Below, piece after piece: positions 1 to 64,000 of a stretch of 64,000 bases of DNA. The notes beneath the pieces were generated by a model that was not told where the DNA came from, did no database searches, and saw only the letters and a list, made by a program, of their open reading frames with translations. The translations under genes and the position numbers were made by a program. The stretch is from an uncultured Planctomycetota bacterium (lineage in GTDB: Bacteria > Planctomycetota > Planctomycetia > Pirellulales > Thermoguttaceae): positions 1-64,000 of the forward strand of contig CADBQY010000044.1 of the NCBI GenBank assembly GCA_902796885.1, written 5' to 3'. Position 1 is the stretch's first letter, and each line of letters opens with the position of its first letter.

Positions 1-13
1 CACAGCTCGGAAA

Positions 14-86
14 AGCCAGAGGGGGGAATCGAACCCCCAACCTCAGCATTACGAATGCTGCGCTCTGCCAGTTGAGCTACTCGGGC
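14..86 (-). tRNA. tRNA-Thr (anticodon CGT)
   Basis: A 73-nt cloverleaf can be folded on the minus strand: acceptor 7 bp, D arm 4 bp, anticodon arm CAGCA/TGCTG with a seven-base loop TTCGTAA, a five-base variable region, and a T arm GGGGG/CCCCC around TTCGATT. The anticodon CGT (window 51-53) reads the threonine codon ACG. The discriminator base is T and no CCA is encoded. The acceptor stem has one C-T mismatch at the fourth pair, which is unusual but does not disturb the remaining helices. Confidence 0.93.
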
Positions 87-262
87 GTCAGGAGAGCGGC
101 AAACCGCGCAATCCTTAATAAATATTACCTTCTTTAACTGTTCCGTCAAGGGACGGGCCCCCCTTTTCTTTGAAATTTCAATCCGTTCGGGTATATTCTA
201 AGGTGCGGAGGGTGGTTCTCCGGAAAAAGCCGCCCTCTCCCCTTCCCTAACCCCGCAAACGC

Positions 263-1216
263 ATGGCCGAACGACGACAGATTCTGATTTCGCTCAATCC
301 GAAAGCGGGCCGACGTTCGTCGGCACGCCGGGCGGAAAAACTGCGCGCTCTCCTGACGGCCCGCGGCTATCGCGCCGATCTTCTCACCAACCTGGACGAG
401 GTCGAGGAGAAAGCCGACGCGCTTTTCCGATCGGGAGAACTCCGCGCTCTGGTCGGCGTCGGGGGGGACGGAACCGCCGCCGAGCTCGTCCGGCGCACGC
501 CGCCCGGCGCGCCGATCGCCCTTCTCCCCGCAGGAACCGCCAATCTGCTGGCCAAAGAATTTCGTCTTCCGTTCGACCCGGCCCGCGCGGCGGCGGTCAT
601 CGACGCAGGGCGAACCGTCACGCTCGACGCGGCCGCCGCCGACGGCAGGCTTTTTCTGATCATGCTGACCGCGGGAATCGACGCCGAAATCGTTTCTCAA
701 GTTCACCGGAATCGGGAAGAAAAATACAAAAGCGGTTCGGGCGACCGAGGGCATATCGGCTACCGCTCCTATTTCGGTCCGACGCTCCGTTCGATCCGGC
801 GTTATCCCTATCCCCCCATACGGGTCGAGTCGCCGGAACGCGAAACGTCCGGCTCGTTCGACGCGGTCCGCTGGGCGTTCCTCTTCAATATTCCCCGCTA
901 CGGGTTCGGCGCCGCGCCGGTAACCGGCTCCGACCCGCAAGACGCCCTTCTCGATTTCTGCGGTTTTCGCCGCGGCGGTCTCTTCCCTTCCCTCTTCGGC
1001 GTTGTTCTGGCGCTCTTTGGAAAAAGTCACCGATTCTTTTCCGGCTACACATTCGAAAAACGCGCGGCTTTCCGGCTCGTGCCGCGGAACCTGGACGCGC
1101 GGATTCCCTACCAGATCGACGGCGACCCCGGCGGGATTCTTCCCGTCGACGTACGGATTCTCCCCGGCCGGCTGACCCTGCTCGTCGGGAAAGAGACCGC
1201 GGCGCGGTATACGTAA
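263..1216 (+). CDS. Diacylglycerol/lipid kinase family protein (YegS/BmrU-like)
   Basis: This 317-aa protein has the hallmarks of the diacylglycerol-kinase catalytic fold shared with sphingosine and YegS-type lipid kinases. An N-terminal strand with NPKAG lies at residues 12-16, the nucleotide-binding GGDGT at 67-71, and the family motif PAGTANLLAKEF at 89-100. Family members phosphorylate a hydroxyl of a membrane lipid using ATP; the lipid substrate here cannot be told from sequence. The length fits a complete two-domain enzyme. No signal peptide or membrane segment is seen, as expected for a peripheral cytoplasmic enzyme. It stands alone, between the tRNA and a degenerate region. Start chosen at the ATG preceding the first beta strand. 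Confidence 0.85.
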   Translation: MAERRQILISLNPKAGRRSSARRAEKLRALLTARGYRADLLTNLDEVEEKADALFRSGELRALVGVGGDGTAAELVRRTPPGAPIALLPAGTANLLAKEFRLPFDPARAAAVIDAGRTVTLDAAAADGRLFLIMLTAGIDAEIVSQVHRNREEKYKSGSGDRGHIGYRSYFGPTLRSIRRYPYPPIRVESPERETSGSFDAVRWAFLFNIPRYGFGAAPVTGSDPQDALLDFCGFRRGGLFPSLFGVVLALFGKSHRFFSGYTFEKRAAFRLVPRNLDARIPYQIDGDPGGILPVDVRILPGRLTLLVGKETAARYT

Positions 1217-1374
1217 TACAGATTAAAAAAAGAGGGACGGCACACCGGCCTGCTCCGCGAAAACGCGGTTTTCCGGATCCGCGCCGCCGCCGAATATCCG
1301 CCGATTCGGGGCCGAAACCGATTCGGGTTTTGAGCGGCACTCATATTCTCGGGAATGTTCCGCGAAACGGTGAA
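1217..1374. other. Intergenic gap with no recognised gene
   Basis: No reading frame here has credible protein features and no clear hairpin-plus-T terminator follows the lipid-kinase gene, although a short A-rich stretch lies directly after its stop. Together with the remnant described at 1375-1560 this leaves over 300 bases without an intact gene. Confidence 0.5.
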
Positions 1375-1560
1375 CACAAGGAACGCAACGGATGTTTATG
1401 TGCAGCAGAAGAAGAAACGGTATCGGCGCCACGCACCCATAATCGCACAGAAACGCCGTTCCGGCAGTCAGCACGCCGGCGTGACCGAAAGGGAAAGCGA
1501 TCGGACAGAGGACGCCATTCGCAATCAGGACGATATTCAGTGCTTGACATTTTTCACGGT
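1375..1560 (-). pseudogene. Remnant of a small membrane-protein gene (third tandem copy)
   Basis: Read on the minus strand, this stretch encodes QALNIVLIANGVLCP followed later by PIPFLLLLHIN. The first segment resembles QRLNMILITLGIACP in the intact gene at 1903-2871 and VLILTVEIGVLCP in the frameshifted gene next door. The second resembles IPLFLLLLLNL of that neighbour. The frame has no good start codon of its own and runs on into a low-quality tail. I read it as the residue of a third tandem copy that has lost its middle and its ends. The similarity is short and seen only by eye, so the call is tentative. Confidence 0.35.
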
Positions 1561-1581
1561 TTTCTCTCCGTCTCGGTTCTC

Positions 1582-1906
1582 CTACCACACACATTCATAG
1601 TGCCAGACAAGGATTGTCAGCACGATCAGCGCGAGGTTCAGGAGCAGTAGCAGAAAAAGCGGAATCCAGGCCCAAAGGGGGAGACTCTCCCGTTCGCGAA
1701 CCAGGATTGTCAGCAGACACGCAAAGCCGATCGGTCCCGGAGCAAGAAACGGAACCGGCGCCGTTTGGCAGCAGTCCAGCAGACGCTGCCACAAATCGAA
1801 ATACTCCGTCTTCCCGGCAAAAAAAAACAAAAACTCCGAGCAGAAAAAAGACCGGGCAAAGGACGCCGATCTCGACCGTAAGAATCAAAACTTTTCGTTT
1901 ATTCAT
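1582..1906 (-). pseudogene. Small membrane protein, frameshifted at a T9 tract
   Basis: The ATG at 1906-1904 overlaps the stop of the upstream gene as ATGA, so the two look translationally coupled. Translation gives MNKRKVLILTVEIGVLCP and a hydrophobic helix. At a run of nine T on the coding strand (window 1819-1827) the frame then turns into nonsense. Removing one T restores a 107-aa protein with three or four membrane helices, ending in YECVW and a TAG at 1584-1582. It resembles the membrane part of the 1903-2871 protein but has no leucine-rich-repeat domain. It is either a true pseudogene, a slippage-controlled gene or a sequencing error in the homopolymer. Confidence 0.6.
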
Positions 1907-2871
1907 CGCGCCTCTTTTCTTTGAACCGCCGTTTGTCCCTCTCCGGAGGTTTTCGCCGGACGTTCCGGTTCGGCGGAATCTTTAAAATTCATCTCGATGA
2001 CCTCTAGATGCCGAAGGCGGCGAATCGACTCCAGGCTTTCTTCGGAAAGGTTGAAATCTCCCCGCAGTCTGAGGGTTTTCAGCTTTGTCAGATCGGCAAG
2101 TTTCGAAAAATCGGCCTTCTTTAACTGAGGATTGTCCGATAGATCAACGGTCTTCAAACGGGGAATATGGGAGATCCGCTCCACGACACCGTCGGTAATG
2201 TTCGGGCAGTCAATGATCGAGAGGCTTTTAACATACGGATTGCCGGAAAGAATCGCGACGACGTCATCCGTTATGTCACACATTTTAAATTCGAGGGAGA
2301 CCGGACGTCCGCCTTGGGTCAGCGAAACGAGTTGCTCCGCCGTTTTCTCCGTAAATCGGCAATAGATTTTTTCACCGCCGTCATATCGGCCCTGCCATCC
2401 AAGGCGGTTAAGCGACGTCCCCCAACAGTGTTCTATCATAAGGAAGACGGGCGGAGAGGCAAGGATATTCAGCAAAAACAGAAATAAAAGGAATAGCCAG
2501 GCAAAAATCCCGAGACTTTTTCTGTTGATGATTAAATACGCGCCCGCCGCGGCCGTTCCGACGACCGGTCCCGCGCAAGCGAGAACCACTCCAAGGATTT
2601 CAGGGCCCGTAAACGCCAAATAATACTCCAGAAACAAGAGAAAAGGGCAGGCAATCCCAAGGGTTATCAGGATCATGTTCAAGCGTTGGATTCTTGTGAC
2701 CGACTTCCCTTTGACCGTTAAATAAACGGTCGCCGCGAAACCGATGTGCAGACTTGCAAAGAGAACAAAAAACTCGAGAAAATGTACTTGATGCCCGGCC
2801 ATAAGGTAATAGAGGAACGCCGCGTAAAACGCGGCGGCAAGCGAAACGAAACAGAGACGCTTTCGATTCAC
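1903..2871 (-). CDS. Membrane protein with C-terminal leucine-rich repeats
   Basis: I do not recognise a named family for this 322-aa protein. The N-terminal half (about residues 5-170) holds four or five hydrophobic segments, one beginning MILITLGIACPFLLF. The C-terminal half (about 185-305) carries repeats of the leucine-rich type: VKSLSIIDCPNITD, LKTVDLSDNPQL, LKTLRLRGDFNLS and LEVIEMNF, spaced about 24-26 residues. Such repeats generally mediate protein binding. The final 20 residues are charged and probably disordered. It overlaps the next gene by ATGA, and that gene and a further remnant look like partial paralogues of its membrane half. Function unknown. Confidence 0.75.
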   Translation of the reverse strand: MNRKRLCFVSLAAAFYAAFLYYLMAGHQVHFLEFFVLFASLHIGFAATVYLTVKGKSVTRIQRLNMILITLGIACPFLLFLEYYLAFTGPEILGVVLACAGPVVGTAAAGAYLIINRKSLGIFAWLFLLFLFLLNILASPPVFLMIEHCWGTSLNRLGWQGRYDGGEKIYCRFTEKTAEQLVSLTQGGRPVSLEFKMCDITDDVVAILSGNPYVKSLSIIDCPNITDGVVERISHIPRLKTVDLSDNPQLKKADFSKLADLTKLKTLRLRGDFNLSEESLESIRRLRHLEVIEMNFKDSAEPERPAKTSGEGQTAVQRKEAR

Positions 2872-2946
2872 GGCGGCCCCCCGAGTCAGGGCGATCTAAC
2901 GAGGATTGAAAATGAAACGGGAACCGTCCCGCTCCCGTTTTCACAC

Positions 2947-2978
2947 AAAAAAACCCCGAAGCGGAATCCGTTCCGGGG
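2947..2978 (-). terminator. Rho-independent terminator after the oxidoreductase gene
   Basis: Read on the minus strand, CCCCGGAACGG and CCGCTTCGGGG form an 11-position stem with one mismatch and one G-T pair around an ATT loop, followed at once by seven T. It lies 27 bases beyond the stop of the oxidoreductase gene whose 3' end is at 3005. Confidence 0.85.
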
Positions 2979-3004
2979 CAATGTTCGTTCGGCTCGGCCG
3001 TTTT

Positions 3005-5050
3005 TTAGAGTTTATATTCGGCTCGGTCGAGATTTGGCGTCTGGAACGCTTTGAAGTCGGCGACGCGTTTCTGATAGTCGGCGTCGCTTTCCCCGTCTTT
3101 CTTTTCGACCGTTTGGTCGGCATAGTCGAATTCGGGGGTGTCGTCGCTTTCGACGTCAAACCATTCCTTTTTGAACGGCACGGTCAGACGGAGATCGGCG
3201 GCGATATTCGTGGTCAGAGCGATGACCGCGTCCCAAAGCGCCACGTCGCCGCGGCACCGGGTCACGAGTTTCGGCATCGAAGGCTTCTTTCCCGCGTCGG
3301 GACCGACCAGGGTCGGGTCTTCGTAGGACTGGTCGACCAGATCGGGGTCGGCGGTCGGGTTCTTCCGAATGCAGTAGGCCCAGTGTTCGATCTCTTCGCA
3401 GTACCCGCGCGAAACATCGGTGGCGTATATCCCCTGATACCCGATCGCCGCCGAAAGGGGATCTCCCTCGTCGTCGATCACGATATCGAGTTCGCCCGAT
3501 CCGGACTTGGCGACGCGAGTCTTGTCGTTGATCGCGCTGGTTCGGTACAGGAGTCCCTCCTTTTCGGTCTCGATCAGAAGCGTCCCCTTCGTGCCGAAGA
3601 CGGTTTCGCCGTAACCGCCGAAACCGTTGCCGTTGATCGTCGAATACGCCACGGTGATCTTCCGCTGCGAGCCGAGTTCGTCGCTCGGGTCATACCCCGG
3701 CGCGGGATAGTCGTAGACCGCCGAGATGTGGTCGTCGACGTCGCGGTCGAGGGACGAGAAGAGGGAACGGGACGAAGTCGCCGAAACCGCAAGCGGATAT
3801 TGTTTTTTGCCGCCGTGCGCCGCGGCGATGAAGATCGAAGCCGCGTCCAACTGGTGGCTCCCCAGCTCGGCCATCAGGCCGCCGCCGGTACGATTCCAAA
3901 GGCGCCATCGAATCAGCTCTTCGATCGCGGGGCGGTCATACGCCTGACCGGCGTCTTCGCGCTCTTCTTTTTGATAGCCGTACTCGTCGGCCGACTTGAA
4001 CTCGCGGTCGCCGATTTTTCCTCCTTTGAGAAGGATCACGTCCTGAAGCTGGGCGCGTTTCTGCTCGAGTTTCGGAAGCCACGCGGCGAGATCTTTTTCA
4101 TACGCCGCCTTCTCTTTCGACAGACGTTTGGCCTCGTCGATCTTCTTGGCGGTCTTTTCGGCATCGGGAAGCTTGCTGATCTTGTCGATCAGCGCCTCTT
4201 TTTCGACGATCCCGGCTTTCAGGCGCTGAACTTCGGCGGACCAGGCTTTCCATTCGTCCTGCAGGCGGGTCGCCTCGATATCTTTTTCTTTCGAGCCGGG
4301 GGGAAGGGGCATCTGCCACGAGTCGGAACCGGGAAGGTTCCCGCGGTGCCACTGCGCGCGGATATAGTGAAGATCGCCCATCACGCCGCGGTTGATCAGG
4401 TCGGTCGCGTGATCGTAGAGGATGTTGTAATGCCGCTGATGCCCGATCGTCAGGTGCTTTTTGTAAAGCCGCGCGGCGCGTGCCATCTCTTTGCAGCGGG
4501 CGACCGAATGCCCCATCAGTTTTTCGGTCAGCACGTGGCACCCTTTCTGCATCGCCAGAATCGCCGCTGGAGCGTGAAGATGAAGGGGAAGACCGATAAT
4601 GACCCCTTCGATCCCGAGTTTTTCGGCGTCGTTCAGAAGGTCTTTGTAGTCGTTATAGACTTTGATGTTCGCCTTGGCCTGCGCTTCGGTCTTATAACCG
4701 TATTTTTTCATCAGACCGGGACGGACCGCCGCGGCGGTGGCGCTGTAGACGTCGCCGTGGAACGCGCGGTATTGGTTATACGGGCGGATGTCGGCGATGG
4801 CGACCACCTGGATATACTTCGGGTTGATCCCGCCGATCAAAACGCTTCCTTCGTCTCCGGTCCCCAGGACGGCGACTTTCACCGGGTCTTTGAATTCGCC
4901 ATAGTGAAAGTAGTACGCGCCCATCCCTTTACCGGAGGCGAGATTTTCCTGAGACGACTTTTTCAGAAATTCCCGGCGCGTGACGGAACTGCCGACCGCC
5001 GCCAGGAAATTCTCTTTTCCGATTGCTTTCTGTTCCGGCGTTAAATTCAT
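3005..5050 (-). CDS. Gfo/Idh/MocA-family oxidoreductase, long form
   Basis: A 681-aa NAD(P)-dependent oxidoreductase. The Rossmann motif GTGDEG is at residues 63-68, a conserved segment GLPLHLHAPA follows, and the catalytic Lys sits in TEKLMGHS, with GHQRHYN after it. Family members oxidise or reduce sugars and cyclitols. The N-terminus has a twin-arginine-like TRREFLKKSS (24-33), but the expected hydrophobic helix is missing and is replaced by polar residues, so export is doubtful. A charged, probably coiled-coil insertion of about 80 residues occupies roughly 250-330. It is a clear paralogue of the gene just upstream (5170-6972) and longer at both the insertion and the C-terminus. The ATG at 5050 has AGAGGAAAAA before it. 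Confidence 0.88.
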   Translation of the reverse strand: MNLTPEQKAIGKENFLAAVGSSVTRREFLKKSSQENLASGKGMGAYYFHYGEFKDPVKVAVLGTGDEGSVLIGGINPKYIQVVAIADIRPYNQYRAFHGDVYSATAAAVRPGLMKKYGYKTEAQAKANIKVYNDYKDLLNDAEKLGIEGVIIGLPLHLHAPAAILAMQKGCHVLTEKLMGHSVARCKEMARAARLYKKHLTIGHQRHYNILYDHATDLINRGVMGDLHYIRAQWHRGNLPGSDSWQMPLPPGSKEKDIEATRLQDEWKAWSAEVQRLKAGIVEKEALIDKISKLPDAEKTAKKIDEAKRLSKEKAAYEKDLAAWLPKLEQKRAQLQDVILLKGGKIGDREFKSADEYGYQKEEREDAGQAYDRPAIEELIRWRLWNRTGGGLMAELGSHQLDAASIFIAAAHGGKKQYPLAVSATSSRSLFSSLDRDVDDHISAVYDYPAPGYDPSDELGSQRKITVAYSTINGNGFGGYGETVFGTKGTLLIETEKEGLLYRTSAINDKTRVAKSGSGELDIVIDDEGDPLSAAIGYQGIYATDVSRGYCEEIEHWAYCIRKNPTADPDLVDQSYEDPTLVGPDAGKKPSMPKLVTRCRGDVALWDAVIALTTNIAADLRLTVPFKKEWFDVESDDTPEFDYADQTVEKKDGESDADYQKRVADFKAFQTPNLDRAEYKL

Positions 5051-5169
5051 TTTTTTCCTCTGTTGGTATCTTGGTGCGCTTCGGTCGTCCGGCCTCCCGT
5101 CAAAGGGAAGGGGAGTCCTTCAATCGCGAATGTTTTAGTTGGTTCCCGATTCCTTTGTGTTCTGCCGGC

Positions 5170-6972
5170 TCAGCCGATCTTGTATTTCTCTTGATCCAGA
5201 TTCGGCGTTCCTTTCAGATCGGTCAGATCGTTTTCCGGCGTCTCGTCGTTTTCCGGATCGAACCAGGATTCTTTGAAGTTAACGCTTTCGCCCTTGTCGG
5301 CGGCAATATTGGTGACCAGCGCGATGACCGCGTCGCCCAGAGCGATTTTCGGGTTGCAGCGCGGCTGGAGCGCCGGATTGGTGTTGTTCGGGTTTTCGCG
5401 AATGCACCAAGCCCAATGTTCAATCTCTTCCTTATAGCCGCGGCTGACGGCCGGACCGGCGCCGGCGGCGCTGGCGACCGCCTTTTGGGCGGGGGCGCTC
5501 GCCTGCGTATCAAGCGCGGCGGCCCCGGCGGCTTTCTTTTCGACCTTGCTCGTCGACGGACCGCGGAGGAGTTCGGCGGACTGTTCGCGTTCGAGGATGA
5601 TCGTCCCCTTGGTTCCGAAAACGATCTCGCCGTATCCGCCGAACCCGTTCCCGTTGATCGTCGAGTACTGCACCGTGATGGTTCGCTTCCGTCCGTCGAT
5701 CGTGTTGGGGTCGTAATTCGGCGCGGGAAATTCGACCAAGGTGGTGATGTGGTCGTGCACCTGGCGGTCGAGCCCGAAAAGGTTGCGGTTCGCCGAAACG
5801 TAGACTTTCAGCGGATGAACCTTGCCGCGGTCGGGCAGGGCGTTCGGGTCGTCGCCGCGAAGCGCGGCGGCGCGGCGGTTGTTCGCCGCCAGAAAGATCG
5901 ACGCCGCGTCCAACTGGTGGCTCCCCAGTTCGACCATCAGCCCGCCGCCGGTCCGTTTCCAAAGACGCCAGCGAACCAGCTCTTCGGCCGCCGGCCGGTC
6001 ATAGGCATATTTCGTCCCTTTCCCGAAATCGGCGTTCTGATACCCGTACTCGGCGGGGGTTTTCAGCTCGACGCCCTTGTATTTTGAACCGGACTTCGCC
6101 AAAAGCGCGTCGGTCAGTTCGGCTTCCTTCTGAATCACCTTTTTCCGCCATTTTTCTATATCCAGACCGCTCGCCTCGGCGAGGTTCTGTTTCCAGGCGG
6201 CAAGCTCATCGCGGAGTTTTCCGGCCTGTTTGTCGGTCGGTTTGAGCGGGTCGGGCATCGGCATCTGCCACGAGTCGGCCCCGGGCGAATTTCCGCGGTG
6301 CCACTGCGCGCGGATGTAGTGCAGATCGCCCAGAAGCCCCCGTTCGATCTGCTCTTCGGCCTCGTGGTAAAGGATGTTGTAATGCCGCTGATGGCCGATC
6401 GCCAGGTGTTTGCCGAACTGTTTCGCCGCTCGAGCCATCTCTTTGCATTCGATGATCGAGTGCCCCATCAGTTTTTCGCAGATCACGTGGAGCCCGCGGC
6501 TCATCGCCTGAACCGAAGCGGGGGCATGCAGATGAAGCGGCAAACCGATGATGACCGCCTCGATCCCGAGTTTGTCGGCGTCCAGAAGAAGATCGCGGTA
6601 GTCGGCGTAGACCTTGACGTGGCGGCGCGCCTCGTCTTCGGTTTTCCAACCGTACTTCGTCATCAGTCCGCACCGCGCCGCCAGCGCCGCGTCGCTGTAA
6701 TTGTCGCCGTGGAACGCCCGGAACTGGTTATACGGGCGAATGTCGGCGATCGCCTTAACCTGAACGTAGTCGGGATTGATCGCGCCCAGCAGAACACTCC
6801 CTTCGTCGCCGGTCCCCAGGATCGCCACACGCACCGGATCCCCCTTGACCTTGGTATAACCGAAGTAGAACGCTCCGAGCCCGGCGGCCGGCACCGCCGC
6901 CGCCAGTACGCCCGCTTTCATAAAATTGCGGCGGGAACATCCGAGCTGAGTTTTGTCTGTTTGATTCGTCAT
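5170..6972 (-). CDS. Gfo/Idh/MocA-family oxidoreductase with Tat signal
   Basis: A 600-aa paralogue of the downstream oxidoreductase. Residues 13-36 form a good twin-arginine signal: SRRNFMKAG followed by an Ala/Gly-rich hydrophobic stretch, so folded export is likely. The cofactor motif GTGDEG lies at 53-58 and the catalytic pair E166-K167 sits in CEKLMGHS; GHQRHYN follows near 193. An Ala-rich, low-complexity insertion occurs around residues 490-520. Planctomycetes carry many exported members of this family, probably acting on sugars or polysaccharide breakdown products; the substrate here is unknown. About 120 bp separate it from the 3005-5050 gene and about 60 bp from the DoxX-like gene upstream, consistent with one transcript. 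Confidence 0.9.
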   Translation of the reverse strand: MTNQTDKTQLGCSRRNFMKAGVLAAAVPAAGLGAFYFGYTKVKGDPVRVAILGTGDEGSVLLGAINPDYVQVKAIADIRPYNQFRAFHGDNYSDAALAARCGLMTKYGWKTEDEARRHVKVYADYRDLLLDADKLGIEAVIIGLPLHLHAPASVQAMSRGLHVICEKLMGHSIIECKEMARAAKQFGKHLAIGHQRHYNILYHEAEEQIERGLLGDLHYIRAQWHRGNSPGADSWQMPMPDPLKPTDKQAGKLRDELAAWKQNLAEASGLDIEKWRKKVIQKEAELTDALLAKSGSKYKGVELKTPAEYGYQNADFGKGTKYAYDRPAAEELVRWRLWKRTGGGLMVELGSHQLDAASIFLAANNRRAAALRGDDPNALPDRGKVHPLKVYVSANRNLFGLDRQVHDHITTLVEFPAPNYDPNTIDGRKRTITVQYSTINGNGFGGYGEIVFGTKGTIILEREQSAELLRGPSTSKVEKKAAGAAALDTQASAPAQKAVASAAGAGPAVSRGYKEEIEHWAWCIRENPNNTNPALQPRCNPKIALGDAVIALVTNIAADKGESVNFKESWFDPENDETPENDLTDLKGTPNLDQEKYKIG

Positions 6973-7035
6973 TCTGTTACCCTGAATATGTGATGGAAGT
7001 TTTTTCTTTTTGAAATCTCGCCCCGAACCGGCTCG

Positions 7036-8193
7036 TTAGGCCTCGTCCTTTCCCGAAGCGCAGCCGCAACAGGCTCCTTCGGTCGAGTCCGCGGTGATTT
7101 CCGGAGTGAACGGGTCTTTCTTCCAACGGTACAGCCGCGCCAGCTGCTTGCCGCCGCAGTTCCAGAGGAACCAGTCCAGACCTCCCCAGCGCCCCGCCGG
7201 AAGAATGATCAAAAGAAGGAGGGCGAAGAGTTCGACGGTGTCCTTGCTCACCACCATCGAGTGACCGACCACTTCAGGCGCGTGCGGATAGACCGTCGGC
7301 CAGGGGAATTGGGTCAGAACGACGTTGACCATGAAGATTGCGCCACCCAGCGCCGCAAGGCGGGTGCAGAAACCGAGCATCAGACAAAGACCGATCGCTG
7401 TCAGACCGATCGTCACTCCCAGGTCGAGAAGCCCCATTCGCGAAGGAACGGCGAACCCTTTGATCACGGGAATCTTGGTGATGAATTCGAGCCCCGGCAC
7501 ATGGTTCGAACCGTAGGCGATCGGCGGAATCTCGCCGAGCGCTTTCTGTTCCGGCGTCAGCTCGTCCCAGAGAGCCAGTTGCATATTGGCGCCCATCTTT
7601 TCGGGAACCGAGGCCATCGCGTCCCCCTCGTTGCGAAGCTTGAGCTTGTTATCCCAGTCCCACACCTTCTGATGTTCGGCGCCGTCGGTCTTGACTTTTT
7701 GTTTCGCCTCCAGGCGTTTGCGGCTCCCCATCAGTTCGCGAATCGCGTCGCGCTGTTCGAGAGTGCATTCCCGGAGCGAATTCACATACTGGTTGAAGAT
7801 CGCGTCGGTCTCGGCGCGTTGCGCCGCCTTGTCTTCGGCATTCAGTCCGTACTTTTCGAGATAGCGGTTGTAGTATTTAAACCACGCCGTTTCGAAGACG
7901 GGAAGAGTCCAGCCGACCGATTTTCCGGCTTCGAATTTGCCGTCGACCATCTTCCCCTCAACCGCTTCGGCCATCTGGAGCCGTTCGACGCCGGTCAGGT
8001 CGGGCAGCATTTTGTAGTAGAGCTCCGCGGTCGGACCTTTGGCAATTCCCAGGAACCCTTTCGCGCTGAACTCGTTCGACGGGTCCATTTTCCAGAGCCC
8101 TTCATAGAGAAAATGACATCCTATCGCAAGACGCAGGATGACGACCGCGACGATAAATACGCCCGTCCAGAAACTGACCTTTTTGACGCCCAA
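7036..8193 (-). CDS. DoxX-family membrane protein
   Basis: The 385-aa protein has an N-terminal membrane helix followed by RLAIGCHFLYEGLWK, the typical first segment of DoxX-type proteins. A roughly 190-residue soluble insertion comes next, then three further helices (TIGLTAIGLCLMLGF, the AIFMVNVVL region, and LFALLLLIILPAGRWGG). The C-terminus ends in GACCGCASGKDEA. I place the start at the TTG at 8193-8191 because a strong GGAGGGAGG lies 5-6 bases before it; the in-frame ATG at 8229 would put that ribosome-binding site inside the gene. DoxX proteins are linked to redox and sulfur chemistry, but the biochemical role is not fixed. The neighbouring oxidoreductases suggest a shared process. Confidence 0.8.
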   Translation of the reverse strand: MGVKKVSFWTGVFIVAVVILRLAIGCHFLYEGLWKMDPSNEFSAKGFLGIAKGPTAELYYKMLPDLTGVERLQMAEAVEGKMVDGKFEAGKSVGWTLPVFETAWFKYYNRYLEKYGLNAEDKAAQRAETDAIFNQYVNSLRECTLEQRDAIRELMGSRKRLEAKQKVKTDGAEHQKVWDWDNKLKLRNEGDAMASVPEKMGANMQLALWDELTPEQKALGEIPPIAYGSNHVPGLEFITKIPVIKGFAVPSRMGLLDLGVTIGLTAIGLCLMLGFCTRLAALGGAIFMVNVVLTQFPWPTVYPHAPEVVGHSMVVSKDTVELFALLLLIILPAGRWGGLDWFLWNCGGKQLARLYRWKKDPFTPEITADSTEGACCGCASGKDEA

Positions 8194-8330
8194 AAGGCAC
8201 CTCCCTCCGATGTTAGAACAACCCGGCATACGCGCCTCGGACGCGTATGCCGAGGAAAGATAATTGCGTTATTCGCCCAAATGCGGCGTTTTTTTTATTT
8301 TAACAGGGAAAATTTAAAAAAACACCCCGG

Positions 8331-11300
8331 CTAGAAGCCCATGCCGCCCCCCATGCCGCCGCTCATCCCGCGGCTGCCGCCGCCCCCCATACCGCCGAAA
8401 CTGCCGCCTCCCATGCCGCTGCCTCCGCGCATACTGCTGATGCTCCCCATCCCGCGGCCGCCGCCCCCCGACATGCCGCCGTAGCCGCCGCTCAAACCGC
8501 CGCCGCCGTAGCTGCTTCCCGACATACCGCCGCCCGACGACGTGTTGTACTGAAACATGCGGAGCATTCCGCTGAACGCGGCGTTCGGGGAAATAAGAAC
8601 ATAACGCCGATCGGGAGTGACCCCCAAATTCGGCTGCATCTGCGCCCCGACCGAGATGGTGCTGATGACCGGCATATAACCGGAATCGGCGCCCAAGGTG
8701 TACTGAAGCTCAGGTGTCGTAAATTCGGTCTCGGGGTTCTTTTCCGTCGTTTTCCCCTCTTGGGTATACGACGCCGCGTAGTTCTGATTCGCCGCGGTGC
8801 GCGCCGCGGACGCCTTGGCCGAACGGGTCTGATAAGCTTTCACCTTTTCGGAAATCTCTTTGTCGGTTTTCACGCGAAGCTGCTCGACCAGCGCCGAAGC
8901 GGTCAAGAGTTCACGCTTGACTTCTTCGCTCCGCCGGCCGTTTTCCAGTTCGACGGTAAACCCGGCTTTCCCCTCTTTCATGTCAAGCGGGTAGGTGGCG
9001 ACCTTTTCGTTTTCGGTTCCGATCCCGGAAATGATATTGACGGTCACTTTTCCCTGCGGAAGCTCTCCCCAGCTCCGGCGGACGATCACGTCGTAATTGC
9101 CGGTGAACGCCATCGGACAGGTGTAGACCTTGCACCGTTCCCCTTCGTGCTGATCTTCGAGCGTCGAGGCGGTGACGGCTTCGGTTCGAAGAATCCCCCC
9201 CGCGCCGGTTCTCGGCTGACCGAACCAACAGACCGTGTTGACCGGTTCTTTCACGGAAAGGTCGATCTCGGCGTCGCCGGTCCAGCGGACCTCGATCACC
9301 AGATCGCGAACCAGCGCTTCGGTCAATTCGCGTTGATATTCGGCGAGTTCTTCGGTCCGCCCCTCTTTCTCCATTTTTGCCATCAGCTCTTCGGCCAGGC
9401 GGCTTCCCGCCTCCCAAACGTCGGATTCAAGACGCCCTTCCCACGCGCCGGAGGCGATCCCGACGGTGACCCACTTCTGGGCGTCTTCGTCCCCCGCCTC
9501 CTGGGCGAGCGCCAGGGCGCGGATATACGGTTCGGGACGCGCGGGATCGTATTTTGAGACTTCGCGGTAGAGTTCCAGAGCTTTTTTCGTCGATCCGATC
9601 GTTTCCAGATAACCCGCCACGCCCAGGATCGTCACCGGGTCGTCGGCAAATTCCGCCGCCGAGAGAATCGCCCGTTCGACCTCTTCCTGCGGGGCGTCGG
9701 CCTGCATCAGGGCGATCGCCAGCGCTTCGTACATCCAGCCGGCCGCCATGTCGGCGCGCAGCGCAGCTTTGAGCGCAGCGGCCGCCTCGTCAAAGCGCTG
9801 GGATTTCATCAGATCGTTGACCTGCTTGACAAACTCCATCTGAAAGTTGTAGAGCGCCTCCCGGTATTCCGACTGCTGCTCTTCGCGTTTCGCCTCGCGC
9901 TCTTCGTCGGATCCTTCCCCGACCGGCTCCGGCGCCTTGGGCGCCTTGGCCAGGAAGTAGTCGTCCCACTTCTGGTCGAGATCGGCCGGCGCCTTCATGA
10001 GCGTGCCGACCGGCGCGTTTTCGGCCGCCGCGGGCCGTTTATCCGCCTTGGCGGGCACATTGAAGTTTCCGCCGAAGCCGCCGCCGCGGTTCCCGCCGAA
10101 GCCGCCGCCTCCGAAGCCGCCGCCGCCCATGCCGCCCATACTGTTCCCGCCGCTCAGACCGCTAAGCGAGCCGCTCGAACTGGGTACCAGCGTCAGATCC
10201 GAAACGGGATAGTAACGCAGATGGTAGATCTCGCGCCACAGGTCGTCCGAAGATTCGAGACCGTCGATCGTGTCTTTCGTCGTAATGTACAAATATTCGT
10301 CCCGCACGCACGGCACCAGGTCGTACGGACGAAGAACGAGATTCAGGGCGGTTCGGAGGCTGACCGAAAGGAGCGTGTCCTGAATCACCATCTCGTCGAG
10401 CGAGTTTTCGCTCTCGTCGATGGCGGCGCGGTCGAAAACAATGTTGATCCCCTTTTCTCGCTTGATTTCGTTGATCCAATCGGTCAGGGGGCGGCCTTCC
10501 TCGTCGTTTTCGTCAACGCGCACGTCGACGGTGTCGTTGAGGGCGCGGACGATCTTTTTACGCGTCTCGGACTGAGTGAAGAGGGAGGCGTCGGAATATT
10601 TTTCTTTCCGCGCCTTTGACAGGGCCAGCCACGTATCGGCGTCGGGATAGATGATCGGCGGCTCGTCGGACGTCGGGATATGCGAACGTTCGACCGACAT
10701 CAAAACGTCGAGAAACCGGATCCGGCGGTATTTGCGGAGGTATTGGTTTTCGGCGTAGGCGTTCGTTAGGCGCGCCACGTTCGCCGCCTGGGTCGGAAGG
10801 GCCAGATCGTCGATCAAATCGGCGGCGGTGCTCGCCACGTCGGCGGCGAGCGTGTATTGCTCTTCGGCCACCAGCGAGTTGAACCGTTTCATGATCTCTT
10901 CGACCTTTTTCTGATTTTCGGCCCGCTGATTGGTGATCGTGGCGATGGCGGTCAGTTTGGCGTTGTTCCGCATCGCGTCGAGATCGCGTTTGTCTTTGGC
11001 GAATTTTTCGCGCTCCAGGAATCGGGCGTTCGCCTCAAGCGAGGCGAGAAGTTCTTCGCGGTCGGCGTCGGCCAGGTACGGATTGTCCTGAACCGAAACG
11101 ATCGCCAGCTTGATGTTCTGGATAGCGCCGACCGGATCTTTCACCGCCTGCTTCCGCGCGCTGTCGATGGCGGCTTTGATTTCCGATTTGACCTGAGCCG
11201 TCTTCAGACGGGTGTTCGCGTCGGAAGCCCCGAGCAGATTCGCCGAGCCGGGCGTCGAGCCGGACTCGTTTTCGTCCAGAACCGCTTCGGCGGCGGCAAA

Positions 11301-11402
11301 CGCGTCGTCTTGGTCTGCGTCATCCGAAGTCGTTTTCACCGGCGCTCCGTAAGCCGTCGCGGCCAGAAACGCCATCGAAAGAAGGAAAAGCCGGTTTCTC
11401 AT
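8331..11402 (-). CDS. Secreted STN-domain/TPR protein with Gly-rich tail
   Basis: A 1023-aa protein with a signal peptide (cleavage near AYGA-PV). Residues about 305-380 resemble the secretin/TonB short N-terminal domain: LTDWINEIKREKGINIVFD, then a LRTALNLVLRPYDL segment. A Gly/Asn-rich linker (about 405-445) follows. About 530-680 contains TPR-like helices (LEKA-type pattern, ALELYREVSKYDPARPEPY). The last 80 residues are an extreme Gly/Ser/Met repeat (SGGYGGMSGGGG). No secretin beta-barrel domain is present, so it is not itself a secretin. It probably acts in the periplasm or at the envelope as an oligomeric scaffold; this is inference. It is the first gene of the minus-strand block ending at 3005. 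Confidence 0.7.
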   Translation of the reverse strand: MRNRLFLLSMAFLAATAYGAPVKTTSDDADQDDAFAAAEAVLDENESGSTPGSANLLGASDANTRLKTAQVKSEIKAAIDSARKQAVKDPVGAIQNIKLAIVSVQDNPYLADADREELLASLEANARFLEREKFAKDKRDLDAMRNNAKLTAIATITNQRAENQKKVEEIMKRFNSLVAEEQYTLAADVASTAADLIDDLALPTQAANVARLTNAYAENQYLRKYRRIRFLDVLMSVERSHIPTSDEPPIIYPDADTWLALSKARKEKYSDASLFTQSETRKKIVRALNDTVDVRVDENDEEGRPLTDWINEIKREKGINIVFDRAAIDESENSLDEMVIQDTLLSVSLRTALNLVLRPYDLVPCVRDEYLYITTKDTIDGLESSDDLWREIYHLRYYPVSDLTLVPSSSGSLSGLSGGNSMGGMGGGGFGGGGFGGNRGGGFGGNFNVPAKADKRPAAAENAPVGTLMKAPADLDQKWDDYFLAKAPKAPEPVGEGSDEEREAKREEQQSEYREALYNFQMEFVKQVNDLMKSQRFDEAAAALKAALRADMAAGWMYEALAIALMQADAPQEEVERAILSAAEFADDPVTILGVAGYLETIGSTKKALELYREVSKYDPARPEPYIRALALAQEAGDEDAQKWVTVGIASGAWEGRLESDVWEAGSRLAEELMAKMEKEGRTEELAEYQRELTEALVRDLVIEVRWTGDAEIDLSVKEPVNTVCWFGQPRTGAGGILRTEAVTASTLEDQHEGERCKVYTCPMAFTGNYDVIVRRSWGELPQGKVTVNIISGIGTENEKVATYPLDMKEGKAGFTVELENGRRSEEVKRELLTASALVEQLRVKTDKEISEKVKAYQTRSAKASAARTAANQNYAASYTQEGKTTEKNPETEFTTPELQYTLGADSGYMPVISTISVGAQMQPNLGVTPDRRYVLISPNAAFSGMLRMFQYNTSSGGGMSGSSYGGGGLSGGYGGMSGGGGRGMGSISSMRGGSGMGGGSFGGMGGGGSRGMSGGMGGGMGF

Positions 11403-11920
11403 AACGTGAACCTCTCCGTCCGAAATATAGGTCAGCGGTAATTTGAATTTTAAAGTTCGTTTCGAGGCTCCGAAGGACGCGGCGCCCGTCAGAACCCCTA
11501 TAACGCGTAAAACCCTCCAAGCCGTCTCGCTAGACAGCTTCCCCTATCCTTATTATGTTCGTCCTCTTATGTTGCCGGGATAAAATCAAACCCCGATTCC
11601 CTCCCGATTCCTTGGAACTCGAGTCAACCATCTGTCACAACAGAAAGAATGCTCAAGATTCTCTTTTTCGGTCCATTCCGACTGACCGGCAACTCGGCGC
11701 CTCGTGCGGAGGAAAGGAGAGAATGTGCCGAAACCTTTTGCCGCCTCGGCACAGGATTGCCCATATTGTTAAGTTTACCTATTTTTTAGAGAATAGCAAC
11801 CAAATGACTACAAAAAAACAAAAATTTCGAAAAAGAGACGCGCCGGCAAAACCCCGCGGCCTCTCTCGTTCCGAATAAGAAAGATTCGAAAACGGAGTTG
11901 AAGCGCGGCCGCGCCGGAAG
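11403..11920. other. Long intergenic gap without a supported gene
   Basis: The 518 bases between the VWA-like gene and the STN-domain gene hold AT-richer stretches, for example around 11765-11840, but no reading frame with protein-like composition. One 107-codon frame on the plus strand has mixed Cys/Arg/Lys composition and no domain features. The upstream control region of the STN-domain gene must lie here; I see no convincing -35/-10 pair. Confidence 0.5.
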
Positions 11921-13117
11921 TTACTTTTCGGGACGTTGATTTCCTGCGCCCCAAGACGCTTTTTCGGCGGCGTCCGTTCCGCTACGTCCCTCCAACAGGA
12001 GCGCGGCCTCGTCGGACTGACCGTTGGCCGACGCCTGTTCTCCCATTTTGCGCGCCGTCTCGTCCTGTACGGCCAACGCGGCCTGATATTCGCGCAAAAA
12101 GGCGCGGCCGGGAATCGGCAGGGCAAGCCCGCCGTCGCGGGCGGCTTCGCCAACCATCCATTCGAGCGAACGGTTCTCCTCTTTCGGCTCGCCGACTTTC
12201 AGCGTCCGTTCGATCATCGCCTCTCTCCCGTCGAAAAGCCGGGCCGGGAGTTCTAGGGTCATTTCGTCTCCCGGAGTGAGATTTCCGGACCCGATAAGGA
12301 AGGTTTCGCGGTCGCTCCGAATTGGCGGAAGCTCGGCCGGATAGAGTTTCTCGGCGCCGAGCGCGGTCTTCACGTCGGACTCTTCGAGCCAGTAGACCGA
12401 CGCGGCGGCCGACTCGGCCAGGCTCGCCCCCGCCGGTGTCCCCTCTTTGATCCGCAGGTCGACCAAGGCTCCTCCTGTACGATAGACGAGCGAGGCCAGC
12501 GCGTTGTTATTCGTCACCGCGCCGTTGGCAAACGCGTTGAAGGTGATGTGCTCTTTCACCAGATCGGCGGTCAGAAGCGCCGCTTCGTGCCGGTCGAAGA
12601 AAGAGGCGGTACTCACCCCGCGGCCGATAAAAACGATCAGGCGCGGTCGTTCGGGGCCGAGTTCGCGAAGGCTGTCGGCGGCGGCGCGGATCATTTCCTT
12701 CATATCCATCGCGCCGAGCGGGGTCTCTTTCGCCAAATTGGCAACGGCGTTTTCGGCCAATTCCGGCGCGACCTCTCGGAACTTCGGCGTGGCGGGAAGG
12801 GGAACGAGGCGGTTCGAGGCGACAAAGACCTGAACGCGCGAACCTTCGGGCAGACCGTTAATCAGCGCGGCGACCGCATTCCGCGCTTCGGCGCGCACCT
12901 GGGCGGCAAGCTGACCTGCCGAGAGATCGACCGCCAACGCCGCGTCGACCGGCCCGGACTCTCCGACCGGTCCGGTCAGAGGAACGGCGAAATAGGTTTC
13001 GCTCTCCGCCGCCTGATACGTTTCAATCTGCTCGGCGGCAAGGCGCCCGCCGAAAAGAAAAAGCGCGGCCGAGATGAGAACGAGTGGAACGAGACAATGC
13101 TTGTACTGGCGGTTCAT
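11921..13117 (-). CDS. Secreted VWA-like protein
   Basis: A 398-aa protein starting at the ATG at 13117, preceded by AAGGAAAAGG; longer in-frame starts would add an Arg-rich, non-protein-like extension. A signal peptide (LVLISAALFLFGGRLAAE) is followed by a fold resembling a von Willebrand A domain. It has the central strand AALAVDLSAGQ, a partly degenerate metal-site DxSxS, then amphipathic helices, RVQVFVASNRLV, and RPRLIVFIGRGVS. The later half is beta-rich, followed by an Ala/Glu-rich tail. Such planctomycete proteins usually act in the periplasm as binding or assembly factors. It is transcribed away from the pilT operon and may share a regulatory interval with it. Partner unknown. Confidence 0.7.
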   Translation of the reverse strand: MNRQYKHCLVPLVLISAALFLFGGRLAAEQIETYQAAESETYFAVPLTGPVGESGPVDAALAVDLSAGQLAAQVRAEARNAVAALINGLPEGSRVQVFVASNRLVPLPATPKFREVAPELAENAVANLAKETPLGAMDMKEMIRAAADSLRELGPERPRLIVFIGRGVSTASFFDRHEAALLTADLVKEHITFNAFANGAVTNNNALASLVYRTGGALVDLRIKEGTPAGASLAESAAASVYWLEESDVKTALGAEKLYPAELPPIRSDRETFLIGSGNLTPGDEMTLELPARLFDGREAMIERTLKVGEPKEENRSLEWMVGEAARDGGLALPIPGRAFLREYQAALAVQDETARKMGEQASANGQSDEAALLLEGRSGTDAAEKASWGAGNQRPEK

Positions 13118-13256
13118 GGTACGCCTTTTCCTTCTTGGTTTTTGCTCTTTGATCGCCTTCGGCGCGGGAAATGCCGTCCGCGTCATTCTACCTCTCCCGG
13201 GCGAAAAAATCAAAGGCGGTTTCCCGTCCCGCCGACGGGGAAGGGGGCTCGGCTGA

Positions 13257-13284
13257 TTGCATTCTCCTCTTTGCGGATTATAAT
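13257..13284 (+). promoter_or_regulatory. Promoter of the pilT operon
   Basis: TTGCAT at 13257-13262 and a perfect TATAAT at 13279-13284 are separated by 16 bp. Transcription would begin near 13291, about 110 bases before the chosen pilT start. Confidence 0.7.
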
Positions 13285-13401
13285 GGGTAGGTGCCGACCG
13301 GTTAATAGTGACATAATAGAGTTTCGGCAATCTTTCACAAAACCGCGCGCCGGAAACGACCGGCGCCGCCAATGATTTCCAACTACGGGAGCTGTCAGGC
13401 C

Positions 13402-14550
13402 ATGTCATCCGCTGATTCGGGAGGGGAACTCCATTTTACGCGCAAAAAGAAAGAACTCGAAATCGACGCGCTCTTTCGGGCCCTGGTTAAGTTCAAGGGA
13501 AGCGACCTTCACCTGAAAGTCGACCGCCCCCCTTATATCCGCGTTAAAGGGAGCCTCCGTACCCTGAACCGCGGACCGATCGACGACGAAGAGATGGAAC
13601 GGCTCATCTTTCCGATGATGGACGAACGAAACCGAAAGATCTACAACAACGACGGCGGCGCCGACTTCGCGCACACCTGTTTGTGCGACGGGGTACAGTG
13701 GCGGTTCCGCGTCAATGTTCTGACGCAGATGGGGCATATCGGCCTGGTTGCCCGCCGCATCAACAACGACATCCCCGAACTCGAAAAACTTCACCTGCCG
13801 CCCGTCCTTTACAACCTCTGCAAGCACGAACAGGGAATGATTCTCCTGGCGGGGGTTACGGGAAGCGGCAAGTCGACGACGATCGCCAGCATGCTCAACT
13901 GGGTCAATCGGAATTACTACAAACATATCCTGACCCTAGAAGACCCGATCGAATTCATGTTCACCGAAGACAAATGCCTGATCAATCAGCGCGAAATCGG
14001 ACAGGACGTGATCGACTTCAGCGTCGGAATGAAACATGCCGTGCGGGAAGACCCCGACGTGATGCTCGTCGGGGAAATGCGTGACCGCGAAACGTTCGAA
14101 ACGGCCATTCACGCCGCCGAAACGGGGCACTTGGTCTTCGGGACAATCCACGCCTCGTCGGCGCCTTCGACGATCGGGCGTATCCTCGACCTTTTCCCCG
14201 CCAATATGCATAAGGCGATCCGCAGCGCTCTGGCACTGAACATGAAAGGGATCGTCGCGCAAAAGCTCCTCCCGTCGATTCTCCCCGGAGTTCAGCGCGT
14301 GCCGACCTGCGAAATCATGATCTTCAACAGCATCGTTCAGAAACTCGTTCTCGAAGAACATGACGAAAAGCTTGCCGACGCGGTTCGTATCGGCGCGCAG
14401 GAAGGGATGCAGGACTTCACGATGAGCCTGAAAAATCTCGTGCAGGCGAAGAAAATCGACCGGGCCACGGCGTTTCAGGTCGCGCCGAACATCGAATCGC
14501 TGAAGATGGCCCTCAAGGGGATCGAAGTCAAAGAACCGGGTATTCTGTAA
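13402..14550 (+). CDS. pilT: PilT-type retraction ATPase
   Basis: A 382-aa hexameric secretion/pilus ATPase. It has the N-terminal PAS-like segment with SDLHLKVDRPPYIRVKG, Walker A GVTGSGKST (about 151-159), the Asp box LTLEDPIEF, Walker B VMLVGEMRD (about 220-228) and the His box TGHLVFGTIHAS (about 241-252). All catalytic residues are intact. In characterised species PilT hydrolyses ATP to retract type IV pili. I prefer the ATG at 13402 because GGGAG lies 10 bases upstream; an ATG at 13372 is also in frame but has no ribosome-binding site. It is the first gene of a tight operon whose next two genes are larger relatives with broken P-loops. No pilin or platform gene accompanies it. Confidence 0.93.
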   Translation: MSSADSGGELHFTRKKKELEIDALFRALVKFKGSDLHLKVDRPPYIRVKGSLRTLNRGPIDDEEMERLIFPMMDERNRKIYNNDGGADFAHTCLCDGVQWRFRVNVLTQMGHIGLVARRINNDIPELEKLHLPPVLYNLCKHEQGMILLAGVTGSGKSTTIASMLNWVNRNYYKHILTLEDPIEFMFTEDKCLINQREIGQDVIDFSVGMKHAVREDPDVMLVGEMRDRETFETAIHAAETGHLVFGTIHASSAPSTIGRILDLFPANMHKAIRSALALNMKGIVAQKLLPSILPGVQRVPTCEIMIFNSIVQKLVLEEHDEKLADAVRIGAQEGMQDFTMSLKNLVQAKKIDRATAFQVAPNIESLKMALKGIEVKEPGIL

Positions 14551-14558
14551 TTCCGCAT

Positions 14559-16538
14559 ATGACACACACACCGCTTCAAACCGCGCGCCGCGTTTTTACC
14601 GCGGCGCTCCTTCCGATGATCCTCTTCCTTCTGGTCGGTTTCCCGGCCGATTCGGCCGAGGCCGCAAAGAAAAAAAAAGGTGAGGAAAATAAGCAAACAG
14701 AAGACTACTACAGCCCAGAAAACTGGTACGGCAACTTCTTCAAGTCGTTCAAAATCTGGAGCAAGGAACTCCGATACACGAACGATTCGGCCAAAACGGT
14801 CGCCGAAATGGGAAAAGATCTGCGAAAAGAAGGCTGGCGGAAAGAGCCGGGGCACTTTTACAGCGCTACGAAACTCGTTTTGCTGATGCTCCTCTTCTGG
14901 ATCTGGACCGCCACCACGACTTGGGTTAATAACGACGCCCAGCGGCTGGTCGATCTCCATCGGGTCGAGTGGAACACCGCGCAGGTGGCCCCTTTTCCGA
15001 TCGGGTTTCTTCTGCTTCTTTTCATTCCGATTTTCTGGGTCGGGTATCCGGTCCTCATTCTCTTCTGGTTCGTCCCTCTGTGTTCCTACATCGTTCACCG
15101 CAACTCGGGTGTTCTCGACGCCGACAAGGTTATGACGCCCGACCATTTGGTCTTTCTGCTCAAACGGCTTTTCGGGATGGACGTGAGCAAACCGAAACCG
15201 ATGGCGTATATGACCGGCGCGCCGATCGAGATTATTTCGTGGGGGAAACGCGTCTCGGACGAAGCCAAACAGGGACGGACGATCGCCGCGCGGAATCAGC
15301 AGCCGGGATTCAACCACTTTAAAGAGGTGGTCTATCAGGCGATTCGCCACAACGCCATGATGATCCGCGTCACCACCGGCCCGACGCAGGCCGGGATTTC
15401 GTTCTTCATCGACGGGGTCTGGATTCCGATGAACAACGTCCTCGATCCCGCCCGAAAACGTCCCGTCTCGCCGCAGGATACCGGCGCGATCACCCGCGCC
15501 ATGAAAGTTCTCGTCGGCGCCGACGCCGACGAACACGCCCGCCGTCAAGGGGGCGAGTTCATGATGAAATACGATCGGAAAAAGAAGATGGAGGCGCTTC
15601 TGGTCACCCAGGGAAAAGCGGGGGTCGAAGAGGCGCTCGTTCAGTTCCAGCTTCTGAGTCTTCCGTTCAACTCGCTCGAAGAGCTGGGGATGACGCCGCG
15701 TCGGCAGGAGATGTTCCGCAAAATTCTCGCCGCCGAAAAGGGACTTTGTCTTTTGGGCGCCGCGCCGGGGCAGGGGCTCCGCACTTTCACCAACGTGGCG
15801 TTCAACGCAACCGACCGGTTTACGCGCGACTTTGTCACGGTCGAAGACGTCCAGCGCGCCTACATGACGATCGAAAACCTGACGAAAGTCACCTACGATT
15901 CCGCCAAAAAAGAGACGCCGATGACCGTTCTGCCCGACGTCTTCTTCAAGGAGCCGAAAGTTCTCCTTCTGCGCGACATCGTCAACCTCGACACTCTCAA
16001 ACTCTGTTGTGAAGAGGTAAATCACGATCGGCTGATCGTCAGCACGTTCCGCGGGATCGACGCGGCCGACACCATCATGCGGGTCTTACAGACCGGCGTC
16101 CCCCGAAAACTCTTTGCCGATTCCCTCTTTGCCGTCGTGACCCAGCGGCTGATCCGCCGTCTCTGCCCCCATTGTAAGGAAGAGATCCCCGCGCCGCCGG
16201 AACTCGTCCGCCGTCTGGGGCTCAACCCGCAGACGGTCAAAACCGTCTTCCGCCGCCGCGTACACGCCGCCCCCGAACCGGGTCAGAAGGATCATTACGA
16301 ACCGTGTCCTCACTGCCTCGAAATCGGATACTGGGGCCGGGCCGGCGTCTACGACGTGATTCTGGCGAACGACGAGATCCGTCAAATCATCGTCTCCAAC
16401 CCTTCGGCCGACGCGATCCGAAAAGCCGCGCTCAAAACGGGAAGCCGCGGTTACTTTACCGACGGCGCCGAGCTGGTCGGAAGCGGCGTGACGTCGTTCG
16501 ACGAGTTCCGCCGCTTCATGCAGGGAGGGGGTAAATAA
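14559..16538 (+). CDS. Membrane-anchored PilB/GspE-like pseudo-ATPase (copy A)
   Basis: A 659-aa protein beginning 8 bp after pilT. Residues 12-33 form a signal or anchor helix, followed by a Lys run encoded by nine A. Helices lie at about 105-122 and 147-179. Residues 215-659 have the GspE/PilB layout, including the C-module cysteines C536/C539 and C583/C586 (CPHC in both) and a GRAGVYDVI segment. The P-loop is destroyed: GAAPGQGLRT (400-409) lacks the invariant Lys. The Walker B region reads VLLLRDIVNLDT in place of the usual GEIRD form, and the His box is NHDRLIVSTFRG. It should not hydrolyse ATP in the normal way. I infer a structural partner of PilT or a membrane platform. Confidence 0.82.
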   Translation: MTHTPLQTARRVFTAALLPMILFLLVGFPADSAEAAKKKKGEENKQTEDYYSPENWYGNFFKSFKIWSKELRYTNDSAKTVAEMGKDLRKEGWRKEPGHFYSATKLVLLMLLFWIWTATTTWVNNDAQRLVDLHRVEWNTAQVAPFPIGFLLLLFIPIFWVGYPVLILFWFVPLCSYIVHRNSGVLDADKVMTPDHLVFLLKRLFGMDVSKPKPMAYMTGAPIEIISWGKRVSDEAKQGRTIAARNQQPGFNHFKEVVYQAIRHNAMMIRVTTGPTQAGISFFIDGVWIPMNNVLDPARKRPVSPQDTGAITRAMKVLVGADADEHARRQGGEFMMKYDRKKKMEALLVTQGKAGVEEALVQFQLLSLPFNSLEELGMTPRRQEMFRKILAAEKGLCLLGAAPGQGLRTFTNVAFNATDRFTRDFVTVEDVQRAYMTIENLTKVTYDSAKKETPMTVLPDVFFKEPKVLLLRDIVNLDTLKLCCEEVNHDRLIVSTFRGIDAADTIMRVLQTGVPRKLFADSLFAVVTQRLIRRLCPHCKEEIPAPPELVRRLGLNPQTVKTVFRRRVHAAPEPGQKDHYEPCPHCLEIGYWGRAGVYDVILANDEIRQIIVSNPSADAIRKAALKTGSRGYFTDGAELVGSGVTSFDEFRRFMQGGGK

Positions 16539-18775
16539 TGGATCTGTTCACGCTCTGTCTATACGCCCTTTGCGCGCTCTTCGTCGGCTCGATCGCCTAT
16601 GTCCTCTGGCAAAAGGGGTTCTGGCCCGGTCTGTGCGGGGCGTGCGCTTTCTTTCTCTCTTTATTCTTCGCGCTCCGTTACGACGTCGCCGCGACAAAAA
16701 TTCTGGTTCCTCTCAAAGAGTACACAACGGCGTCGTTCCTGGCGGTGCTGGTCATCGGAAGTATGGTTTTCGGAGTGATCACCTCTCAGGCGCGTCCTCT
16801 GAAATACTACTTTTCGAAGAAAGCGGATAAATTTGCCAATATCGCCCCGCTGGCCGTCATGATCGTTCTTTGCGTCGTCCTGGTGGCGGTCGGGAAACGC
16901 TATACGCCTTCCAACGCCGCCTCCGTTCCAACTATCGGCGCGGCCGAAAAAACCGATAATTCAAACGGTCTGCGGGATCGACTCGGCGAGTTTAACGCGA
17001 AACTCGGTCAGCCAGACGGCGATAAAGTCATCGGCGCCGCGGCCGATATTCAGAAGTTTTTCTCGTTCCCTCTCCAGATCACTCTCGTGCTGGTCTTTAC
17101 CCTCTGGACGATGACAGGCGCCTGGGTCGCCGAAGACGCGCCGAAGATTAAAAAGATCTCCAACCCGACCGCCTGGAAAGTGATCTTCGCGGTCGTTTTT
17201 CCGCTCGGGATGTTCATCGGGATCCTATTGCCGATCTTCGTGGTCGACGCGCTGGTTCCCCTTCTTCTGTTCGCCGTGCCGGCGTTGATATACGCCGCGA
17301 TCCACAACAAAAACGTCCCCGACTCGGATAAAGTTCTGACTCCCGACCATTTCGGGCGCCTCATGCGCCGGATGTCGGGGGGTAAAAAGAAAAAGGGGGG
17401 ACGGCGCGTCATCGAAATGACGGTCATCGACCTGTCCGCCTACGGGAAAACGCTTCCGAAAGACGCTCTGAAAGCGCGTACCGAAGCCGCGCGTTCCCTC
17501 CCAGGATACACGCCGTTCGGCACGATCGTGAACAACGCCCTTCTGCGCCGCGCGACGATGGTGCAGTTCGACTACAACGACCAAAAGAGCGAGCTGAAAT
17601 ATTTCGTCGACGGACTTTGGCATCCGGTCACCGACCTGTTCCGCCGACCGCTCACCCCTCAGGCCTCGCGCGAGCTCTGTATGTCGATGCGTGCCATTTT
17701 GGGGGACAACTCTCCGTTGGATGCCGAAATCCAAAATCGGAACAAAGACGAAAAAGCCCCAAAAATTCAGATCCCGCCGAAAGTCGTCGGTCAATTTTTC
17801 ATTGAATATGACAAGCGGGGCGGCAAAAAAAAGAAGATGGCGGCGAAGCTCCTCGTTCAGACCAAGGGGAGCGGGGAAGGGGCGCTTATTCAGTTCGAGC
17901 GTCTGGCTATCCGTTTCGGCTCCTACGAAAAGATGCGCGTCGGCGAAAAGCGGGGACAGCAGCTCAAAGACCTGATGAACCAACCGAAAGGACTTCTCGT
18001 TTTTGCCGCACCGCCCGGTCAGGGTCTGCGCACCTTTACCGAAGTGTCGCTCTGCGAGACCGACCGGTTTACGCGCGACGCGGCCACGGTCGAAGACGTG
18101 CGGCACCCGTACCTGCCGATCGAGAATCTTCCGCTGACCACCTACGACTCTTCAAAAGGAGAGACGCCGATGACGGTTCTGCCGGGCGTTTTCTTCAGAG
18201 AACCGAGACTCCTTTTGATCCGCGACCTGGTCAACAAGGAAACGCTCCGGCTCTGCTGCGACGAGATCCAGAACGAACGAATGATTATCACCACGCTTCG
18301 CGCCAAAACGTCGGCGCAGGCGCTGATGCTCCTTCTGCGGTTCGGCATCGACCCGAAAGTACTGGCCGACTCGCTCACCGCGATCGTCACCCAGCGGTTG
18401 ATCCGGACCCTTTGTCCGGAATGTAAAGAAGAAATTCCCGCGACCGACGAAATGTGTCGGCGGGTCGGGATTCCGCAGGGGCGGGTCAAATCGTTCTACC
18501 GGCGAAGAGTACACGTTCCGCCCGAACAGGGACGCGATCCTTACGTACCGTGTAAACACTGCATGGAAACCGGGTATCACGGTCTGGCCGGTTTGTATGA
18601 CGTGATTGTGGTTAACGACCTGATCCGCCAGATTATGACGACCAAGCCGAGCGAAGAAGCCATACAGCGAGCCGCGATGAAAACCGGCGGCGGAACGTTC
18701 CTTTCCGACGGCGTCAGGATGCTCGCCGAAGGAATGACTTCCTTCGAAGAACTTTCGCGCGTTTTAAAACAATAA
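16538..18775 (+). CDS. Membrane-anchored PilB/GspE-like pseudo-ATPase (copy B)
   Basis: A 745-aa paralogue of copy A, joined to it by a TAATG stop/start overlap. The N-terminal 250 residues hold about six or seven membrane helices (about 4-24, 30-46, 66-84, 102-120, 178-196, 212-256). The GspE-like part follows, with LCPECKEEI at about 625-633 and a second cysteine pair CKHCMETGY near the C-terminus. The P-loop equivalent is APPGQGLRTF (491-500), with the same Lys-to-Leu/Arg loss as copy A, and the His box is NERMIITTLRAK. Because both copies share the exact GQGLRTFT replacement, the loss predates the duplication or is selected. Role unknown; probably works with PilT and copy A. Confidence 0.82.
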   Translation: MDLFTLCLYALCALFVGSIAYVLWQKGFWPGLCGACAFFLSLFFALRYDVAATKILVPLKEYTTASFLAVLVIGSMVFGVITSQARPLKYYFSKKADKFANIAPLAVMIVLCVVLVAVGKRYTPSNAASVPTIGAAEKTDNSNGLRDRLGEFNAKLGQPDGDKVIGAAADIQKFFSFPLQITLVLVFTLWTMTGAWVAEDAPKIKKISNPTAWKVIFAVVFPLGMFIGILLPIFVVDALVPLLLFAVPALIYAAIHNKNVPDSDKVLTPDHFGRLMRRMSGGKKKKGGRRVIEMTVIDLSAYGKTLPKDALKARTEAARSLPGYTPFGTIVNNALLRRATMVQFDYNDQKSELKYFVDGLWHPVTDLFRRPLTPQASRELCMSMRAILGDNSPLDAEIQNRNKDEKAPKIQIPPKVVGQFFIEYDKRGGKKKKMAAKLLVQTKGSGEGALIQFERLAIRFGSYEKMRVGEKRGQQLKDLMNQPKGLLVFAAPPGQGLRTFTEVSLCETDRFTRDAATVEDVRHPYLPIENLPLTTYDSSKGETPMTVLPGVFFREPRLLLIRDLVNKETLRLCCDEIQNERMIITTLRAKTSAQALMLLLRFGIDPKVLADSLTAIVTQRLIRTLCPECKEEIPATDEMCRRVGIPQGRVKSFYRRRVHVPPEQGRDPYVPCKHCMETGYHGLAGLYDVIVVNDLIRQIMTTKPSEEAIQRAAMKTGGGTFLSDGVRMLAEGMTSFEELSRVLKQ

Positions 18776-18830
18776 ACCGACACAAACATCGGGTTCTTCC
18801 CGACAGACAGAAATTAACAAAGGGGCCCCC

Positions 18831-19520
18831 ATGTGGATTGATTTTTCGACATATCCAATGTTCTGGATCTGCTGTCCGGTCATTCTCCTCTGCCTTTTGG
18901 GTTTTTGCAGAAAGGAGTCGCTCTGGACGATCCTGTTGATCCCTTTCTGCCTCTTTTTCGCCACGTTTTTTGCCCTGGGCTACTACCAGCCGCTGGCGAA
19001 TCTGCTTGACCGCTTCTTGCCGAAATACGCGTTTTACAACGATTTGGTGGCGTTCACTCTGATTTACGCCGCGGTTTTTGCCGTTAATACTTTCGCCACT
19101 CATTTTATTTCGCGAATCAACATTTTCTTCCCCGAAAAGGTTAATTTGATCGGAAACATCTCGCTTTTGGCGGTGATCTTTCTGGTCTTCTATTTCTGTG
19201 TGGCGCCCATTTTCTTCTACCTGATTCCGGAGGCGCCGCCACGGAAAAATTTTGATAACCTGCAGCCGATGCCGCAGTTCGGGTTCTATGAACGTGTTTC
19301 GCGGAATTCGCTCCGTCCGATCGGCGGCGATCCGAAAACCGACGAATTCAACTTTAATGACTATTACAAAGCCGAAGTCGGCAAGAACTCGATCGTCTAT
19401 TCCCAGGTCCTCGCGGTTTCGGGAAGCGAAAAAGCCAAAGGGGACGAATGGCAGCAGAAGGAAAAGGTTTCGCCGAACGTGACGGTGAAGAAAAAAGACG
19501 AAAAAAAGAAGAAAAAGTAG
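18831..19520 (+). CDS. CvpA-like membrane protein
   Basis: A 229-aa protein with four predicted helices in its first 130 residues. The segment FFALGYYQPLANLLDRFLP followed by DLVAFTLIYAAVFAVNTF resembles the CvpA (colicin V production) family pattern, in which a re-entrant or paired-helix region precedes a long hydrophobic helix. The similarity is judged by eye. The C-terminal 100 residues are hydrophilic and end in an extreme Lys run (KKKDEKKKKK). It is the fourth gene of the pilT operon, 55 bp after copy B, with AAAGGGG before the start. CvpA proteins are membrane factors without an agreed biochemical function. Confidence 0.6.
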   Translation: MWIDFSTYPMFWICCPVILLCLLGFCRKESLWTILLIPFCLFFATFFALGYYQPLANLLDRFLPKYAFYNDLVAFTLIYAAVFAVNTFATHFISRINIFFPEKVNLIGNISLLAVIFLVFYFCVAPIFFYLIPEAPPRKNFDNLQPMPQFGFYERVSRNSLRPIGGDPKTDEFNFNDYYKAEVGKNSIVYSQVLAVSGSEKAKGDEWQQKEKVSPNVTVKKKDEKKKKK

Positions 19521-19559
19521 TTTTACCTCCCGTTCTCGAAAAAGAGAAAGAAAAGAACG

Positions 19560-20339
19560 ATGCTGTTTGACGACTCCGCCCCGGAAAAGACCGACTTTCA
19601 GATGCAAACCTGGAGTGAAGAGAACGATTCCGCCGAGCACTTTTCAGCGGTAAGTCTTTCGGCAATTTTCGCGCTTCTTTTCGCGATCGCCTCGCTCTTT
19701 TACCTGATCAACCGAAGCCTTCTGCCGGTTTCGGTCGCGGCGCTCGGTTTGTCCCTGTTCGCGCTCCGGCGGATTCGACGCGCCGAAGGGCGTCTGACCG
19801 GCGGGTCGATGGCGCGGATCGCGCTCTTTTTAACCATCGTCGTACTTGTCGCCGTTCCGGTCCGTTCCGCGATCTATCGTCGGCAACTGATCAAACAGGG
19901 AAAAGAATTTTTCTCTCTGGTGATCGAGGCGGCCCAAAAAGGAGATTCGGCGGCGCTAAGCCAGCTCAGACGATTTCAGACATCCCGCGAAGAGATTTCC
20001 GACGAGGCCGCCTACTGGCGCGAACTGCTTAACGACCCGATGGCCGCACCCGGCACGGTTCAGCTCTTGGGGAACAGGGTTCTTCTGGCGATTTATCTTC
20101 TGGGAGAAAACGCGAAAATCACCTATTGCCGAACCGCCAATATCAACCGGGACGAAAAACACGACGGCGATTCCGTCTGTATGATATACGCCGTCACCTA
20201 TTCGGAACACGGCGAAAAGAAAACTTTCTTCGTCCCCTTTTACGGCTCCCGTCTGCGCGACAAAAAAAACGGAGTGGCGCTCTGGAAGTGTTCCGGTTAC
20301 CCCAAACAGCCGCTTCCGCTTAAAGGAACTTCCGAATGA
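19560..20339 (+). CDS. Small membrane protein, DUF4190-like N-terminus
   Basis: A 259-aa protein of unknown function. After an acidic 28-residue N-terminus come two or three membrane helices. The stretch LSLFALRRIRRAEGRLTGG plus the next helix fits the DUF4190 pattern (helix, arginine-rich turn with a GG, helix). Residues about 100-259 are soluble: a charged helical part, then a beta-rich region with YAVTYSEHGEKKTFFVPFYG. It lies 39 bp after the CvpA-like gene, and its stop overlaps the dinG start as ATGA, so the operon runs into dinG. Confidence 0.6.
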   Translation: MLFDDSAPEKTDFQMQTWSEENDSAEHFSAVSLSAIFALLFAIASLFYLINRSLLPVSVAALGLSLFALRRIRRAEGRLTGGSMARIALFLTIVVLVAVPVRSAIYRRQLIKQGKEFFSLVIEAAQKGDSAALSQLRRFQTSREEISDEAAYWRELLNDPMAAPGTVQLLGNRVLLAIYLLGENAKITYCRTANINRDEKHDGDSVCMIYAVTYSEHGEKKTFFVPFYGSRLRDKKNGVALWKCSGYPKQPLPLKGTSE

Positions 20340-22432
20340 ACCTGAATTACAAGGATGTTTTGGGGGAAGACGGACTGGTTTCCCGAAGATTACCGAATTA
20401 CGAGGTACGTCCGGAACAGATGAGCCTGGCCGAGGCTGTAGACGAAGCCATCCGGGACGGGCAGCATTTGGTGGCCGAAGCCGGTACGGGAGTGGGAAAA
20501 AGTTTTGCCTATCTGGTTCCCGCAATTCTCCACGCGGTCGCCGATCAGAATCTTTCAAATCTCGATTCCGGCATCGACCCTTTTGTTGAAGACGACCCCA
20601 CGTCGCGCCGTGTGGTCATTTCAACCCACACCATCGCCCTTCAGGAACAGTTATATAACAAGGACATTCCGTTTCTCAGCAGTATTCTTCCTTTTGAATT
20701 CTCGTCGGTTTTGATGAAAGGAAGGTCGAACTACCTCTGTTTGCGTCGGCTGCGCGCCGCCGCCGCGCGTACGAAATCGCTCTTTTCGACCGACGATGAT
20801 TCGGATCAATTGAACCGAATCGCGGAATGGAGCCGCGAAACGACCGACGGTTCTCTTGCCGACCTGAATCCGCAGCCTCCGTTAAACGTTTGGTCCGAAG
20901 TTTCCTGCGAAGAGGGAAACTGTATGGGACGGGCTTGTAAATTATACAAAGACTGCTTTTATCAGGCGGCGCGGCGGCGGGTTGAACGCGCCTCCGTCGT
21001 TATCGTGAACCACGCGCTCCTTTTCAGCGATCTGGCGGTACGCGCCCAGGGAGGTTCGATTATTCCAAACTACAATACGCTCGTTTTTGACGAAGCGCAC
21101 ACGATGGAACAGACCGCCGGCGACCACCTGGGGCTTTCGATCACCCAGGGCCAGATCCGCTTCCTTCTGAACCGCCTTTGGAACGGAAAGACGCGAAAAG
21201 GACTCCTGGCCGATTCGAGCGATAAACCCTCCGATGAATCTACGCTCCCGCTCGCTTCGGCTCAGGAACTGAAAGAAGCGTTCCGCGCCGCCAGGCGTAC
21301 CGTCGAAGACTGTCAGTTTCGCTGCGAAGAACTTTTCAACGACCTGGAGGAATGGCTCTCGGCGCGTCCCGGATCGAACGGACGTGTGATGGAACCGGAG
21401 ATCGTCGGCCGCGGAATGGAAGAAGGGTTGATTCGCCTCTCTTCGGCTCTCTACAGTGTGACGGCCCTTCTTGCCAATCCCGAACGAAAAGTTGAGCTCG
21501 GCGCCGCGCGGCAGCGCGTTTTGACGATTAAGGGAAACCTCACAGCGTGGATCACGCAGTCCGACTCGGAGATGGTCTACTGGCTCGAACGGATCTCTTC
21601 CCGTCGGAACGAAACGGTCAAAATGCTTGCCGCACCGATCAACGTCGGCTCCATTCTCCGGGAAGATCTTTTTTCGAAAGTTCGTTCGGTCATTATGACC
21701 AGCGCGACGCTTTCGGCAGAATCGAGCGCCCCGCCGCGCGACGGAAAGTCAACCCCGTTTCACTACTTTCAGTCGCGAGTCGGTCTTTCCGGCGCGAAGA
21801 CTCTTCTGCTGGGAAGTCCCTTTAACTACAAAGAAAACGTCACGTTGATCGTTCCGAGCCATATCTCCCCTCCGCGCGAAAAAGGAAATTCCTCCGACGC
21901 CGAGTTTTACGACGGGATTTATAAATATCTCCGTCAAACCGAAGGCGGCGCGTTTGTTCTTTTCACGAATTATTCACTCATGAAGAGAACCGCCGAGGCG
22001 CTGACTCCCAAGTTGGTTATTTTAAACTATCCGATTTTAACACAGGGCGCCGGTGTTTCACGCTCGAAGATGATCGAAACGTTCCGAAAGAATCGGAATT
22101 CCGTCCTTTTCGGAACCGACTCGTTCTGGCAAGGGGTCGACGTGCCGGGCGACGCCCTGCGCAACGTCATCATCACCCAGCTTCCGTTCGCGGTTCCGAC
22201 CTATCCTCTGACCGAGGCGCGGTGCGAGGCGATCACCCTGGCCGGGGGAAACAGTTTCCGCGAATATTCGATTCCCGAGGCTGTGATCAAGCTGAAACAA
22301 GGGTTCGGCCGCCTGGTCCGTAAGGCGGACGATCGAGGGATCGTCGTGATTATGGACTCTAGGATTCTGACGAAAAGTTACGGAAAAATCTTCCTGCGCG
22401 CGCTCCCCGACTGCAGATTTCTCAAGGATTAG
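20336..22432 (+). CDS. dinG: DinG-type ATP-dependent DNA helicase
   Basis: A 698-aa superfamily 2 helicase of the XPD/DinG group. Walker A is AEAGTGVGKSFAYL (48-61), the DEAH box is VFDEAHTMEQ, and motif VI is QGFGRLVRKADD near the C-terminus, preceded by FWQGVDVPG. Four cysteines between motifs Ia and II (YLCLRR, CEEGNC, GRACK, KDCF) have the spacing of the iron-sulfur cluster found in this group. The protein unwinds DNA 5'-3', typically in repair of R-loops or stalled forks. There is no N-terminal exonuclease domain. It is the last gene of the pilT operon, starting inside the stop codon of the previous gene. Confidence 0.93.
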   Translation: MNLNYKDVLGEDGLVSRRLPNYEVRPEQMSLAEAVDEAIRDGQHLVAEAGTGVGKSFAYLVPAILHAVADQNLSNLDSGIDPFVEDDPTSRRVVISTHTIALQEQLYNKDIPFLSSILPFEFSSVLMKGRSNYLCLRRLRAAAARTKSLFSTDDDSDQLNRIAEWSRETTDGSLADLNPQPPLNVWSEVSCEEGNCMGRACKLYKDCFYQAARRRVERASVVIVNHALLFSDLAVRAQGGSIIPNYNTLVFDEAHTMEQTAGDHLGLSITQGQIRFLLNRLWNGKTRKGLLADSSDKPSDESTLPLASAQELKEAFRAARRTVEDCQFRCEELFNDLEEWLSARPGSNGRVMEPEIVGRGMEEGLIRLSSALYSVTALLANPERKVELGAARQRVLTIKGNLTAWITQSDSEMVYWLERISSRRNETVKMLAAPINVGSILREDLFSKVRSVIMTSATLSAESSAPPRDGKSTPFHYFQSRVGLSGAKTLLLGSPFNYKENVTLIVPSHISPPREKGNSSDAEFYDGIYKYLRQTEGGAFVLFTNYSLMKRTAEALTPKLVILNYPILTQGAGVSRSKMIETFRKNRNSVLFGTDSFWQGVDVPGDALRNVIITQLPFAVPTYPLTEARCEAITLAGGNSFREYSIPEAVIKLKQGFGRLVRKADDRGIVVIMDSRILTKSYGKIFLRALPDCRFLKD

Positions 22433-22441
22433 TTTCGGATG

Positions 22442-22478
22442 AAAAACCCGCGCCGCTTCGTCCGGAAACAAGCGCGGG
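22442..22478 (-). terminator. Rho-independent terminator of dnaN
   Basis: On the minus strand CCCGCGC and GCGCGGG pair across an 18-base loop and are followed by five T (window 22446-22442). It lies between the converging dinG and dnaN genes, 23 bases past the dnaN stop, and is oriented for dnaN. Confidence 0.75.
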
Positions 22479-22500
22479 ATGAAATGCGTTTCCGCCGGTT

Positions 22501-23613
22501 TTAGGCAAGCGGCATCAAGATATACGCATAGTCGTCGTCTTGCTGCGATTCAAAGAGGACGGAACTGTTTTCTTTCAGGTAGATCGAAAGATTGGTCACG
22601 CCCGAAAAACAGCGGAGGAAGTCGACCAGGAAGTTCGGGTCGAGTTTCGTCTGAATCTCATTCTGATCGTAGGCGATCACGACGGGTTTACTCGATTTCC
22701 CGTTCCCGCTTGCGGAAATGATAAGCTGACCGGGTTTAAAATTCAGAAGAAGACCCGGCTGGCTCTCCGTGGTCATAATCTTCATCTGCTGGACGGCAAG
22801 CTGAAAATCGTTCAGCGGAACGTCGGCTTTCACGCGGTCGGTCTTTTCGGGAATGATCTTCCGCCACGCGGGGAACCGGCCGTCGACCAACCGCGACGTG
22901 ATCATAATCTCGTCATTGGCGGTGACGAAAGTGATTTTTCCGCCTTCGACGGCGATTTTAATCGCCGTTTCGGATCCGACTTCACCTATCGCTTTTTCAA
23001 CGGCGTTGAGCGCCTTCAAGGGAACGATGGCGCCGCTCTCGGTCTGATGACCGCCGTGCGAGACCGCTTTTCCGCGCTGATGCGTCAGTCGGCGGCCATC
23101 GGTCGACACCGTATCGATGCTCCCGTCGGCCAATTCAAAGAGAACGCCGCTCAAAGCATACTTGTTGTTCTCCATATCGGTTGCGAAAGTGGTACGACTG
23201 ATATTTTTCAGGAGATCGGCACCAAGGACTTCGTGATACGCCTCTCCTGTGAAAAGGGAAATTTCCGGAAAGTCGTTCGCGTCGGGGGTCGGAATCTCAT
23301 AGAACGCCGTCCCAACGCGAATATCAAGAATATCGCCGTCCAATTCAAAATCGATGTTTTCCGCTTTCGCCGTCTGAAGGATACTCTTCATGAGCCGAGA
23401 AGGAATCATCACCGCCCCTTCCGAACCAATTTCGACATCCCGCAGAACGATCCGAATTGAAGTTTCGTTATCCGTGGCGCTGAAAATCACGTGGTCGGTC
23501 TTCACGACCATCTTAACGTCTTGAAGAACAGTTTTCACGTCGCGTGACGCCACATACGCGGCGGCCAGGTTAAACTTCGCCGCAAACTTCTCGCTGTTAC
23601 AGGTAATTTTCAT
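22501..23613 (-). CDS. dnaN: DNA polymerase III beta sliding clamp
   Basis: A 370-aa protein with the three-domain clamp architecture. It has the N-terminal MKITCNSEKFAAKFNLAAAYV, the central RLTHQRGKAVSH-type strand of domain 2, and a C-terminus YAYILMPLA that matches the conserved clamp ending (YVVMPMRL type). The ring-shaped dimer tethers the replicative polymerase. I use the ATG at 23613; a TTG five codons upstream is in frame but adds only an atypical MGRRA. No dnaA or recF is adjacent, so the usual dnaA-dnaN-recF order is broken here. An AT-rich gap with hairpins lies upstream. Confidence 0.95.
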   Translation of the reverse strand: MKITCNSEKFAAKFNLAAAYVASRDVKTVLQDVKMVVKTDHVIFSATDNETSIRIVLRDVEIGSEGAVMIPSRLMKSILQTAKAENIDFELDGDILDIRVGTAFYEIPTPDANDFPEISLFTGEAYHEVLGADLLKNISRTTFATDMENNKYALSGVLFELADGSIDTVSTDGRRLTHQRGKAVSHGGHQTESGAIVPLKALNAVEKAIGEVGSETAIKIAVEGGKITFVTANDEIMITSRLVDGRFPAWRKIIPEKTDRVKADVPLNDFQLAVQQMKIMTTESQPGLLLNFKPGQLIISASGNGKSSKPVVIAYDQNEIQTKLDPNFLVDFLRCFSGVTNLSIYLKENSSVLFESQQDDDYAYILMPLA

Positions 23614-23662
23614 GGCACGTCGCCCCAAAATATAGTCTGTTTCAAAAATGAAATTGATTGCA

Positions 23663-23684
23663 AAAATCTCATCCGTGAGATTTT
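23663..23684 (-). promoter_or_regulatory. Hairpin in the dnaN leader
   Basis: AAAATCTCA and TGAGATTTT form a perfect nine-base-pair stem with a four-base loop (CGGA on the minus strand), 50 bases before the dnaN start. On the minus strand the 3' arm ends in a run of T, so it could act as a weak attenuator; it could equally be a protein-binding palindrome. Confidence 0.45.
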
Positions 23685-24085
23685 AAGAGAGCCGAAAAAG
23701 GCTTCGGGAAACATAATCCTGTCCCGCGTCTCATTCTACCAGATTCGATTCAAAAATCCACAGGCCTAGAAAAAAATTTTTTCCTTTTCTTCTTTGTCTC
23801 TCCCCAAAACCAGTTACCCAGAGTTCCTTAAGAAAAGAAACACACAAAACAACCTATTTTAATATCCATAAGGGGTATATAAGACGATCTTATTTTTTAT
23901 CTTCACCCAGTCTCTTTTATTATTCTTCCTTATAAATATTTTTTGAAGATTCTTAGTACTAGTGTCTCCGTCAAAGCTGTCGATATTTTCTGTGAAAACG
24001 GCTTAAAGACCTATAAACAAAAGACCTGTTTAAAGTATTCGTTTGTGGAAAATCTGTTAAAAAGCTGTAGAAAGTATGAAACCTA

Positions 24086-24155
24086 CCCGTCGATGAAATG
24101 TCGGCAACCGAGAGAAACTTCTTCTCTATCGACTTCCGACAATCTTATCGACGGG
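24086..24155. repeat. Long interrupted inverted repeat upstream of dnaN
   Basis: CCCGTCGAT (24086-24094) pairs with ATCGACGGG (24147-24155), TGTCGG (24099-24104) with CCGACA (24136-24141), and AGAGAA (24111-24116) with TTCTCT (24122-24127). These nest into one 70-base hairpin with small internal loops. It sits inside the AT-rich dnaN-secA gap and is more GC-rich than its surroundings. No U-tract follows on either strand, so it is not an ordinary terminator. Confidence 0.6.
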
Positions 24156-24225
24156 CAGTAACAATAAATCAACACTTTTTCCACACCTGTCGCCGTCGTT
24201 CGAAGCGGCAGGTATGAAAAAGCGG

Positions 24226-26184
24226 CTAATTGGTCGAGTCAAGGTAAGGATCCTGACCCATCCCCTTTTGAACCTTCTTTCGTTCCTTTTCGAAATAGAG
24301 CATTGTCTTTCGGGAACGATAACTCTTCTTTTCAACTTTCTTCTGAGCTTTGTAGAACTTTCTGATCTTGTTATTAAAGAGCCGGTCTTCGGCACCCTCT
24401 CCCAAGGCGGCGAATTTATTCGCCTTTTTCGGTCCGTACGCCTTTTCGATGATCTCGTCTTCCAGCGAGAGATACTGCCGATACGATCCGGGATCCCCCT
24501 GTCGCCCGCAACGACCGATCAGCTGCCGGTCGATACGAGCCGATTCGTGGAGTTCGGTGCAGATGACATGGAGACCTCCGATCTGGAGAACTTCTTCCGG
24601 CAATCGGATGTCGGTTCCGCGGCCGGCCATGTTCGTTGAGACGGTCACCTTTCCCCATTGCCCGGCATCGGCGACGATTCCCGCTTCCGCCTCAATGTGA
24701 TTCGCGTTTAAGACCTGATGTTCAATTCCGACTTTTTGGAGAAGCGAGGAGAGAATTTCCGACTTATCGATCGTTCGTGTTCCGATCAGAACAGCGCGTC
24801 CCATGGCGTGAAGTTCCTGAATCTCTTTCACAATGGCAAGCCACTTTGCCTTTTCGGTCGGATAGACGAGCGTTTCCAATTTCACCCGTCGCGGCGGACG
24901 GTTCGTCGGCACCGGAATGACGTGGCAACGATAGATTTTATGAAGTTCCGTTTTCGAGGCCCAGGCGGTACCGGTCATCCCTCCCAGATGTTCGAAACGG
25001 AGAAAGAAATCCTGAACCGTGATTCGAGCGGCCTGCCCCGTCGCGACGGTAATTTCAACCCCTTCTTTGGCTTCGACCGCCTGATGAATGCCGTCGCGCC
25101 ATTTTCGGCCTTCTCCCAAACGGCCGGTAAACTCGTCGACAATCACGATTTCGCCGTCCCGAACGATATACTGCTGATCAAGTTTATATTCACGGTCGAC
25201 TTTAATGGCGCGCTGTACATATTCGTAGACGTGGAAAAGGCCGGTCGTCGCCATCTCGTCCGGTTTCGGAAGCTGTCGTGCTTTCAGACGTCCTTTTCTC
25301 GTCAGTTCGACCGTCTTCTTTTCGTGGTCGTATTCGTAGTCTTCGTCTTCGACGAACTCATAGACTTTGTCGGCCGCCCACTTGAACGCCGCCACTTCCT
25401 GCTTCTGCTCTTCGGTCGGCAGGGCGCTGATAATCAACGGCGTACTCGCCTCGTCGATTAGGATACTGTCCGCCTCGTCGACCAAACAGAAGTAGGGGAT
25501 TTCGCGTTGGGTCGGCTGTTCGTTGTTTACGCGCTTATTTTCAAGCATCGCTCCCAAAAGGTCTGTTTGGCCTTCCCGAATCCGGCGTAAAAGGAGCCGA
25601 TCGCGCAGAAAGTCGAAACCGAATTCTTTCGCCGTGCCGTAGGTGATGTCGCATTGATACGCATCACGCCGCTGCGGCGTCGGCTGCTGGGTCTGGATCA
25701 CTCCGATTTTCATCCCGAGCGCCTTGTAAACCGGTCCCATCAATTCCGCGTCGCGAGCCGCCAGGTAGTCGTTGACCGTCGCCAGCATCGCCCCTTTACC
25801 GCTGAGGGCGTGAAGATACATCGGCGAGGTCGCCGTGAGGGTTTTTCCCTCCCCCGTCTGCATTTCAACGATCGAGTTGTTAAAAATGGCGATTCCGCCG
25901 AGCATTTGCACGTCGAAATGGCGCATACCGATATTTCGGACCGCAGCCTCTCGAACCAAGGCGAACGCTTCGGGAAGAAGGCGTGAGAGGGGTTCGCCGC
26001 TCCGGGCGCGGTATCGGAGCGAAAGACTCTTTTTTCGGAGCTCTTTGTCGGTCAGCTTCTGGACTTCCGGCTCGAGCGCGTTGATCTTATCGAGTTCATA
26101 AGACCAACGCGCCAGATAACCCTTATGCGTACCAATGAGGAGACGATCAAGACTCCTTCCGATTCCCGACGGTATAGCGCCCAA
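24226..26184 (-). CDS. secA: Short SecA-type preprotein translocase ATPase
   Basis: A 652-aa SecA homologue. NBD1 has Walker A MQTGEGKT (108-115), LATVNDYLAARD and LVDEADSILIDEA. The preprotein cross-linking segment is present (DFFLRFEHLGGMTGTA follows it), and NBD2 shows STNMAGRGTDI and GRCGRQGDPGS. It ends about 50 residues after NBD2 in a basic tail. The helical wing, most of the scaffold domain and the zinc-binding C-terminal linker of an 800-900-residue SecA are absent. This is a complete ORF, not a frameshift. It may be an accessory translocase or a specialised clade member; a full-length SecA should exist elsewhere if so. Confidence 0.88.
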   Translation of the reverse strand: MGAIPSGIGRSLDRLLIGTHKGYLARWSYELDKINALEPEVQKLTDKELRKKSLSLRYRARSGEPLSRLLPEAFALVREAAVRNIGMRHFDVQMLGGIAIFNNSIVEMQTGEGKTLTATSPMYLHALSGKGAMLATVNDYLAARDAELMGPVYKALGMKIGVIQTQQPTPQRRDAYQCDITYGTAKEFGFDFLRDRLLLRRIREGQTDLLGAMLENKRVNNEQPTQREIPYFCLVDEADSILIDEASTPLIISALPTEEQKQEVAAFKWAADKVYEFVEDEDYEYDHEKKTVELTRKGRLKARQLPKPDEMATTGLFHVYEYVQRAIKVDREYKLDQQYIVRDGEIVIVDEFTGRLGEGRKWRDGIHQAVEAKEGVEITVATGQAARITVQDFFLRFEHLGGMTGTAWASKTELHKIYRCHVIPVPTNRPPRRVKLETLVYPTEKAKWLAIVKEIQELHAMGRAVLIGTRTIDKSEILSSLLQKVGIEHQVLNANHIEAEAGIVADAGQWGKVTVSTNMAGRGTDIRLPEEVLQIGGLHVICTELHESARIDRQLIGRCGRQGDPGSYRQYLSLEDEIIEKAYGPKKANKFAALGEGAEDRLFNNKIRKFYKAQKKVEKKSYRSRKTMLYFEKERKKVQKGMGQDPYLDSTN

Positions 26185-26225
26185 CTTTTATTAACTCCTT
26201 AAAACTTACCGCATTGGCGCGGGGA

Positions 26226-26810
26226 TCACTCTTCAATAACGGTCCGAAACTGAATCCGGCTGCGACCCGGCTGCGATTCCTGCGAAACATTCCGAAACAG
26301 GTCGTCTTTCTGAGCGGCCTGCGTCATTCCGCTGTATCCGTTGGGAATCGGACTCTCCTGGATCTGAGGCGAGGCGGGAGCCGACTCTTGATAGCCCGCC
26401 GGGGAGACTGACGAGGCGTCGGAGTTCCCGTTCGGATTACGGATAATCTCTCCCTGTTGACTGTTGAGATATCGATTGGCGGTCGACTCGGCGGTTACCG
26501 GCGGCGCGGGAGGAAGAACGTCTTGCGAAACGGTCTGCGGGATCTCCTCGCCGGAAACGACGCTCCCGTCCGGCGCGGGTTCCGACCCGGTCACCGATAC
26601 GGTTGACGGCGAGTGGGACACGGGCGACGCCGGACACGAACCGTTACATTCATCTTTGACCGCCTCGGGGGGACACGGAGACGTTGTTGTGGGAGAAGGG
26701 TCTTTCTGGCCGCATTTCAGACCTGCGCACCCTCCGGCGAACGAAACCAGCACCGCCAGGGAAAGAAAAAACAGACCCGTACGGCAGTTTCGACAGAATA
26801 ATTTAAGCAT
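26226..26810 (-). CDS. Putative lipoprotein, Pro/Ser/Thr-rich
   Basis: A 194-aa protein with a positively charged N-terminus, a hydrophobic stretch (LFFLSLAVLVSFAGGC) and a lipobox-like AGGC, so lipidation of Cys28 is likely. The remainder is low-complexity, rich in Pro, Ser, Thr and Glu, with several Cys just after the lipobox. No domain is recognised. It is about 40 bases upstream of secA on the same strand, so the two may be co-transcribed. Confidence 0.6.
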   Translation of the reverse strand: MLKLFCRNCRTGLFFLSLAVLVSFAGGCAGLKCGQKDPSPTTTSPCPPEAVKDECNGSCPASPVSHSPSTVSVTGSEPAPDGSVVSGEEIPQTVSQDVLPPAPPVTAESTANRYLNSQQGEIIRNPNGNSDASSVSPAGYQESAPASPQIQESPIPNGYSGMTQAAQKDDLFRNVSQESQPGRSRIQFRTVIEE

Positions 26811-27284
26811 GATGGCGTCCTTAAAACCAAACCAATCGGTAAGGGGGGCCTCTGAACCCGAATAACAGGGAAAACAGATAGACTCCTTTATGTATTATAT
26901 ATCTTATACCTTTATTCTATTTTAAAAAACCGCCCTATCACCCGGGAGCGGCAAATTTTGTAAAAAGAGATACGATTGTAGCGATTAAACAAGATAGAGA
27001 AAAGGATCGGCGGTCAAAAAGATTTTTCACCCGAAAAAACACGCATAAACGGAAAACTCCGCTATAATCGTTATGAGTCTTAAACAGAGTATACTGAGAC
27101 CACTCGATTTTTTGAAAAAAGAAAGAAGTGTTTTTTTTAAAGAGACAAATTTTCCTCCCTGCCGATTTAACTGGAGGAAGAGAGATACTGTTTTACTCAC
27201 GACCGATTATTCGGTTGCATCCGGATAATACCGAAGTAAAAGCAAAGAGAAGGAACTCAGGTAGCGTGGAAATAGGAGTATGGT
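26811..27284. other. Divergent intergenic region and csrA leader
   Basis: The 474 bases between the lipoprotein gene and csrA are strongly AT-rich around 26880-26935 and contain no supported gene. A TATAAT at 27063-27068 and a TATACT at 27090-27095 are possible -10 elements for csrA, but neither has a good -35. The proximal leader contains several GGA triplets (CTGGAGGAAG at about 27171, AAGGAAC, GTGGAAATAGGAG), which are the core of CsrA-binding sites, so autoregulation is plausible. Confidence 0.45.
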
Positions 27285-27524
27285 ATGTTAGTTCTGTCAA
27301 GGTATAAAGACCAAAGTATCTACATCGGTGATGACATCATCATCACTGTGGTCGATGTCCGCGGCGACCGGATCCGCATTGGTATCGATGCGCCGGCCAA
27401 CATTCCCGTCCATCGGCAGGAGATTTATGAGGCGATCCGCCGCGAGCAGAAAGCCGGAAAAAAGGAAGAGCCCGAAAAGGTTGACCAGGTCGATATGAGT
27501 TCGGTTGAATTGTCAATGAAATAA
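27285..27524 (+). CDS. csrA: Carbon storage regulator CsrA
   Basis: A 79-aa RNA-binding regulator. MLVLSRYKDQSIYIGDDI at the N-terminus and VRGDRIRIGIDAPANIPVHR in the middle are diagnostic of the family, with the RNA-contacting Arg of LSR and the VHR segment present. The C-terminal 25 residues are an acidic/Lys-rich extension. CsrA dimers bind GGA motifs in mRNA leaders and alter translation and stability. TAGGAG is placed six bases before the ATG, itself a GGA site. The gene is monocistronic with its own strong terminator. No flagellar or fliW gene is nearby. Confidence 0.97.
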   Translation: MLVLSRYKDQSIYIGDDIIITVVDVRGDRIRIGIDAPANIPVHRQEIYEAIRREQKAGKKEEPEKVDQVDMSSVELSMK

Positions 27525-27552
27525 CGCGTCTTACCGATATTCCGAATACTAT

Positions 27553-27596
27553 GCGTCAAGGCCGGGTTTCTTTGAAATCCGGCCTTGACGCTTTTT
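27553..27596 (+). terminator. Rho-independent terminator of csrA
   Basis: GCGTCAAGGCCGG pairs perfectly with CCGGCCTTGACGC; the stem extends through one G-T pair to about 18 bp with a TTT loop, and five T follow. It begins 28 bases after the csrA stop. Confidence 0.95.
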
Positions 27597-27760
27597 CGAT
27601 CCGTTTCCCGTCCCCTTTTTCTCCTTTCGTCCAATGGAGTTGATTGAACTGCCGAGAAAGACTATACTCCCCGAAAGGTGCGGATTGTTTCCCGCTGTTG
27701 TTCCAGACGATCAAACCCGCTGGGAATCCCCGGCGGAATTCAGGGAAGGTGAGCCGAAAG

Positions 27761-28987
27761 ATGAGAGTCCATTCCAACAGAGCGACAACTCCGAGAAACC
27801 TGATTTTTACCTCGGCGGTCTTATCTTTTCTGTTCCTTTCGGGGGCAGCCCTTTCCGTTTGGTCTCAAGAGGGGGCGGGGTCTAAGGAAAGGGAGTGGCA
27901 GCTCATCGATGGGAAAAAGTTTCTCGGCACATTTGAAAATTTCGACGCCGCGACGAATACGGTCCGTATTCAAACGCGGGAAAAAAAGTATGAACTGCGC
28001 GTTGGCGATTTCGCTCCCGTCGACCGGGAATATCTTCGTTCCCTGACCGCCGAGCCGGAATCGGCGGCCGCGGCGGCGGAATCGGAAGAACAACCCGTTG
28101 AGTTTACCGTGACGGCCAACGAGGATTTCAACATTCCCGGCACTCATCCCGGACAACGGCGAACAATGTCGGTTAACGGAAACGAATTCCGTTTCTGTTG
28201 GTGCCCCCCCGGAACCTTTATGATGGGGAGTCCGGAAGACGAAGAGAACCATGAAAATTTCGAAACTCTCCACGAGGTCACCCTGACCCGCGGTTTCTGG
28301 ATCTTGGAATCGGAGGTTACCCAGCTGCTCTGGCGTCTGGTGACCGGACGAACCGTTAAGGATGAACTGCGTCTTCATCAGCCGAACGTGGGAGGCGTTT
28401 TCGAGGTCGACGAGATTAAAAAAGTCGATCGGCTCGGGTACGGAAACAATTACCCCGTTTATTTTATCAGCTGGACCGAAGCGACCGAGTTTTGCGCGGC
28501 TCTTTCCGAAAAGAGCGGTCTGGATGTCGGTCTGCCGACCGAGGCGCAGTGGGAATACGCCTGCCGCGCCGGCACGCTGGGACCTTTCGCGACAACTCAG
28601 ATCGAAGAGATTTCGCTCGATTCTTCCGGCCAAGAGACGACCCGCGTGACCATGACCGATCCGGTTGATCTCTGCTGGCACATCCAAAACAGCAAAGACG
28701 GGATCCAGCCGGTCAAAGAACGCCAGCCGAACGCGTGGGGAATCTACGACATGCATGGAAACGTCGCGGAAATGTGCTCCGATCTCTATTCCAAAGACTA
28801 CTATGCCGTCTCGCCCGCCAAAGATCCCAAGGGGGCTCGAACTGGAGAATACCGGGTTAATCGCGGGGGATGTTGGTACAGTTACCTCAAATTCTGCCGA
28901 TCGGCATCGCGATACCGCAACTCGGAGGATTACCGTTACAACGACCTTGGGTTCCGTATCGTCATCAATCCCAGGCCGGGAAAATGA
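27761..28987 (+). CDS. SHD1-like domain plus formylglycine-generating-enzyme fold
   Basis: A 408-aa exported protein. Start at the ATG at 27761, which gives a clean signal peptide (LSFLFLSGAALSVWSQ) with AAGGTGAG upstream. Residues about 45-94 (REWQLIDGKKFLGTFE to VDREYL) resemble the SHD1 domain common in planctomycetes. About 120-405 is the FGE/SUMF1 fold: GTFMMGSPEDEEN, LPTEAQWEYACRAGT, GNVAEMCSD and GGCWYSYLKFCRSASRYR. The copper-binding Cys pair of true FGEs (CxxxxC after GGS) is not present in that arrangement, so sulfatase activation is unlikely. Probably a binding or other-chemistry member of the fold. Its stop overlaps the next start as ATGA. Confidence 0.8.
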   Translation: MRVHSNRATTPRNLIFTSAVLSFLFLSGAALSVWSQEGAGSKEREWQLIDGKKFLGTFENFDAATNTVRIQTREKKYELRVGDFAPVDREYLRSLTAEPESAAAAAESEEQPVEFTVTANEDFNIPGTHPGQRRTMSVNGNEFRFCWCPPGTFMMGSPEDEENHENFETLHEVTLTRGFWILESEVTQLLWRLVTGRTVKDELRLHQPNVGGVFEVDEIKKVDRLGYGNNYPVYFISWTEATEFCAALSEKSGLDVGLPTEAQWEYACRAGTLGPFATTQIEEISLDSSGQETTRVTMTDPVDLCWHIQNSKDGIQPVKERQPNAWGIYDMHGNVAEMCSDLYSKDYYAVSPAKDPKGARTGEYRVNRGGCWYSYLKFCRSASRYRNSEDYRYNDLGFRIVINPRPGK

Positions 28988-30396
28988 AGTTTGTTCTCCC
29001 CCTTATACTCTTTTTTCTTGTAGCCGTTCCTCTTCGGGCCGAGACAGGTGAGAGGGATATTGAAGCGTACCGCGCCGCGATGCGAGCGCTGGCCGAAGAG
29101 TGCCGCGCCGAAGGAATGGAATTGGAGGCGCGGGTGACCGAAAGCCGGATCTGGGAAGATCCCCCTTTCGGTTTTTTTATTCCCCGTCCTCCCCGCCGCC
29201 CTCAGACTTCGCTTCCCGACGACGCCCGGCCGAACCAACGCGCCTGGTTCGAGAAGATGCGTGCCGTCGAAAAGGATTACGCCGGCCGATTCCTGGCTCG
29301 GGCACGCGAGCTGGCCGAAGCCGGGTCCGGGCGCGACGGATGGCGTCACGCGCGAACCGCCTTTTTTATCGATCCGGAAAATGCCGAGGCGCGCGAAATT
29401 TTCGGTTATCGGCTCCATGACGGAGAGTGGCTCCGCGCGTGGGAAATAAACCGCCGGAACAAAGGATATATCAACGACCCTCTTTACGGCTGGGTCACGC
29501 CGAAGGAAAAAAAGCGTTTGGATTCGGAGTCGTCCCCAAATTCGGGAAAAATCAGTCTCGAAACGGAACATTTCGTTCTGAAAACGACGGTTCCGCGCCA
29601 AACCGCCGCGGCATTGGCGAATCGGCTCGAAGCTTTCTACCTGGTTTGGGAACACCTCTTCTACCCAATGACCGTGACCGAAAAGGCGGCGGCGGCCCTC
29701 GTACTAAGGAAAGGGGACAGGTCAGTAAAACGGCACAAGGTCGTTCTCTTCCGCAATCGGGAAGAATATCTTCGCGAAATCCTCCGTCTCGATACCGGCG
29801 GCGGGATCAGTTCCGGGGGATATTTCCCCGATAAAAAGACGGTTTACCTCTATCTTCCCGATCCGGAAAATGAAGATGAAACGCCTTTGGATGTGATGGC
29901 GGTTCACGAGACCGCGCACCAGCTCTTCGCGGAGACCGGTTTTATCCAAGGAGCGGCCGAACGACGCCGGGCCGACCCGGGACGGGAGGCGCAGTTCTGG
30001 CTGACCGAAGGGATCGCCTGTTATTTGGAAACATTCGAAGAGACGTCCCGCGGATGGAACATCGGAGGACTTCGGAGCTACAGATTTGTGCGAGCGAAAG
30101 AGCGCGTCGACGAGCCGGGCGGTCTTCTGCCGATCGAAGAGCTCGCCGGGATGGGAAAAACGGCGTTTCAACACGCGCCCCACCCCGCCGCACTCTATAC
30201 CGAGTCGGCGGGTCTGGTCTCCTTTTTCCTGCATGGGGAAGGGGGGAAATACCGCGCTTCGCTCTTGGAAACCCTGCAGTCTCTCTATCGAGGCGGGGAA
30301 AGTCCCGAGCTGCTGGAAGAGAAGACCGGCGTCTCCTACCGACGGCTTGACGAGGAGTTTCGCGCGTTCCTGCGAGCGACCCCATTTATCGAATAG
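28984..30396 (+). CDS. Secreted DUF1570-like zinc metalloprotease
   Basis: A 470-aa protein with a short signal peptide (KFVLPLILFFLVAVPLRA). An N-terminal helical region precedes the HDGEWL motif found in planctomycete TPR/SHD-type proteins. Near residue 310 is VMAVHETAHQLF, an HExxH zinc site. FWLTEGIACYLE follows about 29 residues later and supplies the likely third ligand Glu, so the fold is gluzincin-like. Family DUF1570 proteins have this layout; substrates are not known. The start codon lies within the stop of the FGE-fold gene, implying translational coupling and perhaps a joint function in the periplasm. Confidence 0.72.
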   Translation: MKFVLPLILFFLVAVPLRAETGERDIEAYRAAMRALAEECRAEGMELEARVTESRIWEDPPFGFFIPRPPRRPQTSLPDDARPNQRAWFEKMRAVEKDYAGRFLARARELAEAGSGRDGWRHARTAFFIDPENAEAREIFGYRLHDGEWLRAWEINRRNKGYINDPLYGWVTPKEKKRLDSESSPNSGKISLETEHFVLKTTVPRQTAAALANRLEAFYLVWEHLFYPMTVTEKAAAALVLRKGDRSVKRHKVVLFRNREEYLREILRLDTGGGISSGGYFPDKKTVYLYLPDPENEDETPLDVMAVHETAHQLFAETGFIQGAAERRRADPGREAQFWLTEGIACYLETFEETSRGWNIGGLRSYRFVRAKERVDEPGGLLPIEELAGMGKTAFQHAPHPAALYTESAGLVSFFLHGEGGKYRASLLETLQSLYRGGESPELLEEKTGVSYRRLDEEFRAFLRATPFIE

Positions 30397-30406
30397 AGAA
30401 GTTGCC

Positions 30407-31435
30407 ATGAAAAACGCTTCTTCCCAAACGAAAGCGGCTCGAATTGTTCCCCTAATCCTTTCGGGGCTTTTAATCACGGCCGCCGTGCTCTTTCTCCTCC
30501 CTCTTCTGGGGCGTACCGTCTATTCTCCCGGCGCATGGTGGGTCTTTTTCACCGCAGACGGCGGCGGAATTGTCGCGCCGATCCTTGCCGAACGGTTTCG
30601 GAACACCGCATTGGCTTTTGTTGCCGGCGGAGGGCTGGCGCTGGGAGGGCTCGTTTTGCAAACCCTCTTCCGCAATCCGTTGGCCTCGCCCTTTACGCTC
30701 GGGACCGCGTCCGGCGCGTCGTTCGGCGCGGTTCTGGCCATCGCGGTTTCCCCACTTCTTTGGGGAAAGATGCCGCCGGCCGGAGCCGGAACGATCGGTT
30801 CCCTTTTGGGAGCGGCCGCCGCCGTCGCGCTGATCCTTTTTCTGGCCCGCGGACGGGATATGGCGTCCGAAACAATTCTTCTGGCGGGAGTGGGGGTTAA
30901 TTTTTTCTTTTCCGGGCTGATTCTCTTTACGCAGTACCTTTCGGAAGAGGGCCGTCTCTTTCGGATGGTCCGTTGGACAATGGGGCAGATCAGCCTAACC
31001 GAGCCGTTCCTGTTGATTCCTCTGACCGTGGTCGTCGTCATTGCGGCGATCCTCCTTTATCTTTTCGCCGACGAGATGGATATTCTTCTGACCGGGGACG
31101 ATCGAGCGGTTTCGCTTGGCGTGAATCTCCGCGCGGTACGGATTTTCCTTTTTCTCCTTTCGTCCGTCTTGGTCGGCGCGGTCGTTTCGGTTTGCGGGCC
31201 GATCGGGTTCGTCGGGCTGACCGCTCCTCATTTCGCCCGCCGCGCGGCGGGGGGGGAACATCGTCTGCTCATCCCCGTCTCGCTCCTGTTCGGCGCGCTC
31301 TTCCTGGCGCTCTGCTATACGGCAGCCCGCGTGGTTCTCTACCCTGACGTTCTTCCGGTCGGCGTGATCACTTCGCTTTTCGGAGGACCGTTCTTCGTCT
31401 GGCTTCTGACTCGCGCCGACCGAAGCGCCGGGTAA
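30407..31435 (+). CDS. FecCD-family ABC transporter permease
   Basis: A 342-aa permease with about nine or ten membrane helices. It contains the family segments FVAGGGLALGGLVLQTLFRNPLA (read in two parts near 62-84), LGTASGASFGAVLAI, the cytoplasmic loop GDDRAVSLGVNLRAVRI, and CGPIGFVGLTAPHFAR near 270. These define the BtuC/FecCD type that imports siderophores, haem or cobalamin. No ATP-binding or matching binding-protein gene is adjacent, so its partners must be elsewhere. It follows the metalloprotease gene by 10 bp and may be co-transcribed with it. Substrate unknown. Confidence 0.9.
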   Translation: MKNASSQTKAARIVPLILSGLLITAAVLFLLPLLGRTVYSPGAWWVFFTADGGGIVAPILAERFRNTALAFVAGGGLALGGLVLQTLFRNPLASPFTLGTASGASFGAVLAIAVSPLLWGKMPPAGAGTIGSLLGAAAAVALILFLARGRDMASETILLAGVGVNFFFSGLILFTQYLSEEGRLFRMVRWTMGQISLTEPFLLIPLTVVVVIAAILLYLFADEMDILLTGDDRAVSLGVNLRAVRIFLFLLSSVLVGAVVSVCGPIGFVGLTAPHFARRAAGGEHRLLIPVSLLFGALFLALCYTAARVVLYPDVLPVGVITSLFGGPFFVWLLTRADRSAG

Positions 31436-31518
31436 GCCGGTTACCCCTCGCCCTTGACGCTCGGAACATGGCGTTTTATACTCTGATAGAAGAAAAACCA
31501 TTCTCAACGGGGAAATCG

Positions 31519-32277
31519 ATGCAAAAACCGGAACATATCGCCATTATCATGGACGGGAACGGCCGCTGGGCGCAGGAACGGGGTTTACAGCGTTTCGAAG
31601 GGCATATCGCCGGCGCCAGGACGGTCGAGCAGATCGTCGAAGATGCCGACGATCTGGGCGTGAAGCAGTTGACCCTCTACTGCCTGTCGAGTGAAAACTG
31701 GAAACGCCCGAAAGCCGAACTCGACGCCCTGATGATTCTTCTGAAAAATTACGTCATCGATCAGCGTCCCCGCATGATGGAAAAATCGGTTCAATTCAAG
31801 GTGATCGGTCGGCGGAAAGGGATTCCGGACGACGTCCTGGCCGAGATCGACAAGACGATCGAGCTGACTCGCCGCAACCGCGGGATCATCCTCTGTCTGG
31901 CGATCAACTACGGCAGCCGCGGCGAACTGCGCGACGCGTTCGTGCAAATGGCCGAACAGCTGGCCGACCCGGCGAGCCGCGCGGCGCTCCTCGAAGAGAA
32001 TCACGCCGGGTCGATCGACGAGCTGATCACCGAAGAGTTTATTTCGCGTCACCTCTATACTGCGCCGTACGCCGATCCCGATCTGCTCATTCGAACCGCG
32101 GGAGAGATGCGCCTGAGCAACTATCTTCTCTGGCAGATCAGTTACGCCGAACTGTGGATCACTCCGATCTACTGGCCCGACTTCAATAAAAAAATCCTCG
32201 AAGAGGCAATCGACGCGTTCGGGAAACGGAACCGAAAATTCGGCGGGCTTCCCGGCGGCAATCTCCCGAAGCCGTGA
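31519..32277 (+). CDS. uppS: Isoprenyl (undecaprenyl) diphosphate synthase
   Basis: A 252-aa cis-prenyltransferase. HIAIIMDGNGRWAQERG carries the catalytic Asp and diphosphate-binding loop, LTLYCLSSENWKRP follows, and LLIRTAGEMRLSNYLLWQ near the C-terminus is the second substrate-binding block, with AELWITPIYWPDF after it. The enzyme condenses isopentenyl diphosphate units to make the lipid carrier for cell-envelope glycans. The ATG at 31519 (GGGGAAA upstream) gives the usual family length; an in-frame ATG at 31468 would add 17 atypical residues. The downstream glycosyltransferase fits an envelope-biosynthesis setting. Confidence 0.95.
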   Translation: MQKPEHIAIIMDGNGRWAQERGLQRFEGHIAGARTVEQIVEDADDLGVKQLTLYCLSSENWKRPKAELDALMILLKNYVIDQRPRMMEKSVQFKVIGRRKGIPDDVLAEIDKTIELTRRNRGIILCLAINYGSRGELRDAFVQMAEQLADPASRAALLEENHAGSIDELITEEFISRHLYTAPYADPDLLIRTAGEMRLSNYLLWQISYAELWITPIYWPDFNKKILEEAIDAFGKRNRKFGGLPGGNLPKP

Positions 32278-32323
32278 TCCGGAGCCGTTCGAACCTTTCT
32301 TTCCCCAAGACGGGATCTTCCCG

Positions 32324-33475
32324 ATGAAAATCTTACAGATCATTCCCACGCTCGACCGCAGCGGCGCCGAAAAACAGATGACTCTTCTGGCGTGCGGATT
32401 GGCGAAAGAGGATTTCGAGATCCATGTCTGCGCCTTGACTCGCGGCGGCCCCTACGCCGACGATCTGAGGAAAGCGGGAGTTCCCCTGACGGTGATCGGA
32501 AAGAAACGAAAAATTTCCTTCTCGGCGTACCGGCGGCTCAAGTCCGTCATCCGCGCGTTTCGCCCCGACATCGTGCACACGTGGATCTTTGCCGCCAACG
32601 CGTACGGCCGCGCCGCGGCGTCGGCGTGCGGCGTGCCGAAGATCGTCTGCGGCGAACGGTGCGTCGATCCGTGGAAAGAGTCGTGGCACCTGGCGATCGA
32701 CCGCGCCCTGGCGAAAAAAACCGACGTGATCGCCGCCAACAGCGTCGGTGTGCGCGACTTTTACGCCGCGCGGGGAATACCGGCCTCGCTCTTTGAAATC
32801 ATCCCGAATGCGGCGACGCCTCTTCCGCCGAGCCGCGTTTCAAAAGAGGAGATTCTCCGCGGACTCGGCGTTCGTCTCGAGCCGGGAAAACCGCTCCCTT
32901 ACCTGATCGGCACGGTCGCTCGTCTCTGGCCGCAGAAACGGATACGCGACGCGATCTGGTCCGCCGAACAGCTAAAGTTCACCGACCTCGATTTTCACTT
33001 GGTGGTTGTCGGAGACGGTCCGGAGCGGGAAAACCTTCTTCGCTATCGAGACGAGATCCGTATTACCGACCGTGTTCACTTTATCGGGCATCGAGACGAC
33101 GTTCACCATTTTGTGCCGCATTTCGACCTTCTCTGGTCGACCAGCGAATACGAAGGTCTTTCGAATACCGTCATGGAGGCGATGAGCGCCGGCGTGCCGG
33201 TCGTCGCCTCTGACATTCCGGGTCATCGGGAGCTCGTCGTTCCCGGCAGGACGGGAATTCTGATCCCCGAATTCTACGGCGAGCCGATCCGTCGGCGTAC
33301 CGAGTTTTGCCGCGAATCGTTCTTTCTTCTCCGTCCCGAAGCGGACGAAACGCGCCGCCGGATGGGGAGGGCCGCAAAAGAACGAATCGAGACGGAGTTC
33401 GGACTTTCTCAGATGCTCCGGCGTTATGCCGAGCTTTACCGAAGAATCCACAACCAAGAGCGGAGAAGCGTATGA
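32324..33475 (+). CDS. GT4-type glycosyltransferase
   Basis: A 383-aa retaining glycosyltransferase of the GT-B fold. The N-terminal domain starts MKILQIIPTLDRSGAEKQM, where SGAE is the glycine-loop signature for the acceptor side. The donor domain shows PYLIGTVARLWPQKR, VVVGDGPERENL, and EYEGLSNTVMEAMSAGVPVV, with the E-x7-E catalytic/donor motif. No membrane segment is seen; it would act on the cytoplasmic face of the membrane using a nucleotide-sugar. It lies 46 bp after uppS and its stop overlaps the fumC start (ATGA). Sugar and acceptor cannot be told. Confidence 0.9.
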   Translation: MKILQIIPTLDRSGAEKQMTLLACGLAKEDFEIHVCALTRGGPYADDLRKAGVPLTVIGKKRKISFSAYRRLKSVIRAFRPDIVHTWIFAANAYGRAAASACGVPKIVCGERCVDPWKESWHLAIDRALAKKTDVIAANSVGVRDFYAARGIPASLFEIIPNAATPLPPSRVSKEEILRGLGVRLEPGKPLPYLIGTVARLWPQKRIRDAIWSAEQLKFTDLDFHLVVVGDGPERENLLRYRDEIRITDRVHFIGHRDDVHHFVPHFDLLWSTSEYEGLSNTVMEAMSAGVPVVASDIPGHRELVVPGRTGILIPEFYGEPIRRRTEFCRESFFLLRPEADETRRRMGRAAKERIETEFGLSQMLRRYAELYRRIHNQERRSV

Positions 33476-34893
33476 CAGAATATCGAACGGAACACGACAC
33501 AATGGGCGATATCCGCCTGCCGAAAGAAGCGTATTACGGCGCGCAGACGCAGCGCGCCGTCGAAAACTTTCCGATATCCGGACAGACGGCGGCGCCCGAA
33601 CTGATACACGCCCTTGGCTTGGTCAAATGGTGCGCCGCCTGCGTGAACCGCGATTTGGGGCTCCTCTCCGCCGGACGTTCCCCCCTTTCGGACGCCGAAA
33701 TCGACGCGCTCCTTTCCGCCGCGCGCGAAGTCGCCGACGGGAAATGGGACGGCGAGTTTCCGGTCGACGTCTATCAAACCGGTTCGGGAACTTCGACGAA
33801 TATGAATGCCAACGAAGTGATCGCGAACCGCGCCGCCGAGCTGGCGGGGTATGACCGCTTCGCCGCGAAAAAGAAGATTCATCCGAACGACCACGTCAAC
33901 CGCGGGCAGTCGACCAACGACATCTATCCGACGGCGATCCACGTGGCGGCGGCGCGCGCGTTACACGACGGTCTTCTTCCCGCGTTGACGCGGGCGGCCG
34001 AGGTCCTAACCGACAAGGCGAAGGCGTGGGACGGGATCCTGAAATCGGGCCGAACCCATCTGGCCGACGCCACCCCGCTTTCGCTCGGCCAGGAGATCGG
34101 CGGATTGGCGCGGCAGATGGAACAGGACGCCCGGCGCGCCGCGCGGGCGGTGGAGGAACTTCTGGAACTTCCCGCAGGCGGAACGGCGGTCGGTTCGGGG
34201 ATCAATACGCACAAAGAATTCGGCGCCCGAGTGGCGGCGGCGTTGGCCGAGGAGACGAAGATTCCCTTTGTCGAGGCGAAAAATCATTTTGAGGCGAACG
34301 CCCAACGGGACGGTTTGGTCGCCGCGCACGCCCAAATCAAATCGATCGCCGTCTCGCTGACCGGCGTGTCGAATAATATCCGTTGGCTGTCGAGCGGGCC
34401 GCGGTGCGGCATCGGAGAAATTCGCCTGGCCGACCTTCAGCCGGGCAGCTCGATCATGCCGGGTAAAGTGAACCCCGTTCTCTGCGAAGCGCTCATGCAG
34501 GCGGCGGCCAAGGTCATTGGGAACGACGCGGCGATTTCGCTGGCCGGCGCGTCAGGCGGTCAATTCCAGCTGAATATCATGATGCCGATGATGGCCGACG
34601 CCGTACTCGAGTCGATCCGGATTCTGACCGGCGGCGTTCGCGTCTTTACCGAAAAATGCCTGGCGCCGATGGAACCGAACGAAGAAGCGTGCCGCGCCTC
34701 CCTCGAACGGAGCCTGATGACCGTAACCGGCCTGAATCTCTACATCGGCTACGAAAAAGCCGCCGCGCTTGCCAAGAAAGCGCTCAAGACCGGCAAGACG
34801 ATTCGCCAGGTTTGCGAAGAGGAAAACGTCCTGTCAAAAGAAGAACTCGACAAGGCGCTCGATCCGCGCCGAATGATCAAGCCGCTCGGCTAG
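33472..34893 (+). CDS. fumC: Class II fumarate hydratase
   Basis: A 473-aa enzyme interconverting fumarate and malate in the citric acid cycle. Characteristic blocks are YYGAQTQRAVENFPIS, SGTSTNMNANEVIANRA, HPNDHVNRGQSTND, and the superfamily signature GSSIMPGKVNPV with its mobile catalytic loop Ser. The active-site His is in GRTHLADATPLSLGQE. Aspartase is a related possibility, but the sequence around the signature is the fumarase type. The ATG lies in the stop of the glycosyltransferase gene. The 3' end overlaps the convergent KAS III-like gene by 17 bp. Confidence 0.94.
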   Translation: MTEYRTEHDTMGDIRLPKEAYYGAQTQRAVENFPISGQTAAPELIHALGLVKWCAACVNRDLGLLSAGRSPLSDAEIDALLSAAREVADGKWDGEFPVDVYQTGSGTSTNMNANEVIANRAAELAGYDRFAAKKKIHPNDHVNRGQSTNDIYPTAIHVAAARALHDGLLPALTRAAEVLTDKAKAWDGILKSGRTHLADATPLSLGQEIGGLARQMEQDARRAARAVEELLELPAGGTAVGSGINTHKEFGARVAAALAEETKIPFVEAKNHFEANAQRDGLVAAHAQIKSIAVSLTGVSNNIRWLSSGPRCGIGEIRLADLQPGSSIMPGKVNPVLCEALMQAAAKVIGNDAAISLAGASGGQFQLNIMMPMMADAVLESIRILTGGVRVFTEKCLAPMEPNEEACRASLERSLMTVTGLNLYIGYEKAAALAKKALKTGKTIRQVCEEENVLSKEELDKALDPRRMIKPLG

Positions 34894-35965
34894 GCGCGTT
34901 TGCCTTGAGCGTCTTATTCCATTCAACGGCCAGCATGATCACGTTGATTCCCGAACCGATACCCAAAAGGGCGAGTTTACCCCCGTCCCGGACGAAACCC
35001 GATTCGATCCCGAGAGCCGCGGCGGTCGGCAGAGCGACGCTTCCGGTGTTTCCCAAAAACGAGAACGTGCGGTAGTTTTTTGCCGAATCGAGTTTTAACG
35101 TGTCGAAAAGAAGTCTCTCGTGCGCCACGCCGACCTGATGGCAGAAGGTTCGGTCAATCGTGTCGACCGACCAGCCGGTCTCCTCTTTGAACCGTTCGAA
35201 CGCTTCGGCCGCGGCGCCGACCCCGGCGTGCAGAAGCGCTTCCGAGTCGGTTTGCATCAGCTGGCCGGAGGCGTTCCCCCCGGCGGTTACGTCGACCTGA
35301 CTGCGGCAGAGCGCCGCATGGCGCGAGTCGGCCAGGACGGTTCCTCCCAGAAGCCGATTTCCGGTACGGGTCAACTCGCCGTTGGTCAGGAGTACCGCGG
35401 CGCTTCCCGAGCCGATGGTCAGCGACGCGAACGCCGGTTTGACGCTTTGCCGGGTGATCGACAAGTCGTTGCGGAGAAGCTCGATCGTCGACTCCATCAG
35501 CGCGCGGCTCGTCTCGGTTCCGACGACGACCCCCGAGTCGATCTGTCCCAGCTCGATCAGGTTGGCGGTCAGCAGGATCCCCGACAGGATCCCCAGACAG
35601 GCGTTGGAGACATCATGTACCACACACCGGGAAGGCAATTCGAGCCGCCGGTGAACGTCGCAGGCGGTCGCCGGTTCCTGGTAATCGCGGCAAACCGAGG
35701 CGTGGATCAGCGCGCCGACCTTTCGTCGGTCGGCGCCGGTTTCGTCGAAAAGCTTGTTGACCGTTCGTACCGATTGATCGCCGGGAAGCTCCCCTTTCGG
35801 CCAAACGCGCCTCTCGCGGATCCCCGTCATCAGTTCCAGGCGGCCGTAGGGTAGCCGGAGACGTTCGTAGAGGGGGGCCAGCCGCCTTTCCAGCTCGTCG
35901 GTGGTGACAATCTCGTCGGGAAGAGCGCAGGCGATTCCGTCAACGAAAACGTTCCGATAGCGCAT
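34877..35965 (-). CDS. 3-oxoacyl-ACP synthase III-like (KAS III/OleA-type)
   Basis: A 362-aa thiolase-fold condensing enzyme. The catalytic triad is visible: Cys123 in VSNACLGILSG, His in TFCHQVGVAHERL (about 270), and Asn in FLGNTGSVALP (about 304). The C-terminus LALLGIGSGINVIMLAVEW is the typical glycine-rich end. FabH proper starts fatty acid synthesis by condensing acetyl-CoA with malonyl-ACP; the N-terminal 50 residues (DELERRLAPLYERLRLPYG) resemble the OleA side of the family more than FabH, so long-chain head-to-head condensation is an alternative. No other lipid gene is adjacent. Confidence 0.85.
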   Translation of the reverse strand: MRYRNVFVDGIACALPDEIVTTDELERRLAPLYERLRLPYGRLELMTGIRERRVWPKGELPGDQSVRTVNKLFDETGADRRKVGALIHASVCRDYQEPATACDVHRRLELPSRCVVHDVSNACLGILSGILLTANLIELGQIDSGVVVGTETSRALMESTIELLRNDLSITRQSVKPAFASLTIGSGSAAVLLTNGELTRTGNRLLGGTVLADSRHAALCRSQVDVTAGGNASGQLMQTDSEALLHAGVGAAAEAFERFKEETGWSVDTIDRTFCHQVGVAHERLLFDTLKLDSAKNYRTFSFLGNTGSVALPTAAALGIESGFVRDGGKLALLGIGSGINVIMLAVEWNKTLKANAPSRAA

Positions 35966-35983
35966 AACGTTTCTTTCGCCCTG

Positions 35984-37378
35984 TCAAAAGACTTTTGATT
36001 CGGTCTGTGGGAACGCGCGGCGGTAGCGCGCCTCGACTTGAAGAGCCTCCTCGAGGCGGTTGCTCTTGCGCAGTTCCGAAGACCAGTGGTGATAGTAGAG
36101 CGGAAGATTGACGCGGAACTGGTCGAAATTCGGATCGAGCGCCAGACCCTGTTCGGTCAGGCGGATAGCTTCATTGTAGTTCTTTCCGCGTGAGGCGAGT
36201 TCAATCGCCAGGTTGTTGAGCGTCGCCTTGAAATTGCCGAGAACCGTCTTGTTGTTCGGGTCGATCGCCAGCGCCTTGAGATACGCGTAGATGGCGCTGT
36301 CGAATTTGTTATCCTGGTAGTAGTCGACCGCGCGGTTGTAGTAGATCGTCGCCACGAACTGAACCGGCGTGACGGTGCGGACCGGCTTCTTTCCCGAAAG
36401 GGCGAGCGCCCGTTCGGGAGTGACCGGTTGGTCGGCGTCGTCGGTTTCCCGCAACGGGGCGGCTTCCAGTTCGTCCTCGTTCTCTTCCTCGGAAGGATAC
36501 GCCGACGTCGATTCCAGATAGTTGACCTGGCGGAAGAAGGCGGCGTCGCGGGTTAAGAGCGCGGTTCCCGGTTCGGCCTCCGGAATCGGAACCGGCCGGT
36601 CGGGAAGGAGTTCCCATTTCGGACAGGTCGTTTCGATGTCGAGGTACGAATCGCCGCAGAGGATTCGACTCTTGGCGTGCCCGGTCATCTCCAGACCGAA
36701 CGAGGTCAGTCCGACGTCGCCGGCCAGCGCGTTGAACAGCGCGGTGGCGCTGACGCAGTTATACACTCCTGTCTGAAGGCAGACGGCGGCGCTCGAAAGG
36801 TTCAGGTCGTACGATCCGGTCAGGATTTCCCGATGGAGAAATTCATAGACGTGACGTACTCTTTCAAAGTCGTCGTCAATTTCGGCGATTTCTTGCCGGA
36901 GGTTTTCGAGATGGCGGTTGTAAATATCCCGGCAGATTGCGCGTTCGCGATCCGAGATGCCGTCGGCGATCAGTACGGCGTCAAGAAAATCGATGTCATT
37001 CCACTGTCCGTCCGCCGCGTCGGAAAGGAGGAGCCGTTCCCCCGCCGAGAGATGGTTGATCAGGCAGACGAAATAGCGATCCGAATTCCGATCGGAACTC
37101 GACGGTTCGGCGGTATCGAGCGACGGAACGGTATCGGCCGGCGCTTGGGTCTCTGCCGGCCGGATCAGCACAAGGTAAGAGTCTTCCGGGAAGTTGAACG
37201 ATTTAATCGTTTCCGCGCTGCGCAGTCCCAAAATGGCGAGTTTTCCTCGGGTTCGGAGATCGACGGATTCGGCGGCCCTCACGAAGGAAACCGTAACCGG
37301 AGCCAAGAGAAAAAGGGTCGCCAAGAGGACGCCCAGAAGACACTTCGGCAGAAAAAGGGAAATCGCGGTAATTTTCAT
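35984..37378 (-). CDS. Secreted transglutaminase-like TPR protein
   Basis: A 464-aa exported protein. The ATG at 37378 gives a good signal peptide (LLGVLLATLFLLAPVTVSFV); an in-frame start at 37432 would add an Arg-rich extension. About 150-290 shows a transglutaminase-like core with GVYNCVSATALFNAL (Cys), LEMTGHAKSRI (His) and YLDIETT (Asp), a complete catalytic triad arrangement. The C-terminal third has TPR-like helices (AIYAYLKALAIDPNNKTVLG and AIRLTEQGLALDPNFDQF). Such proteins are usually peptidases or amide-processing enzymes of the envelope. Substrate unknown. The two halves are separated by an acidic linker. Confidence 0.75.
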   Translation of the reverse strand: MKITAISLFLPKCLLGVLLATLFLLAPVTVSFVRAAESVDLRTRGKLAILGLRSAETIKSFNFPEDSYLVLIRPAETQAPADTVPSLDTAEPSSSDRNSDRYFVCLINHLSAGERLLLSDAADGQWNDIDFLDAVLIADGISDRERAICRDIYNRHLENLRQEIAEIDDDFERVRHVYEFLHREILTGSYDLNLSSAAVCLQTGVYNCVSATALFNALAGDVGLTSFGLEMTGHAKSRILCGDSYLDIETTCPKWELLPDRPVPIPEAEPGTALLTRDAAFFRQVNYLESTSAYPSEEENEDELEAAPLRETDDADQPVTPERALALSGKKPVRTVTPVQFVATIYYNRAVDYYQDNKFDSAIYAYLKALAIDPNNKTVLGNFKATLNNLAIELASRGKNYNEAIRLTEQGLALDPNFDQFRVNLPLYYHHWSSELRKSNRLEEALQVEARYRRAFPQTESKVF

Positions 37379-37786
37379 TATGCTAAAACGCACCGGCGCT
37401 CTTACTTTGTAACGGATGGAATTGAAGGACAAACGCTCGCCGGATCGAAATCAACCGATCGGGCTTCCATGAATCTTACGTTACAATTTCCATTTTATCT
37501 GGAAATCTTCCGAAAAAAATTAAAAATGGCTCAAGTTTTGCCCTTCCGACGAGGGTTGAGACTCCGCAGACGCGAAAACGCCCCGTCTACCCTAATTATA
37601 ACCGATTTTTTTAATCGCGGCACCGCCAATTGCCCAAATTGCTTATTTTGTTTGTTTTAAGAAAGGGTCCCATCTTTTTTTTATAAAATCGGGGATAAAC
37701 CGATAATTCCGAATAAATCGATCCTCGAATAACCGACAAAGATAACGACATAGTATTTGTTTCAACCGGAAAGGTACAGTGTTGAT
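37379..37786. other. Divergent intergenic region
   Basis: About 400 bases between the divergently transcribed transglutaminase-like and DUF1573 genes. No protein-like frame is present. The region is AT-rich on its right half and includes a 19-base block at 37632-37650 that recurs with one mismatch upstream of apbE. Promoters for both genes must lie here; apart from the shared TTGCTT no complete -35/-10 pair was found. Confidence 0.5.
37632..37650 (+). repeat. 19-base block shared with the apbE promoter
   Basis: GCCCAAATTGCTTATTTTG matches GCCCGAATTGCTTATTTTG at 51820-51838 except for one base. At the apbE site it carries the -35 hexamer. Here no TATAAT-like hexamer lies at the corresponding distance, so its role is unclear. 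Confidence 0.6.
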
Positions 37787-39580
37787 ATGAAAAGCGGCGC
37801 AAATTATTTGATCCGTTTTTACAATGGAAAACCCTGGGTCGCTCTGGCGATCCTGTTGGTTCTGATCGGGGGGACGCGCCTTGCGGCGCAGTTCCCCTCC
37901 GGGTCGAATAGCTGGGCTCTACGAATGTTCAGTGAAGCCGGAACCGAAATGACTCGGAATTTCGGCGATTTGGCCCTTCATTCTCAGGCGGAACAGCGGT
38001 TTAAATTCCGTAATATCTATAAAGAAGACGTCGTTATCCTCAGCGCGCAATCGAGTTGCAGTTGCACGAACGTGACGATTCCGAAAAAAGTGATCAAAAG
38101 CGGCGAGACCGGCGAGATCGTCGCTCGCGTCGATACTTCCGGGAAGGTTCATGTCGGCAAACGAAAGGCGACCATCACCGTTCATTTCAGCAAACCCTAC
38201 GCGGCGGAAGTGCAAATGCAGGTGGCGTCGCACATCCGCGCCGATGTCGTCTTTGATCCGGGCGTTGTCGAGTTCGGGAGCGTCGGCGAAGGCGTGACGG
38301 TCACCAAGACGGTCTATCTCAATTATAACGGTCAGCTCACGAACTGGCAGCTGGTCGGAATGAAAAAGAACAGTCCCTCGATTCGTGCCGAAGCGAAAGT
38401 CGTTTCGCGCAACGGGAATCGGAAGACCTATAAAGTCGACGTACAACTCCTGCCGACCGCCGAACCGGGATATATCAACGACCTACTTCGCTTCACCTCC
38501 AACGAGGCGGGGAGTCCCGGGATTTTCATTCCGGTTCACGGCCAGGTCATTTCCGCGCTTTCGGTGAAACCGACGTTTCTGCAGTTTGGCGTGATCCACC
38601 CGAGCGAATCGGCAACGCGGAATTTGGTTGTTCGCGGCTCGACTCCGTTCCGGATTGTTACGGTTCAGTCCGACGATCCGCGAATGGCGTTTAAAACCGC
38701 CAACCAGGAGAGTACCGTCCATGTGATTCCGGTGACCCTGACCGCCGCGGCCGACGAGACGCCGGGCGAGTTCCGTAGGACGATCCGGGTTAAAACGACC
38801 ATTTCCGAACTTCCGGCGCTCGACATCGCCGTCTTCGGCATCATCTCCGACGAAGCGGTTTCGGCCGGCGAAGGGAACGCCGAGACGATCCTTTCGGCGG
38901 CGAAGATTCAGGAGGCTCTGGGAGAATACCGTCTGGTCCAGGACGGACCGGCTCTCGGCGGATTCGATGCCGAAACGCAGGCCGCTCTCTTCGTTCCGGC
39001 GAAGATCGACGCGGTCGCGCCGAGTGTCGCAGAAGCCGAGCCGACCGACGAATTGCCGATTCCCGCCTCGATCAATCGCAAGTTCGGCCATCGTTATCTC
39101 GCGCCGCAAAAAATCGATGAAGAGGCGGCGCGGAGCGACACCCTCGAAGAGAGCCACCTCGCGTCCACCGATGCGCCGGCGGTTCCGTTTACTCTTGAAG
39201 AACGTCCGGTCGGCCGTACGACGCCGCGCGCCGGAGTTTCGGTTCAGGAGGAAAGCGAGTCGGCCGAATCGCGCCAGATCGCCGTCGCGGCGCCCGGCGC
39301 CGACGAAGAAGACCTTCTCAGTTTTGAGCTGACCGATCATTCCGGCGCGGCTTCGGACGCCGAAAGCGAACCGGCCCCGGCCGACGCGCAGGTTTTCGTT
39401 CCGGCGAAGACGGAGTCTTCCCTTTCGGACGAGACGAAGGTCGAGACGGACGAAAACGGCTGGTTCCCCGCCAACAACGCGTCGACTTCTCAGAAAACCG
39501 ACAAGAAAACCGCTTCTCCCGGCCGTCAAAAGATGGCGGCGGTCGGCACGATTTTGTTCCGCCAGCCCACGCTTCGGTAA
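37787..39580 (+). CDS. DUF1573-domain membrane-anchored protein
   Basis: A 597-aa protein with an N-terminal signal or anchor helix (WVALAILLVLIGGTRLAAQ). About 65-155 matches DUF1573: fragments include SSCSCTNVTIPKK, VKSGETGEIVARVDTSG-like IKSGETGEIVARVDTSG, and VFDPGVVEFGSVGEG. This Ig-like beta-sandwich is common in planctomycete and Bacteroidetes envelope proteins. A second beta-sandwich of similar kind follows (VKPTFLQFGVIHPSES). The last 230 residues are Ala/Glu/Pro-rich with repeated VFVPAK-type pieces and look disordered. The ATG at 37787 is preferred; a TTG ten codons earlier is also in frame. Function unknown. Confidence 0.78.
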   Translation: MKSGANYLIRFYNGKPWVALAILLVLIGGTRLAAQFPSGSNSWALRMFSEAGTEMTRNFGDLALHSQAEQRFKFRNIYKEDVVILSAQSSCSCTNVTIPKKVIKSGETGEIVARVDTSGKVHVGKRKATITVHFSKPYAAEVQMQVASHIRADVVFDPGVVEFGSVGEGVTVTKTVYLNYNGQLTNWQLVGMKKNSPSIRAEAKVVSRNGNRKTYKVDVQLLPTAEPGYINDLLRFTSNEAGSPGIFIPVHGQVISALSVKPTFLQFGVIHPSESATRNLVVRGSTPFRIVTVQSDDPRMAFKTANQESTVHVIPVTLTAAADETPGEFRRTIRVKTTISELPALDIAVFGIISDEAVSAGEGNAETILSAAKIQEALGEYRLVQDGPALGGFDAETQAALFVPAKIDAVAPSVAEAEPTDELPIPASINRKFGHRYLAPQKIDEEAARSDTLEESHLASTDAPAVPFTLEERPVGRTTPRAGVSVQEESESAESRQIAVAAPGADEEDLLSFELTDHSGAASDAESEPAPADAQVFVPAKTESSLSDETKVETDENGWFPANNASTSQKTDKKTASPGRQKMAAVGTILFRQPTLR

Positions 39581-39632
39581 TTTCGAAGCGGATCAGGTCT
39601 TTCGGTAAATCGAGACGTTTCGGAAATTTCCC

Positions 39633-39660
39633 TTGCAATTTTTATTTCGCCGCTTAAAAT
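39633..39660 (+). promoter_or_regulatory. Promoter of the NagB-like/PIG-L operon
   Basis: TTGCAA (39633-39638) and TAAAAT (39655-39660) are separated by 16 bp. Transcription would start near 39667, leaving a leader of about 45 bases with AAAGGAAAAA before the start codon. Confidence 0.72.
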
Positions 39661-39712
39661 GACGTAAGTTCGGCGCGTAAGTTACAAGGGAAACAACTGA
39701 AAGGAAAAACCG

Positions 39713-40642
39713 ATGTCTCGACCTCTTAGCAAAGTGGCTCCGGAATGGTGGGATTACACGACGCTCGATCCGGAAATTCTTGCCGACGCGGCAAAACTGA
39801 CTGAGAAATCTCTTTTTAAGCTTTCCCGTCCGGGGTTCACGGTACACTACTACGACACGATTGAAGAATTCTACGCCGCCGAGGCCCTTGAATACGTCCA
39901 GGCGTGGCAAAAGGCGACGGCCGACAATCCGGTCGGAATTTGCGGGCCGATCGGTCCGACCGAGCAGCTTCCGATCGTCGCGCGGATTGTCAACGCCTTG
40001 GGAATCAGTCTGAAACACGCTCATTTCTGGGGAATGGACGAATGGGTGGAAGACGGCGTTCCGGTCGGCATGGATCATCCACTTTCGTTCGCCAAGGCCG
40101 ACTTCGAGCTCTGTTTTAACCGGATTGACAAAAAACTCCGGATGCCTAAAGAGAACATTCATTTCCCGTCCGGAGATCTGAAAGCATACACCCAGACATA
40201 CAGCGATATCGTCTGCGACACCATGCAGGGAGGGCAGGGAGACACCAAACACTGGGCGTTTAACGACCCGGTGCGCCGCAGGGGGAAGTACAAGGACGCG
40301 CCGCCGACGCCCGAGGAATACCGCAAGCTTTCGGCGCGCGTCACGGAGCTTCATCCGATCACCATTTTGCAGAACGCGCGAACCAGCGGCGGCGGTTATG
40401 TGGCCAACGTTCCGAAGTCGGCGGCGACGGTCGGTCCGGTCGAAACGTGGAAGGCGAACAAGGTCAGTATCTGGCAGGCGGGAACCCACGACAACCCGTT
40501 CGGGATGCGCCTTTCGGCGTGGATGATCGCCAAAAAAATCCCAGATTCGGCGGTTCCGATGTCGCTGTTGGCCGACCATCCGAACGTTCACTTCCATTAT
40601 TACAGGCCCGCGATCAAAACGGTCGGCGCCGAAATGCACTGA
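39713..40642 (+). CDS. NagB-like amino-sugar phosphate deaminase/isomerase family
   Basis: A 309-aa protein of the glucosamine-6-phosphate deaminase/6-phosphogluconolactonase fold. [12 protein letters not shown] corresponds to the phosphate loop, FWGMDEWV to the FxMDEY strand with the conserved Asp, and [14 protein letters not shown] to GxGxDGHIAFNEP. The catalytic His and Asn are kept, but the Asp of DGH is replaced by Thr and the final Glu by Asp, so the chemistry or substrate may differ from standard NagB. It is about 40 residues longer than typical bacterial NagB. The gene is followed after 26 bp by a PIG-L deacetylase, which fits an amino-sugar pathway. Confidence 0.8.
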
Positions 40643-40668
40643 TCTGGAAGAAGAGAAAGAAAAAGACT

Positions 40669-41460
40669 ATGCCGACGGTATTTGCCATAGCGTGTCATCC
40701 CGACGACATCGAATTCGTGATGGCCGGAACGATGCTTCTGTTGAAAGACCGCGGTTGCGATGTCCACTATATGAACATCGCCAACGGCTCGTGGGGAACG
40801 GCCACGATGCGGCGCGAAGAGATCATCCGCGCACGGCGGGACGAGGCCGCCGCGAGCGCCGCCCAGATGGGGTTTGTCTATCACGAGTCGCTTGTCGACG
40901 ATCTGGACGTCTTTTACGACCGCCCGACGCTGACCAAGGTCATCGCCGTCGTTCGTCAGGTCGATCCCGATATCATTCTGCTCCAGTCGCCGGTCGACTA
41001 CATGGAAGACCACCAGAACGCGGTCCGGCTCGGGGTGACCGCCGCCTTCTGCCGCGGAATGGTCAACGCGCCGGTCGACCCGCCGACCCTGCCGACCTTT
41101 AAAGACGTGGCGCTATACCACGGCCAGCCGCACGGGAATCTTGATCCGATGCGCCGCCTGGTACGCGCCGAGCGCTACGTCGACATTTCGTCTGTATTGC
41201 AACGCAAACGCGCGGCGCTGGCGTGTCACAAGAGCCAGAAAGAGTGGCTCGACGTCTCGCAGGGGTACGATTCGTATCTTGACTCGATGACCGAAGCGGC
41301 CGCCGGAGTCGGTCGGTTGAGCGGAAAGTACGAGTACGCCGAAGGGTGGCGGCGCCACAACCCGCTCGGCTTTTCGGCGACCGACATCGACCCGTTGGGG
41401 GAACTTTTGGCCGACGTCTCGTGGGTGGATCCCGCCTACGCCGAATATCTTAGCCGCTGA
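40669..41460 (+). CDS. PIG-L family deacetylase
   Basis: A 263-aa zinc-dependent N-deacetylase of the LmbE/PIG-L family. The signature AHPDDxE appears as CHPDDIEFVMAG at residues 9-20, giving two zinc ligands and the catalytic Asp; the third ligand is probably the His of MEDHQNA near residue 110. Members remove acetyl groups from GlcNAc-containing molecules. With the NagB-like gene immediately upstream, a two-step conversion of an acetylated amino sugar to a keto sugar is a reasonable hypothesis. The 3' end overlaps the convergent CDF gene by 11 bp. Confidence 0.9.
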   Translation: MPTVFAIACHPDDIEFVMAGTMLLLKDRGCDVHYMNIANGSWGTATMRREEIIRARRDEAAASAAQMGFVYHESLVDDLDVFYDRPTLTKVIAVVRQVDPDIILLQSPVDYMEDHQNAVRLGVTAAFCRGMVNAPVDPPTLPTFKDVALYHGQPHGNLDPMRRLVRAERYVDISSVLQRKRAALACHKSQKEWLDVSQGYDSYLDSMTEAAAGVGRLSGKYEYAEGWRRHNPLGFSATDIDPLGELLADVSWVDPAYAEYLSR

Positions 41461-42388
41461 CCTTCGGCGGCATCTGTTTCGGGCCGATGTCATCCGGTTC
41501 GATGTGAACCACAACGTCGACGATTCCGTGTACCTGATGGGTGATCAGCGCCGTCAGCCGGTGGGAGAGCGCGTGCGCCCTGAGAACCGGCATGGAGGGA
41601 TCGACGTGGATCCGCAAATCGGCGGCAAAGTTTCCCCCGCCCATCGGCCGGGTCCTGATGTCGTGGATTCGGTGGATTTCGGGAACCTGCTCGGCGATCC
41701 GCTCAATCTTATCGAGAATGTCTTCGGCTTCCCCCTGATCCAGAAGAGTGCGTAGCGGTTCCTTCGCGATCTCGTAGACCGAAAAGAGGATCAGGCAGCC
41801 GACGATAATCGTGCCGACCGGATCGAGGAACGTCCACCTGGGACCAAAGGCGATACAGATTCCGACCGACAGGAGCGCGGGGATCGAGCTAAGCGCGTCG
41901 CTTCGGTGGTGCGCCGCGTTGGCGGCGATCGCCACGCTGCCGACCCTGTGCGCCACGCGCATCGTGGAACGATAGAGGGACTCTTTCACAACAATCGAAA
42001 AGAGTGCGGCCAGAAGAGCCGAATGCCCGGGAGCGGGAATTTGCTTTCCCTCGAAAATTTCGTGGAGCGTGATCGCCGCGTCGCGGATCAGGTGGAACGC
42101 CAGGAGAAAAAGCAACGCGCCGATGATCAGCGCGACGAGCGGTTCGGCTTTGCCGTGGCCGTAAGGGTGGTTTCGGTCGGCGGGCCGGTCCCAATAGCGC
42201 GAGCCGATCAGAACCGCCGCGTCGGTCGCCAGGTCGGAAAGACTGTGAACCGCGTCGGCGACCAGAACCCGGCTTTGCCCGAAATGCCCCGCGGCGAATT
42301 TTACCGCCGACAGGAGCAGGTTCAGGAAAAGGCCGATCCACGTGATTCGGCGTACCGCGCGAGACTTGTCCGATTCGGCCTCGTTCAT
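41450..42388 (-). CDS. Cation diffusion facilitator transporter
   Basis: A 312-aa CDF-family metal exporter. Six membrane helices occupy the first 210 residues. VADAVHSLSDLATD and HHRSDALSS contain the paired His/Asp metal ligands of helices 2 and 5, and YWDRPADRNHPYGHGK is the characteristic loop. The C-terminal 90 residues form the cytoplasmic dimerisation domain (IHDIRTRPMGGGNFAADLRIHVD). These antiporters export Zn2+, Fe2+, Mn2+ or similar; specificity cannot be set from this. The ATG lies within the stop of the pseudouridine synthase gene. Confidence 0.93.
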   Translation of the reverse strand: MNEAESDKSRAVRRITWIGLFLNLLLSAVKFAAGHFGQSRVLVADAVHSLSDLATDAAVLIGSRYWDRPADRNHPYGHGKAEPLVALIIGALLFLLAFHLIRDAAITLHEIFEGKQIPAPGHSALLAALFSIVVKESLYRSTMRVAHRVGSVAIAANAAHHRSDALSSIPALLSVGICIAFGPRWTFLDPVGTIIVGCLILFSVYEIAKEPLRTLLDQGEAEDILDKIERIAEQVPEIHRIHDIRTRPMGGGNFAADLRIHVDPSMPVLRAHALSHRLTALITHQVHGIVDVVVHIEPDDIGPKQMPPKVSG

Positions 42389-43320
42389 CGCGCCTTCCCC
42401 ACGCTATACAGAGACGCCACCTCCTGTTTGGTCAGAAGACGGTATTCTCCCGGCGCCATATTTCCCAATTTGACCGAGCCGATCGCGATTCGCCTCAGGG
42501 TCAGCACCTTGTGCCCGATCCGCGCGAGCATCCGGCGGATTTCGCGGTTTTTTCCCTCGCGCAGGACGATTTCAAGGACCGAGCTGAGCGCGTGGCGCGA
42601 CTTGATCTTGACCTCGTCGGCCTGTACGACGCCTTCGGCGATATGGATTCCCTTTTGGAGTCGTCGCGGCAGATCCGGCTCGACTTCCCCCGCCACCTGA
42701 ACCTGGTACTTCTTCGGAACTTCAAAACGGGGATGCGCCAATTGTTCGGCAAACGCGCCGTCGTTTGTCAGGAGGATGAGCCCTTCGCTGTATTGGTCGA
42801 GACGTCCGATCGGAAAGACGCGGCCGAACTGATCGGGAACCAGATCGATGACCCGGCGTCGTCCCTGCTGGTCTCGATGGGTACAGAGGTACCCTTTCGG
42901 CTTGTTGACCGCCAGATAGACGGGCCGCGTTTTGGGGAGCGTCTCGCCGTCGACGCGGATCCGCTGTGTCGACGGGTCGGCCCGAACGCCGAGCTCGGTG
43001 ACGATTTTCCCGTCAATTTCAACGCGGCCGGTCGCGATCAGCTCTTCGCATTCGCGGCGGCTGCCGTAGCCGGCGGCCGCCAAAATTTTCTGTACGCGGT
43101 GTCCCTGCGTCGGCGTTTCTTCTTGAGTGACGGCCTGCGGTTTTTTCTTTCCGATTTCGGGACGGGCAAAGAGCGAGCCGGCGTTGCGCCGCGCTTCGCC
43201 GACCGGGCGGCGTTTCCCCCGAGCCTGCCCCCGGGAGGGGGAAAGAGGATGGGGGCGGCTCTTGCGGCCGTCCGATTTTCCGCGGCGGTCGTTGCGGGAA
43301 GGTGGGTTCGAACGTGTCAT
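42385..43320 (-). CDS. rluB: RluB/RsuA-family rRNA pseudouridine synthase
   Basis: A 311-aa enzyme. Residues about 73-130 are an S4 RNA-binding domain (VQKILAAAGYGSRRECEEL). The catalytic domain follows with VNKPKGYLCTHRD and FPIGRLDQYSEGLILLTNDG, where the Asp of GRLD is the nucleophile. LREGKNREIRRMLARIGH is the C-terminal family block. It isomerises one uridine of large (RluB, RluE/F) or small (RsuA) subunit rRNA; which one is uncertain. The first 70 residues are a basic, Arg/Pro-rich extension encoded by a G/C-run-rich segment, unusual for the family and possibly mobile in origin. ATGA overlap with the CDF gene. Confidence 0.88.
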   Translation of the reverse strand: MTRSNPPSRNDRRGKSDGRKSRPHPLSPSRGQARGKRRPVGEARRNAGSLFARPEIGKKKPQAVTQEETPTQGHRVQKILAAAGYGSRRECEELIATGRVEIDGKIVTELGVRADPSTQRIRVDGETLPKTRPVYLAVNKPKGYLCTHRDQQGRRRVIDLVPDQFGRVFPIGRLDQYSEGLILLTNDGAFAEQLAHPRFEVPKKYQVQVAGEVEPDLPRRLQKGIHIAEGVVQADEVKIKSRHALSSVLEIVLREGKNREIRRMLARIGHKVLTLRRIAIGSVKLGNMAPGEYRLLTKQEVASLYSVGKAR

Positions 43321-43366
43321 GACGGTTTTGTGAAACGGTGTTAAGGTTTTGCCGAAGTAGGCCGGT

Positions 43367-44101
43367 CTAGTCGTTAACGTTCCAGTGGTCGTTGATCCAA
43401 CGGGCCGGTCTGACCCAGCGGAGTTTTTTCAGGTTGTGCCAGCCGCCGAGAACCTGGTGCGGATTCGGATACCCGTGAAACACGACGATTTTCGTCTCCG
43501 GGCCGGGGCGTTTCGGTTCCAGCAGCAAACTCGCCGGGAAGGCGCGGAGACAGTGTCGCTTAAAGCTCAGGCACCAATCCTCCGGCCAGTAGTCGAGAAT
43601 CCCCTTTTCTTTCATCGCCATCGAAAGATACGCCTGTTCGTTGCGAAACTTCGCGCGGAGCTCCTCTTCGCGGTCGAGGAAACGGCGCAGGACGTCTTCG
43701 TGTTTCCCGAGTTCGAACCGGAAGACCGAGGAGTTGCCGATCACGCCTCCGCGGAGATTCCAGTCGCGAATGATCCGAAATTCTCCCGGCATCTCAAAGA
43801 AGGGGGTCATCTCTCCTAAAATGACGATATCCAGATCCAGGAAGAGCGCGCTTCCTTCGAGACCGTCCGTCCCGTTCCCCAGGATCGAGAGCTTCATCCA
43901 ACCCCGTTCCGGCTTTGACGGGTCGTGAATCATTCCGGCGATCGGACGTGTCTCGACGCGCGGATCAATACCGACCGGGTCGTCGGTGAAACAGACGAAA
44001 CGATGGGGCACCGGAAGATGTCGGCGAACCGACGACGCCAAAATGTTGACGTACGACGGATCGTAGCGGGTTCCCCACTTCATGCAGATCACGTTGTGCA
44101 T
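43367..44101 (-). CDS. Putative glycosyltransferase (GT-A-like, GT8-type features)
   Basis: A 244-aa soluble protein. The N-terminus NVICMKWGTRYDPSYVNIL, then HRFVCFTDDP, and in the middle ALFLDLDIVILGEM resemble GT-A glycosyltransferases that use a DxD metal site (here DLD); FRNEQAYLSMAM and IVVFHGYPNPH (a His late in the fold) fit too. The family is assigned from these motifs only. It would transfer a sugar from a nucleotide donor in the cytoplasm. It is flanked by a pseudouridine synthase gene and an oxidoreductase gene on the same strand, with gaps of about 45 bp on each side. Confidence 0.62.
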   Translation of the reverse strand: MHNVICMKWGTRYDPSYVNILASSVRRHLPVPHRFVCFTDDPVGIDPRVETRPIAGMIHDPSKPERGWMKLSILGNGTDGLEGSALFLDLDIVILGEMTPFFEMPGEFRIIRDWNLRGGVIGNSSVFRFELGKHEDVLRRFLDREEELRAKFRNEQAYLSMAMKEKGILDYWPEDWCLSFKRHCLRAFPASLLLEPKRPGPETKIVVFHGYPNPHQVLGGWHNLKKLRWVRPARWINDHWNVND

Positions 44102-44144
44102 CGGCGCTTCTCTTTGTGCATCGGATCGGAAAAATACGAAGCGG

Positions 44145-45188
44145 TCAGGCGAGCTTGACCGGACGGCCCGTTTTCGCCGACTCGTAAATCCCGGTGATGA
44201 CCTCGACGCTTCGGCGTCCTTCGTAGCCGTCGATCAAAGGCTTCGTGCCGTTTTCGATCGCGCTGATGACATCGGCGAACTGTTTGGCGTGCGGCTTGAA
44301 GCTGATCGCGGCGGGGTCAGCGGCGCCGCCGCCGCCGGAAAGTTTCCCGAGCATCGATTCGCGGATCGCGGCGTCTTCTTTCGCCGATTCGGCAAAATCC
44401 CACGTGACGATGTCCTCTTCCTCGATCATCGCCGAACCGGTCGTGCCGTGTATTTCTATCCGCTTCAGGTAGCCGGGATACGCGGCCGTCGTCGCCACGA
44501 TCGTCCCAAGCGCTCCGTTTTTAAAGCGGAGCGAGGCGACGGCGGTGTCTTCGACCTCAATCCGTTCGTGCGCCAGAAGTCCGGTGATCGCGGTCAATTC
44601 CTCGACCGGCCCCATCAGCCAGAGAAGAAGGTCGACGGAGTGGATCGCCTGGTTCATCAGCGCCCCGCCGCCGTCCAGTGCCCACGTCCCGCGCCAGCTG
44701 CCGCTGTCGTAGTATTCCTGGGTTCGGTACCATTTGACAATCGCTTCGCCCAAGGTCAGTTTGCCGAACCGATCGGCGTCGATCGCTTTTTTCAGCTGGG
44801 TACTGGAGGGGTGGAAGCGGCTCGGGAAGATCGTCGAAAGGGTCACGCCCGCCTTGTTACACGCGTTGATAATCCGGTCGCACCGTTCTAAGGTCACTTC
44901 GAGCGGCTTTTCCACAATAACGTGTTTCCCCGCCTCGGCGGCCATCACCGCGGGGTCCATATGAGCGCCGCTCGGCGTGCCGATCGTGACGATGTCGATC
45001 GCCGGGTTGGCCAGCATCTCCTTCAGACTCTGATACGGAGTCGCTTGATACTCTTGGGCAAGCCGTTCCGCCGCCAGCGGGAGCTTGTCGTAGCAGCCGA
45101 TCAGTTCGCCCCCGGCCGCTTCGATCGCCTTGGCGTGAAACCCCGCGATCATACCGCAGCCGACAATCCCAAATCCCATTTTTTTCAT
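44145..45188 (-). CDS. Gfo/Idh/MocA-family oxidoreductase, cytoplasmic
   Basis: A 347-aa enzyme of standard family length. GIVGCGMIAGFHA at residues 6-18 is the NAD(P)-binding loop, GTPSGAHMDPA and HVIVEKPLEVTLE (EKP catalytic Lys) follow, and the C-terminal beta-sheet domain carries DGGGALMNQAIHSVDLLLW. No signal peptide is present, in contrast with the two homologues at 3005-6972. The ATG at 45188 has GAGGA eight bases upstream, which decides it over the in-frame start at 45218. Substrate not predictable; probably a sugar or inositol derivative. Confidence 0.93.
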   Translation of the reverse strand: MKKMGFGIVGCGMIAGFHAKAIEAAGGELIGCYDKLPLAAERLAQEYQATPYQSLKEMLANPAIDIVTIGTPSGAHMDPAVMAAEAGKHVIVEKPLEVTLERCDRIINACNKAGVTLSTIFPSRFHPSSTQLKKAIDADRFGKLTLGEAIVKWYRTQEYYDSGSWRGTWALDGGGALMNQAIHSVDLLLWLMGPVEELTAITGLLAHERIEVEDTAVASLRFKNGALGTIVATTAAYPGYLKRIEIHGTTGSAMIEEEDIVTWDFAESAKEDAAIRESMLGKLSGGGGAADPAAISFKPHAKQFADVISAIENGTKPLIDGYEGRRSVEVITGIYESAKTGRPVKLA

Positions 45189-45368
45189 GTTGGTCTTCCT
45201 CGTGAATCGTGTTTGCAAATGCCAATAAAATCGAATCCGCTACCAGTATAGGATATTCTGGAAGAAATTTCACCCCCCCACCGCGGGTGAGCCGCCGTCA
45301 TAACCGTCATAAATACCGCGCTCCGAAAAGGTTTCCCGAAACTTTCATTCGATTCCCCTCCGGAAAAC

Positions 45369-45396
45369 TTGCGCGAACCTGTATGGATATTATAAT
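45369..45396 (+). promoter_or_regulatory. Promoter of the TPR/zinc-lipoprotein operon
   Basis: TTGCGC (45369-45374) and a perfect TATAAT (45391-45396) are 16 bp apart. Transcription would start near 45403, about 68 bases before the TPR gene. Confidence 0.7.
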
Positions 45397-45470
45397 TCAG
45401 TGTGAAGGGATAGACTCGGCGGTCGGCCCGCTCGGTTCGGCGGCCTTTGGTTTTTGAGGAAACCGGCAAA

Positions 45471-46412
45471 ATGAAAAAAAGCGTTTTCGTCATCTCCGCG
45501 GCACTTATGACTCTCGGCGTCTTTTTGATCGCGGGTTCGCTTTCGGCGCAAGGCGAATCCCCCGAGGCGCTCTACGCCCGCGGTGTCTACCTTTTCTTTA
45601 ACGGCCGATACGACGAGGCCGAGGATTGTTTCCGCCGGGGAACAAGCGATTCGCCCGACAATCCCGTCAATTTCTATTTCCTGGGGGTCACCCAGCTCCG
45701 TCTCGGTCAGACCGAGTCAGCGACGGAATCGTTTACCAAGGGAGCGCGGGCCGAGTTGACCCCGCGCGGCCGATTGGTCGATGTTCCGGGGCATCTTCTC
45801 CGGATTCAGGGAAACGAACGCCTTCTGATCGAACAAATCCGCCGTGAAGAGGCTCGGGCCCACCAAGAAAAAGAACGCCGGTTTAACGAGGCGCTCTTTG
45901 GCGACGAAGTTCTGCAGCAGCGCCGCCGCCTGGAGGCGGGCCTCCGTTCGGGGCAGACGGTCCCCTCCGTCCTTCCTCCGGCTTCAGGGCTCCCTTCGGT
46001 TCCCCCGATTCAGCCCCTTTTCTCTCCCGAGGTGAACGGCTATATTTCCGAAGAACTGGCCGCGAGCGACCGCGAAGGGTTTATTGAACTGCAAAAAGAC
46101 GAGCGTCTCGACGAAAACGGCAAGATCGTCAAGCTCAACTACCTCTCGACCGAGGCGAAACGCCGAGCCGAACGACGCCAAACGGTTGCCGAAGAGCGGC
46201 GAACCGCCAAAGAAAACTTTATCGACATCTTCGACGCCGACAACACCGAGTCGGACAACACCACTTTCGACAGCACTCCCTCGTCGAGTACCGACGGCAA
46301 GAAAACGACTTCGCCCGCGGCGGCGGTTGATCCCCGTTCCAAGAACAGACAGCCGAATCCTCCCAAGGAGGGGCCGCTCGGAGAGCCCGAACCGTTTGAC
46401 GATGAGGACTGA
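45471..46412 (+). CDS. Secreted TPR protein
   Basis: A 313-aa protein. The ATG at 45471 (GAGGA ten bases upstream) yields a signal peptide (VISAALMTLGVFLIAGSLSA). Two or three TPR units follow (ALYARGVYLFFNGRYDEAED, VNFYFLGVTQLRLGQTESA). Residues 125-150 are a charged helix, and the C-terminal half is disordered with a Ser/Thr/Asp tract and a Pro-rich end. It is separated from the zinc-lipoprotein gene by two bases and so almost certainly co-transcribed. Role unknown; TPR proteins in the periplasm usually mediate complexes. Confidence 0.75.
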   Translation: MKKSVFVISAALMTLGVFLIAGSLSAQGESPEALYARGVYLFFNGRYDEAEDCFRRGTSDSPDNPVNFYFLGVTQLRLGQTESATESFTKGARAELTPRGRLVDVPGHLLRIQGNERLLIEQIRREEARAHQEKERRFNEALFGDEVLQQRRRLEAGLRSGQTVPSVLPPASGLPSVPPIQPLFSPEVNGYISEELAASDREGFIELQKDERLDENGKIVKLNYLSTEAKRRAERRQTVAEERRTAKENFIDIFDADNTESDNTTFDSTPSSSTDGKKTTSPAAAVDPRSKNRQPNPPKEGPLGEPEPFDDED

Positions 46413-46414
46413 CC

Positions 46415-47353
46415 GTGAGCGGCGCCATTTTTCTTGGAGAGCGGAGCAGACCGGTTTGGTTCCGTCCTTTTTGTCTCCTTGCGGCGTTCCTTTTCCTCTT
46501 CGCGGGCGTCGGGTGCCGAAGAGAAACGGTTCCCAGGTCGGAAAGCGCCGCGATTCTGGTCACCGTTCCTCCCCTTTCCGGTTTGGTTCGCGCCGTGGCG
46601 GGGGACACTTGCCGTGTCGTCGTCTTGGTTCCCCCCGGTAAAGAACCGGAAACGTTTATGCCGACTCCGTCACAGATGAGGGAAATTACCCGTTGCGGCG
46701 TATTCTTTCGTGTCGGGCTTCCGGTCGAGGAATCGATCGTCGTGCGGCTGGCGAGTCTCAATCCGCGCCTTCGCGTGGTCAATCTGGCCGAAACGCTACC
46801 GGTCACCGCCGCGTCGGCCGAGGAGGTCGAACTTTCCGGGCCGGACGGCGACGCCACGCATCATCATTCCCACGACGGGATTGACCCTCATGTTTGGATG
46901 AGTCCGTCAAACTTGGAGACGATGGCCGCGGTTGTCGAAAGAACCCTCTCCGAGATTGATCCCGAAAACGCTCCCCTTTACCGTGAGGGAGCCGGCCGGT
47001 TCGAAAAAAGCGCCAAGGCCCTCAAAGAGCGTGTCGCCGAGCGGCTCGCTCCTCTCCGGAATCGTACGCTTTATGTTTTCCATCCCGCCTACGGCTATTA
47101 CTGCGCCGAGTTCGGTTTCCGGCAGGTGGCCGTTGAGGCGGGGGGGAAATCCCCGAAATCAAAAGATTTCGTCGAGTTGGTTCGACGACTTCGGGAAGAG
47201 AACGCTTCAAAGATTTTCGTTCAGCCCCAGTTTAGCCGAACGGCGGCCGAAAAGCTCGCTTCGGAGCTGAAACTGAACATCGAGGTTCATTCTCCCCTGG
47301 AAGAAGATCCGCTCGAAAATATCGAAACGTTGACCGAAGCGCTCGCGCGCTGA
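46415..47353 (+). CDS. ZnuA-like metal-binding lipoprotein
   Basis: A 312-aa cluster A-I substrate-binding protein. An N-terminal membrane stretch ends in FAGVGC, a lipobox, so it is likely anchored by lipid. TVPPLSGLVRAVAGD, a flexible His-rich loop (HHHSHDGIDPHVWMSP), and YVFHPAYGYYCAEFGF followed by VQPQFSRTAAEKLA correspond to the ZnuA/TroA pattern. Metal ligands are probably the His of PHVW and the His of VFHPAYGY, with a late acidic residue. It would deliver Zn2+ (or Mn2+) to an ABC permease; no ZnuB/ZnuC lies in the window. The start is GTG at 46415, since no ATG precedes the signal sequence. Confidence 0.85.
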   Translation: MSGAIFLGERSRPVWFRPFCLLAAFLFLFAGVGCRRETVPRSESAAILVTVPPLSGLVRAVAGDTCRVVVLVPPGKEPETFMPTPSQMREITRCGVFFRVGLPVEESIVVRLASLNPRLRVVNLAETLPVTAASAEEVELSGPDGDATHHHSHDGIDPHVWMSPSNLETMAAVVERTLSEIDPENAPLYREGAGRFEKSAKALKERVAERLAPLRNRTLYVFHPAYGYYCAEFGFRQVAVEAGGKSPKSKDFVELVRRLREENASKIFVQPQFSRTAAEKLASELKLNIEVHSPLEEDPLENIETLTEALAR

Positions 47354-47508
47354 ATGTCTCCACCCCCTCGATTATTTTTCCGATATTGTTAAAATAGATA
47401 TATATAGGGTGTCGGGGGGCGGAATCAGGAAAGCTTTCGACGGGTTTCCGCCGCCAAGGGCGAACGGGACCCCTTAACCATACAACAGTCATTTGTTGGG
47501 AGAAGAAA

Positions 47509-47877
47509 ATGAAATTCAACCGTGTTTTGGTCTTCAGCGCAGCGCTGGTTGCCGGGCTTCTTCTTTTTGCGGGCTGCGAAAAGAAAGTGGTCGAGGTCAC
47601 CGACGGGACGACAACCGTCATCGAAGAGGCCGCGAACAACGCCGAAGAGGTCATTGACCTCGAAGAGATCCTTGTGGTTGACGTTCCGGACGCTACGGAT
47701 GACGCCACGACGGGGGACGAAAGCTTTTCCGGCGCGACGACCGGGGCCGACTTCCAGTTCGACAGCGCGACGACCGGCGGCGATTCCGAGGCGATCAACA
47801 TCGAAGTGATCGAAGAAGAGACCGAATCAGCCTCGACGGTCGGCACCATTCCGTCCGCTTTTTTTTTTAACATCTGA
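47509..47877 (+). CDS. Small acidic lipoprotein, probably 5' half of a broken cytochrome gene
   Basis: A 122-aa lipoprotein: signal sequence VLVFSAALVAGLLLFAGC with lipobox LFAGC, then an acidic Glu/Asp/Thr linker with repeated ATTG blocks. The frame ends at TIPSAFFFNI directly after ten consecutive T (47859-47868). Removing one T would continue it through LTSETSPAYAAEARGGLPP into the CxxCH protein that starts at 47924. I therefore read the two as one lipoprotein-anchored cytochrome split by a homopolymer frameshift. If genuinely separate, it is a lipoprotein of unknown function. A leader of about 155 bases with AT-rich elements precedes it, and GGGAGAAG precedes the ATG. Confidence 0.6.
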   Translation: MKFNRVLVFSAALVAGLLLFAGCEKKVVEVTDGTTTVIEEAANNAEEVIDLEEILVVDVPDATDDATTGDESFSGATTGADFQFDSATTGGDSEAINIEVIEEETESASTVGTIPSAFFFNI

Positions 47878-47923
47878 GACTTCCCCCGCCTATGCGGCCG
47901 AAGCGAGGGGCGGACTCCCTCCG

Positions 47924-48604
47924 ATGGCCGATATGGAAAGTCAGTTCACCAAGTTTTTCGCAAAACTTGACCGTGACCTTGAGGATCTCTCGCTCGGCGG
48001 TGAATTTAGCGACGCTTCGGGGAACCTCATGCGCGATGCCGGCGTCCTGGTTCTTCTGGCGATGGCGATCGCCCAGTCCGATGAACCGGGAACGCTCAAA
48101 GCCGCCGCGCCGGCGCTCATCTCCGACGGAAAGGCTCTTCTGGCCGCAACCGATGCGGCGTCGGCGGCGTCGGCGGTCAAGGCGATGAAAGCCGATCTCG
48201 AATCCCCCGCGTCTTCGGCCGAGACCGTGACCTGGGAAAAGGCCGTTCAACTCGCCCCTTTGATGAGCAAAGTCGTTCCTTCGCTGACGACCGAGATCAA
48301 ACGCCTCAGTAAAAACGAAAAGACTCTTCTTCGCGCGGGAAACGTCGATAAAGTCGCCGGCGACGCGGCCCTGCTGACCGTCGTCGCCGCGGGGAGCCGT
48401 CTGTGCGTTTCCGAAACGAGCGCTCCGGATCAGGAGGCCCTCTGGAAAGAATATTGCGATCAGTTCGGAGCCCTCAGCCTCAACGTCAACCGCGCGGCGC
48501 GTGCCCTGTCGGACGGCGGCGCGTTTGACGACTACGGCGCGGCTCTCAAAGAGCTTGAAAAAACGTGTAGCGTCTGTCACGCCAAGTTCTGCAACGCAAA
48601 ATAG
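47924..48604 (+). CDS. c-type cytochrome-like protein with C-terminal CxxCH
   Basis: A 226-aa, mostly helical, Ala/Leu-rich protein whose C-terminus holds CSVCHAKFC. CxxCH is the covalent haem-attachment motif, and a C-terminal position is typical of cytochrome c-prime type four-helix proteins, although this one is longer. Covalent haem attachment requires export, but the ATG at 47924 gives no signal peptide. In-frame codons upstream read SPAYAAEARGGLPP without a start, pointing to the lipoprotein frame at 47509 as the true N-terminus. Citrate synthase follows 40 bp downstream, consistent with a respiratory setting. Confidence 0.6.
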   Translation: MADMESQFTKFFAKLDRDLEDLSLGGEFSDASGNLMRDAGVLVLLAMAIAQSDEPGTLKAAAPALISDGKALLAATDAASAASAVKAMKADLESPASSAETVTWEKAVQLAPLMSKVVPSLTTEIKRLSKNEKTLLRAGNVDKVAGDAALLTVVAAGSRLCVSETSAPDQEALWKEYCDQFGALSLNVNRAARALSDGGAFDDYGAALKELEKTCSVCHAKFCNAK

Positions 48605-48644
48605 TTTATCCCGATACGAGACGCTTAGATAAGGAGCTACGAGC

Positions 48645-49940
48645 ATGTCAACCGACAAAGCGAAACTGATTTACGCCGATCAAGAGATCGAGCTTCCCGT
48701 TTACGAAGGAACGGCGGGTGACCATGCCATTGATATCACATCTCTCTATTCCAAGCACGGCTTGATCACGTACGACCCTTCGCTGGGGAACACCGGGATT
48801 TGCCAGAGCAGCATCACCTACATCGACGGCGACAAAGGGATCCTCCGCTACCGCGGGGTCCCGATCGAGCAGTTCGACCGGCCGCACCCCAACTTTATCG
48901 AGGTCGCCTGGATGCTCATTTTCGGACGTCTGCCGAACAAAGACGAGCTGGAACTTTTCAGTCGCACCTTAACGAACCACGAGCTCCTGCACGAAGGGAT
49001 CCGAAGCCAGTTTCAGTTCCTTCCCGCCAAAGCTCCCCCCATGGCGATCCTCTCGTCGATGATCAGCACGATGGCGTGTTACTACGACGAGTTTCTCTCT
49101 CCCGAAGACGAGCCAGTCTTTTTGGAGGGAGTCTCGCGCCTGATCAGCAAGATCCGCACGATCGCCGCGTTCACCTACCGGCGCGCTATGGGTCTGCCGT
49201 ATATCTATCCCGATCCGGCGCTTCCGTATTGCAGCAACTTCCTGCACATGATGTTTTCTCTTCCCTACAAGCAGTATGACGTCAAACCCGAAATCGCCAA
49301 AGCGCTGAACTTGGTGCTGATTCTGCACGCCGATCACGAACAGAACTGTTCGACCAGCGCGGTTCGCGTCGTCTGCTCGTCGCGCGCCAACCTGTTCGCC
49401 TCGGTCTCGGCGGGGGTTAACGCGCTTTGGGGGCCGCTTCACGGCGGGGCGAACGTCAAGGTCATGGAAATGCTCGACGCCATCTATCGCGGCAACCGCA
49501 AACCGCAGGAGTGTATCGAGGCCGCCAAGGACAAAACCAATCCGTTTCGTCTCTTCGGGTTCGGGCATCGGGTCTATCGGAACTACGACCCTCGCGCCAA
49601 GATTCTCAAGCAGGCGTACGAACGGGTCTGTCAGATTCAGAAAATTTCCGATCCGCTTTTGGATATCGCCCGCGAGCTGGAAGAGGCCGCTTTGAACGAC
49701 GACTACTTCATCGAACGGAAACTCTATCCGAACGTCGACTTCTACAGCGGGATCCTTTTGCGCGCGATTGGAATTCCGACGAATATGTTTACGGTGATGT
49801 TTGCCATCGGCCGCCTGCCGGGCTGGATTGCCCAGTGGAAGGAGCAGCACGAGAACCCGACGGCAAAGATCATTCGTCCGCGCCAGCTTTATATCGGGAA
49901 TCCGGAAACCGACTACGTTGAAATCGCCGACCGAGAGTGA
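48645..49940 (+). CDS. gltA: Citrate synthase
   Basis: A 431-aa enzyme condensing oxaloacetate and acetyl-CoA. Signature blocks: VPIEQFDRPHPNF region, LHADHEQNCSTSAVRVV with the catalytic His, WGPLHGGANVKVM, and FGFGHRVYRNYDPRAKIL. The last carries the catalytic His and the Arg-binding segment; the catalytic Asp is expected near VDFYSGILLRAIG. Length matches type II (hexameric) bacterial enzymes. AAGGAG lies eight bases before the ATG. The next gene probably starts inside its 3' end. Confidence 0.97.
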   Translation: MSTDKAKLIYADQEIELPVYEGTAGDHAIDITSLYSKHGLITYDPSLGNTGICQSSITYIDGDKGILRYRGVPIEQFDRPHPNFIEVAWMLIFGRLPNKDELELFSRTLTNHELLHEGIRSQFQFLPAKAPPMAILSSMISTMACYYDEFLSPEDEPVFLEGVSRLISKIRTIAAFTYRRAMGLPYIYPDPALPYCSNFLHMMFSLPYKQYDVKPEIAKALNLVLILHADHEQNCSTSAVRVVCSSRANLFASVSAGVNALWGPLHGGANVKVMEMLDAIYRGNRKPQECIEAAKDKTNPFRLFGFGHRVYRNYDPRAKILKQAYERVCQIQKISDPLLDIARELEEAALNDDYFIERKLYPNVDFYSGILLRAIGIPTNMFTVMFAIGRLPGWIAQWKEQHENPTAKIIRPRQLYIGNPETDYVEIADRE

Positions 49941-51798
49941 CGCGCCGCGGTTTGAAGGTCATGAAGACCCGTGGGGCGAATCGGGAGTTGCCCCGTTCAT
50001 CGATACCGGCGCGTTCGATTTTCTCCCGAAATCGGAAGAAACGGTAACCGAGGTTCCCGTCATCGTGACGGAGGTCGAACCCGGCGACCCGCTCACCGAG
50101 CGTCTTGAAGCGATTCTTTCCCATACCGCCGGACCGGACGTCGAGCTCAAGACGCTCTTTGAGCAACCCCCCTGGTTTTTGCGAATGGGCGAGATTCTCC
50201 TTTCGCGCCGCGGGATCGGTTCGCTGACGAGTATCCTTCTCCACCTTCTCCTTCTCATCCTTCTGGCGATCTGGGGAATCACAATCCGGAACGGTTCGCG
50301 GGGCGAGCCGCTCCAGGTTGGCTTTTCCGACGAGGGGGACATTTCGATGTTCGACGACCTGGGGGATGAAACGGAACTCTTCGACTTTACCGTAGACGAC
50401 CCCCAACCTGACCCGCAGGAAGCGGAATACCTTCCGAAAGAGACTCCCCAAAACCAGTTCACCGCCGAGATCAGCCAGGGCGGCGAAACGGTTCCCGATT
50501 TAAACGCGCTCGATCGGGACGGCGGGGGGTTCGACACGCTTCTGGAAGGGTTCGAAACCTCGTCGGGTCAAAAGGCGACCTCCGGACGTACCGCGGCGAT
50601 CCGCCGCCACGGTCTGCCCGGGCGGGAAGGGGACACCACCGACGCGAGCGAGGCGGCGGTCGAGGCGGGACTGGCCTGGTTGGCGGCGCACCAGCTTCCC
50701 GACGGCGGCTGGGCTTTTGACCTGACTTCTCCCGACGACAACGGCGACGACGGCGAATGTCAGGGGAAATGTTCGAACAGCCATGCCACCTCCGGAGCCA
50801 ACCAGGTTCGCAACGGCCTCTATCCCGGCAGGATGGCGGCGACCGGGATCGCCCTTTTGGCGTTTCTCGGCGCGGGATACGACCACAAAACCCCCGGCGT
50901 TTACCGCGAGACGGTCGACGCGGGCCTGCGCTACATCAAATACCGGGCGCGTCAGACGAAAGCGGGGCTTGATTTTCGTGAGTCGGGGGAACGGTACGGG
51001 ATGTATACCCACGCGATCGTGACCGTCACGGTCTGCGAGGCGTACGAACTGACCGAAGATCCGGAGTTGAAAACGCTGGCGCGCGACGGTGCGCTTTTTA
51101 TCGTGAATTCGCAGAGAGACGACGGCGGCTGGCGATACGAGGCGGCGGTCGACCCGAACTTCTTCTCTTATTCGCCCGGAGACACTTCCGTTTCGGGGTG
51201 GCAGATGCTCGCACTCAAGTCGGCGATGTCGGCGGGGTTTGCCTGTCCGCCGGAAGTTTTTTACAAGGCGGGCTTTTTTCTCGATTCGGTTCAGTCTGAA
51301 AACAACACTCTCTTTCGGTATATGGTCCGAACCAACGAATCGGAATCGAAAATGTGGGGGACGACGGCGGTCGGTGTCCTGATGCGGGAGTACATCGGCT
51401 GGAAACAGCGCCCAAAGTATTTAAAGCAGGCGACTCGGCGCCTGTCCGGTTGGTTCAACGAATTGTACGACAACTGGAAACTCGCCAAGAAGGGGAGAAT
51501 CGAAAACCGCGACGGGGTCGCGATCGTTTCGGAAGGGCGTTTCCGCTACAATCTTTATTTCGCCTACTACGCTTCGATCGCGCTTCATCATGCCGGAGGG
51601 TCGGTCTGGCATAAATGCTATGCCAAGACGCGCGATTTTTTGATCGAAACCCAGAACCGGGGGGATGTCAACCCGCACGAAAAGGGAAGCTGGCTCTTTT
51701 ACGACCGTTATCTGAACGACGGCGGCCGACTTCTGAATACGGCGATTTCCGTTCTCATCTTAGAGACCCCTTACCGATACCTGCCGATGTACAAATGA
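49918..51798 (+). CDS. Membrane-anchored squalene-oxidase/prenyltransferase-repeat protein
   Basis: A 626-aa protein. A helix-rich acidic N-terminus, one membrane helix (SILLHLLLLILLAIWGI, about 102-118), an acidic linker, then from about 240 an alpha/alpha-barrel pattern of the prenyltransferase and squalene-oxidase repeat: AGLAWLAAHQLPDGGWAFD, AGLRYIKYRA, and FIVNSQRDDGGWRYE (QxxxGxW-type). Such planctomycete proteins are widespread but not shown to be cyclases; the DxDD or DCTAE catalytic motif of squalene-hopene cyclases is not visible. No ATG fits; I use the TTG at 49918, which overlaps gltA by 23 bp. The exact start is uncertain. Confidence 0.72.
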   Translation: MKSPTESDAPRFEGHEDPWGESGVAPFIDTGAFDFLPKSEETVTEVPVIVTEVEPGDPLTERLEAILSHTAGPDVELKTLFEQPPWFLRMGEILLSRRGIGSLTSILLHLLLLILLAIWGITIRNGSRGEPLQVGFSDEGDISMFDDLGDETELFDFTVDDPQPDPQEAEYLPKETPQNQFTAEISQGGETVPDLNALDRDGGGFDTLLEGFETSSGQKATSGRTAAIRRHGLPGREGDTTDASEAAVEAGLAWLAAHQLPDGGWAFDLTSPDDNGDDGECQGKCSNSHATSGANQVRNGLYPGRMAATGIALLAFLGAGYDHKTPGVYRETVDAGLRYIKYRARQTKAGLDFRESGERYGMYTHAIVTVTVCEAYELTEDPELKTLARDGALFIVNSQRDDGGWRYEAAVDPNFFSYSPGDTSVSGWQMLALKSAMSAGFACPPEVFYKAGFFLDSVQSENNTLFRYMVRTNESESKMWGTTAVGVLMREYIGWKQRPKYLKQATRRLSGWFNELYDNWKLAKKGRIENRDGVAIVSEGRFRYNLYFAYYASIALHHAGGSVWHKCYAKTRDFLIETQNRGDVNPHEKGSWLFYDRYLNDGGRLLNTAISVLILETPYRYLPMYK

Positions 51799-51819
51799 CG
51801 TTCATTCCTTTTTCAGATA

Positions 51820-51838
51820 GCCCGAATTGCTTATTTTG
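51820..51838 (+). repeat. 19-base block shared with the DUF1573 upstream region
   Basis: GCCCGAATTGCTTATTTTG differs at one position from 37632-37650. It overlaps the -35 hexamer TTGCTT of the apbE promoter. See the finding on this pair. Confidence 0.6.
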
Positions 51839-51854
51839 AAGCGACGATTATACT
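51827..51854 (+). promoter_or_regulatory. Promoter of apbE
   Basis: TTGCTT (51827-51832) and TATACT (51849-51854) are 16 bp apart. Transcription would start near 51861, about 43 bases before the ATG at 51904. Confidence 0.68.
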
Positions 51855-51903
51855 GGCTAGAGGAAAATAGTGCCGTTTCGGTTCGATGCGAAGGGGTTTC
51901 GTC

Positions 51904-52968
51904 ATGCGCCCGATGATGTTTTTTCTGTGCCTGTGCCTTCTTTTTGCCGGCAGCGCCGCCGCCGGCGAGCCCGCGCGGTATGAATATCTGCAAGAAAAGA
52001 TGGCGGTTCCGGTTCGTCTTGTCTTCTATGCCGAGACGCCCGAAGAGGCGGATGCCGCGCAGGAAGCGGTCTATCGCCGTTTTGACGAACTGAATCGGAT
52101 GATGAGCGACTATGATCCGGAAAGCGAGATCGTTCGCGCCTGCCGCGAAAGTGGCGAGACGGGCGGTCAGGTTGAAATCGGCGCGCCTCTCTATGAGGTT
52201 CTTTGCCGGGCGCGGGAGATGAACCGATTGACCGACGGAGCGTTCGACATTTCGGTCTCGCCGATCGTTAAGCTCTGGCGTCGGAGCCGCGTCTACGGGC
52301 AGCGCCCCCCCGCCGATTACCTGGATCGTGCCAAATCCCTGGTCGGGAACGGTAACTGGGAACTCTCGTGCGACGACGGCTCGAACCCGTCCCGCTTCTT
52401 TTTGCGCGTTCTTCAAAAAAACGTCCGTCTCGACCTGGGGGGGATTGCCAAAGGATACGCCATCGACGAGGGAATCCGGATTTTAAAAGAACGGGGGATA
52501 CGGTCGGCGCTGATCGACGCCGGGGGAGATATCCGCGTAACCTCTCCCCCGCCGGGAAAAGAGGGATGGACGATCGGGGGCGTTTCCCTTGACGATGGGG
52601 CGCAGGCCGCCTATTACCTGACCCTTTCCGATGCGGCGATCGCCACCAGCGGCGATATGTTCCAGTATTTTGAAATCGATCGGATCCGGTACTCTCATAT
52701 TATCGATCCCCGCAGCGGCGAACCGCTCACCGCCAGCTCGGTGGTGAGCGTTATCGCGTCCGACGCGGCGTCGGCCGACGCATTGGCAAGCGGAATCAGC
52801 GTTTTGGGATCGGAACGGGGGATTGCGCTGGCCGAGTCGCTCCCCGGTGTCGAAGCGCTCGTCATCACCGCTCCTTCCGACGGGACCGGGACGGAAATGA
52901 CGGTGACCGCCAGCGGTCGCTTCGTTCCGATCCGGTCCGAAATCCTAAAAGAGAGGGAGGCTCAATGA
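51904..52968 (+). CDS. apbE: FAD:protein FMN transferase
   Basis: A 354-aa ApbE-family protein. The ATG at 51904 is chosen because AAGGGG lies seven bases before it; the longer frame from 51886 has no such site. A signal peptide (MMFFLCLCLLFAGSAAAG) shows export. Diagnostic blocks are MMSDYDPESEI, DGAFDISVSPIVKLW, LDLGGIAKGYAIDEG (FAD-binding), ALIDAGGDIRV, and HIIDPRSGEPL, with the Asp/Thr metal site near ASADALASGIS. The enzyme attaches FMN covalently to a Thr/Ser of target proteins such as NqrB/NqrC or RnfG-type subunits; no such target is in the window. Confidence 0.93.
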   Translation: MRPMMFFLCLCLLFAGSAAAGEPARYEYLQEKMAVPVRLVFYAETPEEADAAQEAVYRRFDELNRMMSDYDPESEIVRACRESGETGGQVEIGAPLYEVLCRAREMNRLTDGAFDISVSPIVKLWRRSRVYGQRPPADYLDRAKSLVGNGNWELSCDDGSNPSRFFLRVLQKNVRLDLGGIAKGYAIDEGIRILKERGIRSALIDAGGDIRVTSPPPGKEGWTIGGVSLDDGAQAAYYLTLSDAAIATSGDMFQYFEIDRIRYSHIIDPRSGEPLTASSVVSVIASDAASADALASGISVLGSERGIALAESLPGVEALVITAPSDGTGTEMTVTASGRFVPIRSEILKEREAQ

Positions 52969-52998
52969 CCGCTTTGACGGGCGCGGCGCGAGGAGTCA

Positions 52999-53027
52999 TT
53001 GACAGCTTTACCCCCTTGCAGTAAAAT
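52999..53027 (+). promoter_or_regulatory. Promoter of the phoH-pgpH-ybeY operon
   Basis: A perfect TTGACA (52999-53004) and TAAAAT (53022-53027) are separated by 17 bp, the best sigma-70-like site in the window. It leaves a leader of about 185 bases before phoH, including a CGGGGG-TTT-CCCCCG hairpin at 53127-53141. Confidence 0.82.
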
Positions 53028-53218
53028 TTGCCTGTTATCGCGGCTCGTCCGTCGGCGTACCCTATAAGGTTTACCGGGGCGCGGCAGGCCGGTTCGCTCT
53101 GAACGTGAGCAGTTTCGCGTAACGCGCGGGGGTTTCCCCCGTCGGGAAAACGCTGGACTGTAAACCGCTTTTCGCTGTGCGGTCTTTCTTCGGAGAGGCG
53201 TTTCCACAGTGCCCTTTT

Positions 53219-54187
53219 ATGGAAAATTTCGAAGAAGTTAAGGTTTCGATTCCGAGCCGCCAGGATCTCCAAAACATTTTTGGAGTGAGTGACGAGTATC
53301 TCCGGGTGATCCGCAAAACACTTGGGGTGCGCGTGGTGCAGGACGGCAGCGGCCTGTCGGTTCGTTCGGCTGAGCCGGACGCCGCCGCAAGAGGAGCGCG
53401 CCTCATCGAGGGCCTTTTGAAAGCGGCGTCGTTTCGCGGCGAAATGCTTTCAATGGACGATGTTCTGCGTGCCCTTTCCGAGGTTGAGCGGGACCGCCCC
53501 GTCTCGCAGATTCCTCCCATCGAAGTCTACGGTGGAAAGAGAATCTTCCCCCGCACCGCGGGTCAGGCCGACTATGTCAGCCTCCTGCGTCGAAAAGAGA
53601 TCGTTTTCTGTTGCGGTCCGGCCGGGACAGGCAAAACCTACCTGGCGGTTGCCCGCGCCGTCGAAGCGTTTCGAACCGAAGGGATCAAAAAACTCGTTCT
53701 GGTTCGCCCGGCGGTCGAAGCGGGCGAAAGTCTCGGATTTCTTCCCGGCGATTTGCGCGACAAGGTCAATCCCTACCTGCGTCCCCTTTTCGACGCGCTG
53801 GCCGACATGATCCAGCCGGAAATGCTCGCCCGTTATCGCGGCGACGACCGGATCGAGGTGATTCCGCTTGCCTATATGCGCGGTCGAACCCTCAATAACG
53901 CCTATATCATTCTCGACGAAGCCCAAAATACGACGGTTTCCCAGATGAAGATGTTCTTGACCCGAATGGGGGAAGGTTCGCGGATCGCCGTCTGCGGCGA
54001 CGCCACCCAGGTCGATCTCCCTTCGCATAAGAAGAGCGGTCTGGCCGACGCCCTCGTTCGGCTCCGTCCGATCGGCGAGATCGGGCAGATCGCTCTGACC
54101 GGGGACGATATCGTTCGGCACGATCTCGTTCAGAAGGTCGTCAGCGCTTATGAGGAACCGGAAGAAGGTTCACAGAGAGCGAGGTAA
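53219..54187 (+). CDS. phoH: PhoH-like ATPase
   Basis: A 322-aa PhoH-family P-loop NTPase. An N-terminal KH-like segment (SIPSRQDLQNIFGVSDEYL to VRVVQDG) precedes Walker A FCCGPAGTGKTYLAV (about 129-143), LVRPAVEAGESLGFLPGD, and Walker B NAYIILDEAQNTT, with the family end SRIAVCGDATQVDLP. These proteins are predicted RNA-associated helicase-like ATPases. I use the ATG at 53219; a GTG 14 codons upstream is in frame, and neither has a strong ribosome-binding site. The phoH-pgpH-ybeY order seen here is conserved across many bacteria and links it to RNA and ribosome maturation. Confidence 0.94.
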   Translation: MENFEEVKVSIPSRQDLQNIFGVSDEYLRVIRKTLGVRVVQDGSGLSVRSAEPDAAARGARLIEGLLKAASFRGEMLSMDDVLRALSEVERDRPVSQIPPIEVYGGKRIFPRTAGQADYVSLLRRKEIVFCCGPAGTGKTYLAVARAVEAFRTEGIKKLVLVRPAVEAGESLGFLPGDLRDKVNPYLRPLFDALADMIQPEMLARYRGDDRIEVIPLAYMRGRTLNNAYIILDEAQNTTVSQMKMFLTRMGEGSRIAVCGDATQVDLPSHKKSGLADALVRLRPIGEIGQIALTGDDIVRHDLVQKVVSAYEEPEEGSQRAR

Positions 54188-54195
54188 GCAGTTCC

Positions 54196-56598
54196 ATGCA
54201 TTTCGGACATTTCCGCAGTAAACGCGACAATTACGTCGCCAACCGCATTCCGAAGCCGTCGGTGTTCCAGCGTTTGCTCAGCAATTTGAAAAGTTTTCAG
54301 GTCGGCAAACGGGTTCTCCTTTGCGCGCTGACCACTCTTTTCCTCTGCCTGGCGGTTAAAGCGTGGGACCCCCCCTTCATTTTTGTCGGCGGTTCACGCC
54401 CGAACCGCGACGTGGTCTGTATGACGCCTTTTACGGTCGAAAACACGTCGATGACCCTCGAAGACCGGCGTTCGGCCCGATTCGACACCCCCCATATTTA
54501 CGAAAACGAACCGCATAAACTCGTTCAGTTCAAGGAAGTTTTGATCAACCGGGTTAAGTCGATCCTGACCTCGACCAACTACGAGGCGATGCCCGACGAC
54601 GAAAAGGCCGCGTGGCGTCTTTTTCTCCCCGAAGACGCGGACGACGGTCAGGCCGAAGCGCTCCTCCAAAAGTTCAAAGAAACGCTTGCCGAGGATCAGG
54701 AACTCCGAGCGTTCAAAGAAGCGATCGACAAGGCGTTTCAGCCCTATGCCGCCAACGGAATTCTTTTAAAGCTCCATCCGGCAAAAGAGGGAAACCAAGA
54801 GACGATCCGCGTCTACAACGCCGACGCTTCTCCCGACGAAGCGCGGGACGTTCCCGCTCGAGACGTTCTGGTCGGGAATATGTACCAGATCAAAGACAGT
54901 CTGAACTGGGACTATTCCAAAGAGATTTCGGAACTTATCTTCAACTGGATTAAGAAGTGTGCCGAAGGGGACGTGACCGACGTGACGCTTCCCCCCCTTT
55001 CAACCCTGACCGAAAACCGCGACGCCACGCGCAAGGCGCAGGACGCCGCCGAAAGCCGGGTTCCGCCGCACAAAGTTCAGTACGAACCGGGAAAGATGAT
55101 TGTTCGCGGCGGCGAACTGATCAGTAACGACATTCTCCTTCTTTTGGCCGAGGAATATAAATCCTCGATCCGGCAGATGCGTTTACGCGAACAGATCCGT
55201 CGCGCGGTCGGTTTCTTTCTGGTCGTCTTTGCGGCGGCGTTCCTGATTAACGTCGTTCTCTACTACTTTGAAAGGACGAAATACAAAGACCCGCAGAAGG
55301 GCACCGTCAGAACGTCGCTGGTCGTCTACGCGTTGATCATCGCGGTTCTTCTCTCGGGAAAATATATCCAATACCTGACCCTCGGACGTTTTGGCGTGAT
55401 GGAGATGATCCCTCTTCTTGTCTTCACCCAGGTCGTTACGGTCGCGTTTTTCTGGGAGATCGGGTTTATCGTCAGTCTTTTGTTGGTTTTGATTCTTTCC
55501 ATTTCGAGTACGAACGATATTGCGCCGTTTCTGGTGATGGCGACGGCGACGTCCCTTTCGTCGTTCCTGGCGCGTGATATCGAAGAGCGGACCGGAGTTT
55601 TAGGCCGTTCCTTTTTGGTGATGGCGATCATTTTTATTCTCTCGATCGGCGTTTCGTTCCTTGAAACCCGCGCCCATCCCGACGAGATTTTAAAAGGGGC
55701 CGCGTTCAACGCCGGCTGGGTTTTTGCCGCCGGTCTGATTACCGAAGCGCTCCTCCCTTTTCTGGAAAGGTTTTGCGGGATCCTGACGCCGATGCGTCTG
55801 GTCGAAATGGGGAACACGAATCATCCGGCGCTCCAAACGCTCTACAACCACGCGCCGGCGACGTATAACCATTCCATCGCGACCGCCGTGATCGCCGAGA
55901 ACGCGGCCAAAGAGATCGGCGCGCAGACCGGGCTGGTGCGGGTCGGTGCGTATTTTCACGACATCGGTAAAGCGATCCGGCCGGAATACTTTACCGAAAA
56001 CCAGATTTTCGGAGAAGATCCGCACGAAGGGCTCAAGCCGAAAAAGAGCGCCGAGATCATCATTTCCCACATCAAAGACGGGGTGAGTATGGCCGAGACC
56101 AACTACAAGCTTCCCCGCCAGGTCGTCGACCTGATCCGGCAGCATCACGGAACTTTTCCGGTCACCTATTTTTATGAAAAAGCCAGGCAGGAGTCGGAGC
56201 GGAACGGCGAACCCGAGATTCCCCTCGCCGAGTTCCGTTATCCCGGTCCGATCCCTCAGACGAAAGAGGCCGCGATTCTGATGATTGCCGACGCGATCGA
56301 AAGCGCCAGTCGGAGCATGAAAGACGCCGACAAGGGAAAACTCCGCAATATGTTGCACAACATCGTCCAGCGGCGGATTGACGACGGGCAGTTCAACGAT
56401 TGCGGTCTGACGCTGAGCGAAATTCAGAAGATCGAAGCGAGCATGCTGACCACCGTCCTTTCGATGAACCACCAGCGGATCAAGTATCCGGGCCAGGACG
56501 AGGCCGTCAAGGGGAACGGCGAAGTCAAAAGCGGCGCCGATGTCAAACCGCGGGCTCCCGAAGCCGCAAAAGAAGAGACTCCTGCGAAAAAAGCATGA
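54196..56598 (+). CDS. 7TM-HD domain phosphohydrolase (PgpH/YqfF-like)
   Basis: An 800-aa membrane protein. A first helix (VLLCALTTLFLCLAVKA) is followed by a large extracytoplasmic region to about 340, then about seven helices (345-540), and the cytoplasmic HD domain. The metal ligands are in NHSIATAVIAENAA, AYFHDIGKAIRPEYF (HD), HIKDGVSM, and RQHHGTFP. The layout is that of PgpH, which hydrolyses the second messenger c-di-AMP in Firmicutes; that activity is assumed here by homology only. The tail of about 35 residues is Lys/Ala-rich. Located between phoH and ybeY, as in many genomes. Confidence 0.9.
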   Translation: MHFGHFRSKRDNYVANRIPKPSVFQRLLSNLKSFQVGKRVLLCALTTLFLCLAVKAWDPPFIFVGGSRPNRDVVCMTPFTVENTSMTLEDRRSARFDTPHIYENEPHKLVQFKEVLINRVKSILTSTNYEAMPDDEKAAWRLFLPEDADDGQAEALLQKFKETLAEDQELRAFKEAIDKAFQPYAANGILLKLHPAKEGNQETIRVYNADASPDEARDVPARDVLVGNMYQIKDSLNWDYSKEISELIFNWIKKCAEGDVTDVTLPPLSTLTENRDATRKAQDAAESRVPPHKVQYEPGKMIVRGGELISNDILLLLAEEYKSSIRQMRLREQIRRAVGFFLVVFAAAFLINVVLYYFERTKYKDPQKGTVRTSLVVYALIIAVLLSGKYIQYLTLGRFGVMEMIPLLVFTQVVTVAFFWEIGFIVSLLLVLILSISSTNDIAPFLVMATATSLSSFLARDIEERTGVLGRSFLVMAIIFILSIGVSFLETRAHPDEILKGAAFNAGWVFAAGLITEALLPFLERFCGILTPMRLVEMGNTNHPALQTLYNHAPATYNHSIATAVIAENAAKEIGAQTGLVRVGAYFHDIGKAIRPEYFTENQIFGEDPHEGLKPKKSAEIIISHIKDGVSMAETNYKLPRQVVDLIRQHHGTFPVTYFYEKARQESERNGEPEIPLAEFRYPGPIPQTKEAAILMIADAIESASRSMKDADKGKLRNMLHNIVQRRIDDGQFNDCGLTLSEIQKIEASMLTTVLSMNHQRIKYPGQDEAVKGNGEVKSGADVKPRAPEAAKEETPAKKA

Positions 56599-56631
56599 TG
56601 GACGGCCGAGACCGGGCCGGGAGAGAAAGAC

Positions 56632-57108
56632 GTGGACGAGCCGCGTATAGAAATCGGAAATGAATCGGGGCGCGTTCCCTTCGACGCCGAGCGGGCCGCC
56701 GGTCTGATCCGGCGCGTTCTTTCCGACGAGGGGGTTCGCCGCGGAGTCATCGAGGTGACCGTGGTGGACGACCCGACGATCCGCCGCCTGAACGCGCAGT
56801 TTTTGGGGCATGACCGGCCGACCGACGTGTTGGCGTTCGAGATGGAGTCGAATCCCGAGGAAGCGCTCCTCGAAGGAAGCGTCGTCGTCAGCGACGAGAC
56901 GGCGCTCGACCGCGCCGCCGACTACGCGTGGCCCGCCGAGAACGAGCTTCTCCTCTATGTAATACACGGCGTGCTTCATCTGGTCGGCTACGACGATCAT
57001 GCTCCGGACGATGAAAAATTAATGCGGGCCAAAGAGCGTGAGTATCTGGCGCTGGCGGGGATCGGCGCGATCGCCGGACCGGACGACCTGGGGAAAAAAG
57101 AAGACTGA
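56632..57108 (+). CDS. ybeY: Endoribonuclease YbeY
   Basis: A 158-aa metal-dependent RNase that matures the 3' end of 16S rRNA and supports ribosome quality control. The zinc site HGVLHLVGYDDHAPDDE is near residue 114; compared with the classical HxxxHxxxxxH, the third His is one residue later (YDDH), a variation I note but which does not look disabling. RPTDVLAFEM upstream is the other conserved block. The start is GTG at 56632 with GGGAGAG before it; no better ATG is in frame. The stop codon lies inside the terminator stem. Confidence 0.93.
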   Translation: MDEPRIEIGNESGRVPFDAERAAGLIRRVLSDEGVRRGVIEVTVVDDPTIRRLNAQFLGHDRPTDVLAFEMESNPEEALLEGSVVVSDETALDRAADYAWPAENELLLYVIHGVLHLVGYDDHAPDDEKLMRAKEREYLALAGIGAIAGPDDLGKKED

Positions 57109-57145
57109 GCGCCGGAACTCGGCGGCTCAGTCTTCTTTTCTTTTA
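57096..57145. terminator. Bidirectional terminator between ybeY and the Hsp70 gene
   Basis: AAAAGAAGACTGAGC pairs with GCTCAGTCTTCTTTT, with an inner GCCG/CGGC, and TTTTCTTTT follows on the plus strand. On the minus strand the same stem is followed by CTTTTTTCCCC. It can therefore end both converging transcripts. The ybeY TGA (57106-57108) is part of the 5' arm. Confidence 0.88.
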
Positions 57146-57168
57146 GCGGATCTCTTTGTTCGAGTCGT

Positions 57169-58746
57169 TTATTCGATTGAGTATTCTTCGGCCAGGTGTG
57201 TCAGGTCTTCCACCTGGTTGTCGGTCAGGGTGCCCCTCCGTTCAATATCGATTTTCGCCTCGCGTCCGCCCGCTTTTTCCCGCGCTGAGACGGAAATCCG
57301 CCCCGATTTGTCGAACGAGTAGGTCACATCGACCAAGGTTCCTTTCGGCAGGTTGGGGGGAAGGTCGGTGATCCGGCATTTTCCCAGGAGGGAACACGCT
57401 TTCGGATCAGGGGCGTCCCCTTCGAGAACCTGTATCGAAATCCGCTCTTGGTTTTCCTTGTTCGTCTTAAAGGTTCGCGTCAGCGAGAAGGGAAGGGGAG
57501 TGTTTTTCGGGATCATGATGTTGTTGACCACTTCTCCCTTGGCCGGATCGGTGGCGACGATTCCCAACGCGTGCGAATTGACGTCTTCCTGGTTGATATT
57601 TTTCAGAAGTTTCTGGACGCGGTCGGTGAGCTTCCCGTTCGGGTTGTATTTCGCTTCGAGGATCGCGGCGTGAATCGCCGCTCCTTTGGCGACGGCGGTG
57701 TGCGGGTCCAGGTCAGGGCTGATATACGGCTTGACCCCGGTCAGCTTTTCGAGCATCGCGGGGACCTGCGGCATCAAGGTCGAGCCGCCGACCAAGACGA
57801 TGGCGTCCAGCTGGGCGAATTCCATATCCGCCTGTTCCAGAACGAACTCGGTGGTGTCGCACGTTCGCTGGAGAAGGTCTTTCGTCAAGTCCTCAAACAG
57901 TTCGCGGGTGACCGGAACCGCAAGACGGTTGCCCTCGTAGCGGCAGGTGATGGTGGTGCTCGTTTTTGTCGTCAGGGCGATCTTCGCCGTATCGCAGTCG
58001 TTGCGGAGTATCTGGATTGCCTGAGCCGACTCGGACGGGTCGAGACCGGTTTTTTCTTTGAACTGGTCGCAGACATACCTCGCCAGCCGGTCGTTCCAAT
58101 CGACGCCGCCGAGTTTCACGTCCCCGTCGGTCGAAATGACGCGGAAATGGTTCCCGTTGTATTCGACCAGGGTCGAGTCGAACGTTCCGCCCCCCAAGTC
58201 GTAGATCAGAACGCGGCGCGCTTTTTTATCGGGCATTTCGTGCCCGAGTTCGCCGCGGTGCCACGCGTAGGTGAGCGCGGCGGCGGTCGGTTCGTTGATA
58301 ATATCGATGACGTTCAGCCCGGCGATCTTCCCGGCGTCCTGGGTTGCCTTTCGGCGCGAATCGTTGAAGTAGTACGGAACGGTGATCACGGCGTTGGCGA
58401 TCGGACCCAATATCCGCTCGCCGTCCTGTTTGAGTTTGCGCAGAATCAGCGACGAGATGAATTCCGGCGTGATTTCGTGGCCGTCGAACGTCCGCTTATA
58501 GCCGACGTCCCCCATCTTCCGCTTGATTCGTTCGACGACGTTTTCGGGATCTTCCATCGCCGCCCGGCTGCGGTTCGGCCCGATCACCACATGCTTGTTC
58601 TCGGTCAGCAGGATCAGACTGGCGGTCTCGATATCGCCGTCTTCGTTTTGGATCGGAACCGGTTCCCCCTCGTCGTTGATTTGCGCCAACGCCGAGAAAG
58701 TGGTTCCCAAATCGATTCCAACGGTGTTTCCGGGTAAAAATTCCAT
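57169..58746 (-). CDS. Short Hsp70 (DnaK-like) chaperone
   Basis: A 525-aa Hsp70. The nucleotide-binding domain is complete: [15 protein letters not shown] near the N-terminus, [31 protein letters not shown], and [15 protein letters not shown] substrate-binding beta domain follows ([15 protein letters not shown], then [17 protein letters not shown], and [11 protein letters not shown]). It stops shortly after, so the alpha-helical lid of about 90-100 residues found in DnaK is missing. The C-terminus [12 protein letters not shown] is a natural end. The ATG at 58746 starts the domain cleanly; upstream in-frame codons are low-complexity. No grpE or dnaJ is adjacent. Confidence 0.9.
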
Positions 58747-58950
58747 GGTTCTTAAGTTCCACGCGGGTTGTCGGGAATGTCCGTAAGCGGACGGCGGGGG
58801 AAAGAGGGACTCGGGCGGGAAGAGACCACCCCCTCTTGTTATTGTTATTTTTAACAAAACGAAAACGGAAATCAAGTGGAAAAACGCCTGTACGTCGGTC
58901 TTTTCCGGTGGAAGGCCGTTTTTTTGCGTTTCGACGGCGATCGTCTCGGT

Positions 58951-59859
58951 TTATTCCCCGCTGTTGCGCCGGAATCGTTCGTAGCCGAGCCGTTGGGCGG
59001 GCGTCCCTTTGAAGAGGGTTTTAAACTCCTCCTCGGTCAGATCGAGGGGGACTTCCGGACGCGGGGGGAGTTCCGGGTTCCGCGGACAGACGCGGCGGCA
59101 GAGGTCGCAGCCGAACGGAAAACGCCTGAGGAGTGGTACGATCTTTTCGGGAATCTCGTCGCCGCGGTATTCGATCCCCCAATAGTTGACGCATTGCGTG
59201 GCGTTCAGCGTCCGGTTCGAATTGAGCGCGCCGGTCGGACACGCTTTGCGGCATCGGTCACACTCGGCGCACGGATCTTCCGGTTCGGGGATGGCGGGAA
59301 TTTCGGTAAACGCCTCAAACGGAACGGTCGTCAGAAGAAAACCCAGAAAAAAGTCCGTGCCGAGCCAAGGATGGAGCAGCATGCTGTTTTTGGCGATTCG
59401 GCCCAGCCCGCTGCGCGCGGCCCATTCCTTCTCGAGGAGCGGGGCGGTATCGACCGCGACGCGGAACTTTTCGTCGGGGAAGAGCGGGGCGATCGTCCGG
59501 GCCACACCGCGGAGCCGGTCGCGCAGAATTGTGTGATAGTCGGTACAGACCGCGTACGAGTTGACCCCGGTATGAGGACGGGATTCGTCGCGGGGCAAAG
59601 GGCGCTCTTCGGTCTTTTGAATCCGCCGGAGCGAAAGGGCGGCGGCAAAAAGGGTTTGTACGCCCGGGAGAACCGAATTGGGGTGTCGCCGCGCGTCGCG
59701 GAGTTTTGCGAGCCATTCCATCTCTCCCGCCTGGCCCGAGTCGAGCCAATTCGAGAAGATGTTCCACGTCGCCGACTCCGACGCCCGGACGATCCCCAGG
59801 TCGTCGAGCCCGAGCCGGAGCGCTTCTTTGCGAATAGAGACGAAACTGATTGTGTTCAT
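58951..59859 (-). CDS. queG: Epoxyqueuosine reductase QueG
   Basis: A 302-aa cobalamin-dependent iron-sulfur enzyme that performs the last step of queuosine synthesis in tRNA. YAVCTDYHTILRDRL and VDTAPLLEKEWAARSGLGRIAKN are typical of the N-terminal part. Two 4Fe-4S motifs follow, ECDRCRKACPTGAL and CDLCRRVCPRN, with CVNYWGIEYRG between them. The end FKGTPAQRLGYERFRRN matches the family (FRGSxIKRxGxxGLxRN). It is shorter than E. coli QueG because the C-terminal HEAT-like part is missing, as in many species. No other queuosine gene is in the window. Confidence 0.92.
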   Translation of the reverse strand: MNTISFVSIRKEALRLGLDDLGIVRASESATWNIFSNWLDSGQAGEMEWLAKLRDARRHPNSVLPGVQTLFAAALSLRRIQKTEERPLPRDESRPHTGVNSYAVCTDYHTILRDRLRGVARTIAPLFPDEKFRVAVDTAPLLEKEWAARSGLGRIAKNSMLLHPWLGTDFFLGFLLTTVPFEAFTEIPAIPEPEDPCAECDRCRKACPTGALNSNRTLNATQCVNYWGIEYRGDEIPEKIVPLLRRFPFGCDLCRRVCPRNPELPPRPEVPLDLTEEEFKTLFKGTPAQRLGYERFRRNSGE

Positions 59860-59868
59860 TCGCTATCG

Positions 59869-60108
59869 TTACGGATAGTCCGTTCCTCCCGCGCTGAACG
59901 GATTACATCGAAGAATCCTCCAGACTCCTTTGAGCGTTCCAAGGAGCGGCCCGTATTTTTTAACCGCCAGGATGAAATATTCGCTGCAGGTCGGCGTATA
60001 TCTGCATTTCGGACCGAGAAGCGGGCTGATCGCCGCTTGATAGAAGCGGATCGGCCAAATCAGAGCCGCGGCGAAGAAATCGGAAAGAAAACGAAGAAGG
60101 CGGGACAT
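59869..60108 (-). CDS. yidD: Membrane protein insertion efficiency factor YidD
   Basis: A 79-aa protein with an amphipathic N-terminal helix and the invariant core [24 protein letters not shown] followed by AVKKYG and [13 protein letters not shown] (quoted in parts). It assists YidC-dependent insertion of inner-membrane proteins. The ATG at 60108 lies one base after the rnpA stop, giving the conserved rnpA-yidD order. yidC is not next in line; queG follows instead. Confidence 0.93.
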
Positions 60109-60109
60109 C

Positions 60110-60520
60110 TTAGGAGGGGCTCTGTTCGGAAGAAGGTTCGTTTCGATCGGCGGCGTCCCTTGCGAACCGCCGCGCGGCGATTTCCGCCAAACGAAGGAGT
60201 GACGAGCGGATCGCCGAGTAGGCGGGGACCTCTCCGAGCCGGTTCGGCAGGACAACCAGATCGACCGAATCGGGGAGAGAAAGGCGGTTGCGCCGAAACG
60301 CCTCGCGCACGCGCCGTTTCCAGAGGTTCCGGATATGCGCCTTGCCGACTTTGCGCGAGACCGAAAGGCCCAGGCGGGGAAATCCGAACGCGTTGGCGCG
60401 GAAACAGACCGTCATCACGCCGTCCCGGGCGCGGCATCGCGCGGCGTATACCGCGCGGAATTCGCGCCCGCGGCGAATGTGATACTTCTTCCCGAATTTT
60501 TCGTTAACCGGCCGGTTCAC
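60110..60520 (-). CDS. rnpA: Ribonuclease P protein component
   Basis: A 136-aa basic protein that binds the RNase P RNA and aids 5' maturation of pre-t[49 protein letters not shown] (here read as [14 protein letters not shown] and [15 protein letters not shown]) contains the conserved RNR-type basic motif. The C-terminus is an acidic, probably disordered tail. rpmH, which usually precedes rnpA, is not upstream; the thioredoxin-like gene ends 13 bp before the rnpA start. Confidence 0.94.
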
Positions 60521-60533
60521 GCTCTTCGAAAAA

Positions 60534-61133
60534 CTATTTCGCGTTCTTAATCGTCGCGTCGATCTTGTCCATCAAGTCGATCGGTTCGCACCCGACCACT
60601 TTATCGACCGGGTTGCCGTCGAGATAGATCCGCACGTCGGGAATACTCGGAATATCGAGCTCTTCGACGAGTTCCCTATGCTGGTCGATATCGACCGAGA
60701 AGAACGAGACGCCGTCCGATTTATACGATTCGGCCATCCGTTCCAGGTAGGGGCCGAGCTTTCGGCACGGTCCGCACCAGGTCGCGTTAAAATCGATCAC
60801 GACGATCTTTGCCGACTGGACGACCTTGTCGAACGACGTTCCCGGGGCGACCACCTTGATCTGACCGTCCGCTCCCGGGAGTTCGACGTCGTCGCCGACC
60901 GTTTCGGCCGGAACCGCGTCGTCGGTGTTTTCTTCTTCGGAACGGGCGTTTTTCATGTCCTCTTTATACGCCTCGACGGCGGTCGGCGTATCGCACGAGC
61001 CGCCCAGCGAAGCGGCTTCGCCGTCCGCTTCGCGCGGCTGGCTCTTCGTGCAGCCGATCCACAGAGGGAGCGCGGCCGCCAGGACGAAACAGAGAACTCC
61101 GGTCAGATAACAAACGTGATGTTTTTTGCTCAT
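60534..61133 (-). CDS. Lipoprotein-type thioredoxin-like protein
   Basis: A 199-aa protein. The ATG at 61133 is preceded by AGGGAGGAAAGA, a strong ribosome-binding site that rules out the longer frame. An N-terminal hydrophobic region ends in LWIGC, a lipobox-like sequence, so it is probably tethered to the membrane. Residues about 55-85 are an acidic linker. The thioredoxin fold follows, with FNATWCGPCRKL (the WCGPC redox site) and the cis-Pro loop IPSIPDVRIYLDG. It likely reduces or exchanges disulfides in the periplasm. It sits upstream of rnpA on the same strand. Confidence 0.9.
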   Translation of the reverse strand: MSKKHHVCYLTGVLCFVLAAALPLWIGCTKSQPREADGEAASLGGSCDTPTAVEAYKEDMKNARSEEENTDDAVPAETVGDDVELPGADGQIKVVAPGTSFDKVVQSAKIVVIDFNATWCGPCRKLGPYLERMAESYKSDGVSFFSVDIDQHRELVEELDIPSIPDVRIYLDGNPVDKVVGCEPIDLMDKIDATIKNAK

Positions 61134-61204
61134 TCTTTCCTCCCTCTCGAAGGTTGGTGAAATACAGGTCGAATTTTCACTCACAGGTCTGCCGCCGAGC
61201 GGGG

Positions 61205-61256
61205 GCTCCCGGCCTTTGGCGGTCACACATACTTACGGGACCGCACGGCCGGGAGT
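61205..61256. promoter_or_regulatory. Nested hairpin upstream of the thioredoxin-like gene
   Basis: CTCCCGGCC (61206-61214) pairs with GGCCGGGAG (61247-61255), and inside it GCGGTC (61219-61224) pairs with GACCGC (61239-61244), with a 14-base loop. The element lies 28 bases beyond the phosphoglycerate mutase stop and about 70 bases before the thioredoxin-like start, all on the minus strand. No T-tract follows, so it is either a leader structure or a processing/stability element. Confidence 0.55.
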
Positions 61257-61283
61257 CAAAAACCGTTCGCCGCGGCTTGCGGC

Positions 61284-62486
61284 TTATGCGCCGTATTTTT
61301 CGAGTCGTCCGGCGTGAGCCATCGCCAGCGACATCAGGTAGATCGCCTGGAAATGCCCCAAACCGCCGCGGCTGGCTTCCGTTTCGTTATAGGCGGTGCA
61401 GGCGTCCGTCCGAGCCAGATCCGAAACGATCATCGTCGGAACCGGATGGAACGAATGGGACGCCATCTTGGCGGGGGTGCTGTGGTCGCCGGTCACCACG
61501 AGCGCCGCCGGATTCAGCGCGGCGATTTCGGGCACGACGGAGTCGAGTTCTTCGATCATTTTGACCTTTGCGTCGAAATCGCCGTCTTCGCCGCGGCTGT
61601 CCGTGTACTTGAAGTGGACGAAGAAGAAATCGTATTTCTCCCAATTCTCTTTAAGAACTTCGATTTCCTCTTTCAGCGACTGCGGCTTACCGACCAATTC
61701 CATCCCGACCAGGCTCGCGAGGCCCTTGTACATCGGATAGACGGCGATCGCCGCGGCGTTCAGCCCGTAGAGATCCTTATAGGACGGCAGATTCGGTTTT
61801 GTGGCAAACCCTCGCATTGTCAGGCAGTTCGCTTTCGGCTGACCGGCAAGAATCCGTTTCGCCTGGTTAAAGAACTCCTTCGCGACTTCGGCGGTCTTTT
61901 GGCTGGCCTCGTCTTTGGCGACCGGATCGAGCGGAGCCAGTCCGGTCTTTTGCGGATCGGTGTCCGCGACGTTTCCGCCGAGCCCTTTCCCGCGGAAGAC
62001 GACCACAAAACGGTGTTCTTTGACCGGCTCAACAAAGACCTCAACGCCCGGAATACTGACCGCGCGGAGGAGTTTGACAACCTCGGCGCTCTCTTCGGTC
62101 GGGATACGTCCGGCGCGGCGGTCGGTGATCAGGCCCGCCTCGTCGATGGTGCAGAAATTACATCGGATACAGACGTCGTCCGGGCCGACCGGGAACGCGA
62201 TGCCGGAGGCTTCGAGCACTCCGCGTCCGATCGGATATTCGAGCGGGTCATACCCGAACAATCCCAGATGCCCCGGACCGCTTCCGGGCGTAATCCCCGG
62301 AAGGATCGGGGTCGACATCCCCAAAACGCCGCGCGCGGCCAACGCGTCAAGATTCGGCGTGTTCGCCGTTTCGAGTTCCGTCTTTCCTCCCGGAGTCATG
62401 GGGAGACCGCCGATTCCGTCGGAAACGAGCATAACGATCTTGCCGCCGTCAGTTTTGAGACTCTGAATCAGTTCGTGGTACGTCAT
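61284..62486 (-). CDS. apgM: 2,3-bisphosphoglycerate-independent phosphoglycerate mutase, archaeal type
   Basis: A 400-aa alkaline-phosphatase-superfamily enzyme interconverting 3- and 2-phosphoglycerate. MLVSDGIGGLP near residue 20 holds the first metal ligand. TELETANTPNLDALAARG, GITPGSGPGHLGLFGYDP (with the conserved Ser region) and GRGVLEASG are the ApgM pattern rather than the longer GpmI one. VVTGDHSTPAKMASHSFHPVP supplies the later Asp/His metal ligands. The frame and length are complete. It is the second-last gene of the window; no other glycolytic gene is adjacent. Confidence 0.93.
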   Translation of the reverse strand: MTYHELIQSLKTDGGKIVMLVSDGIGGLPMTPGGKTELETANTPNLDALAARGVLGMSTPILPGITPGSGPGHLGLFGYDPLEYPIGRGVLEASGIAFPVGPDDVCIRCNFCTIDEAGLITDRRAGRIPTEESAEVVKLLRAVSIPGVEVFVEPVKEHRFVVVFRGKGLGGNVADTDPQKTGLAPLDPVAKDEASQKTAEVAKEFFNQAKRILAGQPKANCLTMRGFATKPNLPSYKDLYGLNAAAIAVYPMYKGLASLVGMELVGKPQSLKEEIEVLKENWEKYDFFFVHFKYTDSRGEDGDFDAKVKMIEELDSVVPEIAALNPAALVVTGDHSTPAKMASHSFHPVPTMIVSDLARTDACTAYNETEASRGGLGHFQAIYLMSLAMAHAGRLEKYGA

Positions 62487-62622
62487 AAATTTTGCCTTTC
62501 TATCGTTTTCCAGAGATCCGGCTCTTCCGTTTCGGGGATTCGCGCCGAACAGCGCGTCGAAAAGGAGAGCCGAATCGTACAGTCCGAATATCGTTCGACC
62601 GCCGGGCGGGGCGGTATATCCG

Positions 62623-63966
62623 TCAACGTTTAACTGTCTTGGCCATCGCGTAGATCATCCAGTAGATCAAGGCGGCCCCGAAGAGGAAGACCAGCAGAAA
62701 GACCAATAGCGGACTCAGCTGCATCTGAACCGGAATCGCGCGGACGTCAAGGTAGTTTTTGATCTGTTCGTTCTGGATGATCTGTCGGGTGATCGCGAAG
62801 AAGGTGAGGGTCACCGCCTCGCAGAGGCCGACCAGAACGACGAGGAGTTTTCCCTGAATCTTCCCGAAGTTCCCCAGGATCACCAGGATGGCGAAGAGGG
62901 CGGTTGCGGCGAAGGTGATCGGCGGGATCCAGACCGGCACGATCCGTTCCGGCTCTCCTGTCGTCGGATCGATCGGCGCGGCCGGGGCCGTCGTCATGGA
63001 AGCTTCGTGAACGCTGGTCACCGACTCCGGCCCGTCGAGAACCTTGTAGTAGTAGAACCAGAGGGAGCCGAGCGAAACGCAGACCCCGAACCAAACCAAA
63101 ACCGAGGCGAACCGGAGCGCCCAGCGCTGATACGCGTCCCCCTCTTCGCCTTCCGAATCGCCGTAACCGTATTCGAGCGCTTCGAGCTCTTCCTCTTCGG
63201 AGAGTTTTCCGGCGTCGCGGAGTCTGCGGAGTTCTTTTTTACGGGATTTCGGAAGATAAGGGTTTTGCATAAAGTCCGAAATCTCGGGACGCGTCCGGGC
63301 CGCACCCCCTTTCTTTTCGACGAAGAGGAAATGCGAATCGAAGAGGAGCCAGAACGTCACGGTCAGAAGCGCCAAACCGCAGATCGAGACGAACCGCAGA
63401 TAGACGACCGGATCTCCCCAGTTCGAGCCGAGACCGGTCGCCGCGCCGCCGATCGACTTTGCGCGCCACAATTCGGCCCACGACTCGGGGCTGGCCATCA
63501 AGGTCCAGGCGCTGGCAAAGATCAGTCCTGCCGCGACGATTAGGAGCGAGGCGCCGCATCCCGAAAGGGCGGGGAGCCATTTCCTTCCGGCGTCGACCAG
63601 CGCGCCGGTCAGATAGAGAAGGTAATACGCCGGCAGAACGAGCGCCAGGATTCCGAGCCAATGCCACGCCATCAGGATGGTAGAGGGATAGAAGACCTTG
63701 TAGTAAGCGGTCTGAATAAAGAGGAGGGGGACGATTCCCAGGTTAATTCCCATCGCCATGATGACCGGCATCTGTTTGAGAAGGCGGCGCGCGAAGATCT
63801 GTCCGTTCACTCCCCCGATCAGCAGGAGAATGATCGCGATCGGCAGTCCCGCCAGCCAGAGGTGCATCGGAATCGAATGGAGAATAAATCCGAGCACCTT
63901 AAACAGCTGGATAAACCAGTACGGGGCGGGGAGTCCGTTTAAGCTGTAAATATCGACCGGGGTCAT
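62623..63966 (-). CDS. Polytopic membrane protein with buried histidines, function unknown
   Basis: A 447-aa protein with about eight membrane helices, five before residue 225 and three after 275. Several His lie in or at helices: GFILHSIPMHLWLAG, LMAWHWLGIL, LLFDSHFLF. A charged cytoplasmic-type loop with two acidic stretches (SEEEELEALEYGYGD, then SEGEEGD) occupies about 225-275. Paired His in helices often ligate haem b in respiratory membrane proteins, so a redox role is possible but not shown; I do not recognise the family. The ATG at 63966 has AGGTAAAGGAAAACAG upstream. The next upstream gene is outside the window. Confidence 0.7.
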   Translation of the reverse strand: MTPVDIYSLNGLPAPYWFIQLFKVLGFILHSIPMHLWLAGLPIAIILLLIGGVNGQIFARRLLKQMPVIMAMGINLGIVPLLFIQTAYYKVFYPSTILMAWHWLGILALVLPAYYLLYLTGALVDAGRKWLPALSGCGASLLIVAAGLIFASAWTLMASPESWAELWRAKSIGGAATGLGSNWGDPVVYLRFVSICGLALLTVTFWLLFDSHFLFVEKKGGAARTRPEISDFMQNPYLPKSRKKELRRLRDAGKLSEEEELEALEYGYGDSEGEEGDAYQRWALRFASVLVWFGVCVSLGSLWFYYYKVLDGPESVTSVHEASMTTAPAAPIDPTTGEPERIVPVWIPPITFAATALFAILVILGNFGKIQGKLLVVLVGLCEAVTLTFFAITRQIIQNEQIKNYLDVRAIPVQMQLSPLLVFLLVFLFGAALIYWMIYAMAKTVKR

Positions 63967-64000
63967 TTCTGTTTTCCTTTACCTGCGGGGTTCTGCTTAG

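Follow-up and report, generated by a model that had tools for sequence, protein, structure and literature searches.

Intact block-type PilT beside a membrane-anchored PilB-type protein with a predicted dead ATP site in Pirellulales

A gene block in which an intact PilT-type ATPase is followed by a membrane-anchored PilB-like protein, named mPilB, was characterized in a 64,000-nucleotide stretch of DNA from an uncultured planctomycete (the window), which carries two copies of the mPilB gene, A and B. The reading favoured here, with a probability of about 0.5, is that mPilB may serve as a membrane-bound, non-hydrolysing stator or adaptor driven by the PilT of the block, the protein having been active ancestrally, dead in the order Pirellulales and duplicated in the window's genus. 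The new element would be a PilB-type partner that is anchored in the membrane and dead throughout Pirellulales, beside a live block-type PilT. No published description of the pilT-mPilB block was found in the open-access literature searched.

Organization of the block

The window belongs to a gut-derived genome of Thermoguttaceae type, order Pirellulales, and some MAGs of its close relatives came from yak and goat duodenum. Open reading frames for pilT, A, B, S1, S2 and dinG all lie on the + strand and are closely packed. The first, pilT (13402-14550), encodes a block-type PilT ATPase of 382 residues that has all catalytic motifs intact and is orthologous across the phylum. It is followed by gene A (14559-16538), which encodes a membrane-anchored PilB/GspE-like pseudo-ATPase of 659 residues, and by gene B (16538-18775), the product of which has 745 residues. 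Downstream are S1 (18831-19520), S2 (19560-20339), which encodes a DUF4190-like membrane protein so far seen only with Pirellulales blocks, and a dinG/yoaA-type helicase gene (20336-22432) that overlaps S2 by 4 bases and is regarded as a neighbourhood gene. Hydrophobic segments numbered three in A, approximately seven in B, four in S1, three in S2 and zero in PilT. Assignment of S1, which followed mPilB in most loci that were read, to the CvpA family of membrane proteins (Colicin_V, PF02674) was made from orthologues, three of which scored above the cut-off of 29.3 (47, 38 and 31 bits) as opposed to 13 bits (E 0.085), i.e., below the cut-off, for S1 of the window.

The block-type PilT

The PilT of the window scored 390.4 bits against TIGR01420 (NCBIfam pilT_fam, cut-off 319.1) and contains the motifs GSGKST, GEMRD and TGHLV...IHA, in agreement with a preliminary description of this DNA in which pilT was said to have every catalytic motif. 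Walker A, Walker B, the Asp box and the His box were intact in 90 of 90 aligned block-type PilT sequences. Identity between the block PilT and the PilT of the canonical T4P cluster in the window's genome was 41%. All 12 genomes tested contained one block-type PilT (59-77% identity) and one or two canonical PilTs (36-43%), and the distinction between the two types held in these genomes even where the block-type gene was unlinked from mPilB. These comparisons mark the PilT of the block as a protein distinct from T4P PilT.

Sequence and predicted fold of A and B

Matches of A and B to PF00437 (T2SSE) were well above the cut-off of 24.9 (121 bits for A and 96 bits for B), and both proteins, as judged from sequence, are clearly of the traffic-ATPase kind. 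The domain order in A is N-terminal hydrophobic helices, N2 domain, dead ATPase domain and Cys4 zinc site. Like the assembly ATPases PilB and GspE, A and B contain an N2 domain, a RecA-like fold and a Cys4 zinc site but, unlike these ATPases, they have N-terminal membrane helices and are without catalytic residues. At the position of the Walker A motif, GxxxxGK[ST], the sequence GQGLRTFT was noted in both A (15768-15791 on the + strand, residues 404-411) and B (residues 494-501). In Walker B of both proteins RD replaces GE, and the His box is gone, so that the Walker A Lys, the Walker B Glu and the His box are all absent; the four cysteines of the zinc site are retained as CxxC pairs at residues 536 and 583 of A and 626 and 672 of B. 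The preliminary description of A and B, with GQGLRTFT, a lost His box, two CxxC pairs each and membrane helices at the N terminus, was confirmed.

The structure predicted for A by AlphaFold2, with a mean pLDDT of 83, matched PilB, PilF and GspE structures at Z 30-37 over residues 245-658. The match to PilB 5tsh (Z 37, residues 245-654) indicates that the fold has been retained without the catalytic site. Scores of A and B against the PilB and GspE equivalog profiles (90-142 bits) were far below the cut-offs (617-850), and an intact orthologue (L116) likewise fell under every PilB or GspE equivalog cut-off. The same substituted residues were present in four other MAGs of the window's clade and the tandem pair was present in two further genomes of the same genus, so that the substitutions are not a product of sequencing error or chance.

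Distribution, gene order and duplication

In nearly all of 40 further loci from the window's order, the gene directly after pilT was a single PilB-like gene, the product of which has helices at its N terminus. PilT adjoined the pseudo-ATPase in 48 of 51 Pirellulales loci, the exceptions being two loci at contig ends (L009 and L081) and one locus in which the genes were unlinked (L076). Conservation of the gene order and of the altered P-loop among related genomes, proposed earlier as a check, was borne out in that adjacency of pilT to the pseudo-ATPase and loss of the P-loop Lys were both order-wide in Pirellulales. A profile (A1) built from 37 mPilB members retrieved full-length relatives from further orders within the class and from some classes beyond it, whereas a number of genomes, and in particular many in family f23, had no full-length relative. 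The order pilT-mPilB-S1 was the same in most non-Pirellulales loci with relatives. In sister family f22, most mPilB genes did not adjoin pilT and the block-type PilT was encoded elsewhere in the genome. The distribution indicates a block that is widespread through Planctomycetota, the usual form of which is one mPilB after a distinct, always-intact PilT.

Two full copies of mPilB were present only in the window's genus (G000, G481 and G500), and a single mPilB was present in each of the 53 remaining family genomes that gave a match, in one of them split across two contigs. In the mPilB tree, A and B appeared as sister lineages inside the window's family. The pair is best described as a recent tandem duplication, limited to the genus, and not as a general architecture; the two-member design put forward in the preliminary description does not extend to the single-copy genomes.

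Loss of the ATP site

The intact mPilB proteins of other planctomycete orders and classes resemble A and B in having a membrane domain and a zinc site, and in being encoded mostly after pilT with a CvpA-like gene next. Unlike A and B, however, they carry all catalytic motifs; the active-site Lys, Glu and His were present in 41 orthologues from outside Pirellulales, with one exception at each His. Among 57 mPilB sequences from Pirellulales, the Walker A Lys was absent from 56 (Leu in 47), the Walker B Glu was kept in five (Asp in its place in 44), the first His of the His box was gone from 53 and the second His was found in none. The four zinc cysteines were each present in 56 or 57 of these sequences. 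The second Gly of the P-loop was also kept, as was the Asp-box Glu in 53 sequences, and Arg followed the lost Lys in only 22. A part-way state, in which the Lys was kept, the His box was lost and Walker B was altered, was seen in five proteins of f21 and f25, and eight mPilB proteins from other classes were also dead. Relatives with an intact GK[ST], which the preliminary description had named as counter-evidence should they occur in close species, were found in sister orders but not in close species, a pattern that points to an old, active protein in which catalysis was lost secondarily.

In mPilB trees computed without the motif columns, the Pirellulales proteins formed one clade with full support (100*). 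The tree of the companion PilTs placed the eight other dead loci outside the class, and a single clade of all dead loci was rejected (p-AU 0.021). At least two independent complete losses are therefore supported, barring horizontal transfer, i.e., one in the ancestor of Pirellulales and one in another class-level lineage. The close grouping of dead lineages that was seen in the mPilB tree alone is probably the result of long-branch attraction. A single death of mPilB was rejected, again barring horizontal transfer, on the separation of the dead lineages in the PilT tree.

Two further loci contained unusual PilB-like genes. An independent second copy of mPilB (L077:8785-10101, genome G109) has the P-loop sequence GDGKSTLW, without Walker B and His box, and is the only one of the 57 Pirellulales proteins with a Walker A lysine. 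In genome G059, a gene located approximately 4-5 kb upstream of pilT in a block with a dead mPilB (L078:2693-4369) encodes an intact PilB-like protein, the N terminus of which has two hydrophobic segments; this protein branched outside the mPilB family in the tree and thus looks like an older paralogue.

Selection on the dead proteins

Values of dN/dS, obtained from Nei-Gojobori counts between the window and three relatives (dS 0.4-1.4), were 0.08-0.15 for A, 0.10-0.13 for B, approximately 0.1 for S1 and 0.002-0.015 for PilT. The 145 positions conserved in intact orthologues were divided into four regions, the boundaries of which were set on the L124 protein at residues 160, 345 and 480. Pirellulales proteins kept 8 of the 12 positions in the membrane part and 20 of the 30 in the zinc/C-terminal part, but only 10 of the 41 N2 positions and 7 of the 62 in the ATPase core (i.e., 55 of the 62 core positions were lost). 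At matched PilT divergence (70-75% identity), identity between mPilB proteins was 41% in Pirellulales as opposed to 61% in intact lineages. These figures place dead mPilB under purifying selection, by which the anchor and the C-terminal module have been kept and catalysis has been dropped. In some f16 genera of Pirellulales (L082, L149, L154, L173 and L174), dead mPilB proteins of approximately 440-460 residues have also lost the membrane part, which weakens the case for anchoring as a universal role.

Neighbouring genes and canonical T4P/T2SS genes

The position of dinG differed between genomes, in which it was upstream, downstream or not nearby, and hisF was the upstream neighbour in most other genomes. 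Both genes are mere neighbours, and neither points to a DNA or histidine function. A DNA-linked apparatus, which had been suggested from the presence of dinG in the window, is not supported in view of this variation.

No match to PF00482, PF01478, PF00263 or PF07963 was found on the window's contig (C44), so that the earlier observation of no pilin, PilC/GspF, prepilin peptidase or secretin gene in the window holds for the whole contig. A search elsewhere in the genome located all of these on other contigs. C30 carries a canonical pilB-pilT-pilB-pilC cluster, C78 a GspE/GspF region, C35 a prepilin peptidase gene, and C160 and C165 secretin genes; the 23 pilin-like N-termini of the genome are likewise all off the window's contig. 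Matches to PF00482 (PilC/GspF) were limited to contigs C30, C74 and C78. Since ordinary T4P/T2SS genes are present elsewhere in the genome, the suggestion that the block is a reduced pilus base was abandoned.

Proposed role of mPilB

The mPilB of Pirellulales is without an ATP site yet strongly selected, which suggests that it is probably a structural coupling part for a working motor. On this reading, mPilB is a protein that is held in the inner membrane by helices at its N terminus and that was ancestrally an active ATPase; its ATP site was lost in the ancestor of Pirellulales, and the dead gene was later doubled into A and B in the window's genus. A and B may form a non-hydrolysing, membrane-bound ring, or a stator or adaptor, that tethers the cytoplasmic ring of PilT to the membrane. 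The ATP-driven movement of PilT would pass through A and B to the CvpA-like protein and other envelope partners, and possibly also to filaments that belong to the separate T4P/T2SS apparatus, with catalysis supplied by PilT alone. The separation of most f22 mPilB genes from pilT, and the finding that the block in the window's genome has no linked pilin, PilC or secretin gene, count against this reading. What survives of the preliminary description, in which PilT was thought to act with pseudo-ATPase platforms, is the pairing itself (48 of 51 loci), now joined by evidence of purifying selection, and a probable platform or adaptor function; the pilus base and the DNA-linked apparatus do not. A literature search for CvpA linked to PilT-type motors found none.

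The nearest known parallel is the PilT/PilU pair of retraction ATPases in the type IVa pili of V. cholerae, P. aeruginosa and A. baylyi, in which, as in the block, two traffic ATPases are encoded side by side. In V. cholerae, PilU-driven retraction still takes place when PilT carries Walker mutations but not when pilT is deleted, and PilT and PilU are separate homohexamers that may form a complex (PMC6821130, PMC6762196). An ATPase-dead PilT that still supports its partner (PMC6821130, PMC6762196) parallels the reading of mPilB as a stator or adaptor. The pairs differ in that the dead state of PilT was engineered and both partners are PilT-type, whereas the dead partner in the block is natural, PilB-type and membrane-anchored and the PilT is live. 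The block offers a natural, order-wide counterpart of the mutants made by pilus researchers, i.e., a non-hydrolysing traffic ATPase beside a live partner. With dead and intact orthologues in the same gene order, the regions of a PilB-type protein that serve coupling could be told apart directly from those that serve catalysis.

A fair chance, though one short of even, is given to the block as an accessory of the canonical T4P/T2SS, in which the block PilT would be a PilU-like second retraction motor and mPilB its docking subunit, a reading compatible with mPilB as a stator. Retraction motors are often encoded apart from the pilus cluster, the PilT of the block is PilT-type and T4P/T2SS genes are present elsewhere in the genome. 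However, the T4P cluster already has a canonical PilT, one or two of which accompanied the block-type PilT in each of the 12 genomes tested, and no PilT known to us depends on a membrane-anchored PilB. More tentatively, PilT, mPilB and the CvpA-like protein may constitute a separate, PilT-driven membrane machine of Planctomycetota, distinct from T4P, T2SS and Tad, in which one of two ATPase rings became a non-hydrolysing stator several times, each time independently.

It is rather doubtful that mPilB is instead a regulator or sensor, through which a redox/zinc or ligand signal switches PilT or keeps it from the main T4P machine. A selected dead enzyme with a conserved Cys4 site and a membrane domain fits such a role, as do the standing of the membrane part among the best-kept regions and the extreme constraint on PilT. 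Against this, the Cys4 site is also found in canonical PilB/GspE and is not, therefore, novel in mPilB, and an active ancestor speaks for a mechanical origin. Binding or even hydrolysis of nucleotide by A and B through a non-canonical site is improbable. Although the second Gly, the Asp-box Glu (53 of 57), the Asp at the Walker B position (44 of 57) and the Arg after the lost Lys might contribute to such a site, that Arg was present in 22 of 57 sequences only, Leu replaced the Lys in 47, the His box had lost its second His in all and its first in 53, and only 7 of 62 conserved core positions were kept. Decay of A and B as relics retained solely by linkage, for which their faster evolution than that of intact orthologues might be cited, can be dismissed almost entirely from dN/dS values of approximately 0.1, open frames in aligned loci, residues that are invariant throughout the order and retention of the duplicate.

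The block is also a phylum-wide motor candidate for the dextran-fibre and uptake machinery of planctomycetes, in which dextran was bound on pili-like fibres that extend from crateriform structures and was apparently internalised in part (PMC5394234). The secretion locus treated in a paper on essential genes of P. limnophila (Plim_0401-0410) is a different one.

Other genes near the block

A 1023-residue protein encoded upstream of the block on the opposite strand (8331-11402) gave weak TPR matches, contains long glycine- and methionine-rich stretches and is kept in this position across the clade (L010-L012). On the far side of the block, also on the - strand, is a SecA paralogue (24226-26184) of 652 residues, which is shorter than normal, is 97% identical in relatives and, at 678 bits against SecA cut-offs of 800-814, fell under all SecA and SecA2 cut-offs. 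The genome also encodes a full-length SecA, at L113:9395-13165 on contig C30, close to the pilB-pilT cluster, and both the short paralogue and the full-length protein seem to have been kept.
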